Of a DNA stretch of 64,000 nt, positions 1 through 64,000 are shown piece after piece. The notes under the pieces are model-generated. The model searched no databases. It was not told where the DNA came from and saw only the letters and a list, made by a program, of their open reading frames with translations. Where the stretch lies: contig JABXHM010000003.1 in the NCBI GenBank assembly GCA_013373625.1, positions 124,001 to 188,000 of the forward strand. The letters are read 5' to 3'. Both the position numbers and the translations under genes were made by a program. Position 1 is the stretch's first letter. Each line of letters starts with the position of its first letter. Source of the stretch: Alteromonadaceae bacterium. GTDB taxonomy: Bacteria > Pseudomonadota > Gammaproteobacteria > Enterobacterales > Alteromonadaceae.

Positions 1-1099
1 TACGGAAGCGTGGAATATAAAAGCCTGAGGGGCGGCGACCGTAATAGTATTTATCGTCAAAGCCTTCAACTTCTGCCGCAGCGCCTACGCGGAAATGGTG
101 ATCCATAATATTATGACCCAATTCACCGCTGCTGCTGCCTAAACCACCATCCCACACGTCAGTGGCAGAGTTTTTCAACATCCACACTGAGTTGAGCGCA
201 GAGGCATTTAGGAACACAATCTTGCTCTTGAACTCATATGTCTGGTTGTTTTCTGAATCGAGTATTTCGACCCCTGTAGCACGCTTTTTGTCTTTGTCGT
301 ATAGCACTCGGGTTACTATTGAAAACGGACGTACCGTCAGGTTTCCGGTTGCCATCGCAACAGGGAGCGTAGATGACTGGGTACTAAAATATGCGCCAAA
401 CGGACAACCTAACCAGCATTTGTTGCGGTACTGGCAGTTCACCCGGTTATGTTCTGGTTTCGGCTCGGTCATATTTGCACAGCGACCATTAATGATGTGG
501 CGCGTGCCGTTGAAAGCTTTCTGCAAACGTTTGGCGAGATCTTTTTCCACCACATTTAACGGAATGGGCGGCTGATACTGACCGTCGGGTAAAACATCCA
601 AACCATCACGGCTGCCGCTTATGCCAGCGAAGCGCTCCACGTAGTCATACCAGGGCGAAAGATCACTGTAGCGAATTGGCCAGTCGATCGCGATGCCCTC
701 TTTTGCATTCGCCAGGAAGTCTTCTTCATTGAGACGATAACTCTGACGTCCCCACAACAGAGAACGACCACCCACGTGATAACCGCGGTACCAGTCAAAG
801 CGCTCTTTTTCGACATAAGGAGAAGTCTGATGACTTTCCCACATGTCATTGGTCGACTCGTTAAGCGCGTAATCACGCGACAGGACAGGCTCTTTCGCTT
901 TCATCTCTTGAGTTGGCATATCGCGATGCGGATAATTCCACGCTTCATTGTGCGCGTTAACGTAATCCTTGATATGCTCAATGTTACGACCACGCTCAAG
1001 CATGAGTACTTTCAGGCCCTTTTCGGCCAACTCTTTGGCTGCCCAACCACCGCTGATCCCAGATCCCACGACGATTGCATCATAGACATTATCTGCCAT
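1..1099 (-). CDS. GMC-family FAD-dependent oxidoreductase (partial, C-terminus beyond window)
   Basis: The first 366 residues are present; the gene runs off the left edge. The N-terminus is a Rossmann FAD-binding fold, VVGSGISGGWAAKELAEKG at about residues 10-28, followed by LERG. Further on come GGRSLLWGRQ and a Cys-rich CQYRNKCWLGCPFGA stretch, both typical of the glucose/glucoside dehydrogenase branch of the GMC family. It would oxidise a sugar or polyol hydroxyl with FAD. No signal peptide is visible, although related enzymes can be exported with a partner subunit. It is the last visible gene of a minus-strand operon, 54 bases after a TIM-barrel gene. I infer a glycoside-3-dehydrogenase-like role from the neighbours; the substrate is unknown. 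Confidence 0.85.
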   Translation of the reverse strand, partial: MADNVYDAIVVGSGISGGWAAKELAEKGLKVLMLERGRNIEHIKDYVNAHNEAWNYPHRDMPTQEMKAKEPVLSRDYALNESTNDMWESHQTSPYVEKERFDWYRGYHVGGRSLLWGRQSYRLNEEDFLANAKEGIAIDWPIRYSDLSPWYDYVERFAGISGSRDGLDVLPDGQYQPPIPLNVVEKDLAKRLQKAFNGTRHIINGRCANMTEPKPEHNRVNCQYRNKCWLGCPFGAYFSTQSSTLPVAMATGNLTVRPFSIVTRVLYDKDKKRATGVEILDSENNQTYEFKSKIVFLNASALNSVWMLKNSATDVWDGGLGSSSGELGHNIMDHHFRVGAAAEVEGFDDKYYYGRRPSGFYIPRFR

Positions 1100-1153
1100 T
1101 ACTTATCCCCTTAAATCGGTGACTTCTTATTGCCGACTTTGTGTGTTGCCCAA

Positions 1154-2092
1154 TCACACATCACAAATCAGAATAGCTTCGCGCAGCGATTCAATCTGAC
1201 CCTGAATGGTTTTTGGGGTTGGTAAAAATTCCTGAGCGACATATCCATCAAAGCCGGTAGCATTAATCGCTTTAACAATGGCCGGATAAAATAGCTCCTG
1301 AGTGTCGTTAATTTCATTTCTGCCAGGCACGCCAGCAGTGTGGTAGTGACCAAAATACATATGGTTATCTTTAATCGTACGTATAATGTCGCCTTCACTT
1401 ATTTGCATGTGATAAATATCATAAAGAAGCTTAAAATTAGCTGAACCGAGCTGCTTGCACAGTTCAATACCCCATGCAGAATTATCGGCAAAGTAGTCAG
1501 GATGGTTGACTTTGCTGTTGAACAATTCCATTTGCAACACAACACCGCGCTTCTCGGCGTGGCCAAGTACTCGCTTTAACCCTTTCACAGCCTGAACCAG
1601 GCCGTCTTCGGGCGACACGCCACGCTTGTTACCGCTGAAACAAATGAGGTTGCGATAGCCAGCATCGGCTACCAGGTCGATGTGCTTGAGGTAACGTTCT
1701 ACTAACACATCGTGAAACCTGGCGTCTGCCCAGCCGTCTTCAAGGTTAAGCTCAGCACCATTACACATAGAACTATCGATGCCATATTTTTTGAGGGTTG
1801 GCCAGCCGTCCGGCCCCACCAGGTCAATGGCACTAAAGCCTATGGCTTTCGCCACAATGCACAGCTCTTCGACACTCAATTCGCCATAGGTCCAGCGCGC
1901 AACAGAGTGCCTGATGTTTCCCTTTAACTTCAGAGGTTCTCCACTCGCCAGCTTGCTGCCAGCAGGTAAAGCCGCCAAAGCTGAATGGCTCAAACTCGCG
2001 CCGGTGATACCCAACACTATTTGTTTGAGCAGATCCCGCCGCGACGAGTCAGCTTGAGCAGTCAGTGGTTTAAAGTTTGCCTTAGGCATCAT
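1154..2092 (-). CDS. Tat-exported sugar isomerase/epimerase-like TIM-barrel protein
   Basis: A 312-residue protein of the xylose-isomerase-like TIM-barrel superfamily (AP endonuclease 2 fold, often labelled hydroxypyruvate isomerase). The N-terminus carries a twin-arginine signal, SSRRDLLKQIVLG at about 16-28, followed by a hydrophobic stretch ending SHSALA, so it probably acts in the periplasm. Candidate metal ligands are the Glu in LQMELFNSK, the Asp in LLYDIYHMQ, the His in GHYHTAG and the Glu in VAQEFLP. The start overlaps the end of the upstream MFS gene by 11 bases, suggesting translational coupling; the next codon is also ATG. It is likely to act on a keto-sugar made by the GMC or Gfo/Idh/MocA enzyme (inference). 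Confidence 0.85.
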   Translation of the reverse strand: MMPKANFKPLTAQADSSRRDLLKQIVLGITGASLSHSALAALPAGSKLASGEPLKLKGNIRHSVARWTYGELSVEELCIVAKAIGFSAIDLVGPDGWPTLKKYGIDSSMCNGAELNLEDGWADARFHDVLVERYLKHIDLVADAGYRNLICFSGNKRGVSPEDGLVQAVKGLKRVLGHAEKRGVVLQMELFNSKVNHPDYFADNSAWGIELCKQLGSANFKLLYDIYHMQISEGDIIRTIKDNHMYFGHYHTAGVPGRNEINDTQELFYPAIVKAINATGFDGYVAQEFLPTPKTIQGQIESLREAILICDV

Positions 2093-3308
2093 CAGTCTTT
2101 ACCTCTTCGGCCTTAAATACCACCAGGAACAAGACTAAGACCACGGCCGCAAAGCCTGCAGGGAACAACCATATTTGCTGCCAGTCATGGCCCGCATCAA
2201 GCGTATAATTATCAGTGATTTGGCCTGCCACCCAGAAACCAACTAACATACCCACCCCATAAGTGGCGAGCGTAATCAGCCCCTGTGCTGCACTCTTAAT
2301 TTGCTCATTCGCTTTGGCATTGGTATAGATTTGTCCTGACACAAAGAAAAAGTCATAACAAATTCCATGCAGCGCTATACCAATAATGAGTAAGAACAAA
2401 CCAGATTCGGCGTCGCCAAAGGCAAACAGTGCGTAGCGCAATACCCATGCTCCCATGCCTAATAGCAAGGTCATCTTAATGCCAAAGCGATTTAAAAATA
2501 CTGGCAGCGCCAACATAAATAACACTTCTGATACCTGCCCCAGGGTCATCTTACCGGTGGCATTCTCAACGCCAATTTCGGTTAGGAAGGGGTTTGCATT
2601 TTGATAATAAAACGCCAGTGGAATACAAATAAGTACACTGGACGCAAAGAAAATCAGGAAATTACGATCTTTGAGCAGTGCTAATGCGTCGAGGCCGAGT
2701 AACTGGCTTAAACCGGCACTTTTCTCGCCTTTAGCGGCCGGCGGCGTTGCAGGCAGCGTAAAGCTATAGACACCAAGAGCCAGTGAAGCAATCGCACACA
2801 TCATAAAGGTGTTGCGTAACATTCCATCGGCAATCGCTTGCTGTGAATCCCAGGAGAATAAGTAGCTAATGACTAATCCTGCAACGATCCAGCCAATAGT
2901 GCCCCACACACGGATTTTGCCAAACTCTTTGCTTGGATCTTTCATTTGCCCGAAAGACACAGAGTTAACCAAAGCCAGTGTCGGCATATAGGCAATCATA
3001 TAACCGAGGACATAAGGGTAAAATGCAGCAAAATCAGTGGAGACGAACATCATGTACATTAATGCTGCGCCGAGCAGATGCAGGATGCCAAGTATGCGTT
3101 CTGCGTTAAAAAATCGATCGGCAATTAAACCAATAATGAAGGGTGCAATAATGGCTCCCCATGACTGGGTTGAAAACGCCATACCCATTTCACTTCCGGT
3201 TGCACCCAAAGTGCTACCTAAAAAAGTGCCCAGCGTAACAAACCAGCCGCCCCAGATAAAAAACTGGAGAAACATCATAATACTCAGACGTATTGTTATT
3301 GTGTTCAT
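2082..3308 (-). CDS. MFS transporter, nucleoside:H+ symporter (NupG-like) family
   Basis: A 408-residue polytopic membrane protein with about 12 hydrophobic segments. The opening IRLSIMMFLQFFIWGGWFV is characteristic of the NupG/XapB-like nucleoside:H+ symporter branch of the major facilitator superfamily. Family members embedded in sugar-oxidation clusters probably carry glycosides or oxidised sugars rather than nucleosides (inference). A good Shine-Dalgarno sequence (GGGAG) precedes the ATG. It lies 51 bases downstream of the cytoplasmic TIM-barrel gene and overlaps the Tat-signal TIM-barrel gene, so it is part of one operon. Confidence 0.85.
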   Translation of the reverse strand: MNTITIRLSIMMFLQFFIWGGWFVTLGTFLGSTLGATGSEMGMAFSTQSWGAIIAPFIIGLIADRFFNAERILGILHLLGAALMYMMFVSTDFAAFYPYVLGYMIAYMPTLALVNSVSFGQMKDPSKEFGKIRVWGTIGWIVAGLVISYLFSWDSQQAIADGMLRNTFMMCAIASLALGVYSFTLPATPPAAKGEKSAGLSQLLGLDALALLKDRNFLIFFASSVLICIPLAFYYQNANPFLTEIGVENATGKMTLGQVSEVLFMLALPVFLNRFGIKMTLLLGMGAWVLRYALFAFGDAESGLFLLIIGIALHGICYDFFFVSGQIYTNAKANEQIKSAAQGLITLATYGVGMLVGFWVAGQITDNYTLDAGHDWQQIWLFPAGFAAVVLVLFLVVFKAEEVKTDDA

Positions 3309-3359
3309 AGGCTCCCCGCCAATTGTCTGTTTACTTCAGTAACTGTATTGCTATTTTTT

Positions 3360-4418
3360 TTAATCTTCTAAGCCGAGAATGCGACGATTTCGTTCTTCAC
3401 TGGCTTCTGCACCGGCAAAATCATCAAAGGCATGCTTAGCGCGCTCAATAATATGACGTTGAATAAACGGTGCACCTTCGGCGGCACCCTGACCGGAGTC
3501 TTTCAAACAGCACTCCCATTCCAGTACAGCCCAGCCGTCGAAACCGTATTGTGTGAGCTTGCTGAAGATACCGTTAAAATCGACCTGACCATCCCCTAAG
3601 GAACGGAAGCGGCCCGGGCGATCTACCCAGTCTTCGTAACCGCCGTACACACCGGAACGACCGGTCGCGTTAAACTCGGCATCTTTTACGTGGAACATTT
3701 TAATGCGGTCATGATAACGGTCTATAAAATCGAGGTAATCAAGCTGTTGCAGCACAAAGTGGCTGGGATCAAACAAGATATTAGCGCGTGGATGGTTATC
3801 GACTGCTTTGAGGAAGCGTTCAAACGTCGCGCCGTCATGCAGATCTTCACCCGGGTGAATTTCGTAACAGACATCAACGCCCTGTTCATCAAATACATCC
3901 AGAATGGGCTTCCAGCGCTTCGCCAGCTCGGCAAAGCCTTGTTCAACTAAACCTGCCGGGCGTTGTGGCCACGGATAAACCAGATGCCACAGTAGTGCTC
4001 CAGAGAACGTTGCGTGGGCGGTCAGCCCTAAGCGCTTGCTCGCGATTGCTGCACATTTGAGTTGATCGATGGCCCACTCAGTGCGTTGCTGGGGTTTACC
4101 GTGCAAGTGCGCTGGTGCAAAATTATCAAACAGTTCATCGTACGCTGGATGTACAGCCACTAACTGTCCTTGCAAATGAGTAGACAATTCAGTGATCTCA
4201 ACACCGGCTTCACGGCAGATGCCGGCCACTTCGTCGCAATAATCCTGACTTTCTGCAGCCAGTTTTAAATTGAAAATATTGTCATCACTGGTAGGAACCT
4301 GTATTCCTTTATAACCATTCTCGGCTGCCCAGGCAGCAATGGTATCGAGCTTGTTAAACGGCGCTTCATTGGCCAGAAACTGGGCCAGAAAAATTGCCGG
4401 TCCTTTAATCGCAGACAT
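3360..4418 (-). CDS. sugar phosphate isomerase/epimerase-family TIM-barrel protein (cytoplasmic)
   Basis: A 352-residue xylose-isomerase-like TIM barrel with no signal peptide. Metal-site candidates are all present: Glu in VCYEIHPGED, Asp and His in LFDPSHF, His in MFHVKDAEF and Glu in VLEWECC. The C-terminal extension after the barrel (FAGAEASEERNRRILG) is common in this subgroup. The start is supported by AGGAG upstream of ATG. It is cotranscribed with the Gfo/Idh/MocA gene, 39 bases upstream, and the MFS gene. Such proteins epimerise, isomerise or dehydrate keto-sugars; IolE/IolI-like enzymes are relatives, but no other inositol-pathway genes are near. The exact reaction is not decidable from sequence. 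Confidence 0.85.
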   Translation of the reverse strand: MSAIKGPAIFLAQFLANEAPFNKLDTIAAWAAENGYKGIQVPTSDDNIFNLKLAAESQDYCDEVAGICREAGVEITELSTHLQGQLVAVHPAYDELFDNFAPAHLHGKPQQRTEWAIDQLKCAAIASKRLGLTAHATFSGALLWHLVYPWPQRPAGLVEQGFAELAKRWKPILDVFDEQGVDVCYEIHPGEDLHDGATFERFLKAVDNHPRANILFDPSHFVLQQLDYLDFIDRYHDRIKMFHVKDAEFNATGRSGVYGGYEDWVDRPGRFRSLGDGQVDFNGIFSKLTQYGFDGWAVLEWECCLKDSGQGAAEGAPFIQRHIIERAKHAFDDFAGAEASEERNRRILGLED

Positions 4419-4457
4419 ATTTATTCTCCTGCTGTATGTGTTGGGTATCGTGACGGC

Positions 4458-5615
4458 TCAGGCCGGATCAGCAAAATCGGTCCACTTCGCGTCGCTATCG
4501 GTGCTGGCTAACATGGTCTCTATAAATGCCATGCCACGCAGGCCATCCGCGAGACCAGGAACACCGTCGGCTTTGCCTGTTTGGCCATTGCGTACAGCAT
4601 GAGCGAATGCGGTGTACAGATTCCCCATCGCTTCTAAATAACCTTCAGGGTGACCACCGGGAATGCGGCATCTATTCAGTGCTTCATCACACAGTCCTGG
4701 CATGCCCTGCCCTGCGCGAAGTGTCACCATGGGTGCATTTACCGAACGAACCAGTAGCGAATCAGGGCGCATCTGGAACCACTCGATGCCGCCTTTCTCG
4801 CCATAAACACGCACCTTGAGACCGTTTTCTTCGCCCGCGCAAACCTGACTGGCAGTTAATACCCCCGACGCGCCTCCGGCAAACCGTAATAACGCTGCGC
4901 CATCGTCATCGAGCCGACGTCCTTCAACATGGGTATGCATATCAGCACATAGTTTGATAACTTTATCGCCGGTGACAAACTCGGCCATGTTAAGAGCATG
5001 GGTGCCAATGTCCCCCATACATCCACTGCCACCAGACTTACTGGGATCGGTGCGCCAACTGGCTTGCTTATTGTCTTTTTCAAGATTGCTACTTAACCAG
5101 CCTTGTGGGTATTCAACAAACACCTTTCTCACTGTACCCAACGCGCCGCTTGCCACCATGTGTCTGGCCTGCCACACCATAGGATAACCAATGTAGGTAT
5201 GCGCCAGCCCCAGTAAGACAGGCTTAGAGGCAAGTGCGGGTTGCAGGGTTTTCGCTTCGTCTAAAGATATTGCCAGGGGCTTTTCGCAAAACACGTGAAT
5301 ACCGGCTTCCAACGCGACTTTCGCCACCTCTACGTGGAGGTGATTAGGCGTCACAATAGCCAGTACTTGTACGCGTTGTTCAGCGGGTAGCTTAGACTCT
5401 GTTTCAATAAGTGCTTGCCAGCTGCTATAAGCACGTTCGCCGGCAATACCCAATTCATCAGCGGTTTGCTGGTTGTTTTCAGCATTACGACTGAATGCGC
5501 CGCAAACCAGTTCATAGTGACCATCCAGTCCTGCCGCGTGGCGATGCACCGCACCAATAAACGCGCCTTGTCCACCACCAATCATGCCTAAACGAATTTT
5601 TTCAGTTTTTGCCAC
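4458..5615 (-). CDS. Gfo/Idh/MocA-family NAD(P)-dependent oxidoreductase
   Basis: 385 residues from a GTG start preceded by GAGG at 6 bases; a TTG four codons upstream is in frame but has no ribosome-binding site. The N-terminal Rossmann motif is GMIGGGQGAFIGAVHRHA, the family signature EKPLA follows near residue 110, and the C-terminal domain holds GDIGTHALNMAEFV with the usual catalytic His. The family oxidises or reduces sugars, cyclitols and their keto forms with NAD(P). It is the first gene of the minus-strand operon reaching the left edge and is divergent from a LacI regulator across a 270-base control region. Confidence 0.9.
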   Translation of the reverse strand: MAKTEKIRLGMIGGGQGAFIGAVHRHAAGLDGHYELVCGAFSRNAENNQQTADELGIAGERAYSSWQALIETESKLPAEQRVQVLAIVTPNHLHVEVAKVALEAGIHVFCEKPLAISLDEAKTLQPALASKPVLLGLAHTYIGYPMVWQARHMVASGALGTVRKVFVEYPQGWLSSNLEKDNKQASWRTDPSKSGGSGCMGDIGTHALNMAEFVTGDKVIKLCADMHTHVEGRRLDDDGAALLRFAGGASGVLTASQVCAGEENGLKVRVYGEKGGIEWFQMRPDSLLVRSVNAPMVTLRAGQGMPGLCDEALNRCRIPGGHPEGYLEAMGNLYTAFAHAVRNGQTGKADGVPGLADGLRGMAFIETMLASTDSDAKWTDFADPA

Positions 5616-5680
5616 TTTTAACCTCAATTTGCAATGTCAGCCCAAATCGCACTTGTGTACTATTTGTTAATGATGTAAAA

Positions 5681-5696
5681 ATGTAACGGATTACAT
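5681..5696. promoter_or_regulatory. candidate LacI-family operator 1
   Basis: The sequence ATGTAACGGATTACAT is an inverted repeat with arms ATGTAA/TTACAT around CGGA. It sits about 70 bases upstream of the Gfo/Idh/MocA gene, in the shared divergent region. The shape and central CG fit LacI/GntR-type operators. The adjacent LacI protein is the obvious candidate binder (inference). Confidence 0.5.
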
Positions 5697-5842
5697 CGGA
5701 GTATAACAAGTTTATTTTGCAGATCTAGTCTAAATTCATCACAAATTTGTTAATGAACCGACCAATAAAGTGGTTGTAGCCAGCGGCTTAGCGATTTCTG
5801 GTGGTGACAAAGTTATATTTTGTTAACATAGCGAAAATTTAA

Positions 5843-5858
5843 ATGATAACGGTTACAT
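5843..5858. promoter_or_regulatory. candidate LacI-family operator 2
   Basis: ATGATAACGGTTACAT is an imperfect inverted repeat resembling the site at 5681-5696 (shared TAACGG core and TTACAT arm). It lies about 35 bases before the lacI-type start, suiting autoregulation. The two sites are 162 bases apart, compatible with looping. Confidence 0.5.
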
Positions 5859-5892
5859 TGTTAATATGTGATACTGGGGTTGAGGATATGTT

Positions 5893-6918
5893 TTGTCAAA
5901 CATTAGAGCAGTAGCAGATTTGGCCGGGGTATCTGTTGCCACAGTCTCCCGAACCCTTCAGCAACCAGACTTAGTCTCGCCTAAAACACGCGCCAAAGTA
6001 ACGAGTGCGATAAATAAGCTCGACTATAAGCCTAATTTGTTGGCGGTTAAGTTTCGCTCGGGCAAAACCCATAATATCGTTGTATTGGTGCCAACCGTCG
6101 CCAACGTGTTTTTTGCCAGAGTTATTCGTGGCATGCAGGACGCCGCTGCGGCAGAAGGATACGCTTTGCTACTGGTAAACACTATGGGTGACGATGATAC
6201 CGAAGAAAAATACGCCAGGATGGTTCAAACCTCACAAGCGGATGGCGTTGTCCAGTTACGCGCATTTAATCCATTCCCTGAAGCACCGTCAGACTGTGAC
6301 GAACTTCTCCCCATGGTAAATGCCTGTGAAACGCTGGATGCACCAAATTGCCCCACCGTTTCGCTGGATAACCGCCGGGCGGCCACCGCGATGACTGAGC
6401 ACTTAATTGCCCTCGGGCACAGTCATATCGCTATGGTTAAGGGCCCTAAGCACAGCCCTCTGACGCGTGAGCGTATGATGGGCTTTAAAGATGCATTGCG
6501 AGCAGCTAACTTGCAGTATTGCGAAGAACTGATGTTTGCAGGCGATTTTACACTGCATTCCGGCTATGAAGCCGCCGATCGTCTGCTTTCGCAAAATTAC
6601 CCGATCAGTGCTGTTTTTTGTGAAAATGACGAAATGGCGCTGGGTGCAATCTGTCGCTTTAAAGAAGCGGGGCTGCGCGTACCTGAGGACATTTCGGTCT
6701 CAGGTTTCGATAACATCGCCTTTGCCAACTACAGCGATCCTCCGCTGACAACGATTGCGCAACCCGCAGAAGAATTTGGCGAAACGGCAATTAATTTACT
6801 GATTGACGTTCTTAAAGGCAAAACAAAACGAGCGATGAAGGTTATTTTACCCTTTGACCTCGTTACTCGGAAAAGTACCGGCCCGGCGCCGGAAAAACCC
6901 GTCAACTTTAGCTCATGA
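5893..6918 (+). CDS. LacI-family transcriptional regulator of the sugar-oxidation cluster
   Basis: 341 residues. The N-terminal helix-turn-helix is standard LacI (IRAVADLAGVSVATVSRTLQ, hinge YKPNLLA), followed by a periplasmic-binding-protein-like effector domain with SVSGFDNIAFANYSDPPLTT. The start is a TTG preceded by GAGG at 8 bases; an ATG just upstream is out of frame. It is divergent from the Gfo/Idh/MocA-TIM-MFS-TIM-GMC operon and is followed after 36 bases by a Tat-lipoprotein TIM barrel, so it probably controls both directions. The effector is unknown, likely a sugar or keto-sugar. Confidence 0.9.
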   Translation: MSNIRAVADLAGVSVATVSRTLQQPDLVSPKTRAKVTSAINKLDYKPNLLAVKFRSGKTHNIVVLVPTVANVFFARVIRGMQDAAAAEGYALLLVNTMGDDDTEEKYARMVQTSQADGVVQLRAFNPFPEAPSDCDELLPMVNACETLDAPNCPTVSLDNRRAATAMTEHLIALGHSHIAMVKGPKHSPLTRERMMGFKDALRAANLQYCEELMFAGDFTLHSGYEAADRLLSQNYPISAVFCENDEMALGAICRFKEAGLRVPEDISVSGFDNIAFANYSDPPLTTIAQPAEEFGETAINLLIDVLKGKTKRAMKVILPFDLVTRKSTGPAPEKPVNFSS

Positions 6919-6954
6919 ATTTCCCTATATGCGGCACCACAAGGAGTAATACCT

Positions 6955-7860
6955 ATGTCAAAACTGATTAAAACCAGCCCTCTTATCACCGAGCAGACGT
7001 CGGCGTCATTGAGCCGTCGCCGCTTTATGCAATGGTCAGCAACCGGTTTAGGTGCACTTATCGGTGCATCGGCCTGCAGCAGCACCACATCAATGACCTC
7101 AGCTGTCAGCGAGAACGCGGTAGGTCTGCAGCTCTACACGCTTCGCAGTATGATGGAAAAAAGCGTTGCAGATACACTAAAACTTGTTGCCAGCGTTGGC
7201 TATAAAGAACTTGAATTTGCTGGTTTTTTTGGTAGTGATCCGGCTGATGTAAAAGCACTTATTGATGAACTAGGCTTAACCGCGCCCTCCGCGCATGTTG
7301 CGTTAAATCTCCTGGAGCAGGACATCGACAAGCAAATCGAGATAGCAAAAGTCATGGAACACAAATACATGGTGGTTCCCTGGTTGTCGGCAGAACAGCG
7401 CAGTAAAGATATAGCTGGCTGGCAACGTCTGGCTGAAAAGCTGAATGTATATGGTGAAAAATGCCAGGCCAACGGTATTCAACTTGCTTACCACAACCAT
7501 GACTTCGAATTTGAAAATATAAACGGTCAGCTCCCCTACAATGTACTGCTTGATGAGTGTGAGGAAAACCTGGTTGCTATGGAGCTGGATTTATACTGGA
7601 CCGTTAAAGCAGGTTACGATCCTGTGGATTACTTTAAACGCAATCCGGGACGTTTTAAGTTATGGCATGTCAAAGATATGGATCAAAACGGACAATTTGC
7701 TGATGTTGGTAAAGGAACCATCAATTTTGATGACATTTTTGCCAACGCCGACTTGGCGGGCATCGAGCACAAATTCGTTGAGCGCGACAGAACCGATGAT
7801 TTAGTTGAAACAATAAAGCAGGGCTACCTGGCGGTGAGTCGTTTAAACGCTAAGTATTAG
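6955..7860 (+). CDS. Tat-signal lipoprotein, sugar isomerase/epimerase-like TIM barrel
   Basis: 301 residues. The N-terminus has a twin-arginine motif SRRRFMQW at about 19-26, a hydrophobic core and a lipobox-like GASAC, so a Tat-exported, lipid-anchored periplasmic protein is likely. The rest is a xylose-isomerase-like TIM barrel with candidate metal ligands Glu in AYHNHDFEFE, Asp in MELDLYW, His in LWHVKDMD and Glu in KFVERD. It is the third barrel of this superfamily in 6 kb and the second with an export signal. Cotranscription with the LacI gene is likely. Confidence 0.85.
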   Translation: MSKLIKTSPLITEQTSASLSRRRFMQWSATGLGALIGASACSSTTSMTSAVSENAVGLQLYTLRSMMEKSVADTLKLVASVGYKELEFAGFFGSDPADVKALIDELGLTAPSAHVALNLLEQDIDKQIEIAKVMEHKYMVVPWLSAEQRSKDIAGWQRLAEKLNVYGEKCQANGIQLAYHNHDFEFENINGQLPYNVLLDECEENLVAMELDLYWTVKAGYDPVDYFKRNPGRFKLWHVKDMDQNGQFADVGKGTINFDDIFANADLAGIEHKFVERDRTDDLVETIKQGYLAVSRLNAKY

Positions 7861-7943
7861 TATTTATTTACGCATTACAGCTGCTCCTGCGCCCTTTAGG
7901 GTTAGCCGGGGCAGCAAACTGAGACGGTGAAGGCGATTAGCAG

Positions 7944-9200
7944 TTAAAAGCGAAACTGTACTAATGCTAATGCCTGCTGCTGACTTTGTCTGGCTTGCCA
8001 GCCTTGCCATAACGTACGACTTTTATTAGTACTGGCGGTACCAAGCCATTCTACGCCAATGTTCCAGTTGTGATTTAGCTGGTATCGCCAGGCAAATGTA
8101 ACACTGTAGCCATGGCTATCATTGGGATCTTCTGGCAATAAATCCTTCTCATTTACCTTGAATTGATCAAACCGCACTGATAACCGGTGTTGGTCCACTT
8201 TATAGCTGGCCATGACATACCACGCGCTAAAATCAGCAAAAACACCAGCTCGCACCCGGCCCATATATGTTGAGCCTGAAAGCCACTGGGCCAGAACCCG
8301 AAACTGAGAGGTAAACTTATGCTGCAGAGCAACCGAGCTAAAATGTGTATCCCAGGCGTATTGGTTGTTGGCTTCAATCGCTAACCGATTCGCCATATTG
8401 TCATAGTAATACACGCGTACATCGGTTTTGTTCAGGTAACGCCAGTTGAGCCCGGCATAGACCCCCCAACGCCCGTCCGTTTCCTCAGTGACCATTTCAG
8501 TATTCGGTAGTGTTAGTTCAAATTGATTAAATTGAAAATAATCAGCAAATGGCAAGGATTCGTTATAGCGCGACTGACGGTTATGCAACGCCCAGCCACG
8601 CCAGGTTAGTATTGCTCCCAGTACGTCGTTGGCTTTAAAGGCTGCCACCGTTGCCGAATAACTGAAAGGACTCCGGTGCATGCGGCCACTGCGTGTAATG
8701 GTATACTCGGCACCAATGGTACGTAACTCTTCAGCAAGCCAACTGTTAATGGCAGAATAACTATAGGTATAAGGGCTGTTCCAGGCAGTATCGACATTTT
8801 CCAACGACATTTTGGGATAAAACATACCCAGTTTGAGTTCATGTCGTAGCCCCGCTGTAATTGGCTTATAACGCAAATATGCCTCACTGAACCCCAGTTT
8901 CTGACGGCCATCGGTATATCCGTTTGCTACCAGATGCGCAGACAGAGTTGTCGTTACATCCTGGCTTAATTCCAGGCCAGCCTGAGACAAAATAAACCTG
9001 CCGTTTTGACTAAAGCGTAAAACGCCCACACCTTCGTCGAGCCAGCTATTTAACCAACCAGAGTCGTAGTGGCTCTGCACTACCCCGAACTCTATCAAGC
9101 CATTCACTTGTGCAGGTGCGGCGTCAGCGCTTGCAGACACAACAGCACTGGCTATTGTCAGGCTGGTCAATAAAGCCAACTTAGTAGTCATCAAACTCAT
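7944..9200 (-). CDS. predicted outer-membrane beta-barrel protein, function unknown
   Basis: 418 residues from an internal ATG; the longest ORF begins at a TTG seven codons upstream. From this start the N-terminus is a clean Sec signal (TKLALLTSLTIASAVVSASADA). The mature part is rich in alternating aromatic/polar strands and ends with QQALALVQFRF, a terminal Phe typical of outer-membrane barrels. Its start lies inside the end of the upstream cupredoxin gene, so the pair is translationally coupled. I do not recognise a named family; a porin-like or scaffold role next to a periplasmic copper protein is inference. Confidence 0.75.
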   Translation of the reverse strand: MSLMTTKLALLTSLTIASAVVSASADAAPAQVNGLIEFGVVQSHYDSGWLNSWLDEGVGVLRFSQNGRFILSQAGLELSQDVTTTLSAHLVANGYTDGRQKLGFSEAYLRYKPITAGLRHELKLGMFYPKMSLENVDTAWNSPYTYSYSAINSWLAEELRTIGAEYTITRSGRMHRSPFSYSATVAAFKANDVLGAILTWRGWALHNRQSRYNESLPFADYFQFNQFELTLPNTEMVTEETDGRWGVYAGLNWRYLNKTDVRVYYYDNMANRLAIEANNQYAWDTHFSSVALQHKFTSQFRVLAQWLSGSTYMGRVRAGVFADFSAWYVMASYKVDQHRLSVRFDQFKVNEKDLLPEDPNDSHGYSVTFAWRYQLNHNWNIGVEWLGTASTNKSRTLWQGWQARQSQQQALALVQFRF

Positions 9201-9849
9201 CACTCTGCTCGAACCCTTCAAAAGCCGGTAAAAGCGCGTGCTTAAGCGATAGGTCTATCTTGCTATCAGCAGCGACATCAACGCTGTATTGCACCGCGCT
9301 GTCTTTACTATCGAGCAACGGACTCCACAAAATCAACTGGTAGTCATCAGGTGGCACAGTTAAGGTTAGTTGACCCCGGGCATTTGTTTTGCCGTAATAC
9401 GGCGTATCCACTACGTAGACATAACCAAGCATCCAATCGTGAATATTGCAGCCCATTGCGACCTCACCCGCCTGGCCAAACTCCAAGGGTTGAGGCGGTC
9501 TGCCGCTGTATAACTTCAGTTCAAAGGGCTTCGCTTTAGAAAATGAGTAAACATGATGCTGAATTGAGTCGGAGTTGGGAAAGGCAACATAACTGCCCTT
9601 TGGCACCACCAAAATATGCGGTACGAACTGTCTGTCTATCTGGTCCATAATGGCTGGATGTTGCGGGCTAAATTCAGCCTCTTCAATGATAGTGGCCGGT
9701 GATGTTAATGTGACAACGATATTAGGCAGCGGGTTTCCCTGGTTATCGCTAAGCGATACTGTCAGGTCAGCGGCTTGTGCCGGGTTAATCCATTGCAGCA
9801 TTATAACAACGATGAGCAGCATTTTAATAAACTGGCTTAAATACAACAC
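9181..9849 (-). CDS. periplasmic cupredoxin-like protein (methylamine-utilisation-protein type)
   Basis: 222 residues from a GTG with AGGAG 8 bases upstream. A signal peptide ends around NPAQA (residues 22-26). A cupredoxin fold follows, with likely type-1 copper ligands: His98 or His99 in QHHVYSF, then Cys134, His137 and Met140 in GCNIHDWM. The C-terminal part resembles a carboxypeptidase-regulatory beta-sandwich (ARGQLTLTVPPDDYQLILW). Such proteins are often annotated methylamine utilisation protein, but no mau genes are nearby. It probably binds copper and may shuttle electrons. It is coupled to a downstream outer-membrane barrel. Confidence 0.75.
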   Translation of the reverse strand: MLYLSQFIKMLLIVVIMLQWINPAQAADLTVSLSDNQGNPLPNIVVTLTSPATIIEEAEFSPQHPAIMDQIDRQFVPHILVVPKGSYVAFPNSDSIQHHVYSFSKAKPFELKLYSGRPPQPLEFGQAGEVAMGCNIHDWMLGYVYVVDTPYYGKTNARGQLTLTVPPDDYQLILWSPLLDSKDSAVQYSVDVAADSKIDLSLKHALLPAFEGFEQSDEFDDY

Positions 9850-10015
9850 TGCAATGTCTCCTGAAGCATTCGTCGATTAAAACTATTAACGTTGTCAAAA
9901 AAATATCAGGGCCGGCTGACGACTCAATAAGTCAACTATCATTTACCTATTATCAGACCGCCCGCACGTCATACTTGTTGCACCCTATATCCGATAACAA
10001 CCCTATGACCTGTGA

Positions 10016-12964
10016 CTATGGCGTTCCAGCGTCGACATGATGAGGGCTACAAGACGCCAATAGTTGCTCAAATTCACCTCGCCGAACAGGCTTACTGTAA
10101 AGATAACCCTGGCCAATATCGCAGCCTAACTCAACTAAAATCTGTTGATGTGCAACATGTTCAATGCCTTCTGCGACGACGTCTAAATCAAAGCTTTTGG
10201 CCAGACTAATAATGGTTGAAACCAAAGTTCGGTCAGACTCATCGCTTTCAATCTCATGTATAAAGCTGCGGTCTATTTTCAATTTTGAGACCGGGAATCT
10301 TTTGAGGTAGGCTATCGCTGAATGGCCAATGCCAAAGTCATCAACGGCAACCGACACACCCATTTCTCTGATCTGCGTTAAGGTAAACAGTGCCTGTTGA
10401 GGGTGTTCCATGATGGCTGTTTCAGTAAGTTCTAATTCTAAAAACTGGGTCTGAATAGCGTACGTTTCGATTAATGCGCGAATGTCTGTAATAAAATCGG
10501 CAAAGTTGAAGTCTTTCGATGAGACATTCAGCGATAAGGTGATACCCAGCCCTTTATTCTGCCATTCTTTTAATTGCTCACAACCTTTGCGTAACACCCA
10601 CTTTGATAGGTCATGGATGATCCCGCTTTCTTCAGCAATGCTAATAAAGTCACCGGGGGCTAATAATCCCTCTTCCGGATGATGCCATCGAATAAGAGCT
10701 TCCGCGCCAATTATTTGCTGGCTGAGCAAATTAACCTGGGGCTGGTAATACAGCTCCAGTTCGTCATTTTGAATTGCTTTTTTAAGTTCGTTGGCAATTT
10801 TAAGCTTGCGATCCGCTAACTTGGTAATGGCATCGGTATAAAAAGCATAACAGTTTCGACCACTCTGCTTGGCTTTGTACATAGCCGCATCCGCAAATGT
10901 CAGGAGCTTGCCAGCGTCTGTTGTGTCATTTGGGTAAACCGCAATACCAATACTGGTACTGACAAAAGCTTCCTTGTTGTGCAATAAAAAGGGCTTTTTC
11001 ATGTGTTCGAGAATGTTTTGCGCGATCTTCACCAGCTCTTCGACATTGTGAAATTCTTCCAGCAAAATCACAAATTCATCGCCGCCTAATCTAGCCACGG
11101 TATCGTCTTCTCTGATAATTGATTTCAACCGGGAGGCAACTTGCTTGAGAAGCTCATCTCCCATCATATGGCCCAAACTATCATTCACTATTTTGAACTG
11201 ATCAAGATCGAGAAACAGGAGTGCAATTTTGTGACCCAAATGCCGTTTTGAGCGAGACTCAGCATGCTCTATACGGGATTTTAGCAACAAACGATTTGGC
11301 AAATCAGTTAGCGTATCATAGTGCGCTAAGTGTTCGAGTCGTTCCTCAGACTGCTTAATTTTGGTGATATCAGACAGCACCGCGACAAAATGGGTAATTA
11401 CTCCCGGCGGTTCTTCAAGCTTTGAAATTGACAATAGTTCAGGAAATACAGTGCCATCTTTCTTGCGACTCCACACTTCGCCCTTCCAAAAACCGTTGCA
11501 CTGAATCGATTCCTTTATTAGTTCAAACAAATCGGGTTTGTTTTTGTTGGCACTCAAAAAACGGGGACTTTTACCAATTACTTCATCTTCATGGTAACCG
11601 GTTATATCGACGAACGCTTTGTTCACTGAAATGACTTTAATCCGCGCATCCATGATTATGACACCTTCCTGAGAATGCTCGAACACTTTCGCATCCAGTT
11701 TAAGCCTCTGCTCATTTTCAATGCGCTGAGTGATATCATGAATAATTGAAAATAACAGTGTCGTACCCTGAACCTGTACCGGGGATGAGTGCACTTCAAC
11801 CTGGCGTATCAGGCCATTTGCAAGTTTATGCGGGAAGACAAAAAAATTATCCTGATTGTCTGCCGCCTTGGCGCGCAGTGCTTTAACTTCTTTGATACTC
11901 AGTTGATTAATATCGTGTATTTTCAAACTAATTAGCTGCGCATGACTGTACCCGTAATATTGTACAGCGGCATTGTTAGCATCGACAATCGCCCCTGACT
12001 CTTTCTCAATCAGCAGCATCACTGCGTTGTGACCATGAAAAATAGTGCGGAATTTGGCCTCAGATTCAATGAGGTTTTGCATAGACTGATTATAAAGCGT
12101 TTGGTTTCGATAGCGTTGCAGCAAAATCCACAGCAAAACGAGCATCACGAATACCGCCGCCCCCCATATTGAATAGTGGATAGCAAACCGGTTCCAACCA
12201 CCTTTCGGCGCGGCAGACATTATCCAGCTTCCACCAGGGAGTTGTACTGACATTCGAACCGGCGACGAGGCAAAGATAGCCGGGTTACCAGCAAACACTT
12301 CGCCTTTTGTACCCAGTGCGGTTTCTCGCCTGATGGCTATATTCAGATTTTGCTGACCGTAGATCCCACTAGCAGCCATAATAGCCGGGTAATCCAACAC
12401 AACTGAAACCAGCCCCCACAGTTGGCCTGTTGTTTGGTTATATACAGGTTTACGGGCAATTAAACCAATTCCCCCCTGCACCAGGTTGACCGGTCCGGTA
12501 ATAATAGTGGTATTAAGCTCGATGGCTTGCAGCACCCCATCTGTTTCAGCAGCATTGTTGCGGTAATCCAGCCCCAGAGCTTCTGCATTCCCAGATAACG
12601 GATACATGTGCGTGATTACCATTTCTCTGGCCGCACTAACATTCTTAACCTGATGCTCTCCCTGCATTAATTGCTCGGCGAAGTTGGCATACGCTTGTTG
12701 GGTAAGCTCCGGATACAAAGAAATATACGCGGCGATTCCCTGCGTTAACTCAAGGTTTTGATTTATAAGGTACTCTATTGCCGCTCTGTACTCGTAGAGC
12801 TGTTCTGAGACGTTCTTGATGTTTTCCTGCTTGTTTTTTTCGGCCAGAAGATATTCACCCAACAACGCTATCGCCACAGAGAAGATAACTGACAATACGC
12901 TATTTACAATCAGGTTGAGTCTGGCTCGTAAAAAGCGCTGTTTCAAACGAACAATATGCTTCAT
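10016..12964 (-). CDS. CHASE-PAS-PAS-GGDEF-EAL cyclic-di-GMP signalling protein
   Basis: 982 residues. TM helix near 19-42, a CHASE-type periplasmic sensor at about 45-260, second TM near 265-285, two PAS domains at about 295-540, GGDEF at about 550-710 and EAL at about 725-970. The GGDEF motif RLGGDEF is intact, and REDD nine residues before it matches the RxxD inhibitory I-site. The EAL domain retains GAEALIRW, NVSS, ELTET, DDFG and AEGIEH. Both cyclase and phosphodiesterase activities are therefore possible. It lies 166 bases upstream of the cupredoxin gene on the same strand, so an operon is possible but not proven. Confidence 0.92.
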   Translation of the reverse strand: MKHIVRLKQRFLRARLNLIVNSVLSVIFSVAIALLGEYLLAEKNKQENIKNVSEQLYEYRAAIEYLINQNLELTQGIAAYISLYPELTQQAYANFAEQLMQGEHQVKNVSAAREMVITHMYPLSGNAEALGLDYRNNAAETDGVLQAIELNTTIITGPVNLVQGGIGLIARKPVYNQTTGQLWGLVSVVLDYPAIMAASGIYGQQNLNIAIRRETALGTKGEVFAGNPAIFASSPVRMSVQLPGGSWIMSAAPKGGWNRFAIHYSIWGAAVFVMLVLLWILLQRYRNQTLYNQSMQNLIESEAKFRTIFHGHNAVMLLIEKESGAIVDANNAAVQYYGYSHAQLISLKIHDINQLSIKEVKALRAKAADNQDNFFVFPHKLANGLIRQVEVHSSPVQVQGTTLLFSIIHDITQRIENEQRLKLDAKVFEHSQEGVIIMDARIKVISVNKAFVDITGYHEDEVIGKSPRFLSANKNKPDLFELIKESIQCNGFWKGEVWSRKKDGTVFPELLSISKLEEPPGVITHFVAVLSDITKIKQSEERLEHLAHYDTLTDLPNRLLLKSRIEHAESRSKRHLGHKIALLFLDLDQFKIVNDSLGHMMGDELLKQVASRLKSIIREDDTVARLGGDEFVILLEEFHNVEELVKIAQNILEHMKKPFLLHNKEAFVSTSIGIAVYPNDTTDAGKLLTFADAAMYKAKQSGRNCYAFYTDAITKLADRKLKIANELKKAIQNDELELYYQPQVNLLSQQIIGAEALIRWHHPEEGLLAPGDFISIAEESGIIHDLSKWVLRKGCEQLKEWQNKGLGITLSLNVSSKDFNFADFITDIRALIETYAIQTQFLELELTETAIMEHPQQALFTLTQIREMGVSVAVDDFGIGHSAIAYLKRFPVSKLKIDRSFIHEIESDESDRTLVSTIISLAKSFDLDVVAEGIEHVAHQQILVELGCDIGQGYLYSKPVRRGEFEQLLASCSPHHVDAGTP

Positions 12965-13184
12965 TAAGAATCAGCGCTGGGGTGGAAAAGACGCATTTGA
13001 GATATCGTGCTAATTATATACCCCATGCTTATCGCCCCTTTTGGATGGGATAAGGAGTATAAATAATCGCCATCACCTATTGCCTTATGACTGAATAGAG
13101 TCTTACGTAAGTGTAATACAATTCTGGAAATATTCACCTAATCATAGCAAACGTTAGTGCTGGCAACAGGATAGCTGTGCAGGT

Positions 13185-15740
13185 TTACACCTTACCGAGC
13201 GGGCATTCACCTAATCGCCCATCCAGACACCATGCCAGGAAATCCTCCGGAGGGAGAGGCCGGCTAAAATAATACCCCTGGAACAACTCACAGCCCATTT
13301 CAGACAGCATGTTTACCTGATCTATCGTTTCAGTCCCTTCTGCAACAATCACTAAATCCATATGATGACCAATGGAGATAATTGAACGAATTAACTCAGC
13401 AGTACTTTCATCGTGGATTTTATCAATAAACGATTTATCAACCTTGAGAATATGTAGCGGCAGCTCGCGTAAGTAGGACAACGAAGAGTACCCTGTACCA
13501 AAGTCATCGAGTGAAACGCTGAAACCTGCTTCTATCAACCGGTTTAATCTTTGTACTGCAAAGTCCATATTTTGCAACAGCCCGGTTTCCGTCAACTCAA
13601 ACTCAATGTTTGCCGGGGTAATCTGATACTTCGCAATAGTCTCAAGAATATTATCAACAAATCCATCTTCAGCAAACTGCAATGCTGACACATTAATTGA
13701 CACCACAAAGGTTTTCACAAGTCCTTGCGTAAACCAGGTTTCTAACTGGCGGCACACCTTATTGAGTACCCAGTCTCCCACTTGCAAAATTAATGCAGAA
13801 CTTTCTGCCACCGCGATAAACTCAGCGGGTGAGATATAGCCTTTCTCAGGGTGATGCCAACGCAATAAAGCTTCCGCACCGTGACATTGCCCATGCTGCG
13901 TGACCTTGGGTTGATAAGCTACACTCAGTTGATCACCTGATTGTAATGCTAAAACCAGCCCACGCTCTACTTCGCGTTGGCGATCAAGATGGGCCAATTG
14001 CTCGGGGTCAAACAATTTCATACTACCGCGTCCCGCGCGTTTAGCCTGTTGCAACGCGGTTTCTGCGGCTCGGATAACATCATAACGGTTGTGGGTTTGG
14101 TAGGGATAGAGAACGGCCCCCATCGAGCAATCTATTACCAGCGCAATTTCTTCGATATGAATAGGCTGACGGATAATAGCTCTGATTGCTTCCCAGTGAA
14201 GTCTTGCTGCGGCTTGCGGTGAAGTACTTACATTCTGTAATACCACCGCAAACTCGTCGCCCGCATTACGCGCTATAAAAATGTCATCACTGGCATAATT
14301 AACCAGGCGAAGCCCCAATACTCTCAGTACATGTTCACCGGTATCATAACCATAGTTGCGATTCACTTCCGTGAATCGGTCTAAGTCAAATAGCATCATC
14401 ACCGACGTTGTACCCTGCTCCTGGCTGCTGGCATAGCTTTTGTTAAGCACTTCAAACAAGCGGGCCTGATTAGGCATTTGTGTGCCGTAGTCAAAGTACG
14501 CCATCTGCCGTAACCGGTTCTCAACCTTCTCACGTCGGATTTCAGCCGTTGCCCGTGCGGCAAATATTTCGATCGCTTGCAGGAGTTTTTTGTCGGGCGT
14601 AAAGGGCTTGTCATGCAACAGGGCCAAGAGCCCGTCAATATTCCCGTTGCTGAGTAATGGCGCCCCTATATAAGATTCTAATTGCAGATCAGTCAGCATT
14701 TTGTCTTCAGGGAATAGCCTGGCAACCCCTTCAGAATATATGCAAACATTATTCTGCACTGCCAGTTCACAAGGCGTTCCTGCAAGTTCATAAGAAAAGT
14801 TGTCAATAACCTGGCCATCTTTCATAACGCAGTGCGTGTTTATATGAAGTGCCGTCGAATCGGTATTTTGAAGTCCGATAAAAATATACTTTACGCCGCT
14901 GAGTTCATACAAACTTCGCAGCATGGACTCGTAAAAACTCTCCGAGTCGGTAACTTTAAAACCTTTTGCTAACTGGGTGATCGCATGTTCTAGTCTGGTC
15001 CGCTCGCTAAGTTCCCTGCGCAATGTATTGGCATTATTTAAAGACTCAATTGCCAACGCAAAACAAATAAAAATATCAATTAAAATAATGACGAAGCCTG
15101 CAACATAAAACAGCTTCAGTACACCATTGTCGATCAACAGGCCAATTGTCGCGCCGCTTAGTTGCAGGCACGCCACCAGCAGTAATATCAAGCTAAAGTG
15201 TCGTTTACGACCGACGAACGCTGTTACCGCCATGACTAACATTAACACAATCACACCCACTGCGTAGGCATGGAGTAAGTAGCCACTAATACCTGGCTGA
15301 CCTTTAACAATGGCCACTTTCTCTGTCGCAAACACGCTAATATATTGTAGCCCGGTGATAGTCTCTAACCGCAGGGATAACGGGTCAAACACCCCCCACA
15401 AAAATAACAGTATCCCGCAGCCGGCAATGAATGCGCCGAACCTGATAAACCGGCGATCGTCTAACCAAAAGGCGAAGGTATAGTAATAAGGAATAATAAG
15501 AAGAGTGACAACATTCGTTTGCCATTTGAGCCAAAAGATAGCTTCCTCAAGGCCTGTGGAGGCGTGATAACACCAGGTAAGAATCTGATACGCGGTGGCA
15601 AACAACGTAAAAGTCAGTAAAGCAAAATACTTGGTTTGTCTTGTACGAACACAGAAGATGGCTATTAACGTCGACATCATCATATTCATTGCGATGGACG
15701 CAAAAAATAACGCAGCAACCGTGCCGCTTTCAAAGAGCAT
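13185..15740 (-). CDS. multi-TM sensor-GAF-GGDEF-EAL cyclic-di-GMP protein
   Basis: 851 residues from the ATG preceded by AGGAAAA; a longer ORF with an upstream ATG lacks such a site. The first ~230 residues hold about seven hydrophobic helices, a membrane sensor module, followed by a GAF-like domain (about 255-400), GGDEF and EAL. The cyclase motif reads NAGDEF rather than GGDEF, and no RxxD I-site precedes it. The EAL side is complete (GAEALLRW, NVSA, ELTETG, DDFGTGYSSL, AEGTET). Net phosphodiesterase activity seems likelier (inference). Confidence 0.9.
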   Translation of the reverse strand: MLFESGTVAALFFASIAMNMMMSTLIAIFCVRTRQTKYFALLTFTLFATAYQILTWCYHASTGLEEAIFWLKWQTNVVTLLIIPYYYTFAFWLDDRRFIRFGAFIAGCGILLFLWGVFDPLSLRLETITGLQYISVFATEKVAIVKGQPGISGYLLHAYAVGVIVLMLVMAVTAFVGRKRHFSLILLLVACLQLSGATIGLLIDNGVLKLFYVAGFVIILIDIFICFALAIESLNNANTLRRELSERTRLEHAITQLAKGFKVTDSESFYESMLRSLYELSGVKYIFIGLQNTDSTALHINTHCVMKDGQVIDNFSYELAGTPCELAVQNNVCIYSEGVARLFPEDKMLTDLQLESYIGAPLLSNGNIDGLLALLHDKPFTPDKKLLQAIEIFAARATAEIRREKVENRLRQMAYFDYGTQMPNQARLFEVLNKSYASSQEQGTTSVMMLFDLDRFTEVNRNYGYDTGEHVLRVLGLRLVNYASDDIFIARNAGDEFAVVLQNVSTSPQAAARLHWEAIRAIIRQPIHIEEIALVIDCSMGAVLYPYQTHNRYDVIRAAETALQQAKRAGRGSMKLFDPEQLAHLDRQREVERGLVLALQSGDQLSVAYQPKVTQHGQCHGAEALLRWHHPEKGYISPAEFIAVAESSALILQVGDWVLNKVCRQLETWFTQGLVKTFVVSINVSALQFAEDGFVDNILETIAKYQITPANIEFELTETGLLQNMDFAVQRLNRLIEAGFSVSLDDFGTGYSSLSYLRELPLHILKVDKSFIDKIHDESTAELIRSIISIGHHMDLVIVAEGTETIDQVNMLSEMGCELFQGYYFSRPLPPEDFLAWCLDGRLGECPLGKV

Positions 15741-15934
15741 GTACTTTTCCTGAATTACTGAGCTTAGCCTACAGGCAAACAGCGTCAAATTATTTCATGT
15801 CTGTTGTGGCTCTGCCTCGTCTTACACATGAACTAACATTATTGGTTTATAGTAGCATGATAATAAGTCATTACAGAAAAGTATAACTAAATGTACAAAG
15901 CGAGTCTTTTGAAAAGAATATCTGATGGCTCAAC

Positions 15935-15985
15935 AAAAAGAAAAGCTCTCAGGCCCAGCGCATTGGCGCTAAACCTGAAAGCTCT
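15935..15985 (-). terminator. intrinsic terminator downstream of acnA
   Basis: Inverted repeat AGCTCTCAGG (15944-15953) / CCTGAAAGCT (15974-15983). Read on the minus strand the hairpin is followed by TTTTCTTTTTG. It lies about 35 bases after the acnA stop. Confidence 0.75.
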
Positions 15986-16018
15986 TACAATACTTCTGGC
16001 GGAGATTATAGCGCTTAG

Positions 16019-18733
16019 TTAACCTGCCTTAAGATACTCTCTGATCACATAGTGCAGTATGCCACCGTGCTGGAAGTACGTGAACTCGTTGGCAGTATCA
16101 ATTCGTACTTGCAATTCGACAGTCAACTGACTACCGTCAGCCTTGGTAATCGACATTGTCGTGCTTTTTTGCCCGGCATCAACGCTGGCAATCGAGAAAC
16201 TTTCATTACCCTCAATGCCCAGCGATTCAGCACTTTCTCCTGCTTTAAATTGCAGTGGTAATATGCCCATACCAATCAAATTTGAGCGATGGATACGTTC
16301 AAAGCTCTCTGCGACAACAGCCTTGACCCCCATCAACGAGGGACCTTTTGCTGCCCAGTCGCGGCTGGATCCAGTACCGTACTCTTTACCCCCAATCACA
16401 ATAGCGGGCACGTTCTCTTCTTTATACCGCATTGCTGCGTCATATATCGACATGGCATCACCACTTGGGAAATGGGTTGTCGCGCTGCCGCTGGTTCCAG
16501 GTGCCAGTTGGTTTTTTAAACGTACATTCGCGAAAGTCCCGCGCATCATCACCTCATGATTACCGCGCCGCGAACCGTACGAATTAAAATGCTCCGGAGT
16601 AACACCCAGCGATTGAAGATACTCGCCCGCAGGACTTTGCGGAGCAATCGAACCCGCCGGTGATATATGGTCGGTGGTAATTGAATCACCAACTTTTACC
16701 AAACAACGTGCGTCGTCGATGGTTGTCAGCGCATCAGGTGTCGTCGACATTGTTTCAAAAAACGGTGGATGCTGGATATACGTCGAGTCAGGCCAGTCAT
16801 AGACAGTTGTGTCCGATACCTGCAGTTCATTCCACACATCGCTACCCTTAAACACATCTGCATATTTGGCTTTAAATAATTCGCCAGAGACATTGTCAGC
16901 AATGTACTGCTGAATTTCTTCCTGTGAAGGCCAGAGATCTTTAAGGTAAACATCGTTGCCTTTATTGTCTTTGCCTAACGGACTGTTAGCAATGTCGGCC
17001 TTCATGTTGCCAGCAAGCGCGTAAGCCACAACCAATGGCGGTGAGGCTAAATAGTTGGCAGCGACATCCGGATGGATACGCCCTTCAAAGTTACGGTTAC
17101 CGGACAGAACCGATGTCACTGATAACTTGGCTTTGCGAATAGCGTTTTCAATAGCATCAGGCAATGGCCCGGAGTTACCAATACAGGTTGTACACCCATA
17201 CCCGACCAGGTTGAACCCGAGTTCTTCCAGGTAAGGCATAAGTCCGGCATCTTCCAGGTACTGAGTAACTACTTGTGAGCCGGGGGCAAGCGATGTTTTC
17301 ACCCACGGTTTGCGGGTCATGCCGAGTTCTGCAGCTCTTTTGGCCACCAAACCCGCGGCAATCAGCACTGACGGGTTAGACGTATTTGTACAACTGGTAA
17401 TAGCGGCGATAACCACAGCGCCATCTTCCAGGTTAAACGCATCGTCACCGATACGAACATAAGAAGCATGTTCTTCGTCGACATCAGGCGTTGCGCCACC
17501 TTCTGATACAAATTTTGCCTCTTCACTGACTTCGGCTATATCAATTTGCTGATCCAGCCACTTGCTGTACGCCGTTGCCGCATTGTCCAGGGCTATACGA
17601 TCCTGAGGACGTTTGGGGCCGGCAACCGATGGTACGACTTCATCCAAATCTAACGTTAGCGTTTCGTGGTATTGGGCATCCTTGGTGTTATCGTCATGCC
17701 ACAATCCGGTCTGGCGGGCGTAGGCTTCAACCAATTCGATTTGCTGCTCATCACGCCCGGTTAAACGCAGGTAATCAAGCGCAACCTCATCTAGTGGAAA
17801 AATACCGCAGGTAGCGCCATATTCAGGGGCCATGTTAGCAATCGTAGCGCGATCGGCGGTGGTTAACGAACTTAAACCTGGTCCGAAGAATTCGACAAAT
17901 TTACCCACCACGCCGTGCGCCCGCAGTTGCTCGGTGATGGTTAAGACCATATCTGTCGCGGTAACGCCGGGTTTGAGCGCACCGGTGAGCCTGAAGCCAA
18001 CCACCTTAGGCAGCAGCATTGTCACCGGCTGGCCGAGCATCGCGGCTTCGGCTTCGATGCCTCCCACTCCCCAACCAAGCACACCGAGACCATTAATCAT
18101 TGTGGTATGTGAATCTGTACCCACCAACGTATCCGGGTAAACCACGGTCTCACCATCTTGCTCCTTCGCAAACACGCAGCGGGCCAGATATTCCAGATTG
18201 ACCTGGTGAACAATACCGCGACCAGGAGGAACGACTTTAAAGTTAGCAAATGATGATTGCCCCCACTTTAAGAACTGGTAGCGTTCTTTGTTACGCTCCA
18301 CTTCAATGGCAGTATTTTTGCTAAAGGAATCTTTGCCAGCAAAGTGGTCCACCATTACCGAATGGTCAATTACCAACTCTACCGGGTTAAGAGGGTTAAT
18401 GGTTTTGGCATCGCCCCCCAGACGGTCTACGGCATCGCGCATTGCAGCTAAGTCAACTATCGCAGGCACACCGGTAAAGTCCTGCAAAATCACCCTGGCT
18501 GGCACAAATGAGATTTCGTGATCCTGCTGGTCGTTTGTGTCCCAAGCAGCAATCGTCTCAATATCCTTTTCGGCGACGAAGTCAGTATGTTCATGTCGGA
18601 TCAGATTTTCGAGGAGAATTTTAATACAAAATGGCAGCCTGGAGAGGTCATATTCGCTGGCAAGTTTATCGAAACCAATCGCGGAATAAGTTTTGTTATT
18701 TACCGTAAGTGACGAAAATGTTTGGTATTTCAT
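16019..18733 (-). CDS. acnA: aconitate hydratase A
   Basis: 904 residues, close to the usual ~890 of AcnA/IRP-type aconitases. It interconverts citrate and isocitrate in the TCA cycle. The three [4Fe-4S] cysteines are present, one in ITSCTNTSNPS (about residue 440) and two in GYGCTTCIGNSG (about 510). TDHISPAGSI, YGSRRGNHEVMMRG and GKEYGTGSSRDWAAKGP mark the C-terminal swivel domain. It stands alone, with a terminator downstream and a 570-base non-coding region upstream. Everything expected for an active enzyme is there. Confidence 0.97.
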   Translation of the reverse strand: MKYQTFSSLTVNNKTYSAIGFDKLASEYDLSRLPFCIKILLENLIRHEHTDFVAEKDIETIAAWDTNDQQDHEISFVPARVILQDFTGVPAIVDLAAMRDAVDRLGGDAKTINPLNPVELVIDHSVMVDHFAGKDSFSKNTAIEVERNKERYQFLKWGQSSFANFKVVPPGRGIVHQVNLEYLARCVFAKEQDGETVVYPDTLVGTDSHTTMINGLGVLGWGVGGIEAEAAMLGQPVTMLLPKVVGFRLTGALKPGVTATDMVLTITEQLRAHGVVGKFVEFFGPGLSSLTTADRATIANMAPEYGATCGIFPLDEVALDYLRLTGRDEQQIELVEAYARQTGLWHDDNTKDAQYHETLTLDLDEVVPSVAGPKRPQDRIALDNAATAYSKWLDQQIDIAEVSEEAKFVSEGGATPDVDEEHASYVRIGDDAFNLEDGAVVIAAITSCTNTSNPSVLIAAGLVAKRAAELGMTRKPWVKTSLAPGSQVVTQYLEDAGLMPYLEELGFNLVGYGCTTCIGNSGPLPDAIENAIRKAKLSVTSVLSGNRNFEGRIHPDVAANYLASPPLVVAYALAGNMKADIANSPLGKDNKGNDVYLKDLWPSQEEIQQYIADNVSGELFKAKYADVFKGSDVWNELQVSDTTVYDWPDSTYIQHPPFFETMSTTPDALTTIDDARCLVKVGDSITTDHISPAGSIAPQSPAGEYLQSLGVTPEHFNSYGSRRGNHEVMMRGTFANVRLKNQLAPGTSGSATTHFPSGDAMSIYDAAMRYKEENVPAIVIGGKEYGTGSSRDWAAKGPSLMGVKAVVAESFERIHRSNLIGMGILPLQFKAGESAESLGIEGNESFSIASVDAGQKSTTMSITKADGSQLTVELQVRIDTANEFTYFQHGGILHYVIREYLKAG

Positions 18734-19306
18734 TTAATCGCATTCCTTTCTGGTTAAACGTTAAGCATCGCTAATGCATGGTTAATGCATTTTCCTGACC
18801 ACCTCAAAAAGTCATAAATATCAGACAAATATAGTAACACAGCAGATCATTCACAAACTGCAGTGAAATATATACGCAGTAGGGTCTGTAATTAGTTCAA
18901 AGTTCAGCCATTTATAACGATTGGTTGCGATAATACTGACCTAAAATTAACCATGCAGAAACCCGCTTACCCCCTGACAACCAATATGACTACCGCGTTG
19001 TGCCACTGTGTTAGAGATACAATGTTAGATTGGAGCCGTTCTCAACGTCAACGCTGCATTTGATTTGTTCGTAACGGTGCGCATTAGCTCGGATAAATGT
19101 TCGGCTTTAACGCAAATCAGAGGTCAACGCGAAAGTCGTTACCGTTAGCATAGTGATCAGGTCGAAAATATCAATGTTGCACGGTTAGGACCGTTTCAGA
19201 ATAAATGTCCTGAGCACTTAAAATCACCGTAACAAAGTGTCGCTGGGTAGCGAACGATTTGACTACTCCCCATTTCAGCCAAGTTGAAAGTAGCAGGTAC
19301 TTACGC
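18734..19306. other. non-coding stretch between acnA and the halogenase gene
   Basis: 573 bases without a convincing gene. The first ~100 bases should hold the acnA promoter; a direct repeat of TAATGCAT occurs at about 18772-18793. GTAACGG near 19070 and TTACCGTTA near 19139 form a loose inverted repeat. I see no RNA gene, clear terminator or operator of the type found at 21950-22032. Confidence 0.4.
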
Positions 19307-20791
19307 TCATCCCGCTGGGTACAACGCGTGTTTGAAATAATGGCTCACAGTACTGCTTAGTTGCTTGCCGATATCCGCTGGCGCAGGGATTGCGGGGTGT
19401 GCCTGGGTTTTAATATGAAAACGCCCCATACCAGCTAAAATGCTATACCAGGATGGCCGAAGGTACACCAGTTGCTCGTCGATAGACTCCAGCGCCGTGT
19501 CAAAGCATGCTCCGGAATCCCATGCATTAAGCAACACGGCTAAATTATCTGGCACGGTAATATCATTTCGGCAAGCACGCCAGTACGCACTATCCTGACG
19601 GGTATTCAGGTAATAATGAGCCACAATATAATCACGGATACCATCAAACATGCGGTTCATTTCACGATTATAACGTTGCTTTACATTTGCCGTTGGCATT
19701 GGCGTTTCCAACTGTGGCGACAACTGATAAAGCGCATATTGCACAAGCATTAATGCGGTAGCTTCGAGGGGTTCAATAAAACCTTGTGACAAGCCAATGG
19801 CGACACAATTACCGCGCCAGTGCTCATCCAGTCGCCCCACTGTCATATTTAAATGCCTGGCCGGTATATCATCGCTTACCCCCAACCGCTGGCGCAATTC
19901 AATTTCGGCTTCATCCGCACTGCAAAACTGACTACTGTACACATAGCCGTTACCTATTCGGCTGGTTAACGGAATATTCCACATCCAGCCGTTCGACAAC
20001 GCTTCGGAGCGAGTGTGCGGCGCCAGAGGCTGATGACTGGTATGTGTGGTCGGTATTGCAATAGCACGATCATTAAGCAGCGAATCGCCGTAACTATGCA
20101 TAGTTTGTCCCAGAGATTGCTTAGCCAGCAGTCCGTTAAAACCGGAACAATCAATAAATAAATCTGCGCTTAAATTGGCGCTGCAATCCGTAACCAACTG
20201 CTCAATTTTATCGCTGTTGGCGTGCACTTCAATAACGTTTCCCTGCAGGTGCTCAACCCCTGACCCTACCGCGAATTCACGCAGACAGTTAGCGAGTCTG
20301 CCCGCATCAAAATGATAGGCATAGTCAATATCAAAGGGTAACGATGAAGAGACAGGCGATACGCACTGCCTGACCATTTCCGCTGCGGTAAAATAGTCTT
20401 CAGGTTTTACGGCGGCGTTTTGACCCGTGCACCTTAAATGCTCGCACTGGGAAAAAAAATGCTCGGCCGTGTCTAAATCAAGCGCGCTGAAGAAAGGGTG
20501 AAAGTATTCACTAAAGCGCTTACTGCTGGTCCAATGGCTGAAGGTAATACCCGTTTTATAGGTTGCATCACAGGCTGGCATCCAGTCTTTTTCCTGCCAG
20601 CCCAGGTCGGCAAAAAACTGTTTTAAAAATGGCGTTGACCCCTCCCCTACACCTACTGTGGATATCTGCGGTGACTCAATGAGCGTAATGCGGTACTGAC
20701 TTTGCCAATGTTTAGCAAGGTATGCTGCGCACATCCACCCAGCAGTACCACCACCAACGATAACCATTTTTTTGGGCTGAGCATTGTGCAT
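19307..20791 (-). CDS. flavin-dependent tryptophan halogenase family protein
   Basis: 494 residues. FAD-binding GGGTAGWMCAAYL at 13-25, GVGEGSTP at 47-54, the catalytic-type lysine at Lys79 (ATYKTG) matching Lys79 of PrnA/RebH, and the family W-x-W-x-I-P motif as WMWNIP. The region expected to hold the catalytic Glu and halide site reads IEPLEATAL where classical enzymes have LESTG, so the halide pocket may differ. It is 6 bases downstream of a LacI gene, opposite a TonB receptor of the GlcNAc cluster. Relatives are widespread next to sugar TonB receptors in Alteromonadales; their substrate is unknown, and free tryptophan is not assured. Confidence 0.88.
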   Translation of the reverse strand: MHNAQPKKMVIVGGGTAGWMCAAYLAKHWQSQYRITLIESPQISTVGVGEGSTPFLKQFFADLGWQEKDWMPACDATYKTGITFSHWTSSKRFSEYFHPFFSALDLDTAEHFFSQCEHLRCTGQNAAVKPEDYFTAAEMVRQCVSPVSSSLPFDIDYAYHFDAGRLANCLREFAVGSGVEHLQGNVIEVHANSDKIEQLVTDCSANLSADLFIDCSGFNGLLAKQSLGQTMHSYGDSLLNDRAIAIPTTHTSHQPLAPHTRSEALSNGWMWNIPLTSRIGNGYVYSSQFCSADEAEIELRQRLGVSDDIPARHLNMTVGRLDEHWRGNCVAIGLSQGFIEPLEATALMLVQYALYQLSPQLETPMPTANVKQRYNREMNRMFDGIRDYIVAHYYLNTRQDSAYWRACRNDITVPDNLAVLLNAWDSGACFDTALESIDEQLVYLRPSWYSILAGMGRFHIKTQAHPAIPAPADIGKQLSSTVSHYFKHALYPAG

Positions 20792-20797
20792 TTTAAA

Positions 20798-21823
20798 TTA
20801 CCGGCTGGTTGATTCGCGCACCACAAGTTCAGGCACAAAAACGTGCGACGCAGCAACTTGCTTGTCGCCGCCCCGTCGCCTGCTCTGCAACGACTGTATT
20901 AGCGACGATGTAGCCTGCTGAGCAATCTGCGCAGTAGGCTGTGACGCCGTCGTTAAAGGCGGAAAGGTTTGGCGTGAAAAAGGACTGTTCTCGAAGCCGG
21001 CAATGGCCAGTTGGCTGGGCACATCGATGCCTTCCATACGGGCGCCAAATAACGCACCAGCGGCGATTTCATCGTTACAGGCAAAAACTGCCGTGGGCTT
21101 ATCTGACCGGGCAAGAAGCTCCTTTATACATTCGACACCCGTACCAAAGGAATAAGTCCCCTGCAACATATACTCAGGATGGACGTCAATGCCGTAAGTT
21201 TCCAGCGCACTTAAATAGCCACGCTGACGTTCTGTTGTTGAGTTATGCTGCTGTTCACCTGCAATAAATGCGATGTCCCGATGGCCTTGCCTGATAAGGT
21301 GTTCTGTAATTTCAAAAGCCGCTCTAAAGTCGTTGACCAGAACACAAGGGTGCTTAGTACCAGCGGCTTGCTCGCCCGAAAGGACCCGCACATACATGAT
21401 GCCTTTGTCATCCAGTGCGCCGAGTATATCCGGCATTTCTGAGAGTGGCGGAGACAAAATAAGCCCGGCTAACCTGGCACTTTGAACCATGCCCAATAAT
21501 TCATCAATGATGCTCTGGCTGCTGGCATCACAGGGGTGAATTAGCAACTCATAGCCACCTGCGCGACACTCGTCCAGAATACCGTTTTGCATTGCCAGTA
21601 TGTAATAGGCATTTGGGTTGTCATATACATACCCTAAAACGTAATTGTCGCGACCGGCTAAATCACGGGCGGCTTTGTTTGGCTTGTAATTAAGCGCTTC
21701 AATCGCATGTTGCACTTTGACAAGCGTGTCAGCCTTTACCGTTCCCTCGTTATTAATAACACGAGAGACGGTTTTAATAGATACACCGGCATACTCAGCA
21801 ACACTTTTTATTGTGGCAGACAT
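20798..21823 (-). CDS. nagR: LacI-family regulator of the GlcNAc/chitin regulon (NagR-like)
   Basis: 341 residues. N-terminal HTH IKSVAEYAGVSIKTVSRVIN and hinge YKPNKAARDLAG, then an effector domain ending in IAGFENSPFSRQTFPPLTT. It is divergent from the GlcNAc-cluster TonB receptor; the intervening region holds palindromes of the ATGACAACGTTGTCAT type, which match in style the NagR sites known from Alteromonadales. It forms an operon with the halogenase gene. Assignment as NagR rests on context and motif; the effector would be GlcNAc or a phosphorylated derivative (inference). Confidence 0.82.
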   Translation of the reverse strand: MSATIKSVAEYAGVSIKTVSRVINNEGTVKADTLVKVQHAIEALNYKPNKAARDLAGRDNYVLGYVYDNPNAYYILAMQNGILDECRAGGYELLIHPCDASSQSIIDELLGMVQSARLAGLILSPPLSEMPDILGALDDKGIMYVRVLSGEQAAGTKHPCVLVNDFRAAFEITEHLIRQGHRDIAFIAGEQQHNSTTERQRGYLSALETYGIDVHPEYMLQGTYSFGTGVECIKELLARSDKPTAVFACNDEIAAGALFGARMEGIDVPSQLAIAGFENSPFSRQTFPPLTTASQPTAQIAQQATSSLIQSLQSRRRGGDKQVAASHVFVPELVVRESTSR

Positions 21824-21909
21824 AACGCCCCCAGATTATTTTTTAATCGGTTTTTTAGCGAACATTTTCAATAACTTACAAAACAAAAATGACTATCGTT
21901 AAAAATTTG

Positions 21910-21921
21910 CGTTTGCAAACG
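21910..21921. promoter_or_regulatory. palindrome CGTTTGCAAACG in the nagR/TonB-receptor control region
   Basis: Perfect 12-base palindrome 87 bases upstream of the LacI start. It has the central-GC architecture of LacI-family operators but differs in sequence from the two ATGACA-type sites nearby. It may serve autoregulation or bind a second regulator. Confidence 0.45.
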
Positions 21922-21949
21922 TTAATTTCTTGTTGTAGGTTAACATTCA

Positions 21950-21965
21950 ATGACAGCGTTGTCAT
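21950..21965. promoter_or_regulatory. NagR-type operator, distal copy
   Basis: ATGACAGCGTTGTCAT: inverted repeat with arms ATGACA/TGTCAT around GCGT, one central mismatch from the proximal copy. It is about 92 bases upstream of the TonB-receptor start. Confidence 0.65.
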
Positions 21966-22012
21966 CATCTTTGTAAAGTTGAGTATACGTAGCTGTCATT
22001 TTATTTAAAGTA

Positions 22013-22032
22013 AAATGACAACGTTGTCATTT
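22013..22032. promoter_or_regulatory. NagR-type operator, promoter-proximal copy
   Basis: AAATGACAACGTTGTCATTT is a perfect 20-base palindrome 25 bases before the TonB-receptor start, just ahead of the ribosome-binding site AAGGA. Repressor bound here would block transcription of the receptor. Its centre is 65 bases from that of the distal copy. Confidence 0.75.
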
Positions 22033-22057
22033 CATGATGAGAACAAGGACTTGAGTG

Positions 22058-24787
22058 ATGCAAAAACACAGAATAACTAAATTAGCACGCGGGCTTCGTT
22101 TAGCCCTAACCGTTGGAGCTGTAGTGGCTTCAGCCACTCCTTATGCGACAGCCCAAGAGAGTGATGACTCTACAGAAGTAATTGAAATCAGAGGCATTCG
22201 TGCCAGCCAGGCAGCTAACATTAACACCAAACGCTTTTCAGACAGCGTAGTCGATGCCATTACCGCAGAAGACATTGGTAAGTTCCCCGACAAAAACGTC
22301 GCCGAATCATTATCACGTATCCCGGGTGTCACTATCGACCGGGACTTTGGTGAAGGGCAAGGCGTTACCATTCGTGGTGTTACACCAGATCAAAACCTGA
22401 CATTAGTAAATGGCCAGGCAGTAGGTACGGCGCAGTGGTTTGTATTATCTGACGCCACCCGTAACTTTAACTTTGAAATTCTGGCCTCGGAAATGGTGGC
22501 AGGTCTCGAAGTGTATAAATCTTCTCAGGCTGATCTGGACGAAGGCGCTTTAGGTGGTACGGTTATCCTTCGTACCCGTAAGCCGCTTGAGCTCGATTCG
22601 GGTACTGCACGTATGTCGGTAGAAGCGCAGTACAACGATATTGCCGAAGAAACTGATCCGTCAGTGTCTGGCCTGTACAGCTGGAAAAACGATGACAGCA
22701 CCTTTGGTGTGTTAGTGTCTGCCAGCTTCCAGCAGCGCACAGTCAACCGCGAAACTAATGAAGACTTTGGTTGGTTTGGCCCAAGCGTAGGGCGCATCGA
22801 AGCATCGCTGGAACCACCACAGGGCGCCAGCGAAAAAGGCGCGATTCCATGGGGCATGGGTTCGGCACTGTTTAAGCAGGACCGTAAACGTAAAGGTATC
22901 GACATCACCACTCAGTGGTTACCCACTGACAACCTCGACCTGTCATTACACTACTTGTCATCTACCCTGGAAGCTGACAACGTTAACTCAAACCTGATTG
23001 GTATTCCGTTTCGCGGTGTCGCCTTTTTAGGTACCGATACTAACCCCGGAACAGTCAGCAACGGTATTGTCGAATCGCTCGATGTGACCGGCGTACCGCA
23101 ACGCCCTGCCTGGGCACGTCACATGGCTTACGATAATATCTTCCGTGACGGCTCTGAAATGTCAACTGAAATTCTCGACCTTGAAGGTACTTACACACTG
23201 GATGCCGGTGAGCTTCACTTCCAGCTGGGTACCACCACTGGTGAAGGGACCAACAACGACTTCTTTACTGAATTTTGGGTAGCCGCTGATGATGAACGAG
23301 CAGGCTTCGATTTTTATAACCCGGGTGGCACCAACCCGTATATCGACTTCCTGGCCGGCAGCCCGTGGTTGGCTAACCCGGGTGACGAAATGTCACTGGG
23401 CGGCATCTTCGATCAGCAAAACCTGACTGAGGATAAAGAAAACTACCTGCAGCTTGATTATTCTCATTTCGTAACCTGGGGTGCCATTACCGAAATCAAG
23501 TCTGGCGTAAAAGTGCGTGACCGTAGCTTTTCACAATATCGCTACCGAACGGATCTGGTTAACCTGGCGCCGGTTGGCGAAGGAAGTCTTGGCCCGGCCA
23601 GTGACTTCTGGTCAGGCGACATGGTAAATGTCAGCCATTCACAAACCAACGGGGTTGCTGCCAGTTACTTCATGCCAGATAAGGATCTGATGAGAACTGC
23701 GCTGTATAATGTTGCCGAGTGTAACGACAGCAATTCAGACGGTTTATGCCGCACCAGCGATGTTTTCCTTGCGGAGTCATCATTTGACATCGAAGAAAAC
23801 ATTACCGCACTTTACACCATGGCGAAATTTTCGACCGATGATCTGCGTGGTAATATTGGCTTGCGCTACGTGCAAACCGACTCTACCTCTAATGGTTTTA
23901 ACTTAAACACCGGTGAGGCAGTGGCCTACGACGGTGATTACAATGAATGGCTCCCAAGCGCCAACATTGCCTACAACCTTGCAGATGATGTCGTCATGCG
24001 TTTTGCCGCTGCACGTGTAATTACCCGACCTGCACCGTTCCAGCTGGCACCAGCCGTTAACCTGACGCCGGAAACCAGTTCAGGTACAGCGGGTAACCCG
24101 GGGCTTAACCCACTCACAGCCAACCAGTTTGAAATTGGTGCGGAATGGTATTTTGATAGCGCATCCATGGCCTCATTAACGTTCTTTAAAAAGGACATCA
24201 GCGACTTTATTTTTACCAAAACAGTCGCTAAAGAAATCAACGGCCAGCAAATCAACCAACTGAGCACCCCGGAAAATGGCGGTAAAACGGCCATTGAAGG
24301 TTTTGAGTTCCAGGTTCAGCACGCCTTTGAAAATGGCTTTGGTGGATACTTTAACTATACCTATACAGACGTAGCTGATGCCGAGATAGACGAAGCAGCA
24401 CCAGTGCTTGATGACGCCGGCAACATCGTTGGTGCCACGCTGACAAGCCGTATTGTGAGCTTCCCGAACACCTCGAAAAACTCGTTTAATATCGGTGTAT
24501 ACTATGAAGCAGATGTATACAGTGCGCGGCTAAACTATAACTACCGCTCTGAATACTTCATTGCCCAAACCGAAATTGGTTCGCAGTATCGTGATGAGCA
24601 AGCGCAACTGGATGCCCAGTTTAGCTGGCAGTTTAATGACAACGTGACGTTCAAAGCCGAAGCATTAAACCTGACCGATGAGTTTTGGGAAAACTACTAC
24701 TTGCGCGACAGCGATGGCGCTCGTCTTGGTGGAACCCAGAGTGCTAACGGACGACGCTTATTTGTCGGCGCCAGTATGAGCTTCTAA
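22058..24787 (+). CDS. TonB-dependent receptor, probably for chitooligosaccharides/GlcNAc
   Basis: 909 residues from the ATG preceded by AAGGA at 8 bases; an in-frame GTG lies one codon upstream. Signal peptide about 1-33 (ending ATPYATA), a TonB-box-like EVIEIRG near 40, plug domain with GKFPDKNVAESLSRIPGVTI, then a 22-strand-type barrel ending in RRLFVGASMSF with terminal Phe. The plug is the proteobacterial carbohydrate-receptor type. Control by the NagR-type operators and the downstream hexosaminidase/nag genes indicate chitin-derived sugars as cargo. A terminator follows, so it may be mostly monocistronic. Confidence 0.9.
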   Translation: MQKHRITKLARGLRLALTVGAVVASATPYATAQESDDSTEVIEIRGIRASQAANINTKRFSDSVVDAITAEDIGKFPDKNVAESLSRIPGVTIDRDFGEGQGVTIRGVTPDQNLTLVNGQAVGTAQWFVLSDATRNFNFEILASEMVAGLEVYKSSQADLDEGALGGTVILRTRKPLELDSGTARMSVEAQYNDIAEETDPSVSGLYSWKNDDSTFGVLVSASFQQRTVNRETNEDFGWFGPSVGRIEASLEPPQGASEKGAIPWGMGSALFKQDRKRKGIDITTQWLPTDNLDLSLHYLSSTLEADNVNSNLIGIPFRGVAFLGTDTNPGTVSNGIVESLDVTGVPQRPAWARHMAYDNIFRDGSEMSTEILDLEGTYTLDAGELHFQLGTTTGEGTNNDFFTEFWVAADDERAGFDFYNPGGTNPYIDFLAGSPWLANPGDEMSLGGIFDQQNLTEDKENYLQLDYSHFVTWGAITEIKSGVKVRDRSFSQYRYRTDLVNLAPVGEGSLGPASDFWSGDMVNVSHSQTNGVAASYFMPDKDLMRTALYNVAECNDSNSDGLCRTSDVFLAESSFDIEENITALYTMAKFSTDDLRGNIGLRYVQTDSTSNGFNLNTGEAVAYDGDYNEWLPSANIAYNLADDVVMRFAAARVITRPAPFQLAPAVNLTPETSSGTAGNPGLNPLTANQFEIGAEWYFDSASMASLTFFKKDISDFIFTKTVAKEINGQQINQLSTPENGGKTAIEGFEFQVQHAFENGFGGYFNYTYTDVADAEIDEAAPVLDDAGNIVGATLTSRIVSFPNTSKNSFNIGVYYEADVYSARLNYNYRSEYFIAQTEIGSQYRDEQAQLDAQFSWQFNDNVTFKAEALNLTDEFWENYYLRDSDGARLGGTQSANGRRLFVGASMSF

Positions 24788-24796
24788 GATGATAAC

Positions 24797-24820
24797 GGCT
24801 GACAACGTAAGTTGTCGGCC
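24797..24820 (+). terminator. hairpin just after the TonB-receptor gene
   Basis: Ten-pair stem GGCTGACAAC / GTTGTCGGCC with a GTAA loop, 9 bases after the stop, with only a weak T-rich tail. The arms contain the operator half-sites GACAAC/GTTGTC separated by 4 bases. It could stabilise the receptor mRNA 3' end or pause polymerase. Confidence 0.5.
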
Positions 24821-24853
24821 TTCACTTAATTGTTTACTTTCGCAATACCCACA

Positions 24854-24891
24854 GGCGGTTGAGCCAAACAGTTGCTCTACCGCCTTTATTT
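24854..24891 (+). terminator. intrinsic terminator between TonB receptor and hexosaminidase
   Basis: Stem GGCGGTTGAGC / GCTCTACCGCC (24854-24884) followed by TTTATTT. It ends about 20 bases before the hexosaminidase start, so it either separates the units or attenuates read-through. Confidence 0.7.
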
Positions 24892-24911
24892 AAACGTTGG
24901 CAGTACCCATC

Positions 24912-27383
24912 ATGAAAATTTTTTTGGCATGGCTTGTAAGCATCATCAGCTTGAGCGCGAACGCGGTGACGCAGCACGAATTAAACCAACTGGGCAGAAC
25001 GCTGGATGTCGAGTATCAGGTCATTGATAATCTCGAGCAAGCAGGATGTGCAGCAGCTGGTATCGATGGTCACTGTTTTCACGCACAACTGATCCTGACG
25101 ACAACGTCTGAGCCGATCCCTGCAGAAACAATGCTTTACTTTAGCCAAATGATTCCCATTGTTGAAGCCAGCAACCCAAATATAGAGTTTAAACATCTCA
25201 ATGGGGATAATCACCGTATTCGCTTTATCCGCGATATTCCGGCCCAGACCACATTGAAAATTGATTTCAGAACACCGGCCTGGCATGCCTCCCGGTCTGA
25301 TATTATGCCTAACTATTATCTGGTAGCCGCAGCACTTGAGCCGGTGGTTATCGACAGCACTGTGCAGCAAGTAGAGCCTGGCAGTGGCCTGTTAGTTAAT
25401 TCGCACAGCGGCTCGTGGTCCACGCCCAGTCAGTATCAACGCAATAAAAATGATCTGCTGCCCCTTGAAGACAGCGAGGCTTTGTATAATGAAATGCCCG
25501 AAACCTGGCCGTCGGCGCCCACGACTCGTGTTCTTCCCCAGGTTAAACAGCGTCAGGATGAGTTTGGGCAACGTATTATTGCTGGTATTGATATCACGGC
25601 AAACAACACTAATCTGCAAGCATGGCAACCGCTGATAGAGCAGTTCGGCCTGGCCGTGGGCAAACAATATGAGCCCGTGCAAATCAACATTGTACCCGCG
25701 CAACTCACGAATCCTGAGCAATATGAATTGCGTGTTAAATCCGACTCGATAACCATTAACGCTGGCTCAGAAACAGCCGCAGGTTACGGTTTACTTACGC
25801 TGGCGCAACTGGTGAACCCACAAACTCAACAAGCGCCGCTAACCGTTATTGCCGATGCACCACGGTTTTCTTTCCGCGGCGTTCATTTTGATATCGCCCG
25901 CAGTTTCACCGGTCAACAGACCATTTTCATGCTGCTCGAACAAATGGCGGTATTGAAATTAAATAAACTGCATCTGCATGTCAGTGACGACGAAGGGTGG
26001 CGATTAGAAATCCCCGGTTTGCCTGAGTTAACCGAAGTAGGGGCGTATCGCTGCCATGACGAAACTGAGCGTCGCTGCCTGATGCCACAACTTGGTTCTG
26101 GTCCGCATCGTGACAGTCAGGTCAACGGCTATCTGACCGTGGCGCAATATCAGTCTTTACTGCGTCGCGCCAATGAACTGGGCATCGAAGTGATTCCCTC
26201 TTTTGATATGCCAGGCCACGCCCGCGCCGCGATCAAGGCGATGGAAGCGCGATATCACCGTCTGATGGCGGCAGGTAAAAGCGAACAGGCCAGACTTTAT
26301 CTGCTGACAGAATTTGATGATGCATCACAGTATTCATCAATTCAGCACTACAATGACAATACCTTAAACCCTTGTCTGAGCAGCACCTATCGATTTATCG
26401 ATAAACTGCTGGCTGAGCTGGTTAACATTCATAAAGACGCGGGTGTACCACTAAAAACGTATCACCTTGGCGCCGATGAAACCGCCGGTGCCTGGCAGCA
26501 ATCTCCAGCCTGTCAGCAAAGCGGCGTTGCCAATCAGGATATTGCCAAAACCTTCATTAAGGAGGTCATTGAGGCAGGTAATTCACGCGGTCTGGTCATG
26601 GCCGGCTGGAGTGATGGAATGGGCGAGGCATTACCGCTGGTCAGCAATGCCGATGTCTATGTCAACGTTTGGGAAACACTGGCAGCAGGGGCGCGCGAAA
26701 CGGTTGAACATATGGCAGCCAATCAAACACCAGTCGTGTTATCACTACCCGACGTGCTGTATTTTGATTTTCCTTATCGCAATCATCCCCTTGAACCGGG
26801 TTACTACTGGGGGAATAAGTCGGTCCCGATGAGCAAAGTATTTGAATTTATGCCACGCCACCTCGGTCATATGTCGACCCTGTGGACTGATCGCATGGGC
26901 AAGCCTTACAACGATGATAATACTGCCCCGGCAACCGATGTGTATGGTATGCAGGTCCAGCTTTGGACCGAAGTTACCCGCACCTCTGACAGTGTTGAAT
27001 ATATGTTGTTCCCACGACTGCTCGCCTTTGCTGAGCGGGCCTGGCATGCAGCAACATGGGAAGGCAATACCGCGGCGCCTGCCGCGAAGCAGGCACTTAA
27101 CGAAGATTATGTAGCCTTTGCCGAAGTAGTGGCGAAACGCCATTACCCTCGATTGGTCAAGGCAGGCATAAATGTGCGGGTGCCGCCACCGGGTACTCAT
27201 GTCACGCAACAAGGCGACTTACACCTGCGTAGTGGCTTACCCAACCTTAAGCTGGAGTACAGTCTCGATGGAATTAGCTGGCAAACGTTCAACCAGCCTA
27301 TTCCCGTTCAACAGGCCAGATATGCCCGGGCGCGGCTGGTAAACAGCCATCAAACGAGTCGTATTATCAGGATAAACCAGTAA
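24912..27383 (+). CDS. beta-N-acetylhexosaminidase (GH20, chitobiase-type)
   Basis: 823 residues from the ATG opening the signal peptide KIFLAWLVSIISLSANA; a TTG five codons upstream is less likely. Domain order: CHB_HEX-type N-terminal carbohydrate-binding domain (about 20-165), GH20b domain (about 190-315), GH20 TIM barrel (about 320-715) and C-terminal CHB_HEX_C-like domain. The catalytic Asp522-Glu523 pair is in HLGADETAG; FRGVHFDIARSF and HLHVSDDEGWR are also GH20 hallmarks. It should cleave chitobiose and chitooligosaccharides to GlcNAc in the periplasm or at the cell surface. No good ribosome-binding site is visible. Confidence 0.95.
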   Translation: MKIFLAWLVSIISLSANAVTQHELNQLGRTLDVEYQVIDNLEQAGCAAAGIDGHCFHAQLILTTTSEPIPAETMLYFSQMIPIVEASNPNIEFKHLNGDNHRIRFIRDIPAQTTLKIDFRTPAWHASRSDIMPNYYLVAAALEPVVIDSTVQQVEPGSGLLVNSHSGSWSTPSQYQRNKNDLLPLEDSEALYNEMPETWPSAPTTRVLPQVKQRQDEFGQRIIAGIDITANNTNLQAWQPLIEQFGLAVGKQYEPVQINIVPAQLTNPEQYELRVKSDSITINAGSETAAGYGLLTLAQLVNPQTQQAPLTVIADAPRFSFRGVHFDIARSFTGQQTIFMLLEQMAVLKLNKLHLHVSDDEGWRLEIPGLPELTEVGAYRCHDETERRCLMPQLGSGPHRDSQVNGYLTVAQYQSLLRRANELGIEVIPSFDMPGHARAAIKAMEARYHRLMAAGKSEQARLYLLTEFDDASQYSSIQHYNDNTLNPCLSSTYRFIDKLLAELVNIHKDAGVPLKTYHLGADETAGAWQQSPACQQSGVANQDIAKTFIKEVIEAGNSRGLVMAGWSDGMGEALPLVSNADVYVNVWETLAAGARETVEHMAANQTPVVLSLPDVLYFDFPYRNHPLEPGYYWGNKSVPMSKVFEFMPRHLGHMSTLWTDRMGKPYNDDNTAPATDVYGMQVQLWTEVTRTSDSVEYMLFPRLLAFAERAWHAATWEGNTAAPAAKQALNEDYVAFAEVVAKRHYPRLVKAGINVRVPPPGTHVTQQGDLHLRSGLPNLKLEYSLDGISWQTFNQPIPVQQARYARARLVNSHQTSRIIRINQ

Positions 27384-27483
27384 TGTCGGAATGGTGACAA
27401 ACTGTTAAACCAGGCTATTACTAAAAATTAATTAATGTTTGGTTGTAAGAGCGTTCAGCCATGCAATTTGAGTAACTATTATA

Positions 27484-28368
27484 ATGAGTAAAGAAACATA
27501 CTTCATCGGTATTGATGGCGGGGGAAGCCGTTGCAGGGTTCGCCTCGAAGACCAGGACGGTAACCTACTGGCCACAGCTCAAAGCGGGCCGGCAAACATT
27601 ATGCGTAATGCAGATGTTGCCGAAGCGTCCATTTTTGATGCGGTAAATCAAGCGATCGAGGCCACAGGGCAAGCGATTGCTCCTGAACAAATAGTGCTTT
27701 GTGCAGGACTCGCCGGTGCAAATATCAACTCTGCCCAACAGGCGTTTGTCAGTCGCGACTGGCCTTTTAAAGCCGTTTATGTCGTCAGCGACCTGCATGC
27801 CGCTTGCGCCGGTGCTCATGCTGGTAAAGAAGGTGCAGTTATCGTCTGCGGCACCGGGTCGTCGGCGACACAGTACATCAATGGTAAGTTTACCGATTTC
27901 GGCGGCCACGGCTTTCCTATCGGCGACAAAGCCAGCGGTGCCTGGCTTGGTCTGCAAGCAGTCAAATATGCACTGCTGGGCTACGACAACCTGGCCCCCA
28001 AAGATGCCCTGTTTGAAGCTGTGTCAGCGCATTTTAACGCTACACATTCGCAGCATATTGTGCAGGCTTGCGCAGACTTCAATTCCAATGATTATGCCGC
28101 CATCGTGCCAGCGCTGTTGCCGCTGTATAAAAGTAAAAATGCCATCGTTGTCGATTTATTTAATGACGGCCATCAATACCTACAAGCACTGGCAGATTCA
28201 GCACTCTGCCACCAGGATATGAACTTATGCCTGATTGGCGGCCTGACAGAACTCTATGCGCCGCTGCTAAGTCGGGCCGTACAGGCACGAATTAAACCCT
28301 GTGCACTCATCCCAGAACAAGGCGCTATCTTACTCGCCAAGCAAGCTATTAAAGCAGGAGAAATGTAA
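27484..28368 (+). CDS. nagK: N-acetylglucosamine kinase (BadF/BadG ATPase family)
   Basis: 294 residues. ASKHA-fold kinase with phosphate-1 motif FIGIDGGGSRCRVRL and phosphate-2 region VIVCGTGSSATQY. In Alteromonadales this type phosphorylates cytoplasmic GlcNAc to GlcNAc-6-phosphate, replacing PTS uptake. It is the first gene of a tight four-gene operon: its TAA overlaps the ATG of the deaminase gene by one base. Only 100 bases separate it from the hexosaminidase gene, without a clear terminator. Confidence 0.9.
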   Translation: MSKETYFIGIDGGGSRCRVRLEDQDGNLLATAQSGPANIMRNADVAEASIFDAVNQAIEATGQAIAPEQIVLCAGLAGANINSAQQAFVSRDWPFKAVYVVSDLHAACAGAHAGKEGAVIVCGTGSSATQYINGKFTDFGGHGFPIGDKASGAWLGLQAVKYALLGYDNLAPKDALFEAVSAHFNATHSQHIVQACADFNSNDYAAIVPALLPLYKSKNAIVVDLFNDGHQYLQALADSALCHQDMNLCLIGGLTELYAPLLSRAVQARIKPCALIPEQGAILLAKQAIKAGEM

Positions 28369-29366
28369 TGTCGGTCAGTGTTATGGCTAAAGAAGCTCGC
28401 CAGTCAGCCTCAGTAATTGCCAATCAGTTAGTCGAGAATCGACCAGTTTGTGCCAGTTTAGTTGAGACTCTGCGTGAAATTAAACCGTCAATGATCATGA
28501 TTATTGCCCGCGGCTCTTCTGACCATGCGGGTGTTTTCGCCAAATACCTGTTTGAAGTGGAACTGGGCATTCCGGTGTGCGCTGCCGCACCATCGGTATC
28601 AGGCATATTTAATCAGCAGTTAAATCTGTCAAATGCACTGGTCATTGTTATTTCTCAGTCAGGCCGTAGCCCGGACATTCTGCACCAGGCGAAAGTGGCT
28701 AAGCAAGGCGGCGCCTATACCGTCGCACTGGTCAACGATGCCACATCACCACTGGCAGAAACCTGCGATAGTTTCATCCCAATTCGGGCAGGCAAAGAGC
28801 AGGCGGTAGCAGCCACAAAAAGTTATCTGGCCAGTTTATCTGCACTGCTCCAGCTTTGTGCCGTGTGGTCAGGAAATGAGGCACTGGAAGCCTCTTTAAA
28901 AGCGCTGCCGGGTGCCATGGAAGATATCTGCGAACAACCTCAACAGTTGACGCTTGAGTATTTATCCAACGTACAGAACTGCATAGTGCTGGGCCGTGCA
29001 TTTGGATATGCGATTGCCCGAGAAGTGGCACTCAAATTAAAAGAGGTACTGAGTATTCATGCCGAGTCCTTCAGTAGCGCTGAATTTATACACGGGCCAG
29101 TCACGTTAGCTGAGAAGCCGCTATCGATTGTCGATTTAGCCATACCCGATGAGTCTGAAAAATACCACAATGCAATGATTGAAGACGTTAAGCGACGTGG
29201 CGCAAGACTGGTAAATTTAAACTGTGGTGATTATAAACTGCACCCCAGAGTGTTACCTTTGCTATTAATGCAACGTTTTTACCTGGATATCGAACAGGTT
29301 GCCGTCAGCATGGGGCTGGATCCCGATTCGCCTCCAGGTCTAAATAAAGTAACGGAAACAGTATAA
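28368..29366 (+). CDS. nagB-II: glucosamine-6-phosphate deaminase, SIS-domain type (NagB-II)
   Basis: 332 residues with two SIS domains, like the isomerase half of GlmS but without the glutaminase domain. Key stretches are IIARGSSDHAG, VIVISQSGRSPD and, later, EVLSIHAESFSSAEFIHGP. It converts glucosamine-6-phosphate to fructose-6-phosphate and ammonia and is unrelated to classical NagB. It overlaps nagK by one base and abuts nagA with no gap. Confidence 0.92.
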   Translation: MSVSVMAKEARQSASVIANQLVENRPVCASLVETLREIKPSMIMIIARGSSDHAGVFAKYLFEVELGIPVCAAAPSVSGIFNQQLNLSNALVIVISQSGRSPDILHQAKVAKQGGAYTVALVNDATSPLAETCDSFIPIRAGKEQAVAATKSYLASLSALLQLCAVWSGNEALEASLKALPGAMEDICEQPQQLTLEYLSNVQNCIVLGRAFGYAIAREVALKLKEVLSIHAESFSSAEFIHGPVTLAEKPLSIVDLAIPDESEKYHNAMIEDVKRRGARLVNLNCGDYKLHPRVLPLLLMQRFYLDIEQVAVSMGLDPDSPPGLNKVTETV

Positions 29367-30497
29367 ATGAAGATCAGCGTTCAGCGAGTCATGACCCCGG
29401 ACGGGGTCATCGACAATGCCACGATAACGGTAACCAACGGCCAAATCACCGCAGTTGAAGCCAATTGTGCTGACAACCCACTGCCCGGCACTCTGGTGCC
29501 AGGTTATATCGATACCCAGGTAAATGGCGGTGGTGGCGTATTGTTTAACCAAAACCTTAACGCCGACAGCCTTAATACGCTTGCCCGTGCCCATTTACAA
29601 TTTGGTACGACATCAATGCTGCCAACACTGATTACCGATGGCGAAGCTGCGATGCGTCAGGCTGCTGATGCGATCAGTGAGGTGATAGCAAGCCAGCACC
29701 CGACAATTGTCGGCGTACACTTTGAAGGCCCTTTTTTAAATGTCAGCAAAAAGGGCGTTCACGATGCAGGCTTTATACGTCATCCCAAAGACACCGAACT
29801 GGCTATACTGACCCGAAAGGATCTTGGCAAAGTACTGGTAACCGTTGCCCCTGACAATGTAGACCCCGGTTTTATCAGCGAGTTAGTTGCCGAAGGCGTT
29901 ATCGTTGCACTCGGCCACAGTAATGCGACTTCAGAGCAAACCCGAACAGCCTTGCAGGCGGGCGCGACCGGCTTTACACACCTGTTCAATGCCATGTCTG
30001 CATTGCAGTCGCGGGCACCGGGTATGGTGGGTGCAGCTTTATATGATGACGCCGCCTATTGCGGGCTAATTGTTGATCATCACCACGTGCATCCCCATAG
30101 CGCCGCATTAGCAATTAAAGTTAAATCAGCACAGCGCATTATGCTGGTCACTGATGCCATGGCTCACGTTGGCAGTGATCTGGATCGGCTGGCGTTTTTC
30201 GACACTGTTATCGAACGCCACGGCAGTAAACTGATGACGCCTGAAGGCACATTGGCAGGGTCATGCTTAGACATGCACCAGGCGGTACTAAACTGCCATC
30301 GCGATCTGGGTGTATCGCTGCAGGATACTTGCACTATGGCCAGCCAGACACCCGCTGAATTTATCGGTTTAAGTCAAACCCACGGCAGCATCGCTAGCGG
30401 CCAGAGTGCCAACATGCTGCTGCTCGATGAGCAACTCAATATCAATACTATCTGGTTACACGGTAAACCCGTGTCACTGGCAACCGGAGACGCATAG
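29367..30497 (+). CDS. nagA: N-acetylglucosamine-6-phosphate deacetylase
   Basis: 376 residues, amidohydrolase superfamily. Family motifs in order: PGYIDTQVNGGGG, GVHFEGPFLN (metal-binding Glu), ALGHSNA, THLFNAMS (metal His), LIVDHHHVHP and LVTDAMAHVG with the catalytic Asp. It removes acetate from GlcNAc-6-phosphate. The ATG follows directly on the stop of the deaminase gene, and its TAG stop shares a G with the GTG of the transporter gene, so translation is coupled through the operon. Confidence 0.95.
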   Translation: MKISVQRVMTPDGVIDNATITVTNGQITAVEANCADNPLPGTLVPGYIDTQVNGGGGVLFNQNLNADSLNTLARAHLQFGTTSMLPTLITDGEAAMRQAADAISEVIASQHPTIVGVHFEGPFLNVSKKGVHDAGFIRHPKDTELAILTRKDLGKVLVTVAPDNVDPGFISELVAEGVIVALGHSNATSEQTRTALQAGATGFTHLFNAMSALQSRAPGMVGAALYDDAAYCGLIVDHHHVHPHSAALAIKVKSAQRIMLVTDAMAHVGSDLDRLAFFDTVIERHGSKLMTPEGTLAGSCLDMHQAVLNCHRDLGVSLQDTCTMASQTPAEFIGLSQTHGSIASGQSANMLLLDEQLNINTIWLHGKPVSLATGDA

Positions 30498-31807
30498 TGA
30501 ATACTGCAACCATACCCCGCACAGGCCTGCAAAGTCTGATGCCAATACTGACCATTGGTCTGCTATTTTTTATATTCGGATTTGTTACCTGGTTAAATGG
30601 CGCGCTAATCCCTTTTTTACAAATGGTTTGCGAATTAAGTGAGATTGAAGCGTTATTTATCGCGTTCTGTTTTTATGTAGCCTATGTGGTCATGGCATTG
30701 CCTATGGCCCGGATTCTTGAAAAAACCGGTTATAAAAAAGGAATGGTGTTAGGCCTGTTGCTCATTGCGGGTGGTTGCTTACTATTTGTCCCCGCGGCGT
30801 TATCTAAAACCTTTGCCATTTTCTTGCTCGCCCAGTTTGTGGTTGGTTCTGGTCTGACTATCCTGCAAACTGCTTCAAATCCATTCATTGTGCATTTGGG
30901 CTCGCACGAAAGTGCCGCTGCACGTATTGCTTTCATGGGTTTGCTCAACAAATTTGCCGGCGTGCTGGCGCCCTTATTATTTACCGCGTTAGTGTTAGGT
31001 GATTTCAGCAACGTAAACCAACTCTCCCTGGCAGCAATGTCTGACGCTGATCGGCTTGCGCAATTAAAGCAAATGTCTAATCAGCTTATCCAGCCTTATA
31101 TTGGTATGGCCATTGCGCTGGCCGTGCTGGCAGCAGGTTTTGCTAAAATCAATCTGCCGGATATTAAGTTTGAAGACAATACACCTGCCGATAAGGTAAC
31201 AGGCAGTGTAATGCAGTTTCCTCACCTGATTTTAGGCGCTGCAGCGCTGTTTTGTTATGTCGGTGTCGAAGTTATTGCCGGTGATACGATTGGTTTATAT
31301 GGTTCATCGCTGGGCCTTGATAACGCGACGTCATTGACGTCATACACCATGACCGCCATGGTCATTGGCTATTTTCTTGGCCTGATTTGTATTCCCCGCT
31401 TTATCACTCAACCGCAGGCCCTGGCTGGATCCGCAGCACTGGGTTTGATATTAACTATATTCATTATGTTTGGAGGCAACGATACCACAGCAATTGCGAG
31501 TATCCTGTGGGGCTGGAGTGGTTTACCCGTGCTACCTGACACAGTGACAATGATAGCGCTACTTGGATTAGCCAATGCCATGGTTTGGCCAACGCTGTGG
31601 CCATTGGCTCTGGATGGCTTGGGTAAGTTCACGCCACAGGGTTCCGCCGTTTTAATTATGGGTATCGCTGGCGGTGCCATTTTACCGCTGGCATATGGTG
31701 GCCTATCTGACCTGATGTCATCGCAACTCGCCTATGTGATCATGTTGCCCTGCTACATTTTTATCGGCTATTACGCACTCATTGGACATAAAAAGCGCGC
31801 CTGGTAA
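30497..31807 (+). CDS. nagP: N-acetylglucosamine MFS permease
   Basis: 436 residues, about 12 hydrophobic segments, FucP/GluP-like branch of the major facilitator superfamily (FGFVTWLNGALIPFLQ; LTILQTASNPFIVHLG). In Alteromonadales this family member, NagP, carries GlcNAc across the inner membrane. The start is GTG overlapping the nagA stop by one base. It is the last gene of the operon and is followed by a strong terminator. Confidence 0.92.
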   Translation: MNTATIPRTGLQSLMPILTIGLLFFIFGFVTWLNGALIPFLQMVCELSEIEALFIAFCFYVAYVVMALPMARILEKTGYKKGMVLGLLLIAGGCLLFVPAALSKTFAIFLLAQFVVGSGLTILQTASNPFIVHLGSHESAAARIAFMGLLNKFAGVLAPLLFTALVLGDFSNVNQLSLAAMSDADRLAQLKQMSNQLIQPYIGMAIALAVLAAGFAKINLPDIKFEDNTPADKVTGSVMQFPHLILGAAALFCYVGVEVIAGDTIGLYGSSLGLDNATSLTSYTMTAMVIGYFLGLICIPRFITQPQALAGSAALGLILTIFIMFGGNDTTAIASILWGWSGLPVLPDTVTMIALLGLANAMVWPTLWPLALDGLGKFTPQGSAVLIMGIAGGAILPLAYGGLSDLMSSQLAYVIMLPCYIFIGYYALIGHKKRAW

Positions 31808-31839
31808 TTGCCTGCATCAGCCTTTATGTGTGACCGTTT

Positions 31840-31862
31840 GCCCTGCCTTGCAGGGCTTTTTT
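31840..31862 (+). terminator. intrinsic terminator of the nag operon
   Basis: GCCCTG / CAGGGC stem with CCTTG loop and a run of six T, about 30 bases after the nagP stop. Confidence 0.9.
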
Positions 31863-31887
31863 GTGTGCAAAGATGCCTTGATCTGGC

Positions 31888-32349
31888 TTACTGCTCACCG
31901 CTCTGGTTTATTTTAAACAGGCGGTCAAAATTCGCAGTTTCTAATAACCCGTAAATATGTTGGTCGACGTTAACTAAACACACGGCCAGTTGTTTGCGGG
32001 CAAACGTCTTGCGTAAACTCACCAGCGCTCCAAGCCCGGAGGAATCAATATATTCGACACGAGAAAAGTCGATATTAACTCTATTGTCAGGCGTATTCTG
32101 TAGCGATAAGTCTTCTACCGCCAATAGCACGGAGCGGGCATTCATGCCTGTCCACACGCGTGGCAGCAATAACGTATCCGGGTGCGTGGTGGTGGCCGAA
32201 TCACATTCTTTGCAATCTGCTGTGGTTGTTGATGAACCACCACGTATTAAAAAACACTTACCGCATTGTTCAACATTGGCTTCTTGATTGATGGCATCAT
32301 CTGCAGCACGTCGTTTAGACGACGCTAAATTTTTTGAAATTGTCCGCAT
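31888..32349 (-). CDS. STAS-domain protein with N-terminal CxxC pair
   Basis: 153 residues. The C-terminal ~85 residues form a STAS (anti-sigma-factor antagonist) domain with NIDFSRVEYIDSSGLGALV, including the serine that partner kinases phosphorylate in this family. The N-terminus is unusual: Cys29/Cys32 (CGKC) and Cys46/Cys49 (CKEC) look like a small zinc- or iron-binding knuckle. No RsbW-like kinase is adjacent. A role in partner switching, possibly metal- or redox-sensitive, is inference. Confidence 0.8.
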   Translation of the reverse strand: MRTISKNLASSKRRAADDAINQEANVEQCGKCFLIRGGSSTTTADCKECDSATTTHPDTLLLPRVWTGMNARSVLLAVEDLSLQNTPDNRVNIDFSRVEYIDSSGLGALVSLRKTFARKQLAVCLVNVDQHIYGLLETANFDRLFKINQSGEQ

Positions 32350-32534
32350 AAATATCCATATTCACTACTATGACACTTGTATTTTAAGGGTAGTAGATTT
32401 TTCAGTTTATGCATGCATTACAGTACAAAAAGTGAGCACCCGGTTCAGTTAAAAACGACTCATAGCAAGATTAAATACATTCCAGTGGCTATCAGTCACT
32501 ACTACATGGTCTTTACGCGGGCCTGAAGGATTAG

Positions 32535-32560
32535 AAAAAAGCGCCCACAGGCGCTTTTTT
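32535..32560. terminator. bidirectional intrinsic terminator
   Basis: Perfect inverted repeat AAAAAAGCGCC / GGCGCTTTTTT with a CACA loop. It can stop minus-strand transcription leaving the small membrane-protein gene that ends at 32602. Confidence 0.88.
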
Positions 32561-32601
32561 ATATTGTGTTTCAATCTGTCAGTTACAATCTTTATGCACA
32601 G

Positions 32602-32787
32602 TTAGTTTTTGCAATTGCGTCTACTTAGCGCTGGGCGCTGCATAAGCGCGGTGTAGACACAAATCAGTCCTAATAGCATAGCACTGGCATTGTCGTGATC
32701 ACTTGCTAAATAGCTTACTACTAACATGGCTAAGGCAAATGTAATAGCAAGCAGTAGTTGCGTTTTCGATTCTTTTTTACATTGCAT
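32602..32787 (-). CDS. small hydrophobic protein, function unknown
   Basis: 61 residues from the ATG 8 bases after GGAAG; a GTG five codons upstream is in frame. Two hydrophobic stretches (TQLLLAITFALAMLVVSYLA and ASAMLLGLICVYTALM) flank an acidic turn, predicting a two-helix inner-membrane protein. It is 32 bases downstream of the small HTH gene on the same strand and ends before a terminator, so it is probably the last gene of a three-gene cassette. Not recognised as a named family. Confidence 0.6.
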   Translation of the reverse strand: MQCKKESKTQLLLAITFALAMLVVSYLASDHDNASAMLLGLICVYTALMQRPALSRRNCKN

Positions 32788-32819
32788 CTTCATATCTTCC
32801 ACTGTTATTGGACGGGCGC

Positions 32820-33014
32820 TTAAGCGTCATCCTGAAATATCTCTTCTATACTCAAATTAAATAACCGTGACGCCTTGAAGGCCAGTGGCAAACTCGGGTC
32901 AAACTTGCCTTTCTCGATTGCATTGATGGTTTGTCGGGAAACTTCCAACCGCTCTGCGAGGTCAGCCTGGGTCCAGTCCCGCTCAGCTCGTAATACTTTC
33001 AGGCGGTTTTTCAT
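32820..33014 (-). CDS. small XRE-family (Cro/CI-type) transcriptional regulator
   Basis: 64 residues, nearly all helix-turn-helix: RLKVLRAERDWTQADLAERL and EVSRQTINAIEKGKFDPSLP, ending NLSIEEIFQDD. This is the YozG-like short group usually paired with small membrane proteins. Its ATG overlaps the stop of the upstream membrane-protein gene (ATGA). Likely an autoregulator acting on the TAAAGT repeats upstream of the cassette (inference). Confidence 0.88.
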   Translation of the reverse strand: MKNRLKVLRAERDWTQADLAERLEVSRQTINAIEKGKFDPSLPLAFKASRLFNLSIEEIFQDDA

Positions 33015-33427
33015 TGGTACTTTTTCATCCCAATAAAAGTGCCGGCAAGATAGGTCAGTGACATTACCACTGCCAGATGGGTTATTTGTGCTTCGAAGTC
33101 AATCAGGCCAGTGTCAGACAACGCAGAATAAGCAAAGCCCAGAACCAGCCCGGTTCCCAGTGACAACCCCATGGCTGTCAGATGGATTTTTTGTTCCAAT
33201 TCGTCAAGGCCGTTCAGCATAACTTTGTTTGCCCAAATCATAACGAAGCCAATAACGACGTTCACGACAATCATTAGCCCGGTCACTACTGGTTGTTCCT
33301 GCCATATATAACGGTGACCGAAGTACACCACAGCAAGCGTAACTAACCACAAAAAGGTCCAAAATGCTAAGCGATTTCGATTTGCTCTATTCTGCTGTCT
33401 CCAACCCAGTTTTTCAGTTGTTTTCAT
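33011..33427 (-). CDS. four-helix membrane protein paired with the XRE regulator
   Basis: 138 residues from the second ATG; the first ATG six codons upstream lies within the inverted repeat at 33445-33463, and neither has a strong ribosome-binding site. Four hydrophobic segments are visible (about residues 20-37, 44-64, 83-103 and 115-131 of this start), with a conserved-looking GLDELEQKIHLTAM loop. Membrane proteins of this type occur next to short XRE regulators in many bacteria; the function is unknown. Confidence 0.7.
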   Translation of the reverse strand: MKTTEKLGWRQQNRANRNRLAFWTFLWLVTLAVVYFGHRYIWQEQPVVTGLMIVVNVVIGFVMIWANKVMLNGLDELEQKIHLTAMGLSLGTGLVLGFAYSALSDTGLIDFEAQITHLAVVMSLTYLAGTFIGMKKYQ

Positions 33428-33444
33428 GTCTACAAAACCAATCA

Positions 33445-33463
33445 TAAAGTAAAATACACTTTA
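33445..33463. promoter_or_regulatory. inverted repeat TAAAGT-N7-ACTTTA upstream of the XRE cassette
   Basis: TAAAGT at 33445-33450 and ACTTTA at 33458-33463. A related TAAAGTAAAGTAAACTT stretch follows at about 33484-33500. These AT-rich repeats sit at the promoter of the membrane-protein/XRE/small-protein cassette and could bind the XRE protein. Confidence 0.4.
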
Positions 33464-33613
33464 CATATTGTAGCGAATTAAAACCTAAAGTAAAGTAAAC
33501 TTGTCATTTTTACATGGATTTTTGAATCGGCCCATTGGTCGTTTGGAAAAGAAACAAGGAGATGATTCACATCTCCCTTGCGCAAATGAAGTGGAAAGTC
33601 ACGTTACCAGGCA

Positions 33614-34741
33614 CTACACCTTTAGTGCCTGGCCAATAGATTTAACCGAACGTTCAATCTCTGAACGCTCAGCATCAGTTACCCGATCGCTGAACGGTTT
33701 GGGTTTTGCAAAGTAAAAGCCTTGCAAGTAGTCAGCACCGAGTTGCTGCAGTAATATTGCTTCCTGACGAGTTTCGATACCTTCGGCAATTACCTGGATA
33801 CGGTTATGGCGAGCGATTTCTATCAGGTGCCTGACGATATTCTGTTTATAGGGATTGCCATCAATACCGCTAATAAGTTCCATATCTATCTTGATATAAT
33901 CCGGACGTAACTGTTCAAGCATGTTTAAACCTGACCAGCCCGACCCAATGTCATCTATCGCCACGCCAAAACCGCTGTTACGATAAAAAGAAAGAATCCC
34001 CTTGAGGTGATTCATATCATTGGCCTTATGCGTTTCGACGATTTCAAAAACGACATCGGAGGGCTTTAAGCCGAGCTCATGAATTGCCGAAGCCGTTGCC
34101 CGTAAGCAATACGCAGGGTCGTAAATACTCGATGGGTTAAAATTAATAAAAACCTTACCATCAAGTCGCGCCCTGGAAAAATATTCCACCGCCGATCGCC
34201 GGGCAGTTAAATCCAGGGCAAATAGCAACTCCCCCTGCTCTGCCAAAGAGAAGGCAAATCCAGGCGGGATCATCGTCTCATTGTCATCAAACATACGAAA
34301 TAAGGACTCGTGTGCAAACGCTTTGGGCGCGTCCAGGTCGCCGGAAGCATAAACAATTGGCTGAAACCAGCTTTCATAACGATGATTCTGAATGGCACTG
34401 ATTAACCATTTCGCCTGAAATCGACGGGTGAGAACTTCTGCTGTCGTCATACGACCAATCGCCTCAAGCGACGAGAGATTGTCATCACTCGTTGTCGTCA
34501 CTTTTGCCCGGCCAAATTCTGGCCCATCCAGACAACCATTCAACTGGGTTAAGAAAGCCTTAATATCAGCTAACTCAACCATCACCCGTACACAATGACT
34601 GGTTGTTACTTTCGCGCTGTAACCGCAGGCGTTACACATGTCAGTCAATTTGGTTACTGACTCTGTACTCGGCATAAAAAACCAGAACCGGGTCTGGTTA
34701 AAAAAATAATCATCGATCGTTTCGCAATCAGCGCACCACAT
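33614..34741 (-). CDS. EAL-domain cyclic-di-GMP phosphodiesterase with N-terminal Cys motif
   Basis: 375 residues; ATG preceded by AGGAG. No TM helices. The first ~120 residues carry Cys3/Cys6 (CADC) and Cys36/Cys39 (CNAC), a possible metal knuckle. The EAL domain spans about 125-370. The signature is ESL instead of EAL, keeping the metal-binding Glu; NFNPSS, FEIVETH, DDIGSG, YIKID, AEGIET and LQGFYFAKP are all there, so it should hydrolyse c-di-GMP. The gene is monocistronic as far as I can see. Confidence 0.88.
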   Translation of the reverse strand: MWCADCETIDDYFFNQTRFWFFMPSTESVTKLTDMCNACGYSAKVTTSHCVRVMVELADIKAFLTQLNGCLDGPEFGRAKVTTTSDDNLSSLEAIGRMTTAEVLTRRFQAKWLISAIQNHRYESWFQPIVYASGDLDAPKAFAHESLFRMFDDNETMIPPGFAFSLAEQGELLFALDLTARRSAVEYFSRARLDGKVFINFNPSSIYDPAYCLRATASAIHELGLKPSDVVFEIVETHKANDMNHLKGILSFYRNSGFGVAIDDIGSGWSGLNMLEQLRPDYIKIDMELISGIDGNPYKQNIVRHLIEIARHNRIQVIAEGIETRQEAILLQQLGADYLQGFYFAKPKPFSDRVTDAERSEIERSVKSIGQALKV

Positions 34742-35005
34742 GTCAATCTCCTGAAAACTGCTCTTTGAGCTATAACCTTATCAATACCTGCCAGCGCGCC
34801 ATAAAGTTCATTTGTGGTATGGCAGATCCAGGGACTTATTGCATGTTAAAAAATGATTAGATAACTAAAAACAATAACGCATTTCGCTGCCACACTGGTG
34901 GCGATCTCCGGCAAAATGTAATATTAATGTTAACTTAGTCTGGGGGCATAATTCTAAGCGTAGTCTTTCTTCCTGGCATATCAATAAAACAACAGGTATC
35001 TGGTA

Positions 35006-36544
35006 GTGACCACAAAACGTAACATCGTCATATTAGGTGGCGGCACAGCTGGCTGGATGAGCGCTGCCGCGCTGGCGAAATTTATTCCCGCTACACACTA
35101 TAATATTACACTGATAGCGTCTGGCGATATCGGTACAGTAGGCGTGGGTGAAGCAACTATCCCGCATATACGTCAGTTTAATGAGTTACTGGGCATCGAC
35201 GAAAATACGTTTATCAAGGAGGTAGGTGCCACCTACAAACTGGCTATTCGGTTCAAAGGTTGGGGCAAAGCAGACAGCGATTACTGCCATGGTTTTGGAT
35301 ACAGCGGTGAAGTCATTAACGACGTCGAATTTCATCACTACTATTTACGTGCCGGCGGTGCAGCAACACTCGGTCACTATGATAATTATAATATCGCCGC
35401 ATTAGCCGCCCGCGCTCATCGCTTTAGTTATCCACTGAATAATGTCAATGATGCCCGCGCTCATTTCGGCTATGCGTTTCATATTGATGCTTCTCTTTAT
35501 GCAAATTATCTCAGAAAATACAGTGTCGCCCGTGGCGTAACTTTTATCGACGGACAGGTTACCGATGTTTTAACCCACCCTAATGGTGATATCGCGTCGT
35601 TAGAGCTAAGCGATGGGCAACAACTGAGCGGCGATTTGTTTATTGATTGCAGTGGCTTTCGTGGCCGCCTGATTGAACAGGCCTTGGCCAGTGGCTATGA
35701 AAACTGGCAACACTGGCTACCTTGCGATAGTGCCCAGGCAGCCGCTTCCAATGCTATCGACAACCCACCTTCCTATACGTTATCGGCGGCTCATCAGGCT
35801 GGCTGGCGCTGGCAAATCCCACTGCAACACCGCACTGGTAATGGCATAGTCTATGCCAGTGAATGGTTATCCGATGAACAAGCCAGTGAGCAGTTGATAG
35901 CCGCTATTGGTGACAGCGCCGATGCGCCACGCCAGTTACGCTTTGTCACTGGTAAACGTAAAAAGAGCTGGGTAAATAACTGTGTAGCGATTGGCTTAGC
36001 CAGTGGTTTTTTGGAACCCCTTGAATCAACGAGTCTTTATTTGGTTCAGGCCGCCATTGAAAAACTGATTGAGTATTTTCCAGCCACTGCGCAAAGTCAT
36101 GGTGCCCGTGATGCGTTTAATCAGTATATTGATACCGAGTATGAACGGGTACGTGATTTCCTCATTTTTCATTATTATCAGAATCAACGTGACGAACCTT
36201 TCTGGCGGGCGATGTCCACCATGCAACTGCCTGATTCTCTACAAGCACGAATTGCACAATTTAAGGAATCTGGTCATTTTAATGCTTATCGTCAGGGTCT
36301 GTTTATGCCAGTTTCGTGGACATCACTGGCACTCGGCCAGGCCTTGCGACCAGACACAGTAAGCCAGCGCATTAACCATATTGAACCTGGAGCCATTGCT
36401 GAACGCCTGAGCCGCTACGCTTTGCAGTTAGACAATCTAGTGACGACTATGCCGTCTCATCAGCAGGCTATCGATTCAACAGAAAAAGGCGCAGCGCACT
36501 ACCCTGCGGCTTCGCACAGTCTTTACGGGGCAAGTAATAAATGA
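35006..36544 (+). CDS. flavin-dependent tryptophan halogenase family protein (second copy)
   Basis: 512 residues from a GTG with AGG about 10 bases upstream. FAD motif GGGTAGWMSAAAL at 11-23, GVGEATIP at 46-53, Lys78 in ATYKLA at the catalytic lysine position, and WRWQIP as the family W-x-W-x-I-P motif. The halide/catalytic-Glu region reads LEPLESTSL, near the classical LESTG. It overlaps a diverged relative downstream by 4 bases (ATGA). No TonB receptor is adjacent, unlike the copy at 19307-20791. Substrate unknown. Confidence 0.88.
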   Translation: MTTKRNIVILGGGTAGWMSAAALAKFIPATHYNITLIASGDIGTVGVGEATIPHIRQFNELLGIDENTFIKEVGATYKLAIRFKGWGKADSDYCHGFGYSGEVINDVEFHHYYLRAGGAATLGHYDNYNIAALAARAHRFSYPLNNVNDARAHFGYAFHIDASLYANYLRKYSVARGVTFIDGQVTDVLTHPNGDIASLELSDGQQLSGDLFIDCSGFRGRLIEQALASGYENWQHWLPCDSAQAAASNAIDNPPSYTLSAAHQAGWRWQIPLQHRTGNGIVYASEWLSDEQASEQLIAAIGDSADAPRQLRFVTGKRKKSWVNNCVAIGLASGFLEPLESTSLYLVQAAIEKLIEYFPATAQSHGARDAFNQYIDTEYERVRDFLIFHYYQNQRDEPFWRAMSTMQLPDSLQARIAQFKESGHFNAYRQGLFMPVSWTSLALGQALRPDTVSQRINHIEPGAIAERLSRYALQLDNLVTTMPSHQQAIDSTEKGAAHYPAASHSLYGASNK

Positions 36545-37803
36545 CAATTCGTCATGTAGGTATTTATGGTCATGGTCTGGCTTTGCAGGTCAGTGCAGCG
36601 CTCTTAAATCATCATTTAAGTGATGCTGGCGTTACTATCCATACGTTTAATACACCGGCTTCATCTACGGTCACAGTTTGTGAGTGGGATGACACACTAT
36701 TGCGGCTATGCCAACAGTTTAAAGGCTCACCACTGGAATGGTTATCACGCTGTGATGGCGGCTTCAGTTGGGGCGTACACTGCGATTGGTTAGCAGATGA
36801 CGGCTTTATCGGCCCGGCGCTGTGGGGGCTCAACGCTAATCAACAAGAATTTGAGCACGGTGTATTGCGGCTGAAAGCGCAACAACCAACACGCCCTGTC
36901 AGCGATTTCTCTATTGCTGGTCAGGCCGCACGACTCGGCCGTTTTAATTTTGCCTCGCAACATCCGCAATGGGCTGAGAGTATGCAATTTACTGTGCAAT
37001 GCGATGCCGGTAAACTCAGTGATTTACTCGCTGCCAGCAATGAAGCTAACGGCGTGCAACACTATAGCGTGCCTCGCGACGAATTAAGCAGCCTGCGTTT
37101 GTCAGATGACGGAAAAGCTATCGATTTGTGGATACACTTAACCGACACCAGTGCGCCCCAGCCTGAAATAAGTGCCACACCGTTGACAGCGTCGTTACCG
37201 CTACCTGTTACACAATTATCTTTACAAGAGGATGCGCTGATAAAAAGAGTGTGGCTGAGCAATCAGGAATTTTGCTTTCAGCTCAACACCTCGCCGCTAG
37301 CGGCGCCAACCGCCGAATGGCAGGACGATACGATTGTCATTGATGTGCCTCCCCTCACTGCGGTGCTGCCACCAACGAGTTTTTTAGTTGCCAGTCTAGA
37401 GCAACTGCTTGAGCAATGGCCAGCGCAGGCAAAGTCTGCTGCTAACGCAGCGGCCTACAATAGTCATATGCAACAATATTGTCGTGAACTTAACCAGTTT
37501 AATCAGGCATTGTTGCCGGGCAATACACAGGGGATGCCAGAGCGATTGTTTGCAGACTGCGCCCGACTCCCCGTGATGGAAACCGATGCGGTGTCCCGAT
37601 GGCAGTGGTTTTGTTTGCTTTGCGGTAAGGGTGTTGTGCCGGCCAGCACCAGCATAGCGCTGCAAAATGATCCTGACAGCACTATCTTACCACTGGTTGA
37701 AAAGGTCACCGCGCATATAAGTAGTACTGCCAGGGCCATGCCGGAGTATTCAGCGTTTTTACAACAGTTCGAAAATGCCGGAGTCAATGCTACCGGGCGC
37801 TAG
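36541..37803 (+). CDS. diverged halogenase-like flavoprotein or pseudoenzyme
   Basis: 420 residues. It starts with a degenerate Rossmann-like stretch, VGIYGHGLALQVSAALL, where halogenases have GGGTAGW; TVCEWDDTLLRLCQQF occupies the place of the GVGEA motif, and no equivalent of the catalytic lysine is obvious. The GFSWGVHCDWL stretch resembles the part of halogenases just before the lysine region. The ATGA overlap with the intact halogenase suggests the products work together, perhaps as a heteromer. The relationship is my inference from position and faint motifs; I do not recognise a named family. Confidence 0.55.
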   Translation: MTIRHVGIYGHGLALQVSAALLNHHLSDAGVTIHTFNTPASSTVTVCEWDDTLLRLCQQFKGSPLEWLSRCDGGFSWGVHCDWLADDGFIGPALWGLNANQQEFEHGVLRLKAQQPTRPVSDFSIAGQAARLGRFNFASQHPQWAESMQFTVQCDAGKLSDLLAASNEANGVQHYSVPRDELSSLRLSDDGKAIDLWIHLTDTSAPQPEISATPLTASLPLPVTQLSLQEDALIKRVWLSNQEFCFQLNTSPLAAPTAEWQDDTIVIDVPPLTAVLPPTSFLVASLEQLLEQWPAQAKSAANAAAYNSHMQQYCRELNQFNQALLPGNTQGMPERLFADCARLPVMETDAVSRWQWFCLLCGKGVVPASTSIALQNDPDSTILPLVEKVTAHISSTARAMPEYSAFLQQFENAGVNATGR

Positions 37804-37845
37804 TTTGACATTCTGTGGCCTGCTACTGCAGTTGTTCAGCGTTAG

Positions 37846-38688
37846 CTATGCCAGGGCTCTTGTGGTGCCGGTGACATGAACAGGGCTCCCTGCTTCATCA
37901 GTCAGGGAGACATGGATCAGCGAAGGCGCCCCCATGTCTTCACCCTGTTTGATAATAAAGCTGCCATTATGTGGCCAATGCTGATCGCGTAAATAGCCCG
38001 CAAAGGCAGCCGCCGCAGCCCCTGTTGCCGGATCTTCCAACACCCCGCCCGATGCAAAGGCATTTCTGGCAATAAATAAGGTGTCATTTTCAATAAACAC
38101 CAACATTACGGTGACCAATTCCAATTCAGCCATCAGCGCTTTACCTGCCGCCAGGTCATAGTGCATTTGGGCTAACGTTTGTCTTGATTTTAGCGGCAAT
38201 ACCACATGATTTGAGCCGGCATGGATCCACGCTGGTGCGAGCCGGTCATCCAGGTCCGTGGCTTGCAGTGAAAACAAAGCCAATACACTGGCCAGTTCAT
38301 AATTGGTTAACGTGCGGCTTTTAGTGGCGGGTGATGTGAGTGCCGCAGAGATGCCCCGGGGAGTTTGCTCTGCTAACACACTTATACTGGCATCATTTAT
38401 TTCCAGATTGTAGTTACCAACACCAATATCCTTGCCCAATACTGCACCTAAGGCAATGGTGGCATGACCACAAAAAGGGACTTCTGATTCGGGTGAAAAA
38501 TATCGCACCCGCCATTTGTCAGCCGCACTATTAAGCGGGTAAGCAAACGCAGTTTCTGAATAGCCCACCTCACCGGCAATTCTGGCCATCAAGGCTTCGT
38601 CTAAGGCTGCATCGAGTAATACAACCCCGGCAGGATTGCCTCCCTCCTCGCCATTGCTAAACGCAGCCAACTTTTGAATATTCATCAT
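37846..38688 (-). CDS. PhzF-family isomerase/epimerase-like protein
   Basis: 280 residues. PhzF fold in two halves: opening FSNGEEGGNPAGVVLLD, the catalytic-type Glu in GYSETAFAYP, EVPFCGHATIALG, and GVLEDPATGAAAAAFAGYL in the second half. Characterised relatives isomerise dihydro-3-hydroxyanthranilate or small amino-acid-like compounds, but most members lack a known substrate. AAGGAA precedes two consecutive ATG codons. It is divergent from an Lrp-type regulator, which probably controls it. Confidence 0.9.
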   Translation of the reverse strand: MMNIQKLAAFSNGEEGGNPAGVVLLDAALDEALMARIAGEVGYSETAFAYPLNSAADKWRVRYFSPESEVPFCGHATIALGAVLGKDIGVGNYNLEINDASISVLAEQTPRGISAALTSPATKSRTLTNYELASVLALFSLQATDLDDRLAPAWIHAGSNHVVLPLKSRQTLAQMHYDLAAGKALMAELELVTVMLVFIENDTLFIARNAFASGGVLEDPATGAAAAAFAGYLRDQHWPHNGSFIIKQGEDMGAPSLIHVSLTDEAGSPVHVTGTTRALA

Positions 38689-38910
38689 TTCGTTCCTTTA
38701 TTGATTAACCTGTCATAAAAGGGATGGCAGAACAACTCGCTCGTGAGTGACATGAAGGCTATATACTGTGAATAGTTGCGCCATTTCCTTTTAAAATTCT
38801 ACCATTGGCTATTCACTACAATCACTGCGATACAAAAGGTAGAAAGTCGAATTATTTTTTAATATGCGTTATTTTTACAATTTAAACTAACGATTCGTAA
38901 GAGGGCCGAA

Positions 38911-39375
38911 GTGGCAAAGGTTTTAGATCATCTGGATAAATCAATTCTGGCAATACTGGACGTCAATTCGCGGCTTAGCCTTAGCGAAATCGGCAAACAG
39001 GTGGGGCTCTCCGGCCCGGCAGTAGGAGAGCGAATAAAAACGCTACTTAACCAGCAGGTTATTGACAGCTTCGGCGTAAAATTAAACCTCCGCGCACTGG
39101 GCTATACTATCGAAGCGCTGGTACGTATTAAGCCAATCAGCGGCCAGCTACGAAAAGTTGAACAACTGATCCGCGATGAGCCCCGCTTCATGTTTTGTGA
39201 CAGGGTCACCGGAGAGGATTGTTATATTGCCCGACTGGCGCTACGCGATATTGCCGAGCTCGATGACGTCATGTTACCACTGCATGACTGCGCAGAAACG
39301 AATACGTCTATCGTTAAGTCATCGGTTATTGAGCCACGTTTACCGCCTGTCAACATCAAGGGCCAGATTGGATAA
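38911..39375 (+). CDS. Lrp/AsnC-family transcriptional regulator
   Basis: 154 residues from GTG with GAGG upstream. N-terminal winged HTH (LDKSILAILDVNSRLSLSEI, GLSGPAVGERIKTL) and a C-terminal RAM-type ligand-binding domain with VTGEDCYIARLAL. Divergent from the PhzF-family gene across 222 bases, which fits a local regulator responding to an amino acid. It converges on the GGDEF gene at 39425. Confidence 0.9.
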   Translation: MAKVLDHLDKSILAILDVNSRLSLSEIGKQVGLSGPAVGERIKTLLNQQVIDSFGVKLNLRALGYTIEALVRIKPISGQLRKVEQLIRDEPRFMFCDRVTGEDCYIARLALRDIAELDDVMLPLHDCAETNTSIVKSSVIEPRLPPVNIKGQIG

Positions 39376-39424
39376 GCGCTGGCTTTTCAGGACAGTCAGT
39401 ATAACCGATGAAGCAAAAACGCAG

Positions 39425-40732
39425 CTAGATGCTACACACCACCTTGTTCCGCCCACCGGATTTGGCCTGATAAAGTGCGGTGTCTGCGTCTTTAAATAAG
39501 AGTTTAAGGTCTGGTTCGGTCATTGAAGACACCCCGAAACTAGCGGTAATCGTTCCTACCTCGGGATGTTCCTCCGCCGCTATTTTTTGGCGCAGCTGTT
39601 CTGCAACGATTTCAGCTTCCTTAAGCGTTGTATTCGGGCAAACCAGTATAAACTCCTCGCCTCCCCACCTGGCAAGGAAGTCGGTGCGACGTATACTATT
39701 GGACAATGTTTTTGCGACAGCCTGTAATACGTTGTCACCCGCATCATGGCCAAAGGTATCATTTAGCTTTTTGAAGTGATCGATATCAATAAGAATAAAT
39801 GAGAAGGGCTGCCGTTGAGACTTCCACTTATGCTGACCTTCGTAAAGTGCTTCACGAATTCCCAGGCGATTAAGCAAACCGGTTAGTTGGTCGGTATTGG
39901 CTAAATCCTCAAACTTTTTGTTTTTAAAGTTGAGTAATTCATTAATCGACTGTAATTCATTTTGGTAACGCTGGTTATTTTTGAGCTCGATGTTGAGCCT
40001 GACAATCCGGTATAACAAAATCGAGAATATACAGACTATCCACAACACGACAATCAGCTTATACAGCGTCGTCTGGGATAACCAGGTACCTTCCCACTCA
40101 ATGCGCTTTAACTGAAATAAATGAGTGCCCTGCCGACTCTGCGAGCCAGTCTGTATTTCAATATGCACTACATCGTCAAATTCCGGCTCAGAATACTTCA
40201 ATGGGATTTTTCGTGAACTTAACCACCAGTCTGCAACATAAATATTATTCATATCGATGGTAAGGCCAGCGCTAAGTTCGTCGACAGGCACTTCAACCAC
40301 ATTGTATTTCGTAGAAGTACCGTCACCAACGCGATAATAGTCAGGGCTGCGGTTTCTCAGGTAAATACGAACAGATTCAGCATCACCGGTGTAGTTTATC
40401 CACACCGTCATGCGATCAAAGTTGGTGAGATCAAGGCCCTGCCCTGAATAATTGAAAACGTCCAGTTGCATACTGCAATAGGGTGACAAGGTTTTGTCTG
40501 CTAAACGACACTGCCACTGCAGGTTTTCTTTGTCGATCCACTTTGCTTCACTTTGTCCACCCTGACTAACATCGCTGTACAACTGGGCACCATAATCTTT
40601 GGCCACAATCACTTTATTGCGGGTAATAAAATCGCTGGGGATCAGTAGTAAAACAAATGACACACACGCCAAAATAGCCAACACCCACTCTACAACACTG
40701 ATTTTATTGTGTGCTTGCTTTACTTCACTCAT
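39425..40732 (-). CDS. membrane-anchored diguanylate cyclase
   Basis: 435 residues. TM helix near 13-32, a ~190-residue periplasmic region rich in beta-strand-like sequence, second TM near 222-241, a short coiled coil, and a GGDEF domain at about 275-435. The active-site motif RWGGEEF is intact, and RRTD nine residues upstream provides the RxxD I-site. The periplasmic part, with LTNFDRMTVWINYTGDAESV, looks like a jelly-roll ligand-binding domain; its ligand is unknown. Expected to make c-di-GMP. Confidence 0.9.
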   Translation of the reverse strand: MSEVKQAHNKISVVEWVLAILACVSFVLLLIPSDFITRNKVIVAKDYGAQLYSDVSQGGQSEAKWIDKENLQWQCRLADKTLSPYCSMQLDVFNYSGQGLDLTNFDRMTVWINYTGDAESVRIYLRNRSPDYYRVGDGTSTKYNVVEVPVDELSAGLTIDMNNIYVADWWLSSRKIPLKYSEPEFDDVVHIEIQTGSQSRQGTHLFQLKRIEWEGTWLSQTTLYKLIVVLWIVCIFSILLYRIVRLNIELKNNQRYQNELQSINELLNFKNKKFEDLANTDQLTGLLNRLGIREALYEGQHKWKSQRQPFSFILIDIDHFKKLNDTFGHDAGDNVLQAVAKTLSNSIRRTDFLARWGGEEFILVCPNTTLKEAEIVAEQLRQKIAAEEHPEVGTITASFGVSSMTEPDLKLLFKDADTALYQAKSGGRNKVVCSI

Positions 40733-41175
40733 TAAACAAATACCGCCGCTGTCGTTTTACTATTAACCGTAGCTTAAATTTTTATAACCAACGTTGAATA
40801 ATAGCGTCAGCCAGGAAGCCACACAATTAACAAATGTATTACATTATTTATGGAATACAGTTATCGGGAAAGATAACGTTCCAGATACCGTGTTCAATTC
40901 AATGACAGATAGCTAAGTGGTACTTGAAAGGCGGGGTTAATGTGAGCAGTAACAGGGCAAAGTCAGCATATAAAACATGGCCTATGTGATCATAAGGTAC
41001 CTCGCCATTCCTGGCAGTATAAAGGTTACGCAATAAAGGGGACACACCATGTAAGCGCGCTTAACCATGGCTAAATACACCATAGTGGCGGCAATGGCCG
41101 GAATTCGCTCCCCCAACAGTTGCTTTGTTTACACCACCGGCAAAGGCGTTCGCAGATCAATAGCACCACCCAAAG
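40733..41175. other. non-coding stretch
   Basis: 443 bases between the diguanylate cyclase start and the end of the DUF1772 gene. The proximal part should hold the cyclase promoter. I found no gene, RNA or clear terminator in it. Confidence 0.35.
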
Positions 41176-41610
41176 TTACTGCGCAGCAAATACTATCAGC
41201 GTTATTGCACTGGTAACGGTACGGCAGTGGTTCCACCAGCACCAGCGTGTCAGATAACGTCGCCATACCATTAGCTTGGTGTGAGGCGTAACCGCCTCAA
41301 GTTGTTTGTTAAGCGGCACATTAAAAACCGCCGTCACGCCCAGCATACCGACCAAATACAACGCACAACCTCCTTTAACTATCCATTGCTGTGACACAAC
41401 CAACAAAAATAACGATAGTAATGACGACAGCCAGAACAGAAACATAAATACTGAGCTGACTATGTCACGATTGATGATCTGCATTACAGTTGCGCCATTC
41501 TCAGCATCTACCTGTTTAAGCGCAGGCATCACAATAACGGAAAAAGCCACATACACACCGGCCATCAAACCAACGGTAATAACCGCAAGTGTCATTAGGA
41601 AGGCTTCCAT
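41176..41610 (-). CDS. DUF1772 (anthrone oxygenase-like) membrane protein
   Basis: 144 residues with four hydrophobic helices (FLMTLAVITVGLMAGVYVAF near the start; VFMFLFWLSSLLSLFLLVV in the middle) and the family's typical FNVPLNKQLEAV followed by a Trp-rich RYLTRWCWWNHCRT region. DUF1772 proteins resemble anthrone oxygenases, but bacterial members are uncharacterised. The gene is 6 bases downstream of an NmrA-like gene, so the two are cotranscribed. Confidence 0.82.
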   Translation of the reverse strand: MEAFLMTLAVITVGLMAGVYVAFSVIVMPALKQVDAENGATVMQIINRDIVSSVFMFLFWLSSLLSLFLLVVSQQWIVKGGCALYLVGMLGVTAVFNVPLNKQLEAVTPHTKLMVWRRYLTRWCWWNHCRTVTSAITLIVFAAQ

Positions 41611-41616
41611 TGAATA

Positions 41617-42474
41617 TTACTCCATTGTGGCTGATTTGAATGACGCTGACTGACCAAAGGCATTCTCCACATACTCAACAAATGTCGTCGGAGGTCTGCC
41701 GAGCAGCTTTTCCAACACATCAGTGGTGTACTTATTGCGCCCGTCCAACACCTCGCTAAACAGCAGTTTCATTAACCACAGCACATCTTCGGTTGCGCCA
41801 TGCCCCTTCAAAACCGCTAAAAAATCGTCGACATCAACATCATTAAATGCCACCGTTTTACCCAGCTGTTGTGAAATGATTTCGACACAGTCTTTAAACG
41901 TCAGTAGTTGTGGACCGGTAACTTCATAAATGCCAGGTTCGATACCCGGATTAATCAGACATTGAACAACCGCATCAGCGATATCGTCGACATCTATAAA
42001 AGGTTCGGGCATGTTGCCTTGCGGCAATACAACCTGCCCCGCTGCGACCATATCAGCGATAAACCCTTCGCTAAAATTTTGGTTAAACCAGCTAGCGCGG
42101 ATGACATGGTAGCGCAGGCCACTTTGTGCCAGGATCTGTTCAGCCTCCTGAGCTCCGGCCTCACCACGTCCTGAGAGAAGTACAAGTTGTTTAACTCCCG
42201 CCTGACGCGCAGCAATACTTAACCGGGCAATATCCTGCGCTGCACTGGGTATCGCTAAATCAGGTTGATAGGTGATATAAATGGCATCAAAGCCAGTAAA
42301 TAAATTTTGCCAGGTCAGTGTTTTGTCCTGCCAGCTAAAAGCGGGTAATGTGGTTCTTGAAACGCCTGTCACATTCGCCCCTATTCGTTCGAGTTCCCGA
42401 CAAACCCGTCGACCTGTTTTGCCATGTTTACCGAGCACCAAATAACGCCCCGATGGATCCTTAATCGCTGTCAT
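41617..42474 (-). CDS. NmrA-like/atypical SDR NAD(P)-binding protein
   Basis: 285 residues. N-terminal NAD(P)-binding motif LVLGKHGKTGRRVCRELE (a G-x-x-G-x-x-G variant) and YEVTGPQLLTF later on, typical of NmrA/QorB-like extended short-chain dehydrogenases. These act as quinone reductases or redox sensors. It is in an operon with the DUF1772 gene and divergent from an AraC regulator 273 bases away. Confidence 0.85.
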   Translation of the reverse strand: MTAIKDPSGRYLVLGKHGKTGRRVCRELERIGANVTGVSRTTLPAFSWQDKTLTWQNLFTGFDAIYITYQPDLAIPSAAQDIARLSIAARQAGVKQLVLLSGRGEAGAQEAEQILAQSGLRYHVIRASWFNQNFSEGFIADMVAAGQVVLPQGNMPEPFIDVDDIADAVVQCLINPGIEPGIYEVTGPQLLTFKDCVEIISQQLGKTVAFNDVDVDDFLAVLKGHGATEDVLWLMKLLFSEVLDGRNKYTTDVLEKLLGRPPTTFVEYVENAFGQSASFKSATME

Positions 42475-42747
42475 GCGGCCTCCTAATAGCCATTAAAAAC
42501 TAATCACTGCTGATAGACCAATAGGATAAACATGTCATGCAAGGAGCAACATAACCCAGTGTCCGGATAACCTGACCATTCGTCCGGTGCGCATCATTAC
42601 AGGCTCAAACTTCATCAGAAGGCGACTACGGGAAGTAAAATAGTGCTAAATGAATCAGCACAGACAAGGCATTAGACTTTCGCTGGGGAGTCCGCGTATA
42701 TTAATACGATTAATTAACTCGTAACTTTATCAGATGTCACACTGAGT

Positions 42748-43707
42748 ATGACCGAAAAACCAAGCTCTCAACCTGCATTTCCACTGAGTCAGGATCCCTT
42801 CGGAGTATTTATTGAGCAATTAAAGCCGCTGAACAGTTTATACTGTTTTTCTACGTTATCTGCTCCCTGGGGATTAGAACTACCCTCTATGCATAACAGA
42901 CTAATGATGCATATTGTCACTGGCGGGCGCTGCATTATTTTGCATGAAGGCAATAAGGTAATACTTGAAGAAGGGTCGCTGGTATTAGTTCCGCATGGGT
43001 ATGGACATTGTATAAAGTCCGCAGCCAATGCCAACGTCGTTCCTTTTTTTGATTCAGGCGTAAGGCAATTATCACCTAACCTTGAAGTACTGGATATTCC
43101 CGGACCTGGCGATACCACCCGATTGATATGTGGCGTGGTGTCTTTCGATCCGTTAATTGGTAATTACCTGCTCGAACAACTGCCACAGTTACTGTGTCTC
43201 CAACCCAGCGATTACCGGGAAGCAGCCTGGTTGACCTCTACTATCGACTTAATCAAGCGAGAAGCACAAAGCCTTGCTCCTGGCAGTGAAACCATTATTA
43301 CTCGTCTGGCAGAAATCATGATTATTCAGCTAATACGTCATTGGTTAGATCATTCGCCACTTGCTAAACAAGGTTGGTTTGCTGCGATGCGCGATACTCG
43401 TATTGGCAACGCGTTACGGGTAATTCATCAGCAGCCCGAGAAACGCTGGACAGTAGAAAGTCTGGCCAGTGTTGCTTGCATGTCACGCTCAGCTTTCGCC
43501 GCTAAATTTACAGAACTCGTGGGCAAAAGTGCTAAAAACTATCTTACTGAATGGCGACTTACACTCGCCCACTACCAACTTCGTAGCCGAAAAACCCCCT
43601 TAATTGAGCTGGCATTGGCTTGTGGGTATGAATCGGAAGCGGCCTTCTCCAGGGCATTTAAAAGAGTCATTGGTTACTCGCCAAGTAATGTTGAGAGTGG
43701 CGATTAA
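42748..43707 (+). CDS. AraC-family regulator with N-terminal cupin domain
   Basis: 319 residues. N-terminal cupin (about 30-190, with HNRLMMHIVTGGRCIILHEG and VLVPHGYGH) and a C-terminal double HTH (about 215-315: WTVESLASVACMSRSAFAAK; ELALACGYESEAAFSRAFKR). This cupin group often sits next to NmrA/SDR or DUF1772 genes and responds to small hydrophobic or redox compounds. It is divergent from the NmrA-like/DUF1772 operon, its likely target. Confidence 0.9.
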   Translation: MTEKPSSQPAFPLSQDPFGVFIEQLKPLNSLYCFSTLSAPWGLELPSMHNRLMMHIVTGGRCIILHEGNKVILEEGSLVLVPHGYGHCIKSAANANVVPFFDSGVRQLSPNLEVLDIPGPGDTTRLICGVVSFDPLIGNYLLEQLPQLLCLQPSDYREAAWLTSTIDLIKREAQSLAPGSETIITRLAEIMIIQLIRHWLDHSPLAKQGWFAAMRDTRIGNALRVIHQQPEKRWTVESLASVACMSRSAFAAKFTELVGKSAKNYLTEWRLTLAHYQLRSRKTPLIELALACGYESEAAFSRAFKRVIGYSPSNVESGD

Positions 43708-44022
43708 CTTTAACCCATATTCAGACTCAGCAAATGTATTTTGCTTTGCAAATACCAAACGAATCCTTCTCAGGATTTACCCTGAAAACGCGACTCATTC
43801 CCCCCTGAAACATCGTTGTCCGTAGACAGCATAAACCGAGCACTGCATTGCATCACCGGTGATTTCCTGCGCACCAATTTTCTGACATTCTCCACCAAAG
43901 TATACATTTCTGCGCTTAGATTTCTGTCAACCTGAAAGCACAGTTCGATAATTGCAGATCATTGCAATCACATCCTCCGTTTTATTACTGCTTTAACCTA
44001 CCGCCTACAACACCAACACAAT
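43708..44022. other. non-coding stretch after the AraC gene
   Basis: About 315 bases with no convincing ORF. No strong terminator for the AraC gene is visible. Beyond 44022 begin the operator-like direct repeats. Confidence 0.35.
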
Positions 44023-44056
44023 AGTAGACAGAAAAGTATATTTTATTGATAAACAA
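44023..44056 (+). repeat. 34-base operator-like direct repeat, copy 1
   Basis: Begins AGTAGACAG and ends TTGATAAACAA. It shares 26 of 34 positions with the copy at 44104-44137, at an 81-base start-to-start distance. Lies upstream of the small ORF/DUF1348 unit. Confidence 0.6.
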
Positions 44057-44103
44057 ATACTTGCCATTTTTTACCCATTAATCCGTGTAAATAGCTTGCC
44101 AAA

Positions 44104-44137
44104 AGTAGACAGCTCTGTGTATTTTATAGTTAAGCAA
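44104..44137 (+). repeat. 34-base operator-like direct repeat, copy 2
   Basis: Begins AGTAGACAG followed by CTCTGTGTATTTTAT and ends AGTTAAGCAA. Its end is 60 bases before the ATG of the 54-codon ORF. The direct orientation suits AraC-type binding. Confidence 0.6.
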
Positions 44138-44197
44138 TGAACGATTGTTCAAATCAGTTGGCGTCATTGTTAATACTCACTAATGGGGAGTCAGGCT

Positions 44198-44362
44198 ATG
44201 TCGAGACTTTTTGTTGATATTTGTAAGAAGTGCGGATTGCCAGCGCGGTACTTTGCAAAATTCAACGCGCTCTACCAGCGCGATGATGCGACAAAAGACA
44301 CTCACAGGTTTGCGATTAAGCCGAGTCTTAATAAGGACTTTCCATTTGTAATACCGGTTTAA
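44198..44362 (+). CDS. short ORF, 54 codons, unknown function
   Basis: Starts ATG TCG AGA with a strong Shine-Dalgarno (GGGGAG, 7-base spacing) and ends TAA 26 bases before the DUF1348 gene. The product is basic, with Cys9/Cys12 as CKKC and a C-terminal KDFPFVIPV. No TM helix or signal is seen. Support comes from the ribosome-binding site, the operator-like repeats just upstream and the operon-like spacing. I do not recognise it. Confidence 0.55.
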   Translation: MSRLFVDICKKCGLPARYFAKFNALYQRDDATKDTHRFAIKPSLNKDFPFVIPV

Positions 44363-44388
44363 TTTAGAAACGACTTAGGAGCAAATTA

Positions 44389-44868
44389 ATGACTGCAACA
44401 TTAGAACAACGACCGCCACTTCCGCCTTTTGATTTTGCCAGCGCAACCGAGAAGGTGCGTTTAGCTGAAGACGGCTGGAACTCAAGAGATGCAGAGCGAG
44501 TCGCCATGGCATATAGCATTGATACGCGGTGGCGCAATCGCTCTGAATTTGCCTACGGCCGTGAGCAGGCCAAGCAATTTCTGCTGCGCAAATGGGCTAA
44601 AGAACTGGATTATCGCCTGATCAAAGAATTGTGGGCATTCAGTGAAAATCGCATAGCCGTGAGATATGCCTACGAGTGGCGTGATGACTCTTCAAACTGG
44701 TTCCGTTCTTACGGCAACGAAAACTGGGAGTTTAACGAGCAGGGTTTAATGGTAAACCGTTATGCCTCGCTAAATGATTTGCCCATTGCCGAAAAAGAAC
44801 GTCTTTTTAACTGGCCGCTTGGTCGTCGACCCGATGATCACCCTGGATTATCAGAGCTTGGTTTATAG
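44389..44868 (+). CDS. DUF1348/SnoaL-like (NTF2-fold) protein
   Basis: 159 residues. [59 protein letters not shown] and the ending [20 protein letters not shown] are near-invariant in DUF1348, an NTF2-like fold family often called nuclear transport factor 2 family protein. The catalytic role, if any, is unknown. Members frequently lie beside AraC or TetR regulators and oxidative-stress genes, as here. Confidence 0.92.
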
Positions 44869-44949
44869 GAATACGTTCCCCTGAACAATAAAGCACAAAC
44901 CTGTATACCAAAATACCAGATGACATTGAATGCATTTGGCAAAAGAAAA

Positions 44950-44983
44950 AAGAAACAGATCGGTACACTTTATTGATAACGGT
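44950..44983 (+). repeat. operator-like repeat, copy 3
   Basis: Shares ACAGA, GTA and TTTATTGATAA with the copies at 44023 and 44104 (the core TTTATTGATAA is identical to copy 1). It lies about 95 bases upstream of the first of two tandem AraC genes, suggesting one regulator binds upstream of both units. Confidence 0.5.
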
Positions 44984-45078
44984 AGTCACGTCATAAATTG
45001 AGCAGTAATGACGTTTGAAGTTATCTCATCAACCCTATAGCCGGTAGTACAGATACCGCGAGATAAGAGAGATATGGT

Positions 45079-45918
45079 ATGAATAACTTAAATGGAATTC
45101 TCAATCAACACGCCTTTACCACAACCGTTGATCATAGCGGCTCATTTAGTGGCGTTCGTCATTTTAATAACAGTGGTCGCTTACATCTGCTTGAGTCCGG
45201 AACTGTCAAGATTGTTCAGAAGGGAGGTCACGAGATGCTACTCGATCGCCCTTCGATTGTCTTATTACCTACTGCTATACCTCATCGCCTGGAAGCAAAG
45301 GGAGACTCACCAGCAGCGCTAATTAGTGCCAGCGTGTCCTTTTGTTTGAACAATTCTTCAATGTTGCTTAAAGCGTTGCCTGACATGATGTATTTACAGG
45401 TAAAGCCAAGTTGTTCAATGTCCTGTACCGTTCAATGGCTGTTTAAAGAAGTATTTGAACAGCGCTTCGGTAAAGACATCATGATCAATAAGCTCGGTGA
45501 GATCTTTATGCTACAGATGCTCAGGCACGCAACCGAACAAGGCAGTTTGCATGAAGGTGCTCTTGCGGCCATAAACCACCCGCAAATGCGTAACGTTATC
45601 GACGCTATTCATAGCAATCCCGGACATCACTGGACACTTAACTGTCTGGCCAGTATTGCTGCGATGTCGCGCTCTAAGTTTGCTGAAAGTTTTAAAACCC
45701 TGGTGGGCCAGACTCCCAACGACTACATCACAGATCTCAGGCTGGCACAGGCTCAAAAGCTGCTGAAAAATGATAAGCCGGTTAGTTTTGTGGCCGGTGA
45801 AGTTGGCTATGAGCATGGTTCTGCTTTAGTACGCATTTTTAAGAAAAAACTCGGTGTTTCACCACGGCAATGGTTGCAACAGTCGAGAAAAAGCGGCGCA
45901 ACACTACTTAATGCTTAG
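45079..45918 (+). CDS. AraC-family regulator (tandem copy 1)
   Basis: 279 residues. N-terminal cupin (about 20-170, with RLHLLESGTVKIVQKGG and VLLPTAIPHRL) and C-terminal AraC HTH pair (WTLNCLASIAAMSRSKFAES; VAGEVGYEHGSALVRIFKKK). It is closely similar to the next gene and more distantly to the AraC gene at 42748. Preceded by operator-like repeat copy 3, so autoregulation is plausible. The following gene begins almost immediately. Confidence 0.9.
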   Translation: MNNLNGILNQHAFTTTVDHSGSFSGVRHFNNSGRLHLLESGTVKIVQKGGHEMLLDRPSIVLLPTAIPHRLEAKGDSPAALISASVSFCLNNSSMLLKALPDMMYLQVKPSCSMSCTVQWLFKEVFEQRFGKDIMINKLGEIFMLQMLRHATEQGSLHEGALAAINHPQMRNVIDAIHSNPGHHWTLNCLASIAAMSRSKFAESFKTLVGQTPNDYITDLRLAQAQKLLKNDKPVSFVAGEVGYEHGSALVRIFKKKLGVSPRQWLQQSRKSGATLLNA

Positions 45919-45945
45919 TTGTCGCTGAAACTATTAGGAAATGAA

Positions 45946-46812
45946 ATGGAAAATATAGCCGACATTATCCGGCGGATCTCACTCACTGCAGAAGTCTTCT
46001 TTAGCGGCAAGCTGTGTGGAATTCAGTCTTTTTCGTCAGAGCAAAAAGGCCATTTGCATCTGCTCAAATCAGGCTGTCTGACAGTACTGATGCGTAACGG
46101 AACGAAGCAAGTTATTGACAAACCGTCAGTCATATTTATTCCCGGTCCGTTGGAGCACCGTATTGTGGCGCAGGAATCTGCCGGGGCGGAAATGGTTTGT
46201 GCCACGATCAGCATGGAATCAGCCAATCAAAAGCTTCTGCTGGAAGCATTACCCCCTTTACTGGCGCTGCCACTGGATGCAGAAATTTACATTGGTCGTA
46301 CCGCAGAATGGTTGTTTGAAGAAGCCTTTAGCCGCTCGGTTACGCGGGGCGTAATGATCGATAAACTCAGTGAAATATTTCTGTTGCAGGTACTTCGTTA
46401 TGTACTCGAAAACGATTTAGCGAAAGGCGGCATACTGGCTGCGCTGACTCACCCAATGATGGCCAAAGTAATCAGTGCTATGCACAACAAACCAGAAGTA
46501 AACTGGACTGTTGACTCCCTCGCCGATCTTGCTGCCATGTCTCGTTCGCGCTTTGCTGCTACCTTTAAATCGGTCGTCGGCATCACACCGAATGATTACC
46601 TGACCGATATACGCATCGCAATTGCACAGGACATGCTTAAAGATAAGAAACCGGTGAATTTAGTTGCGAATATGGTGGGTTATGAACATGGCTCAGCGCT
46701 TGCGAGGCTGTTTCGTAAAAAGCTGGGCTTATCGCCCAAGCAATGGTTGAAGTTGCCTGAACAAGGTAATAATCAACCTCTGCGGACACCGTCCACGGAC
46801 ACAAACGAATAG
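45946..46812 (+). CDS. AraC-family regulator (tandem copy 2)
   Basis: 288 residues from the ATG preceded by AGGA at 6 bases; the ORF extends upstream to a TTG directly after the previous stop. Same architecture as copy 1: cupin (HLHLLKSGCLTVLMRNG; IFIPGPLEHRI) and AraC HTH pair (WTVDSLADLAAMSRSRFAAT; ANMVGYEHGSALARLFRKK). The shared MSRS-F and YEHGSAL blocks show recent duplication. The product may heteromerise or compete with copy 1 (inference). Confidence 0.9.
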   Translation: MENIADIIRRISLTAEVFFSGKLCGIQSFSSEQKGHLHLLKSGCLTVLMRNGTKQVIDKPSVIFIPGPLEHRIVAQESAGAEMVCATISMESANQKLLLEALPPLLALPLDAEIYIGRTAEWLFEEAFSRSVTRGVMIDKLSEIFLLQVLRYVLENDLAKGGILAALTHPMMAKVISAMHNKPEVNWTVDSLADLAAMSRSRFAATFKSVVGITPNDYLTDIRIAIAQDMLKDKKPVNLVANMVGYEHGSALARLFRKKLGLSPKQWLKLPEQGNNQPLRTPSTDTNE

Positions 46813-46825
46813 ATATAAAGTCAGG

Positions 46826-46860
46826 ACGATTGGTTTCTTCAAAAGAAGCGAATCGTTTTA
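46826..46860 (+). terminator. weak terminator-like hairpin after the tandem AraC genes
   Basis: Arms ACGATT (46826-46831) / AATCGT (46851-46856) and an inner CTTC/GAAG pair around AAAA, followed by TTTTA. The stem has internal mismatches. Confidence 0.4.
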
Positions 46861-46925
46861 CATTACCGACACTGGTTTTAACCAGTTCGACACCAGACTT
46901 TTTTGCTTAACCGAGGACTTACACC

Positions 46926-47399
46926 GTGAACGCATTAACACAACTCATTGCTAAACTCACTCACATTTCAGACAAGCTGTTTTCACCTTTACAATCGTTG
47001 CTAATACTGGCAGCACGAATTTATGTTGCCTGGGTATTTTTCGCATCAGGGCTGACTAAAATTGATGATTGGGAAACAACCCTGTTCTTATTTGAATATG
47101 AATATCATGTACCGCTACTGCCATTTGTACTTGCAGCGTATCTTGCTACGCTTGGAGAGCTGCTGTTACCCGTATTGTTAACACTGGGGATCACCAGTCG
47201 GCTTAGCGCACTGGGTCTCGCCATTGTTAATATTGTTGCGGTGATTAGCCTTGAAGATATCCCTGCAGCGGCACTTTATGGCCATGTCATTTGGGGACTT
47301 ATTTTACTTCACGTTACTGTCTGGGGCGCAGGTAAATTTTCGTTTGATCATTTCAGTACGCGTCGTCAGCAATCGAATACGCCGTTAGCGTCTGCCTGA
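46926..47399 (+). CDS. DoxX-family membrane protein
   Basis: 157 residues from GTG with GAGGA at 8 bases. DoxX fold with four hydrophobic helices; LLILAARIYVAWVFFASGLT, KIDDWETTLFLFEYEYHVPLLP and LATLGELLLPVLLTLG are typical. DoxX proteins are linked to quinone- or thiol-dependent redox and to MNIO/bufferin operons elsewhere. Here the gene is about 3.5 kb from the end of the bufferin operon and followed after 15 bases by an unknown gene. Confidence 0.9.
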   Translation: MNALTQLIAKLTHISDKLFSPLQSLLILAARIYVAWVFFASGLTKIDDWETTLFLFEYEYHVPLLPFVLAAYLATLGELLLPVLLTLGITSRLSALGLAIVNIVAVISLEDIPAAALYGHVIWGLILLHVTVWGAGKFSFDHFSTRRQQSNTPLASA

Positions 47400-47414
47400 T
47401 AGGTTTTACTCGCC

Positions 47415-48419
47415 ATGAAATGGGATATTCTTGACGGTGAGCAACCTTTGCAAAATGCGCCCGTTGTACGTTTAGACAACGGCGCAGTTTGCATCCCGCA
47501 ACACTATTTAACCTATGCACATACCCAACAAACGCTTGAGCAAATCATACTCGACTGCGACTTTGATGATGACTATTTAATTATGGCAGCTGAAAACACC
47601 CAGGGATTATATGTTCAAGTCGGCATCATTGGTTACGATACTTATAAACCGCGTACAGCGCAGACTGAAAAGAAAATTGTATATGGTCGGCGATGGCGAA
47701 TTGAACGGCATTTCCCCACGTCCGAATTAATCCAAACCATCTTTCTGGCGATTAAAAAAGCGCGGGAACATGAAGTTCGCGAGCGCTTTAAGTTATGTAT
47801 AAATAACCGTTGGAGTGCACCTTTCAGTACACATCAGGATCTTCCACTTATTGCTGCACAGGCAGCACAGTTGATTACCAATAAACAACGCGACAACATC
47901 GAAACCTTTAGTCAGGCCTGTGAGTTGCTCTTGCAAAGGATCAAATTCGATCATTGCAGTGTCATTATCATCAACATTGAGTACCGAACCACGGGACAAG
48001 TTTTAGTAGATTTAACACTGTCTACGTCACCGGCATCTGAATTACCTGAATGTCAGGACGCTTGTTTTACTCTGGTTCTGGCAGGCCCCGACACCAACGA
48101 GTTGTTATTTGCACTAATGGAAAAGCTCATTGAACGTAGTGACCGCTTCGTCGATGAAAACTTTTACTACCGCAAGGTAAACCGCTTTAGCCGAGATTTG
48201 TCAGTGCATAAAATAGCGCAGCTATCGCTGCAGACCCGGCAACCATTAACCGGAAAAAAAGCAGCCCAGTTTTATACCCAACTCAAACAACATAACGCGT
48301 GTATCGATGCAGCACGAGCACCAAAAATTGATACCCGAAAGCTGGCCAGACATTTACAGCAAAAACTGCCATCACCTGACTCGCTTGAGGGATTTCTCCC
48401 TATATTTACTGAACGCTAG
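47415..48419 (+). CDS. conserved-looking protein of unknown function
   Basis: 334 residues, soluble, no signal or TM helix. It begins MKWDILDGEQPLQNAPVVRL; the first third is beta-rich (GLYVQVGIIGYDTYKPRT, YGRRWRIERHFPTSELIQ) and the rest mixed helix/strand, with FYTQLKQHNACIDAARAP near the end. I recognise no catalytic motif or named family. Same strand as the DoxX gene, 15 bases downstream, so probably cotranscribed. Confidence 0.75.
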   Translation: MKWDILDGEQPLQNAPVVRLDNGAVCIPQHYLTYAHTQQTLEQIILDCDFDDDYLIMAAENTQGLYVQVGIIGYDTYKPRTAQTEKKIVYGRRWRIERHFPTSELIQTIFLAIKKAREHEVRERFKLCINNRWSAPFSTHQDLPLIAAQAAQLITNKQRDNIETFSQACELLLQRIKFDHCSVIIINIEYRTTGQVLVDLTLSTSPASELPECQDACFTLVLAGPDTNELLFALMEKLIERSDRFVDENFYYRKVNRFSRDLSVHKIAQLSLQTRQPLTGKKAAQFYTQLKQHNACIDAARAPKIDTRKLARHLQQKLPSPDSLEGFLPIFTER

Positions 48420-48570
48420 CTAAGGCTATTTACAGCGGGAAGCCGCAAAATCACCTTTGTGAAATATGGCAGGTTTAATTTCTGCATGATCTGCTTGCCG
48501 TGTAAATGTTTACGCGAGCCAACCGCACTCGCGGACAAACACTTCAGGCATGCATCTTTGGCTACTGGTT

Positions 48571-49167
48571 TTAGTGAGATACCTGATAATTCAGCGTTAG
48601 TAACTGTAATGCAATCTGCTTAGCTATCTGTGCAGCGCTGCTGTTACTGGTGGTATGCGCATTAACAATTGCACCATCAGCGAGCACCGCAAACTGCACT
48701 GCAAGCTCGTGAGGGTTTTCGAGTTTCAGAGGTGCCATTAACTCTTCTATATATTGAATTACCAAACGTTTATGCATAGCGCAAATCACATGTACCGGGT
48801 GATCCTGGCGAGGGTACTCTGCCGACGCATTAATAAACATACAGCCACTAAACTGGCTGGAAGTCGTCCACTCGTCGATGGCATCAAAGAAGGCTAATAC
48901 CCCGGCAAATTCTGCAGCGCCCTGTTGACGACCAGCAAATTTTCTAACCCCGGCTTTGAGCATTGCCATAAACTCCTCATCGCGACGCTGCAGCGTTGCA
49001 ATGATAAGTTCATCTTTTGATTTAAAGTGGTTGTACAGCGTGCGTTTAGCTACACCGGCCTGTTCAAGCACAGTATCGATTCCCGTGCCTTTTATACCTT
49101 CGCGGTAAAATAACTGCTGCGCAGTTTCTACCAGGTGTTCACGTTTACTTTTTCGCTTCGCTGTCAT
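48571..49167 (-). CDS. TetR-family transcriptional regulator
   Basis: 198 residues. N-terminal HTH (REHLVETAQQLFYREGIKGT; VLEQAGVAKRTLYNHFKSKDEL) and a ligand-binding C-terminal domain of the type seen near alkene/aldehyde reductase regulators (SGCMFINASAEYPRQDHPV). It is followed in the opposite direction by the DoxX/unknown pair and preceded by the NrtS-like gene; its target is unclear. Confidence 0.9.
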   Translation of the reverse strand: MTAKRKSKREHLVETAQQLFYREGIKGTGIDTVLEQAGVAKRTLYNHFKSKDELIIATLQRRDEEFMAMLKAGVRKFAGRQQGAAEFAGVLAFFDAIDEWTTSSQFSGCMFINASAEYPRQDHPVHVICAMHKRLVIQYIEELMAPLKLENPHELAVQFAVLADGAIVNAHTTSNSSAAQIAKQIALQLLTLNYQVSH

Positions 49168-49227
49168 TCAACCTCCAATAAGTACACAGACCAGTATACA
49201 ATAAACTCAATATTTTAAAAGGCATCA

Positions 49228-49473
49228 TTATACAGAGGGAATTATCGACGGCGCTGTGAGGCGACCGTACAGAAATACCATAAAAGGAACACTATAACTG
49301 AGTAAAGCTTTAACGACTTGTAACGGCTGCTCAGCGTATATAACAGCTTCAAATTGATTGATAGTGGTCAATACCGTCCCCACCACTAAAGCAGTTTTGA
49401 GTGCACTAAACAGTACGTTCGGCGATACGCGCTCACGCCAGCGATGACGTAGCACTGAAATGGTATGTTGCAT
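49228..49473 (-). CDS. nrtS: NrtS-like small membrane protein (nitrate/nitrite transporter family)
   Basis: 81 residues with two hydrophobic helices: ALKTALVVGTVLTTINQFEA and KALLSYSVPFMVFLYGRL. This matches the two-helix NrtS pattern known from cyanobacteria and proteobacteria as a small nitrate/nitrite transporter. GGAG precedes the ATG. It lies 11 bases after the TlpA-like thioredoxin gene on the same strand. No nitrate or nitrite reductase genes are in the window, so the transport role is uncertain. Confidence 0.6.
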   Translation of the reverse strand: MQHTISVLRHRWRERVSPNVLFSALKTALVVGTVLTTINQFEAVIYAEQPLQVVKALLSYSVPFMVFLYGRLTAPSIIPSV

Positions 49474-49484
49474 GATCGACTCCG

Positions 49485-49988
49485 TTACAATGATAATGCA
49501 CGCTCGAGGCCATCAGGATAGCGGTGTCCCCGGTAGAGGATCCCGCCATCTGCAGAAACAATGACAAAAACAGGTGTGCCAAACACGCCGTATGAAGCAC
49601 TCACATTGCTGTCGTGATCAAACATTACCGGAAATGTAATAGCGTAATCCTGTATGTACTTCTTAGTCAGCGCGACAGAATCATTAATACCAACATTAAT
49701 CGCCAGCACATCAATCAATTCACCATAGTCATTATGCAGCGCAACAACACGCGGCGTCGCTTTTTTACAATACGGACACCAGGTCGCCCAAAAATATAAT
49801 AAGGTTGGCTTATCCTGATTAAAACCGGGCATATCAAACTGCTCCCCGGTGAGACTACTGAACGTAAAGGACGGCGCCGATGGCGGCGGCTCAGCTGCGA
49901 TTTGCGCGTAAGCAAGTCCACTTAACAGGACGATGACTGTTGCAACCAATAACGTGCGTAGATGGTTTAAGCCGTATCGAATTTTCAT
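49485..49988 (-). CDS. TlpA/ResA-like periplasmic thioredoxin
   Basis: 167 residues. Signal peptide or anchor LLVATVIVLLSGLAYA (about 13-28), then a redoxin domain with active site FWATWCPYCKKATP (Cys-Pro-Tyr-Cys) and the cis-proline loop GVFGTPVFVIV. Likely a membrane-associated or periplasmic thiol-disulfide reductase. In a pair with the NrtS-like gene. Confidence 0.88.
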   Translation of the reverse strand: MKIRYGLNHLRTLLVATVIVLLSGLAYAQIAAEPPPSAPSFTFSSLTGEQFDMPGFNQDKPTLLYFWATWCPYCKKATPRVVALHNDYGELIDVLAINVGINDSVALTKKYIQDYAITFPVMFDHDSNVSASYGVFGTPVFVIVSADGGILYRGHRYPDGLERALSL

Positions 49989-50092
49989 AATTTACTCTCT
50001 TACTAAAGTTTTTAGCTGGTTTACTCACATCAGATTAATGCCATGTTCATTTATAAAGGCCACTGAAGCGCGTTAATTTGAAACTCAAAGGA

Positions 50093-50644
50093 TTACCAGC
50101 GCATAGCAAAAGAAAAACTCACAAAATCGAGTCCTGGATTGGGCTTTTTAATACCACCGTTTGAATAGTGAAAATATCGCAAAGCAAGTCGATACTGCTC
50201 TTCGCCACCAAACTGATAGCCTATACCCAGGCGATCCTCAAATTGATAGTGAGTGCTTACATCTTTACCCGCAAAGCGCGTATCATCAAGTAACGATAGG
50301 CCAATACCAAATTCACCAAATAGCCGACCGGTCCCGCAATAGCAAAACGTTTTCTGTAATACCGGTGACACTGCCAGAATAAAATTGGTATCGTGCTGAC
50401 GTGGCGTGCCGTATTCCCAAAAGTTAATACTGGTTTCTAAATAAATACGCAGATCTTCCACATACTCATCAAGGGATAGTTGGTAGAATTGATAAGCCAG
50501 CTTTATACCTTCCACATCGCCCTCACCGCGGATGTAATCAACCGATACAGTGTTTGCCTTTACCGGTAAACTGACCATTGTAAGGTTCACAATTAATGCC
50601 ACCGACATCAACAACGGCCGGTAGATGCTATGCCAATATTTCAC
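50093..50644 (-). CDS. pagL: acyloxyacyl hydrolase / lipid A 3-O-deacylase (PagL-like)
   Basis: 183 residues. Signal peptide to about 31 (LPVKAN), then a beta-barrel of PagL size ending in FSFAMRW. The active-site His-Ser is found as RYFHYSNGG (His159, Ser161). The PagL acid, Glu140 of the Pseudomonas enzyme, is 12 residues after Ser; here that position is Asp173 (PNPGLDF), a conservative change. It should trim the 3-position acyl chain of lipid A in the outer membrane. Cys101/Cys103 (CYC) are unusual for an outer-membrane barrel. Confidence 0.8.
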   Translation of the reverse strand: MKYWHSIYRPLLMSVALIVNLTMVSLPVKANTVSVDYIRGEGDVEGIKLAYQFYQLSLDEYVEDLRIYLETSINFWEYGTPRQHDTNFILAVSPVLQKTFCYCGTGRLFGEFGIGLSLLDDTRFAGKDVSTHYQFEDRLGIGYQFGGEEQYRLALRYFHYSNGGIKKPNPGLDFVSFSFAMRW

Positions 50645-50802
50645 TTTACGTTCCTCTAAAAATAGCCAAATAACAGGACGTAAAGTGTATTAATCAGGAA
50701 CAAATAAAATTGCCCGTATGTACTGAATTATTATCCTATCAACACGTTTGGGGGGGATTTCATTACACAGAAAAGTCTACTTTGATCAGGAAGCCGACAG
50801 GC

Positions 50803-50831
50803 AAAAAAAAGCGGTGCTGAAAAGGCACCGC
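50803..50831 (-). terminator. intrinsic terminator of the bufferin operon
   Basis: Stem GCGGTGC / GCACCGC; on the minus strand it is followed by eight T. It lies 28 bases past the stop of the DUF2063 gene. Confidence 0.88.
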
Positions 50832-50858
50832 AAAAGGAGTAACACACAGACAAAAAAT

Positions 50859-51611
50859 TTATTCTAAGTGGGTTATCCAGTCGCGCTGAATGGCGCTGGC
50901 AATCCAGGCTGCAAAGTCAAAAGCAGGAAATATGTCTAACAGTGCAGCCACACTCAGGCCGTCTGAAATACCACGCAGCCAATTAAATTCATCTTCGTAA
51001 ACTTCTACTATGTTGGTGTTATGAGCGCCTTGAGCGATCACATAACATCCTGTTTCCTGATGATTCATAACGTTCTCCAGTTGTTGTCTTGATGGCACTT
51101 CTTGCTCAGTTTGCGAGCGATGAAGTCGCCATAACCCATGCACAGGATAACTACTGCGTAAATATTTGAGTGAAGGTTGCAGGGTAATGAAAGTTTGTTC
51201 CAGAGCCTCATCGGCTAAGCGTTGCAAAGACGCACTATTTAACGCATGAAACTGGCTACGGGACGCCAGGTGAAACACCCATTCAAACTGCGCAATATCC
51301 ACCAGATACGGGTGCTCCGCATTCAATTCACTGTTTCTTATTAAGGCCGGTAATTGCTGCCCCCAATCTGCCCAATCGCCACTCTCTGGCAGCTCCGCAC
51401 GAAGTAAGCGATGTGACAATACGAACATCGCTTGCTCACCGACCATTTGTGCTAGTACCGGGTAGGTTACCGTCAGGCTAAGCATTGCAGTCATGTGCAA
51501 GTTATTCTGATACACCTGTAGCCCTTTATCGCCGAGTGTCGAATCAACATGATAAATTTCATTCAGGAACTGCGACTGGTAATCCATTACGCTTATGTTA
51601 CCTCCACTCAT
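50859..51611 (-). CDS. bufC: DUF2063 partner protein of the bufferin system (BufC/HvfC)
   Basis: 250 residues from the ATG overlapping the bufB stop as ATGA; the longer ORF starts 11 codons upstream, while a later ATG eight codons in has GGAGG 13 bases ahead. The N-terminal helical DUF2063 domain has YQSQFLNEIY and YQNNLHMTAMLSLTVTYPVLAQMVGE, followed by a helical C-terminal region. In characterised systems this protein binds the DUF692 enzyme and presents the precursor peptide. Last gene before the terminator. Confidence 0.9.
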   Translation of the reverse strand: MSGGNISVMDYQSQFLNEIYHVDSTLGDKGLQVYQNNLHMTAMLSLTVTYPVLAQMVGEQAMFVLSHRLLRAELPESGDWADWGQQLPALIRNSELNAEHPYLVDIAQFEWVFHLASRSQFHALNSASLQRLADEALEQTFITLQPSLKYLRSSYPVHGLWRLHRSQTEQEVPSRQQLENVMNHQETGCYVIAQGAHNTNIVEVYEDEFNWLRGISDGLSVAALLDIFPAFDFAAWIASAIQRDWITHLE

Positions 51612-52501
51612 GCCATCAACTCCGTAGTCATCGCCTGGCGACAACGAGCTTTGTTGGCTTCGTATAGCAACCTTGGCCAGGACGGTAAATCGTTATCCCA
51701 TTCAATTAAGGTTGCAGCATTAGGGAAACGCGCCGTGGCGTCATCGAATAACTGCCAGCATTCATCTGATACCGGCTGGGCATGATCGTCAATAATTAAC
51801 ATACCTGGTTCAACCGGTGTGCTGCCCGCCAGATGGATTTCTTTTACGGCGTTAACCGGCATATGACGCAACCATTGACGAGCCAGTTGCAGTGCATTTC
51901 CATTGGTAAAATTGTGATAGTTGACCAACACATTATTGAGATCAACAAGTAATCCACACTGGGTTTTCTCAGCCACCGTCGCGAGAAATTCAGCCTCACT
52001 ATAATCACTGGGTGAAAACTGTTTGTAACTGACTATGTTTTCAATTAACAGCTGACGACCCAACGCCTGTTGCACACGGTCGATATTATCGGCAAGTACA
52101 TTCATCGTTGCGTGATTAAATTTCAATGGTAATAAATCGCCGGCATGGACCGGCATATCGTCAATATTACCCCAGGTAAAACAGGCGTGATCTGAAACCA
52201 GCACCGGATTTACCCGATTAACCAAACGCGTAAATTTTTTGAGATACTCTGGTTGAATACCTTTTGCAGAACCCAGTCCCATGGCTGTGCCATGTATGCT
52301 CACCTTATATCGCTCAGCGATTTGATCGAGTAACCGGCTAGCAGCACCACCTTCTGCAAAGAAGTTTTCCGCGTGTATTTCAACAAAATCGACAGAGTGC
52401 GATGACGGCAAAAGCGCCGCCGAATAGTGCTCGTGACGTAGACCAACCCCCACCGGAGTGGCATGGATCTGAGCCTGTTTTAAGGGGTGTATTGCAGTCA
52501 T
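51608..52501 (-). CDS. bufB: DUF692 multinuclear iron oxidase (MNIO), bufferin-modifying enzyme
   Basis: 297 residues, TIM-barrel DUF692/MNIO. Conserved metal-ligand stretches: VGVGLRHEHYSA, FVEIHAENFF, LVSDHACF, LIENIVSY, LLVDLNNVLVNYHNF, EIHLAGS, IIDDHAQP and TLIEWDND. MNIOs use mixed-valent iron centres to oxidise cysteines of a partner peptide, giving thiooxazole-type or related residues. It is 29 bases after the DUF2282 precursor gene and overlaps bufC by 4 bases. All expected ligands appear present. Confidence 0.95.
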   Translation of the reverse strand: MTAIHPLKQAQIHATPVGVGLRHEHYSAALLPSSHSVDFVEIHAENFFAEGGAASRLLDQIAERYKVSIHGTAMGLGSAKGIQPEYLKKFTRLVNRVNPVLVSDHACFTWGNIDDMPVHAGDLLPLKFNHATMNVLADNIDRVQQALGRQLLIENIVSYKQFSPSDYSEAEFLATVAEKTQCGLLVDLNNVLVNYHNFTNGNALQLARQWLRHMPVNAVKEIHLAGSTPVEPGMLIIDDHAQPVSDECWQLFDDATARFPNAATLIEWDNDLPSWPRLLYEANKARCRQAMTTELMA

Positions 52502-52530
52502 CGCTATGCTCCATCGAGTCTATTTACTGA

Positions 52531-52818
52531 TTAACCTTTCTGCTTTTTCTCTTCGTAACGTTTTTTAGCTTCTGCTTTGAGCATGCCACCCATACTCTCA
52601 CAGCTGCCTTTCGCCACGAGCTTCCATTCGCCTGGATCCTTATCCATAGTCGACTGACCTGCACAAGAGTGCGTACCAGCCAGGTTACCGCAGTCATTCT
52701 GACCAGCGGCTGCAATGCCGTAGCATTTTTCTTTTCCAGCCGCCTCTGCCGGCGCCGAAACAACGGTTGTGAGCGCCATTGCCAGTGCCGCAGCAGCTAT
52801 TGCGTGTTTATGGTTCAT
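52531..52818 (-). CDS. bufA: DUF2282 bufferin precursor peptide (BufA-like RiPP)
   Basis: 95 residues. Sec signal peptide at about 1-27 (AAAALAMALTTVVSAPAEAA), then a four-cysteine core: Cys32 (KCYGIAAAGQNDC), Cys43, Cys52 (THSCAGQST) and Cys73 (KGSCESMGG), the DUF2282 signature. The tail is Lys/Glu-rich. GAGG precedes ATG. In known systems the cysteines are oxidised by the DUF692 enzyme, the product is exported through its signal peptide and buffers copper in the periplasm. Directly followed by the enzyme and partner genes. Confidence 0.93.
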   Translation of the reverse strand: MNHKHAIAAAALAMALTTVVSAPAEAAGKEKCYGIAAAGQNDCGNLAGTHSCAGQSTMDKDPGEWKLVAKGSCESMGGMLKAEAKKRYEEKKQKG

Positions 52819-52831
52819 CGTCTTTACCTCG

Positions 52832-53158
52832 TTATGCTACTAAGTTTATATTTGCTTCAATCCACTGAGTAAGCTCAGCGTAACTTCCTGCCCCAACCTT
52901 AGTGTCGAGACGCTGGTTATGATCGAGCAGAATCAGAGTCGGTACCGCTCGCACACCTAAACGGTGAGCCAGCTCGAAGTCTTCATCTGCATCGACCTTC
53001 ACAATTCGCACAGTGCCAGCATACGCCTGCTCGATCATATTGATCACCGGCGCAACCTGCTTACAGGGACCACACCATTCAGCGCTGAACCACAGCATGA
53101 CAATGGGCTCAGGATACTGATGACCATTATTGGAGATTCCCTGAGTGCCTGATTCCAT
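52832..53158 (-). CDS. thioredoxin-family protein in the bufferin operon
   Basis: 108 residues, no signal peptide. Thioredoxin fold with active site LWFSAEWCGPCKQVAP (WCGPC), VKVDADEDFELAHRLGVRAV and cis-Pro in AVPTLILLD. Located 13 bases upstream of the precursor gene and 5 bases downstream of the YHS gene, all one strand. A cytoplasmic thioredoxin here could keep precursor cysteines reduced before modification (inference). Confidence 0.92.
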   Translation of the reverse strand: MESGTQGISNNGHQYPEPIVMLWFSAEWCGPCKQVAPVINMIEQAYAGTVRIVKVDADEDFELAHRLGVRAVPTLILLDHNQRLDTKVGAGSYAELTQWIEANINLVA

Positions 53159-53163
53159 CGCGA

Positions 53164-53640
53164 TTACTCCTCGGCGTTGGTTTCAGCAACCGTCAAGGCT
53201 TCAATGCCATCCCATACGCGATAAGCAGTTTTCAAATTAGCCGGAACATCTTCTAACCATTTTTGCTGTACCGCTTTGTTCAGGTTCAGGTACAGTTTGT
53301 TGTCTTCGATGTAAAAGGCCGCCGGGTCAACATCAAGCTTTTTGTTTAAGGCAACGCCCATTGCACAATAACCACCAAACTGAGGTGCATACTTGTCGGC
53401 ATTGGCTTTAAACATGTCGCGGTTTTTTGCGCTGGAGAAACGATAAATAGCACCGTCATGTGTGGCGGTGTACATTGCCGAGCCTTCAACTGGCTTTTGC
53501 TTTACGAAGTAAGCCACCGGGTCGTAACCATGGATAGCCACATCGTTGTCGCCAAGATTCACCGCAGACGCAAAAGACAGACTGCTAAATAAGATAGAAC
53601 CGGCCAGACCAGCAATAGTGAATAAACGAGAGATTTTCAT
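53164..53640 (-). CDS. secreted YHS-domain protein, first gene of the bufferin operon
   Basis: 158 residues from the ATG with AAAGGAAAA upstream; a longer in-frame ORF starts 20 codons earlier without such a site. Signal peptide KISRLFTIAGLAGSILFSSLSFASA, then a YHS-type domain with VAIHGYDPVAYFVKQKPVEG, YRFSSAKNRDMFKANADKYA and FGGYCAMGVA, containing the single Cys. YHS domains are small and often metal-associated. Position at the head of a copper-linked operon suggests periplasmic metal handling (inference). Confidence 0.9.
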   Translation of the reverse strand: MKISRLFTIAGLAGSILFSSLSFASAVNLGDNDVAIHGYDPVAYFVKQKPVEGSAMYTATHDGAIYRFSSAKNRDMFKANADKYAPQFGGYCAMGVALNKKLDVDPAAFYIEDNKLYLNLNKAVQQKWLEDVPANLKTAYRVWDGIEALTVAETNAEE

Positions 53641-53899
53641 AATATTTTCCTTTAATGGATTAATGTAAACAGAGTTTGTGGGAGAGCACATGGTGCTCAT
53701 GCATTCCCTGACATATAAGGTATGAAAGATTGGTTAACGGAAGGAAACAGAAGCACCATAAAACGGCGCTATTCGTCCAAACAAGCCTGAATGAGCGAGC
53801 CGGATGGCTTAAACGCTGTGTTAATAGTGAGTCCGGGGTATTCTGATCCTTATAGCCCCTGCCACCGTTTACTCAGTAAACCCACTGCGGCAATCAAAT

Positions 53900-54070
53900 A
53901 TGTTTGGATTATTTAACAAAGACCCCAGCGCAAAACTGCGTAAGCAACACGCGGCGTTGCAGGAAAAAGCCATGCTCGCCCAGCGCAAAGGTGATATTAA
54001 GACTTACTCTATGCTGACCGCAGAGGCGGAAACACTTTGGGCAAAAATTGAAGCGGCAAAAAAGCAGTAA
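53900..54070 (+). CDS. DUF6435-type small protein
   Basis: 56 residues: starts MFGLFNKDPSAKLRKQH, continues with LQEKAMLAQRKGDIKTYSML and ends in a helical AEAETLWAKIEAAKKQ. The MFGLF-x-KDP opening and A-x-x-AQR-x-GDI block match a widespread short gammaproteobacterial family (DUF6435). Predicted as a soluble helical hairpin; role unknown. It diverges from the bufferin operon and converges on the dipeptidase gene. Confidence 0.8.
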   Translation: MFGLFNKDPSAKLRKQHAALQEKAMLAQRKGDIKTYSMLTAEAETLWAKIEAAKKQ

Positions 54071-54084
54071 TGCAGATACAAAAA

Positions 54085-54108
54085 GGGCACACTTTTTACA
54101 GTGTGCCC
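54085..54108. terminator. terminator between DUF6435 and dipeptidase genes
   Basis: Eight-pair stem GGGCACAC / GTGTGCCC. On the minus strand it is followed by TTTTT, so it best serves the TonB-receptor/dipeptidase operon; the plus side has a weaker T tail. Confidence 0.8.
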
Positions 54109-54152
54109 GGCTTGCTGTTTTACGGAGAACAAGCAAAAAACGAATCAATGAG

Positions 54153-55385
54153 TCACTGTTTGAGCGACTCAGCGTAATCCTCGGCCTGTTGTAATAAGCG
54201 CAATACATTATTACCCCAAATATCGGCCAGATCTTGTTTGGTATAACCTTCGGCAAGTAAACGTTCAGTTACCAGCGGCAGCGCCGCTACATCCATCATA
54301 CGCTCAACGCCACCGCCACCATCCCAGTCAGCGCCTACACCGGTATGTTTAGGTCCGGCAACTTTAAGAATATGGAGAAAATGCGCCATATAATCTTCAA
54401 AGGTAGCCCGTACCGCCGGATGCTCCAGATCGATTTTCTTGCGCTGTGCCTTTAATGCAGCAACCTCAGCAGGTGTCATGCTGGCAATATTACCCATCTG
54501 CTGATAAAGCACCCCATAGGCTTTGCGACGTTCAGGATCACTGGGCAGTTCTTTAAGGTAAGAACCATAAGCATTTACATGGATGACACCGCCGCTGTCC
54601 ACCAGCTTTTTAAGTAGCGAGTCGTCAACATTACGGGGATGATCGTAAATCGTTTTGGTGCCAGAGTGCGATAAAATTACCGGTGTTTTCGACAATTCAA
54701 TCATATCTTCGAGCAGCGCATCATGCGCATGGGATCCATCCAGAATGATGCCCAGTTCATTGGCTTTTTTTACCAGCTGCTCACCCAGCGGGGAGAGCCC
54801 GTCATATTGCTGGCCATCCGGATCGGTAGAACTATCGCCAAACTGATTATTTTTAAAATGCACCGGCCCCACCATCCGTAACCCCATTTTATAAAAGGTT
54901 TCCAGCAGACTGAGATCTTCACCCAGTGGGTAGGCATTTTCCATGCTGATATAAACAATCTTCTTGCCTTGGGCGGCTATGGCTTTGGCGTCTTCCGGTT
55001 CAGTCGCTAAAGCGAAGGTTTCCGGGTGAGCCGCCACCATTTTATGAATTGCCATTACCCGCATTAAGGCCGTATCCCGGGCAGCAATGAAGCCTTCCGG
55101 GGTAACCGGCCCCTGGGGCGTGTAAATCACCCAAAAGCCACCATCCAATCCGCCCTCATTCATGCGCGGGACGTCAACCTGGGAAAAGTCATCGTCAAAG
55201 GTGTGGGCGTGCATAATGTCAAACCCCGGCTGCACTAACAGCGCTGGCGTATCCAGGTGGGTGTCCATCACCACCAGGGAATCATGAAACGTATCATCCG
55301 CTGTAGACGCCGAGACTGCGCTAACGGCACTGCAAGAAGCAGCCACCGCTAACGCACATAAGGTCGTTTTGATATGTTTTTTCAT
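54153..55385 (-). CDS. M19 membrane dipeptidase (renal dipeptidase family)
   Basis: 410 residues. Signal peptide 1-27 (LCALAVAASCSAVSAVSA). Zinc-site motifs of the amidohydrolase-type M19 family: VVMDTHLDTPALL (His-x-Asp), the bridging Glu in VYISMENAYPL, ILSHSGTKTI and GVGADWDGGGG. It would cleave dipeptides, possibly with D- or dehydro-residues, in the periplasm. Its ATG follows the stop of the TonB-receptor gene directly (TAAATG), so the two are coupled and the receptor probably imports the peptide substrate. Confidence 0.93.
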   Translation of the reverse strand: MKKHIKTTLCALAVAASCSAVSAVSASTADDTFHDSLVVMDTHLDTPALLVQPGFDIMHAHTFDDDFSQVDVPRMNEGGLDGGFWVIYTPQGPVTPEGFIAARDTALMRVMAIHKMVAAHPETFALATEPEDAKAIAAQGKKIVYISMENAYPLGEDLSLLETFYKMGLRMVGPVHFKNNQFGDSSTDPDGQQYDGLSPLGEQLVKKANELGIILDGSHAHDALLEDMIELSKTPVILSHSGTKTIYDHPRNVDDSLLKKLVDSGGVIHVNAYGSYLKELPSDPERRKAYGVLYQQMGNIASMTPAEVAALKAQRKKIDLEHPAVRATFEDYMAHFLHILKVAGPKHTGVGADWDGGGGVERMMDVAALPLVTERLLAEGYTKQDLADIWGNNVLRLLQQAEDYAESLKQ

Positions 55386-57728
55386 TTAGAAGTCTACCGT
55401 TAACGTGGCCTGGAATGTACGTGGACTCAGAGGCCGGCCAAATGACGAGCCGGTGAAGCCAAACGACATCACTTCTTTGTCGAACAAGTTGTCGATGTTA
55501 AAACGTAAACGCATATTTTCCGGCATTCCAAAATCGTTGGGACCACCAACATCGACATACGCCTGAGTCACTAAATAACTCTCAAGCTCATAGGTTTCGC
55601 TGAAGTCGGTATAGCGGGTACTGGTGTACTTGGCCGACAAGTTAGCCACCAGCCACTGTGTAGGTTCGTAGGTAACACCGCCGGTGAGCAACCATTCCGG
55701 ACTATCTGGCAATTGGCTGCCTGCCGGGTTACTGGCAAAGCCATCTACCAACTCGGCTTTTTTATACGATACATTCGCGTTAAAGTAGAGCTGACGGTCA
55801 AAGGCTTCAGGCTGGAATACACCGCTTAATTCGATACCGTAGGCCTTTGATGCCCCGGCATTCACATAAAAGGTTTCGGGTTGACCGGTTGCCGGATTAA
55901 TCACACTGCTGGCAATCAGGCGATTATCAAAGCGAGTGTAAAACAGCGCAATGGCGCCGTTATAATTTTCACGGTTGGTACGATAGCCGAACTCGTAGTT
56001 ATCGGCCTCTTCACCTTCTGGTGCTTCCGCAGCAAAACCTACCGCATTGTCGAAGATATCGTCGGTACCGGCGGGCAGAGCGAAGTTTTGCGCAAATGAT
56101 GCAAATAACTGATCGGTATCATTTAAACGATACACTGCACCAACCATAGGTAAGAAATTATCGGTATATTCGGCCTCAACATACTGCGGGCCATAGCCGG
56201 GCTGACCGTCTATTTCGTAGTCGGCATAATCACGGTAGCCGTCCAGCGAGTAATCAATCGACAGAGACTTAAAGCCAATTTCGAGCACCAGATCGTCGTC
56301 CATCATGCTGAAATTATCTTTTAAATACAGCTGCGTAGTATCGCGCACCGCAGTATAGTTACGACGATAGTAGGCTACTTCGTCGTATATTACGTCACCA
56401 TCAGCACTGCCGCCGGTTTTATTCAAACGTGCCTGGGTGCGATTGTAGGTGTCATCCTCAATCCAACCGCCAAAGGCAATTTTATGATTACCCATAAACC
56501 AGGTAAATCCACCCACTAAACCTTCTCGTTCACCACCCACCGTTGACAAACCATACTGTACGCCACGCGGATGTACGACATCGAGTCCTGCGGCAGCCTG
56601 ACGAGTATAAATATCTAACGTATTGGTATAGCTGTCAGGTGACACACCATAACCATCTTTGTCTTCATAGTATGCGGTCACGTCAAACTGGATATCTTCG
56701 GTGATATAGGTGCCAAAAGCTAATGAATAGAGTTTATCGTCGCGAATATTGATGCGATCTTCATAATAACTGGTACAATTTGAACCCGTGAATACCGGCG
56801 TAAAATCGCTATCATCAATGCTACCGTCGCCATTGAAGTCATAAACACCTTCTTGCGCGCCAATACACCCTTCAGGAATACTGTCCACATAACTGTAATA
56901 ATAGTCGTCAGCAAAGGTTGAGGCGGCTGCGGAGGGTGAATCATAATCAAAAAAGTCGTTGGCAACATAGGTTGCTCTGATATAGCTGTCACCAAATTCA
57001 TAAAGCGCTTTAGCCTCAATGTGTTCGCGGTCTATCGTACCCGGACCACGCCACAAATCTGAATCCGTTTTCGAGCGGCTCACATAGGCCCTGAAACCGT
57101 CAATATCTCCCGTTTCCAACTTAACGAAAGTACGTTGTAAATCAAAATCACCGACAGTGACGGCAACCATACCGCCCATTTCCTCAGACGGACGTATAGT
57201 GCTGTATTCAGCGATAGGGCCTAACGATGCATAGCTGGGTTCAGAAACATCTCCGGCACCAGGAGAGGCGATTACTGCGCCAAGGTTTTCGTTGTCAACA
57301 TAACGAAATATAGGGCTGCCGCCGAAGGCATCAGAACGCCCCATCGGCACGCCATCAAGCACAAACCCCATCTGGCTTAATTGAAACGCACGCACTTGTA
57401 CTGAGTTACCAAATTCATACAAACCCAGAGCACCGTCAGTTTGAACATTAAATCCGGGCAGGCTCTCGAGCATTTTCAATCCGGAAATGCCAGACGGGGC
57501 TGAGAGCAATTCATCACGGGTAACGGCCAGGGTGTTGGTGGCTTCGTCGGTACCAATAGCGATATCGGTTTGCGAAATTCGCCGGCCTATAACAACAATT
57601 TTTTCGTTGTTATCAGATGCAGTATCAGAAGAAGATTGCGCATGAACCTCTGAGGCAATGAGTAGCTGGCTCATAACACCTGCCAGTACAGATAAAGTGA
57701 AGGGTTTAGCTAAGCTTTTAGTAGTCAT
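55386..57728 (-). CDS. TonB-dependent receptor coupled to a dipeptidase
   Basis: 780 residues. Signal peptide to about 30 (LLIASEVHAQ), TonB-box-like EKIVVIGRR near 42-50, plug domain (about 60-190) with GLKMLESLPGFNVQTDGALG and QVRAFQLSQMGFVLDGVPMG, then a barrel ending in RTFQATLTVDF with terminal Phe. A Ca-binding-like DFNGDGSIDDSD stretch lies in an extracellular loop near residue 300. Substrate unknown; coupling with an M19 dipeptidase points to small peptides. Confidence 0.92.
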   Translation of the reverse strand: MTTKSLAKPFTLSVLAGVMSQLLIASEVHAQSSSDTASDNNEKIVVIGRRISQTDIAIGTDEATNTLAVTRDELLSAPSGISGLKMLESLPGFNVQTDGALGLYEFGNSVQVRAFQLSQMGFVLDGVPMGRSDAFGGSPIFRYVDNENLGAVIASPGAGDVSEPSYASLGPIAEYSTIRPSEEMGGMVAVTVGDFDLQRTFVKLETGDIDGFRAYVSRSKTDSDLWRGPGTIDREHIEAKALYEFGDSYIRATYVANDFFDYDSPSAAASTFADDYYYSYVDSIPEGCIGAQEGVYDFNGDGSIDDSDFTPVFTGSNCTSYYEDRINIRDDKLYSLAFGTYITEDIQFDVTAYYEDKDGYGVSPDSYTNTLDIYTRQAAAGLDVVHPRGVQYGLSTVGGEREGLVGGFTWFMGNHKIAFGGWIEDDTYNRTQARLNKTGGSADGDVIYDEVAYYRRNYTAVRDTTQLYLKDNFSMMDDDLVLEIGFKSLSIDYSLDGYRDYADYEIDGQPGYGPQYVEAEYTDNFLPMVGAVYRLNDTDQLFASFAQNFALPAGTDDIFDNAVGFAAEAPEGEEADNYEFGYRTNRENYNGAIALFYTRFDNRLIASSVINPATGQPETFYVNAGASKAYGIELSGVFQPEAFDRQLYFNANVSYKKAELVDGFASNPAGSQLPDSPEWLLTGGVTYEPTQWLVANLSAKYTSTRYTDFSETYELESYLVTQAYVDVGGPNDFGMPENMRLRFNIDNLFDKEVMSFGFTGSSFGRPLSPRTFQATLTVDF

Positions 57729-58097
57729 ATTGTGTGTGTTCTCAATCAGGTGAAGATTCCCTTGTGGATACCCCTGTTTTTATTCTGCGCATTTCCCTTT
57801 GCGGTTTGTTTCACACAACAACAATCAAGCGGCGTACCAAAACATTGAATTTAATGAAAAATGAAGACGAGTTGACCATCAGAAAAGATGATGCACATAT
57901 TTAATACCGTATACTTTATTACCATTACAATAATTTAACATGTTAACTGAGTGCGTTATTCCACTCTGCACAGTGAAGGGGAGCATAAAATAATCAATTG
58001 CACCAACATTAGCCAAAAGCATAAAAGATAGAAATCTTTATACTCAATCTGTATTTTTTCGTATAGTAAGAAGCGCAAACAGCAACGAGGAAAACAC
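57729..58097. other. divergent control region, no gene seen
   Basis: 369 bases between the TonB receptor and a divergent membrane-protein gene. AT-rich, with presumed promoters for both. I see no clear palindromic operator or RNA. Confidence 0.35.
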
Positions 58098-58529
58098 GTG
58101 ACAAACGCAACCAAAATGACCACCGGCATGAAGATATTCGCCTGGATAATGGTGCTTTGGAACGCCATTGGCGTGGCCGCATTTTTCAGTCAGGTAATGA
58201 TGACCCCGGAAACCATTGCTACGCTACCAGAAGAACAACAAGCGATATATCGCGACATCCCGGTTTGGTCCTACGCTGCATATGCCGTTGCGGTATTTGG
58301 CGGATTGCTCGGTTGCGTTATGTTAGCCTTGGGTAAAAAGCTGGCGTTTCCTCTGTTGGTAATGTCGTTGGCCGGTGTACTGGTGCAGCAGTATCATAAT
58401 TTTGTTGTGGTCGATGCAATTGGCATTATGGGCCCGGGCATTGTAATAATGCCAGCGATTGTTACCAGCATCGCTTTGTTTCTGGTACTGTTTAGTCAAC
58501 GCGGTGTTAAAGCCGGCTGGCTGCACTAG
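58098..58529 (+). CDS. four-helix inner-membrane protein of unknown function
   Basis: 143 residues from a GTG with GAGG 7 bases upstream. Four hydrophobic segments: FAWIMVLWNAIGVAAFFSQV, WSYAAYAVAVFGGLLGCVML, FPLLVMSLAGVLVQQY and GIVIMPAIVTSIALFLVLF, with a conserved-looking LPEEQQAIYRDIPVW loop. I recognise no characterised function. Followed after 62 bases by an aminotransferase gene on the same strand. Confidence 0.8.
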   Translation: MTNATKMTTGMKIFAWIMVLWNAIGVAAFFSQVMMTPETIATLPEEQQAIYRDIPVWSYAAYAVAVFGGLLGCVMLALGKKLAFPLLVMSLAGVLVQQYHNFVVVDAIGIMGPGIVIMPAIVTSIALFLVLFSQRGVKAGWLH

Positions 58530-58591
58530 TCCCCGAGCCAGCTTATCTTAGCTGTGCACGCTCGCAGCAGTTCTAAACAAACGAGTTTTTT

Positions 58592-59758
58592 ATGCAGTAT
58601 TCCCAACGGGCGCAATCTGTAGCGCCCTTTTACGCAATGGCCTTTGGCGAACAAGCGGCCAGCCTTGAAGCCCAGGGCAGATCGGTGATTCGGTTTAACA
58701 TTGGCGAGCCAGATTTTGGGGCTCCGCCTGCCGTACAGGCGGCTATGCAACAAGCCATTGCCACCAATGATTTACCTTATACTGGTGCACTTGGTACACC
58801 TCAGTTACGTGCAGCAATTGCTGATTTTTACCGAACTCAACATGGACTAACGATTAGCCCGGCTCGCGTCATTGTAACGGCAGGTGCCTCTGCGGCCTTA
58901 CTACTGGTATGCGCGGCACTGGTGGACAATGGCGACGAAGTCATGATGGGTGACCCCTCTTATCCGTGTAACCGCCAGTTTGTGACGACCTTTGGTGGTG
59001 ACATCAATTTAGTGCCAACCAATGCAGACAGTCATTTTCAACTGACCACTTCATTGATAAAACAACACTGGCAACCGCACACAAAAGCGTTGATGATTGC
59101 AACCCCCTCAAATCCAACCGGAACCGCGGTGAGTCTGAGTGAACTGGCCGCCATGTGCGAGTTTGCTAAAGCGCAAGGCGCATGGCGCATTATCGATGAG
59201 ATATACCTTAATTTAAGTGATGGTGAGCAAGGCGCGCCGCAAACGGCACTGGCCCACGACGATGACGCGATTATCATCAATAGCTTTTCAAAATATTTTG
59301 GCATGACAGGCTGGCGCCTCGGCTGGATGGTGGTGCCGCAAAGCATGGTCGAAGTGATCGAACGACTGGCACAAAACCTCTATATTTGTCCTTCGACACC
59401 CGCCCAGATTGCCGCTCTGGCCTGCTTTACCCCTGATTCACTGGCCATATGCGAGGCACGTAAAGCCTCATTATTAAAGCGTCGAAAACGGGTACTCGAC
59501 GGTCTGTATGATATCGGTCTGAAAGTGCCTGTTGCACCCAACGGCGCGTTTTATGTGTACATTGATATTAGTGATACAGGCTTAACTGCCATGACGTTTT
59601 GTCAGCGCTTGCTCGATGAGCAGGGCGTCGCGCTCACCCCGGGCAACGACTTTGGTGTTACAGATGCCGATAAGTATGTACGGTTATCTTATGCCACTGC
59701 TGAATCAGCTCTGACCGAAGGTCTTTCTCGTATTGGCATGTTTGTGAATACTTTATAG
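58592..59758 (+). CDS. class I/II pyridoxal-phosphate aminotransferase
   Basis: 388 residues, fold-type I. Substrate and cofactor motifs: FNIGEPDFGAPPAV, ATPSNPTGTAVS, IIDEIYLNLS and the PLP lysine in NSFSKYFGMTGWRLGW; Arg near the C-terminus in YVRLSYA binds the carboxylate. Closest in style to aspartate/aromatic or alanine aminotransferases of the AspC/AlaA-like group. Substrate not decidable. Confidence 0.92.
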   Translation: MQYSQRAQSVAPFYAMAFGEQAASLEAQGRSVIRFNIGEPDFGAPPAVQAAMQQAIATNDLPYTGALGTPQLRAAIADFYRTQHGLTISPARVIVTAGASAALLLVCAALVDNGDEVMMGDPSYPCNRQFVTTFGGDINLVPTNADSHFQLTTSLIKQHWQPHTKALMIATPSNPTGTAVSLSELAAMCEFAKAQGAWRIIDEIYLNLSDGEQGAPQTALAHDDDAIIINSFSKYFGMTGWRLGWMVVPQSMVEVIERLAQNLYICPSTPAQIAALACFTPDSLAICEARKASLLKRRKRVLDGLYDIGLKVPVAPNGAFYVYIDISDTGLTAMTFCQRLLDEQGVALTPGNDFGVTDADKYVRLSYATAESALTEGLSRIGMFVNTL

Positions 59759-59867
59759 CCCCCTCACAAGCATCAGCAAGCTATTGATATTCGCTGTAGA
59801 AAAGCGTTAACTATTCATCGGTTAATATCACAATATAATAATAACTCACCAGGAACTCCAATCACCT

Positions 59868-61736
59868 ATGAAACGACTATTTTTATTAAGTGCCATATCG
59901 CTAGCTATGGCTGGCTGTTCAGAAGCTCCACCACCCAGCGCCACAACTCAGGTGCCGGTAACGCAAGCGGCGGCAGTGGTATCCGAGACTGAGCGATTAA
60001 ACGCCTGGTTTGAAGAGAAATACGAAGAACAGCTGCAGTTTTCACCACTGTCACTTACCCGCCAGGGCCGCAAAGACTTGTATGATCAAATCGATGATAT
60101 GTCTGAGCAGGCTCAGGCCGAGCAACTTGCCTGGCGCGCGGCATCAGTCAGGGAACTGAAAGAAACGTTCGATTACGACAAGTTGGATGAAAATGCCAAA
60201 ATCTCTTATGACCTTTGGATATTTCAGTACGAACAAGCAAAACAACAAGCTGAGTTTTTACGCCGCAATTATGTATTAACGCAGATGAGCGGTATGCAGT
60301 CTATGTTACCGACGCTTATCATGAACTACCACAAAGTATCTGAACCAGCCGATGTCGATGCATACGTATCGCGACTAAAAGGCATCGGTCGCGCAATTGA
60401 GCAATTGACTGACCGGGTTGCGATTAATGCAGACGAGGGCGTTAAAGCACCTTACTTCGCTTATGAAGGTGTTATCAAGCAAAGTAAGGCGGTGATATCC
60501 GGCTATCCCTTTGACCCGGACAGTGATACTGACGCGTCGTTACTTGCTGATATTAAAAGCAAAATAGCGAGCCTGGTTGAGGCTGGTAAGTTGAGCAAAG
60601 ATGAGGCAAAAGCGCTTATTCAGGAGGCAGAGACCGCATTGCTGGAAAACGTCATGCCAGCCTATGGCAAGCTTATCACCTGGTTTGAAAACGATCTGCC
60701 TAATATCAGCACCGAAGCACAAGGCGCCGGGGCATTGCCGCAAGGAGAGGCGTACTACAATGCCATGTTAGCGTATCGCACTACGACCGACCTTACTGCT
60801 GATGAGATCCACCAAATTGGCTTAGCTGAAGTCGACCGTATTCTCGGTGAAATGAAAAAAATCAAAGAACAGGAAGGCTTTGACGGGTCATTGCAGGAAT
60901 TCTTTGCTTACATCAAATCAGATACCTCCGATGAGCGTTTCTATTACCCTAATACCGACGAAGGTCGACAGGCGTATCTTGATGATGCCACCGCTTACCT
61001 GGATAACATAGAAAGTAAACTGCCAGAGTTTTTTGGTATTTTACCTAAAGCCAAACTGGTGGTGAAGCGCGTAGAGTCATATCGTGAGCAAGCCGGCGCA
61101 CCACAACATTATTTTCCAGGCTCACCAGATGGCAGCACGCCCGGGGTGTATTATGCGCATCTTCTGGACATGACCAGCATGCCCAAAAACGAAATGGAAG
61201 CCATTGCTTATCACGAGGGCAACCCCGGCCATCATATGCAGATATCCATTGCGCAAGAGCTTGAAGGCGTACCCAAGTTTCGTACCCAGTCATTCTTTAA
61301 CAGCTACGTAGAGGGCTGGGCACTTTATGCCGAGTCTGTTGCCAAAGAAATGGGCGGATATCAGGATCCCATGTCTGATTTTGGCCGTCTGGTTTCTGAA
61401 ATGTGGCGCGCGATTCGTTTGGTTGTCGATACCGGTATTCATGCCAAAGGTTGGTCAGAAGAGCAGGCACAGCAGTTCTTTAAGGATAACTCACCTATTT
61501 CAGATGGTGCGATTAAAGCCGAAGTTCAGCGCTACTTTGTGTGGCCAGGACAAGCAACGTCCTACAAGATTGGCATGCTGAAAATTCAACAACTGCGCGC
61601 CAAAGCAGAACAACAACTGGGTGATAAGTTTGATATCCAGGCGTTTCATGACGTGGTTCTGGGCAGTGGCGCAGTGCCGCTAACCATACTGGAACGTATG
61701 GTCGATAACTGGATTGCTGAACGCAAAGCGTCATAA
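59868..61736 (+). CDS. DUF885 lipoprotein, putative metallopeptidase
   Basis: 622 residues. Lipoprotein signal with lipobox MAGC at Cys17, so anchored in the envelope. The body is helical DUF885; the zinc-type motif is HEGNPGHH in AIAYHEGNPGHHMQIS near residue 450, followed by ENGW-like VEGWALYAESVAKEMG. Family members are predicted HExxH-like peptidases with few characterised. It has its own upstream gap and a strong terminator, so likely monocistronic. Confidence 0.92.
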   Translation: MKRLFLLSAISLAMAGCSEAPPPSATTQVPVTQAAAVVSETERLNAWFEEKYEEQLQFSPLSLTRQGRKDLYDQIDDMSEQAQAEQLAWRAASVRELKETFDYDKLDENAKISYDLWIFQYEQAKQQAEFLRRNYVLTQMSGMQSMLPTLIMNYHKVSEPADVDAYVSRLKGIGRAIEQLTDRVAINADEGVKAPYFAYEGVIKQSKAVISGYPFDPDSDTDASLLADIKSKIASLVEAGKLSKDEAKALIQEAETALLENVMPAYGKLITWFENDLPNISTEAQGAGALPQGEAYYNAMLAYRTTTDLTADEIHQIGLAEVDRILGEMKKIKEQEGFDGSLQEFFAYIKSDTSDERFYYPNTDEGRQAYLDDATAYLDNIESKLPEFFGILPKAKLVVKRVESYREQAGAPQHYFPGSPDGSTPGVYYAHLLDMTSMPKNEMEAIAYHEGNPGHHMQISIAQELEGVPKFRTQSFFNSYVEGWALYAESVAKEMGGYQDPMSDFGRLVSEMWRAIRLVVDTGIHAKGWSEEQAQQFFKDNSPISDGAIKAEVQRYFVWPGQATSYKIGMLKIQQLRAKAEQQLGDKFDIQAFHDVVLGSGAVPLTILERMVDNWIAERKAS

Positions 61737-61762
61737 ACGCATTAGCTCGACCTGTAAAAACC

Positions 61763-61791
61763 ATAAAGCCGATGAATTTCATCGGCTTTAT
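61763..61791. terminator. bidirectional terminator after the DUF885 gene
   Basis: Near-perfect inverted repeat ATAAAGCCGATGAA / TTCATCGGCTTTAT. It serves the DUF885 gene and possibly the convergent outer-membrane protein gene. Confidence 0.85.
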
Positions 61792-61858
61792 GTTATCTGC
61801 ACGTAGGTTTGGAATGTCTCGGCTAGCGTCGATGGTGTATTCCAAACACGTCAGCGTT

Positions 61859-63166
61859 TTAAAACTTTAATTGAAAACCGGTATAACCATAAAGCGTATC
61901 ATCCGGGTAATCCCCCTGCTCTAACGCTTCACCTTTGAATAAGTACGCTCCGCCAAATTCCAAACGGAATTTAGGCAGCAACTGATGACGCCAGCGAAAT
62001 TCGATCTGGTTACCGATATCATCGGCGCTGCCAACCGGTGTCTTGTGATAACTAAAATTCAAATAACGCACTAACAAATTATCTTTCTTGCTGAATTTAC
62101 TTACCATTTTAAGCCCCAGCGACACTAAGTTGCGACGAGGCAGAGTTCTGTAAACCTCGGTAGGACCAAAATCGAAACGGCGAACACCATACAGACCGTC
62201 AAAATTGCGGTTGGTACCGTCGCTGCTGTCATTATCGCCGCTAATAATATCTGCCACCGCCTGCAGCGAGGTATTGTCGGTTATCATCTGTCCGATAGCG
62301 CCATGAAATAACCAGGCGCGTTGATCGATTTCTGTGGTGTCACTGGGCGACGACGTTTGATGGCGCGTGCCGGACTGCAAAATTACTTCCGCATCGGCGC
62401 GCCAGTCACTGGTATTCGGTAACGTATAATGGGCACTTACCGTTAAAAACTGTCGGTTGGCGGTATTCAGATCAGGACCGTCATCTTCATCTAACCAATA
62501 GCTTTGTAACTGCCAGGTTTTGTTCTGAGAGTAAGCATAAAAACCATATAACTGACGCTCTGAGTAAGACTTATCCAATGCCCGCTCATTACTATCAATG
62601 CTCGCAGCATCACCGGGTAAGCGGGTAACGGGGCGCAGATAGACCGCTCTTACATTCCAGTCCTGCCACTGCCAATCACTGACTACACCGTCGAACGTAT
62701 TCAGCGCATTGCGAAAGTAGGCGCTGGCAATCAAACGGCGACTGCCGTGATCAAGCAAAAAACGCCCAACACTGGTTTTTTTCATGCTTAAATCGCTATT
62801 GGTGTTTGCTTCGCCTAACCATGAAACATGCAGTTGAACAGGTTCCAGCGTGTTCACCTGTGAACGCCCCAACGTAGGATCGTCATTATCTAAATATACT
62901 CTTGAGTCACCAAGCTCTCCAACCAGTTCAAAACGCGACCAGGTCATTACGCCCTTCACTTGTAACTTTGAAGAAAGCCGCTGGTTATGTTGATGAAAGC
63001 GTTCGTCAGTGGTCGGGAAAAACGGATTAGTTAAGTTCTCATAGCGCAAATTCCACTGTCCCGACACATCAAATTTTGGAGATTCAGCCAAAGCTGGCAA
63101 CGACAGCCCCAGTATGATTGCTCCCATACTGAGTTGTTTGGTAATTTTTGGGTAAAGTGATCTCAT
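61859..63166 (-). CDS. alginate-export-family outer-membrane porin
   Basis: 435 residues. Signal peptide SMGAIILGLSLPALA (about 13-27), then a barrel with GQWNLRYENLTNPFF, QHNQRLSSKLQVKGVMTW, RRLIASAYFRNALNTFDGVV and the ending YGYTGFQLKF with terminal Phe. The layout fits the alginate export (AlgE-like, PF13372) family. Without alginate genes nearby it is more likely a general or sugar-specific porin. Confidence 0.82.
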   Translation of the reverse strand: MRSLYPKITKQLSMGAIILGLSLPALAESPKFDVSGQWNLRYENLTNPFFPTTDERFHQHNQRLSSKLQVKGVMTWSRFELVGELGDSRVYLDNDDPTLGRSQVNTLEPVQLHVSWLGEANTNSDLSMKKTSVGRFLLDHGSRRLIASAYFRNALNTFDGVVSDWQWQDWNVRAVYLRPVTRLPGDAASIDSNERALDKSYSERQLYGFYAYSQNKTWQLQSYWLDEDDGPDLNTANRQFLTVSAHYTLPNTSDWRADAEVILQSGTRHQTSSPSDTTEIDQRAWLFHGAIGQMITDNTSLQAVADIISGDNDSSDGTNRNFDGLYGVRRFDFGPTEVYRTLPRRNLVSLGLKMVSKFSKKDNLLVRYLNFSYHKTPVGSADDIGNQIEFRWRHQLLPKFRLEFGGAYLFKGEALEQGDYPDDTLYGYTGFQLKF

Positions 63167-63226
63167 GCGGTGTCTCCCGTTACTTCACTTTGGGTTTTTT
63201 TATAGGTTTAAGGTCTGACTTTGCTG

Positions 63227-64000
63227 TCAGGTTTTAAAGCGGCTTATCTTCTGGCCTAGCTGGAGTACAGTGCTATTAACGTCGTTGGCGATACCATCGG
63301 TGTCTTCAATCGTTTGCTGGTTTTGATGGCCAAGCGCATTGAGATTACTCACGTTGGTGTTAATGTCAGCTACCACCTGGCTTTGTTCCTCGGTGGCTGC
63401 GGCAATCTGGTAGATAGTTTCGTTGGCCTGATTAACAGCTTCGTTGACCTGCTCAAAGGCAGTCGCTAGTTGTTCTGATATGGACACCACTGACTCTACT
63501 TCACTAGCACCTTGTTCTATTGCAGATACAGCATTGCTAACACTTTGTTCCAGGCGGCCAAGCATTTCATTGATGTTTTCAGTTGATTGCTGAGTTCGAC
63601 TAGCTAATGTGCGCACCTCATCGGCAACGACCGCGAAACCACGCCCTTGTTCGCCGGCTCGTGCGGCTTCAATGGCTGCGTTAAGCGCAAGCAAGTTAGT
63701 TTGTTCAGCAATTCCCCTGATGACATCTAACACGGCAATGATATTTTGCGACTCTTTAGCAAGGCTGGAGATAACGTCACTGGCGTTACTAATTGATGTC
63801 GACAAGTTCGATACATTGCGCACAGAGTCATTCACTATTACCTTAGAGCTGCTGCTGATTTCCGATGCAACCTTAACCTTTTCCATGGCCCCCTGACTGT
63901 TGGTGGCTGTATCCGCCACCACATGGGTTAATTCATTTACTGCAGTGGCAATTTGTTCGAGGTTTTCATTTTGTTTATGTGAGGATGACTTCACTGTCAC
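63227..64000 (-). CDS. methyl-accepting chemotaxis protein (partial, C-terminal signalling domain)
   Basis: The last 257 residues; the N-terminal sensor part lies beyond the right edge. A long coiled coil with the hairpin tip [20 protein letters not shown] followed by [15 protein letters not shown] is the invariant MCP tip. Methylation-type Glu/Gln pairs occur on both helices. No C-terminal CheR pentapeptide (ends GQKISRFKT). Confidence 0.95.

Follow-up and report, generated by a model that had tools for sequence, protein, structure and literature searches.

A bufferin operon preceded by YHS and thioredoxin genes

We analysed a 64,000-nucleotide stretch of an Alteromonadaceae genome (contig JABXHM010000003.1, positions 124,001 to 188,000; hereafter the window, whose own numbering is used throughout), in which five tightly packed genes run along the minus strand. 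In the direction of that strand they encode an exported member of the YHS-domain (seleno)protein family with an invariant cysteine, C92 (53164..53640), a thioredoxin with a WCGPC motif (52832..53158), the four-cysteine DUF2282 (Buf1) precursor BufA (52531..52818), the DUF692/MNIO enzyme BufB (51608..52501) and the DUF2063 partner protein BufC (50859..51611, with its ATG at 51611). DUF692 is the same family as the UPF0276 of a Haemophilus influenzae operon discussed below. The open reading frame calls agree with the original prediction in giving gaps of 5 bases between YHS and thioredoxin, 13 between thioredoxin and BufA and 29 between BufA and BufB, and a 4-base overlap of BufB with BufC. The strong terminator noted at the end of the row was likewise recovered, as a predicted minus-strand intrinsic terminator 3’ of BufC (50811..50831; 7 pairs, 6/7 of them G-C, then eight T), which ranks first of 15 sites in 46700-54100 (mean for shuffles, 8.2).

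Domain searches backed each of the five proposed gene identities. BufA (PF10048, 86.6 bits; cut-off 22.4), BufB (PF05114, 279.8 bits; cut-off 25) and BufC (PF09836, 41.2 bits; cut-off 27.2) all exceed their Pfam thresholds, which supports the identification as a bufferin-type (Buf1) gene set; with finer models, BufA falls below the BufA2 family model NF050166 (29.7 vs 60 bits) and BufB just below the BufB model NF050167 (290.4 vs 310 bits). BufA residues C32, C43, C52 and C73 are invariant in 20/20 aligned rows. The thioredoxin exceeds PF00085 (79.8 bits; cut-off 23.5) and stays under the TIGR01068 equivalog cut-off (85.2 vs 96.8 bits), and the YHS protein exceeds NF041384 (147.1 bits; cut-off 70) and stays under the Pfam YHS cut-off, PF04945 (24.6 vs 30.3 bits). 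Export of YHS and BufA was judged from hydrophobicity alone: 12-residue Kyte-Doolittle maxima within the first 40 residues reach 2.0 in YHS and 2.2 in BufA, fitting the signal peptide proposed for the precursor, and are lower, at 1.25, in the thioredoxin, in which inspection of the N terminus revealed no export signal. PADLOC returned no match for three proteins, and GC content over 38000-60000 showed no sharp island edge.

YHS and thioredoxin recur in one branch of bufferin operons

The original prediction was staked in part on the YHS-thioredoxin pair accompanying DUF2282 in relatives. In 148 genomes of the window’s order we located DUF2282 at 61 places in 57 genomes, which make up 60 operons because two places (in genome G076) share one, and inspected all 60, with unequal amounts of flanking DNA. 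Co-occurrence was found, with a YHS gene upstream of BufA in 15/60 operons and the thioredoxin between the two in 8/15; its absence from the other 7/15 counts against the explanation that we favour below. Across these 148 genomes, 89 YHS genes score above cut-off and 15 of them adjoin DUF2282 when positions are compared; DUF2282 was absent from the three other survey genomes of the window’s genus.

A search with the YHS alignment returned at least 591 relatives, of which the best 80 (loci L073-L152) were taken; since these were chosen by YHS similarity, rates drawn from them are not unbiased. BufA adjoins YHS in 18 of these best 80 (among them two survey loci met again, L081 being L057 and L084 being L064), in hosts that include Marisediminitalea, Alteromonas, Cellvibrionaceae, Colwellia, Cognaticolwellia, Psychromonas, Moritella, Motiliproteus, Marinobacter and Glaciecola. 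Over the survey and the best 80 together, thioredoxin is present in 20/33 loci with YHS and BufA; it sits after doxX in two Marinobacter loci (L089, L090), and in L085 doxX precedes YHS. Among YHS-less operons, thioredoxin was found in 0/45 within the DNA examined (26 with 7.6-10.3 kb, 19 with about 3 kb). Other families of the order have genes arranged in this way too, which marks the operon as more than a chance arrangement. What stands of the proposed front pair is thus its recurrence in one operon clade, not a fixed composition: YHS is the constant member, and the thioredoxin is variable in both presence and place.

The phylogeny of BufB follows this division closely. In a tree of 73 rows, a single clade of 29 rows (support 99/98) contains 28 of the 29 YHS operons included; L051, which has no YHS gene, falls inside it, and L063 is the YHS operon that falls outside. 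In the YHS tree, 30 of the 31 bufferin-linked proteins share one 35-row group with modest support (89/83), the rest of which consists of four proteins with an AraC gene only and one with neither. The YHS gene is therefore no stray neighbour of the bufferin operon, being a recurrent part of one clade.

An RclR-like regulator and doxX lie beyond the operon end

In most relatives, an AraC-family gene is divergent from YHS and a DoxX gene closes the operon. In the window, the corresponding genes are both on the plus strand, 3.5–5 kb past the operon end: an RclR-like AraC-family gene that is the likely cognate regulator (45946..46812), and a gene for a DoxX-family membrane protein, HvfX-like and apart from the operon (46926..47399; NF050144, 55.5 bits, below the cut-off of 80). 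The same split arrangement is found in M. aggregata (L073), and Alteromonas KUL42 (L074) has a distant AraC gene at the end of the locus, in which DoxX was not seen. The span delimited in the original prediction omits the regulator and doxX at 45946-47399, as well as the shared operator described below.

The product of 45946-46812 has 48% identity to the regulator encoded divergently in L033 (E 1.1e-81), and its best model is RclR (NF040475) at 105.7 bits, under the equivalog cut-off of 400, so that we regard it as RclR-like only. RclR is also the top NCBIfam model for all three AraC genes of the window and for the L033 regulator, in every case far under the cut-off; Cupin_6 and HTH domains were present in the one relative’s AraC protein scanned. 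Across AraC rows (leaving out those with X, those of 200 aa or fewer and those with E of 1e-25 or weaker), a cysteine occupies position 24 in 31/33 and position 86 in 32/33, positions that may correspond to Cys21 and Cys89 of E. coli RclR. In the window, 45946-46812 is alone among the three genes in having both cysteines; the second RclR-like gene (45079..45918, plus strand), assigned by sequence similarity and the RclR model, lacks them and appears to be a paralogue.

An RclR-like gene (E<1e-20) accompanies 14/15 survey YHS operons, or 13/15 with the window held to 5 kb. The scan of the window covered 20 kb, against about 5 kb on each side of BufA, or 6 kb of YHS, at the other loci, a reach too short to include the window regulator. 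Over the survey and the best 80 of at least 591 YHS relatives, the gene is found in 28/33 loci with YHS and BufA, and within the DNA examined it was not found in the other five (L063, L076, L080, L097, L104). For YHS-less operons, the count used the 26 of 45 with 7.6-10.3 kb each, leaving out the 19 at about 3 kb; the RclR-like gene occurs in 0/26 of these, L039 having a weak AraC match (E 7.5e-7), and thioredoxin likewise in 0/26. DoxX occurs in 19/26, and is therefore generic to bufferin loci. Seven loci combine YHS with an RclR-like gene with no bufA nearby (gene lists were inspected for six), and YHS is therefore not tied to the making of bufferins; of five further YHS loci, four have no RclR-like gene and one has a weak match of 28%.

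A putative operator shared by two promoters

By eye, the AraC-YHS intergenic regions have TTTGGACGATTGGGTTCA in common, often with a similar element about 21-22 bases on. We built a matrix from 18 sites, also picked by eye, in 15 other loci. Its best match in the window (16.5) is a putative operator half-site upstream of doxX, TCAGGACGATTGGTTTCT (46821..46838, plus strand), and its second-best (14.5) another upstream of YHS, TTTGGACGAATAGCGCCG (53764..53781, minus strand). The scores alone are ordinary, since 10/100 dinucleotide-shuffled windows reach the top score and 9/100 the second. Their joint placement is not: with column-permuted matrices, both top matches fell at the two promoters in 0/2000 cases and at least one did so in 15/2000. 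A search of the 5.09-Mb genome for TTTGGACGAWTNGNNYC with 0 mismatches gives a single match, at the YHS promoter. Allowing two mismatches makes the pattern unspecific, with 56 matches against 152 for the reversed control.

In loci kept out of the matrix, the top match exceeds 13 and lies upstream of YHS or doxX in 11/20 with YHS and BufA (the window included), several of these 11 being close kin of matrix loci, and 9/20 are without such a match. A top match in that place was found in 0/26 YHS-less bufferin loci, 0/5 kept-out loci with YHS and AraC and without BufA, and 1/55 other YHS loci. Many motif-bearing loci are close relatives, which counts against our preferred explanation, as do the ordinary scores and the 9/20 loci.

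The YHS protein carries a single invariant cysteine

C92 of the YHS protein is invariant in 15/15 rows, and the same cysteine is present in 80/80 rows of the top-ranked set (80 from at least 591 relatives), for which one of the two search patterns included that cysteine. Metal-type YHS domains have more cysteines. The single invariant cysteine and the fit to the NF041384 (seleno)protein model, rather than to Pfam YHS, favour thiol redox chemistry, and the suggestion that YHS handles metal outside the cell gained little from our analysis; a metal role is weakly supported, given one invariant cysteine. YHS proteins appear in selenoprotein tables (PMC2398784, PMC9312934), and there were no selenocysteine variants among the 80 rows, a biased set drawn from the best of at least 591 relatives.

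A fold predicted from 15 sequences was discarded (pLDDT 47.8), and one from 82 sequences reached a pLDDT of 90.1. A fold search of the PDB with the latter gave nothing at E <= 0.001, the nearest match (4.0e-3) being a ciliary protein structure, and ciliary proteins with YHS-like repeats account for all significant profile matches, so that structure yields no function for this protein.

Relation to known systems

In Caulobacter vibrioides-type clusters, Buf1 chelates copper via thiooxazoles, its two central cysteines being modified and the outer two joined in a disulfide (PMC12452194). The window resembles these clusters in its four-cysteine DUF2282 precursor, MNIO and DUF2063 genes and nearby DoxX, and departs from them in having an RclR-like regulator instead of sigma factor and NrsF genes, plus YHS and thioredoxin; additional conserved genes are described in Buf1 clusters in extremely low proportions (PMC12452194). 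The main text of that paper makes no mention of thioredoxin, YHS, AraC or RclR. Thioredoxin, YHS and AraC are not mentioned in the body of PMC12668002, which points to co-occurring transcriptional regulators in its supplement, nor are thioredoxin and YHS in PMC12538549. We found no paper in the open literature joining a YHS domain or RclR with DUF2282; the terms DUF2282 and thioredoxin do co-occur in two Caulobacter papers.

Two further systems bear on regulation. In E. coli, oxidation of Cys21 and Cys89 switches on RclR, among whose targets is rclA, encoding a Cu(II) reductase (PMC7464077); the RclR regulon there joins hypochlorous acid and copper (PMC7464077, PMC7527725). In P. aeruginosa, a redox gene is under the control of RclR (PMC7950407). 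The window regulator is like those of RclR-rclABC and RclR-RclX in being an AraC protein, with two cysteines that may correspond to the redox pair, and unlike them in its target genes and its score against the RclR model. In H. influenzae, an operon that encodes DoxX, a small periplasmic protein, UPF0276 and DUF2063 is induced by hypochlorous acid via RpoE2 (PMC7907618); all four are shared with the window, whereas control there is by a sigma factor, and YHS and thioredoxin are not named in the account of that operon.

A proposed copper-plus-oxidant response

Combined, the link of RclR to oxidation and copper, the H. influenzae operon and copper chelation by Buf1 point to a copper-plus-oxidant response as the likeliest reading. 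We propose, at even odds (a probability of about 0.5 for the statement as a whole), that the YHS-bearing operons form a clade-specific variant of the Buf1 system, placed under a thiol-switch regulator and serving in defence against copper plus oxidants. Hypochlorous acid or some other thiol oxidant, perhaps with copper, would oxidise the regulator’s two conserved cysteines, and the oxidised regulator would activate both promoters, those of the YHS operon and doxX. BufB and BufC would then turn the two central cysteines of BufA into thiooxazoles in the cytoplasm, and the modified peptide would be exported by Sec and bind copper in the periplasm. The thioredoxin, with no export signal, probably keeps cytoplasmic thiols reduced: those of BufA, the iron site of BufB, or the regulator disulfide, the last as an off-switch. 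That its partner is the BufA precursor, as originally suggested, is possible; direct action on YHS is unlikely because the thioredoxin looks cytoplasmic and YHS exported. YHS may act as a periplasmic thiol-redox factor through its single invariant cysteine, and DoxX as a membrane redox partner. In a more elaborate version, the operon and its regulator would be a self-contained module for defence against copper plus oxidants: the RclR-type thiol switch would turn on the bufferin along with its own thioredoxin (a dedicated MNIO electron donor, or the means of resetting the switch) and a YHS thiol protein in the periplasm, guarding or restoring the thiooxazole peptide under oxidant attack. That version is speculative, and we would not bet on it.

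The regulator’s score far below the RclR cut-off weighs against our reading and leaves room for a plain copper-buffering operon, in which copper or some other metal would be the regulator’s signal, oxidants would not be sensed, and YHS and thioredoxin would be general helpers. Caulobacter Buf1 helps growth in copper excess (PMC12452194), and such clusters are often induced by heavy metal (PMC12668002). This account is possible, if on the unlikely side, given that RclR is the top-scoring model, that cysteines 24 and 86 are conserved and that YHS and thioredoxin suggest thiol redox. We think it rather improbable that YHS and thioredoxin merely share the promoter and regulator with bufABC as a co-regulated stress neighbourhood, without contributing to the synthesis or use of the peptide: the seven loci with YHS and an RclR-like gene and without bufA, and a thioredoxin that is optional and shifts place, would fit such an arrangement, but the tight packing in the window, the restriction of thioredoxin to YHS operons within the DNA examined and the long-term linkage to one BufB clade do not. 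Chance adjacency with no functional link is very improbable, because the parts stay together despite rearrangement (in L089 and L090, in L085, and in the window and L073), even if recurrence largely inside one BufB clade means that few independent events may be involved.

On the copper-plus-oxidant reading, one branch of bufferin operons is set apart by its regulator and accessory genes, and is predicted to respond to oxidants, not to copper alone. Ascorbate increases the turnover of MNIO enzymes, whose need for an external reductant is described as unclear (PMC12668002), and the thioredoxin becomes a candidate reductant for them. The YHS (seleno)protein family, to which the tables of PMC2398784 and PMC9312934 give no function, would also gain a genetic setting.

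Variants and surroundings of the YHS-BufA operon

One genome, G134, carries two YHS-BufA operons, one of which (locus L065) has YHS, Trx, BufA and DoxX with no match for BufB or BufC, and the other (L060) YHS, BufA, BufB, BufC and DoxX with no match for Trx. The two precursors of this genome may be served by a single enzyme set. In two other loci (L064 and L083), BufA genes occur in tandem within one YHS-Trx operon.

Downstream of the window operon, at 49228-50644, lie genes for a lipid A deacylase of the PagL type, for an exported thioredoxin-fold protein resembling ResA/TlpA and for a protein similar to NrtS, and the PagL and ResA-like genes keep the same place in M. aggregata (L073) and in Alteromonas KUL42 (L074). 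Near the likely cognate regulator, the window holds two further RclR-like AraC genes, one at 42748-43707 lacking one of the two conserved cysteines and one at 45079-45918 lacking both.

Upstream of the window YHS gene, a terminator-like hairpin at 53752-53770 on the minus strand overlaps the putative operator. An operator-like site scoring 15.2 was also found in locus L086 (5884-5901), 117 bases 5' of a YHS gene; this locus lacks both bufA and any RclR-like gene.

Related genes elsewhere in the same genome

Another thioredoxin match in the organism's own genome (G000:C79:41511-41771) has 39% identity, with one TAG within the matched stretch. Besides the window operon, this genome contains a second MNIO locus (L001, contig C20, 1160-3081). 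There, the EGKCG motif recurs within the precursor, which is accompanied by an MNIO gene and, downstream, a 252-aa ORF. Because the EGKCG-repeat precursor is found here together with an MNIO, the organism may make an oxazolin-type peptide as a further product.
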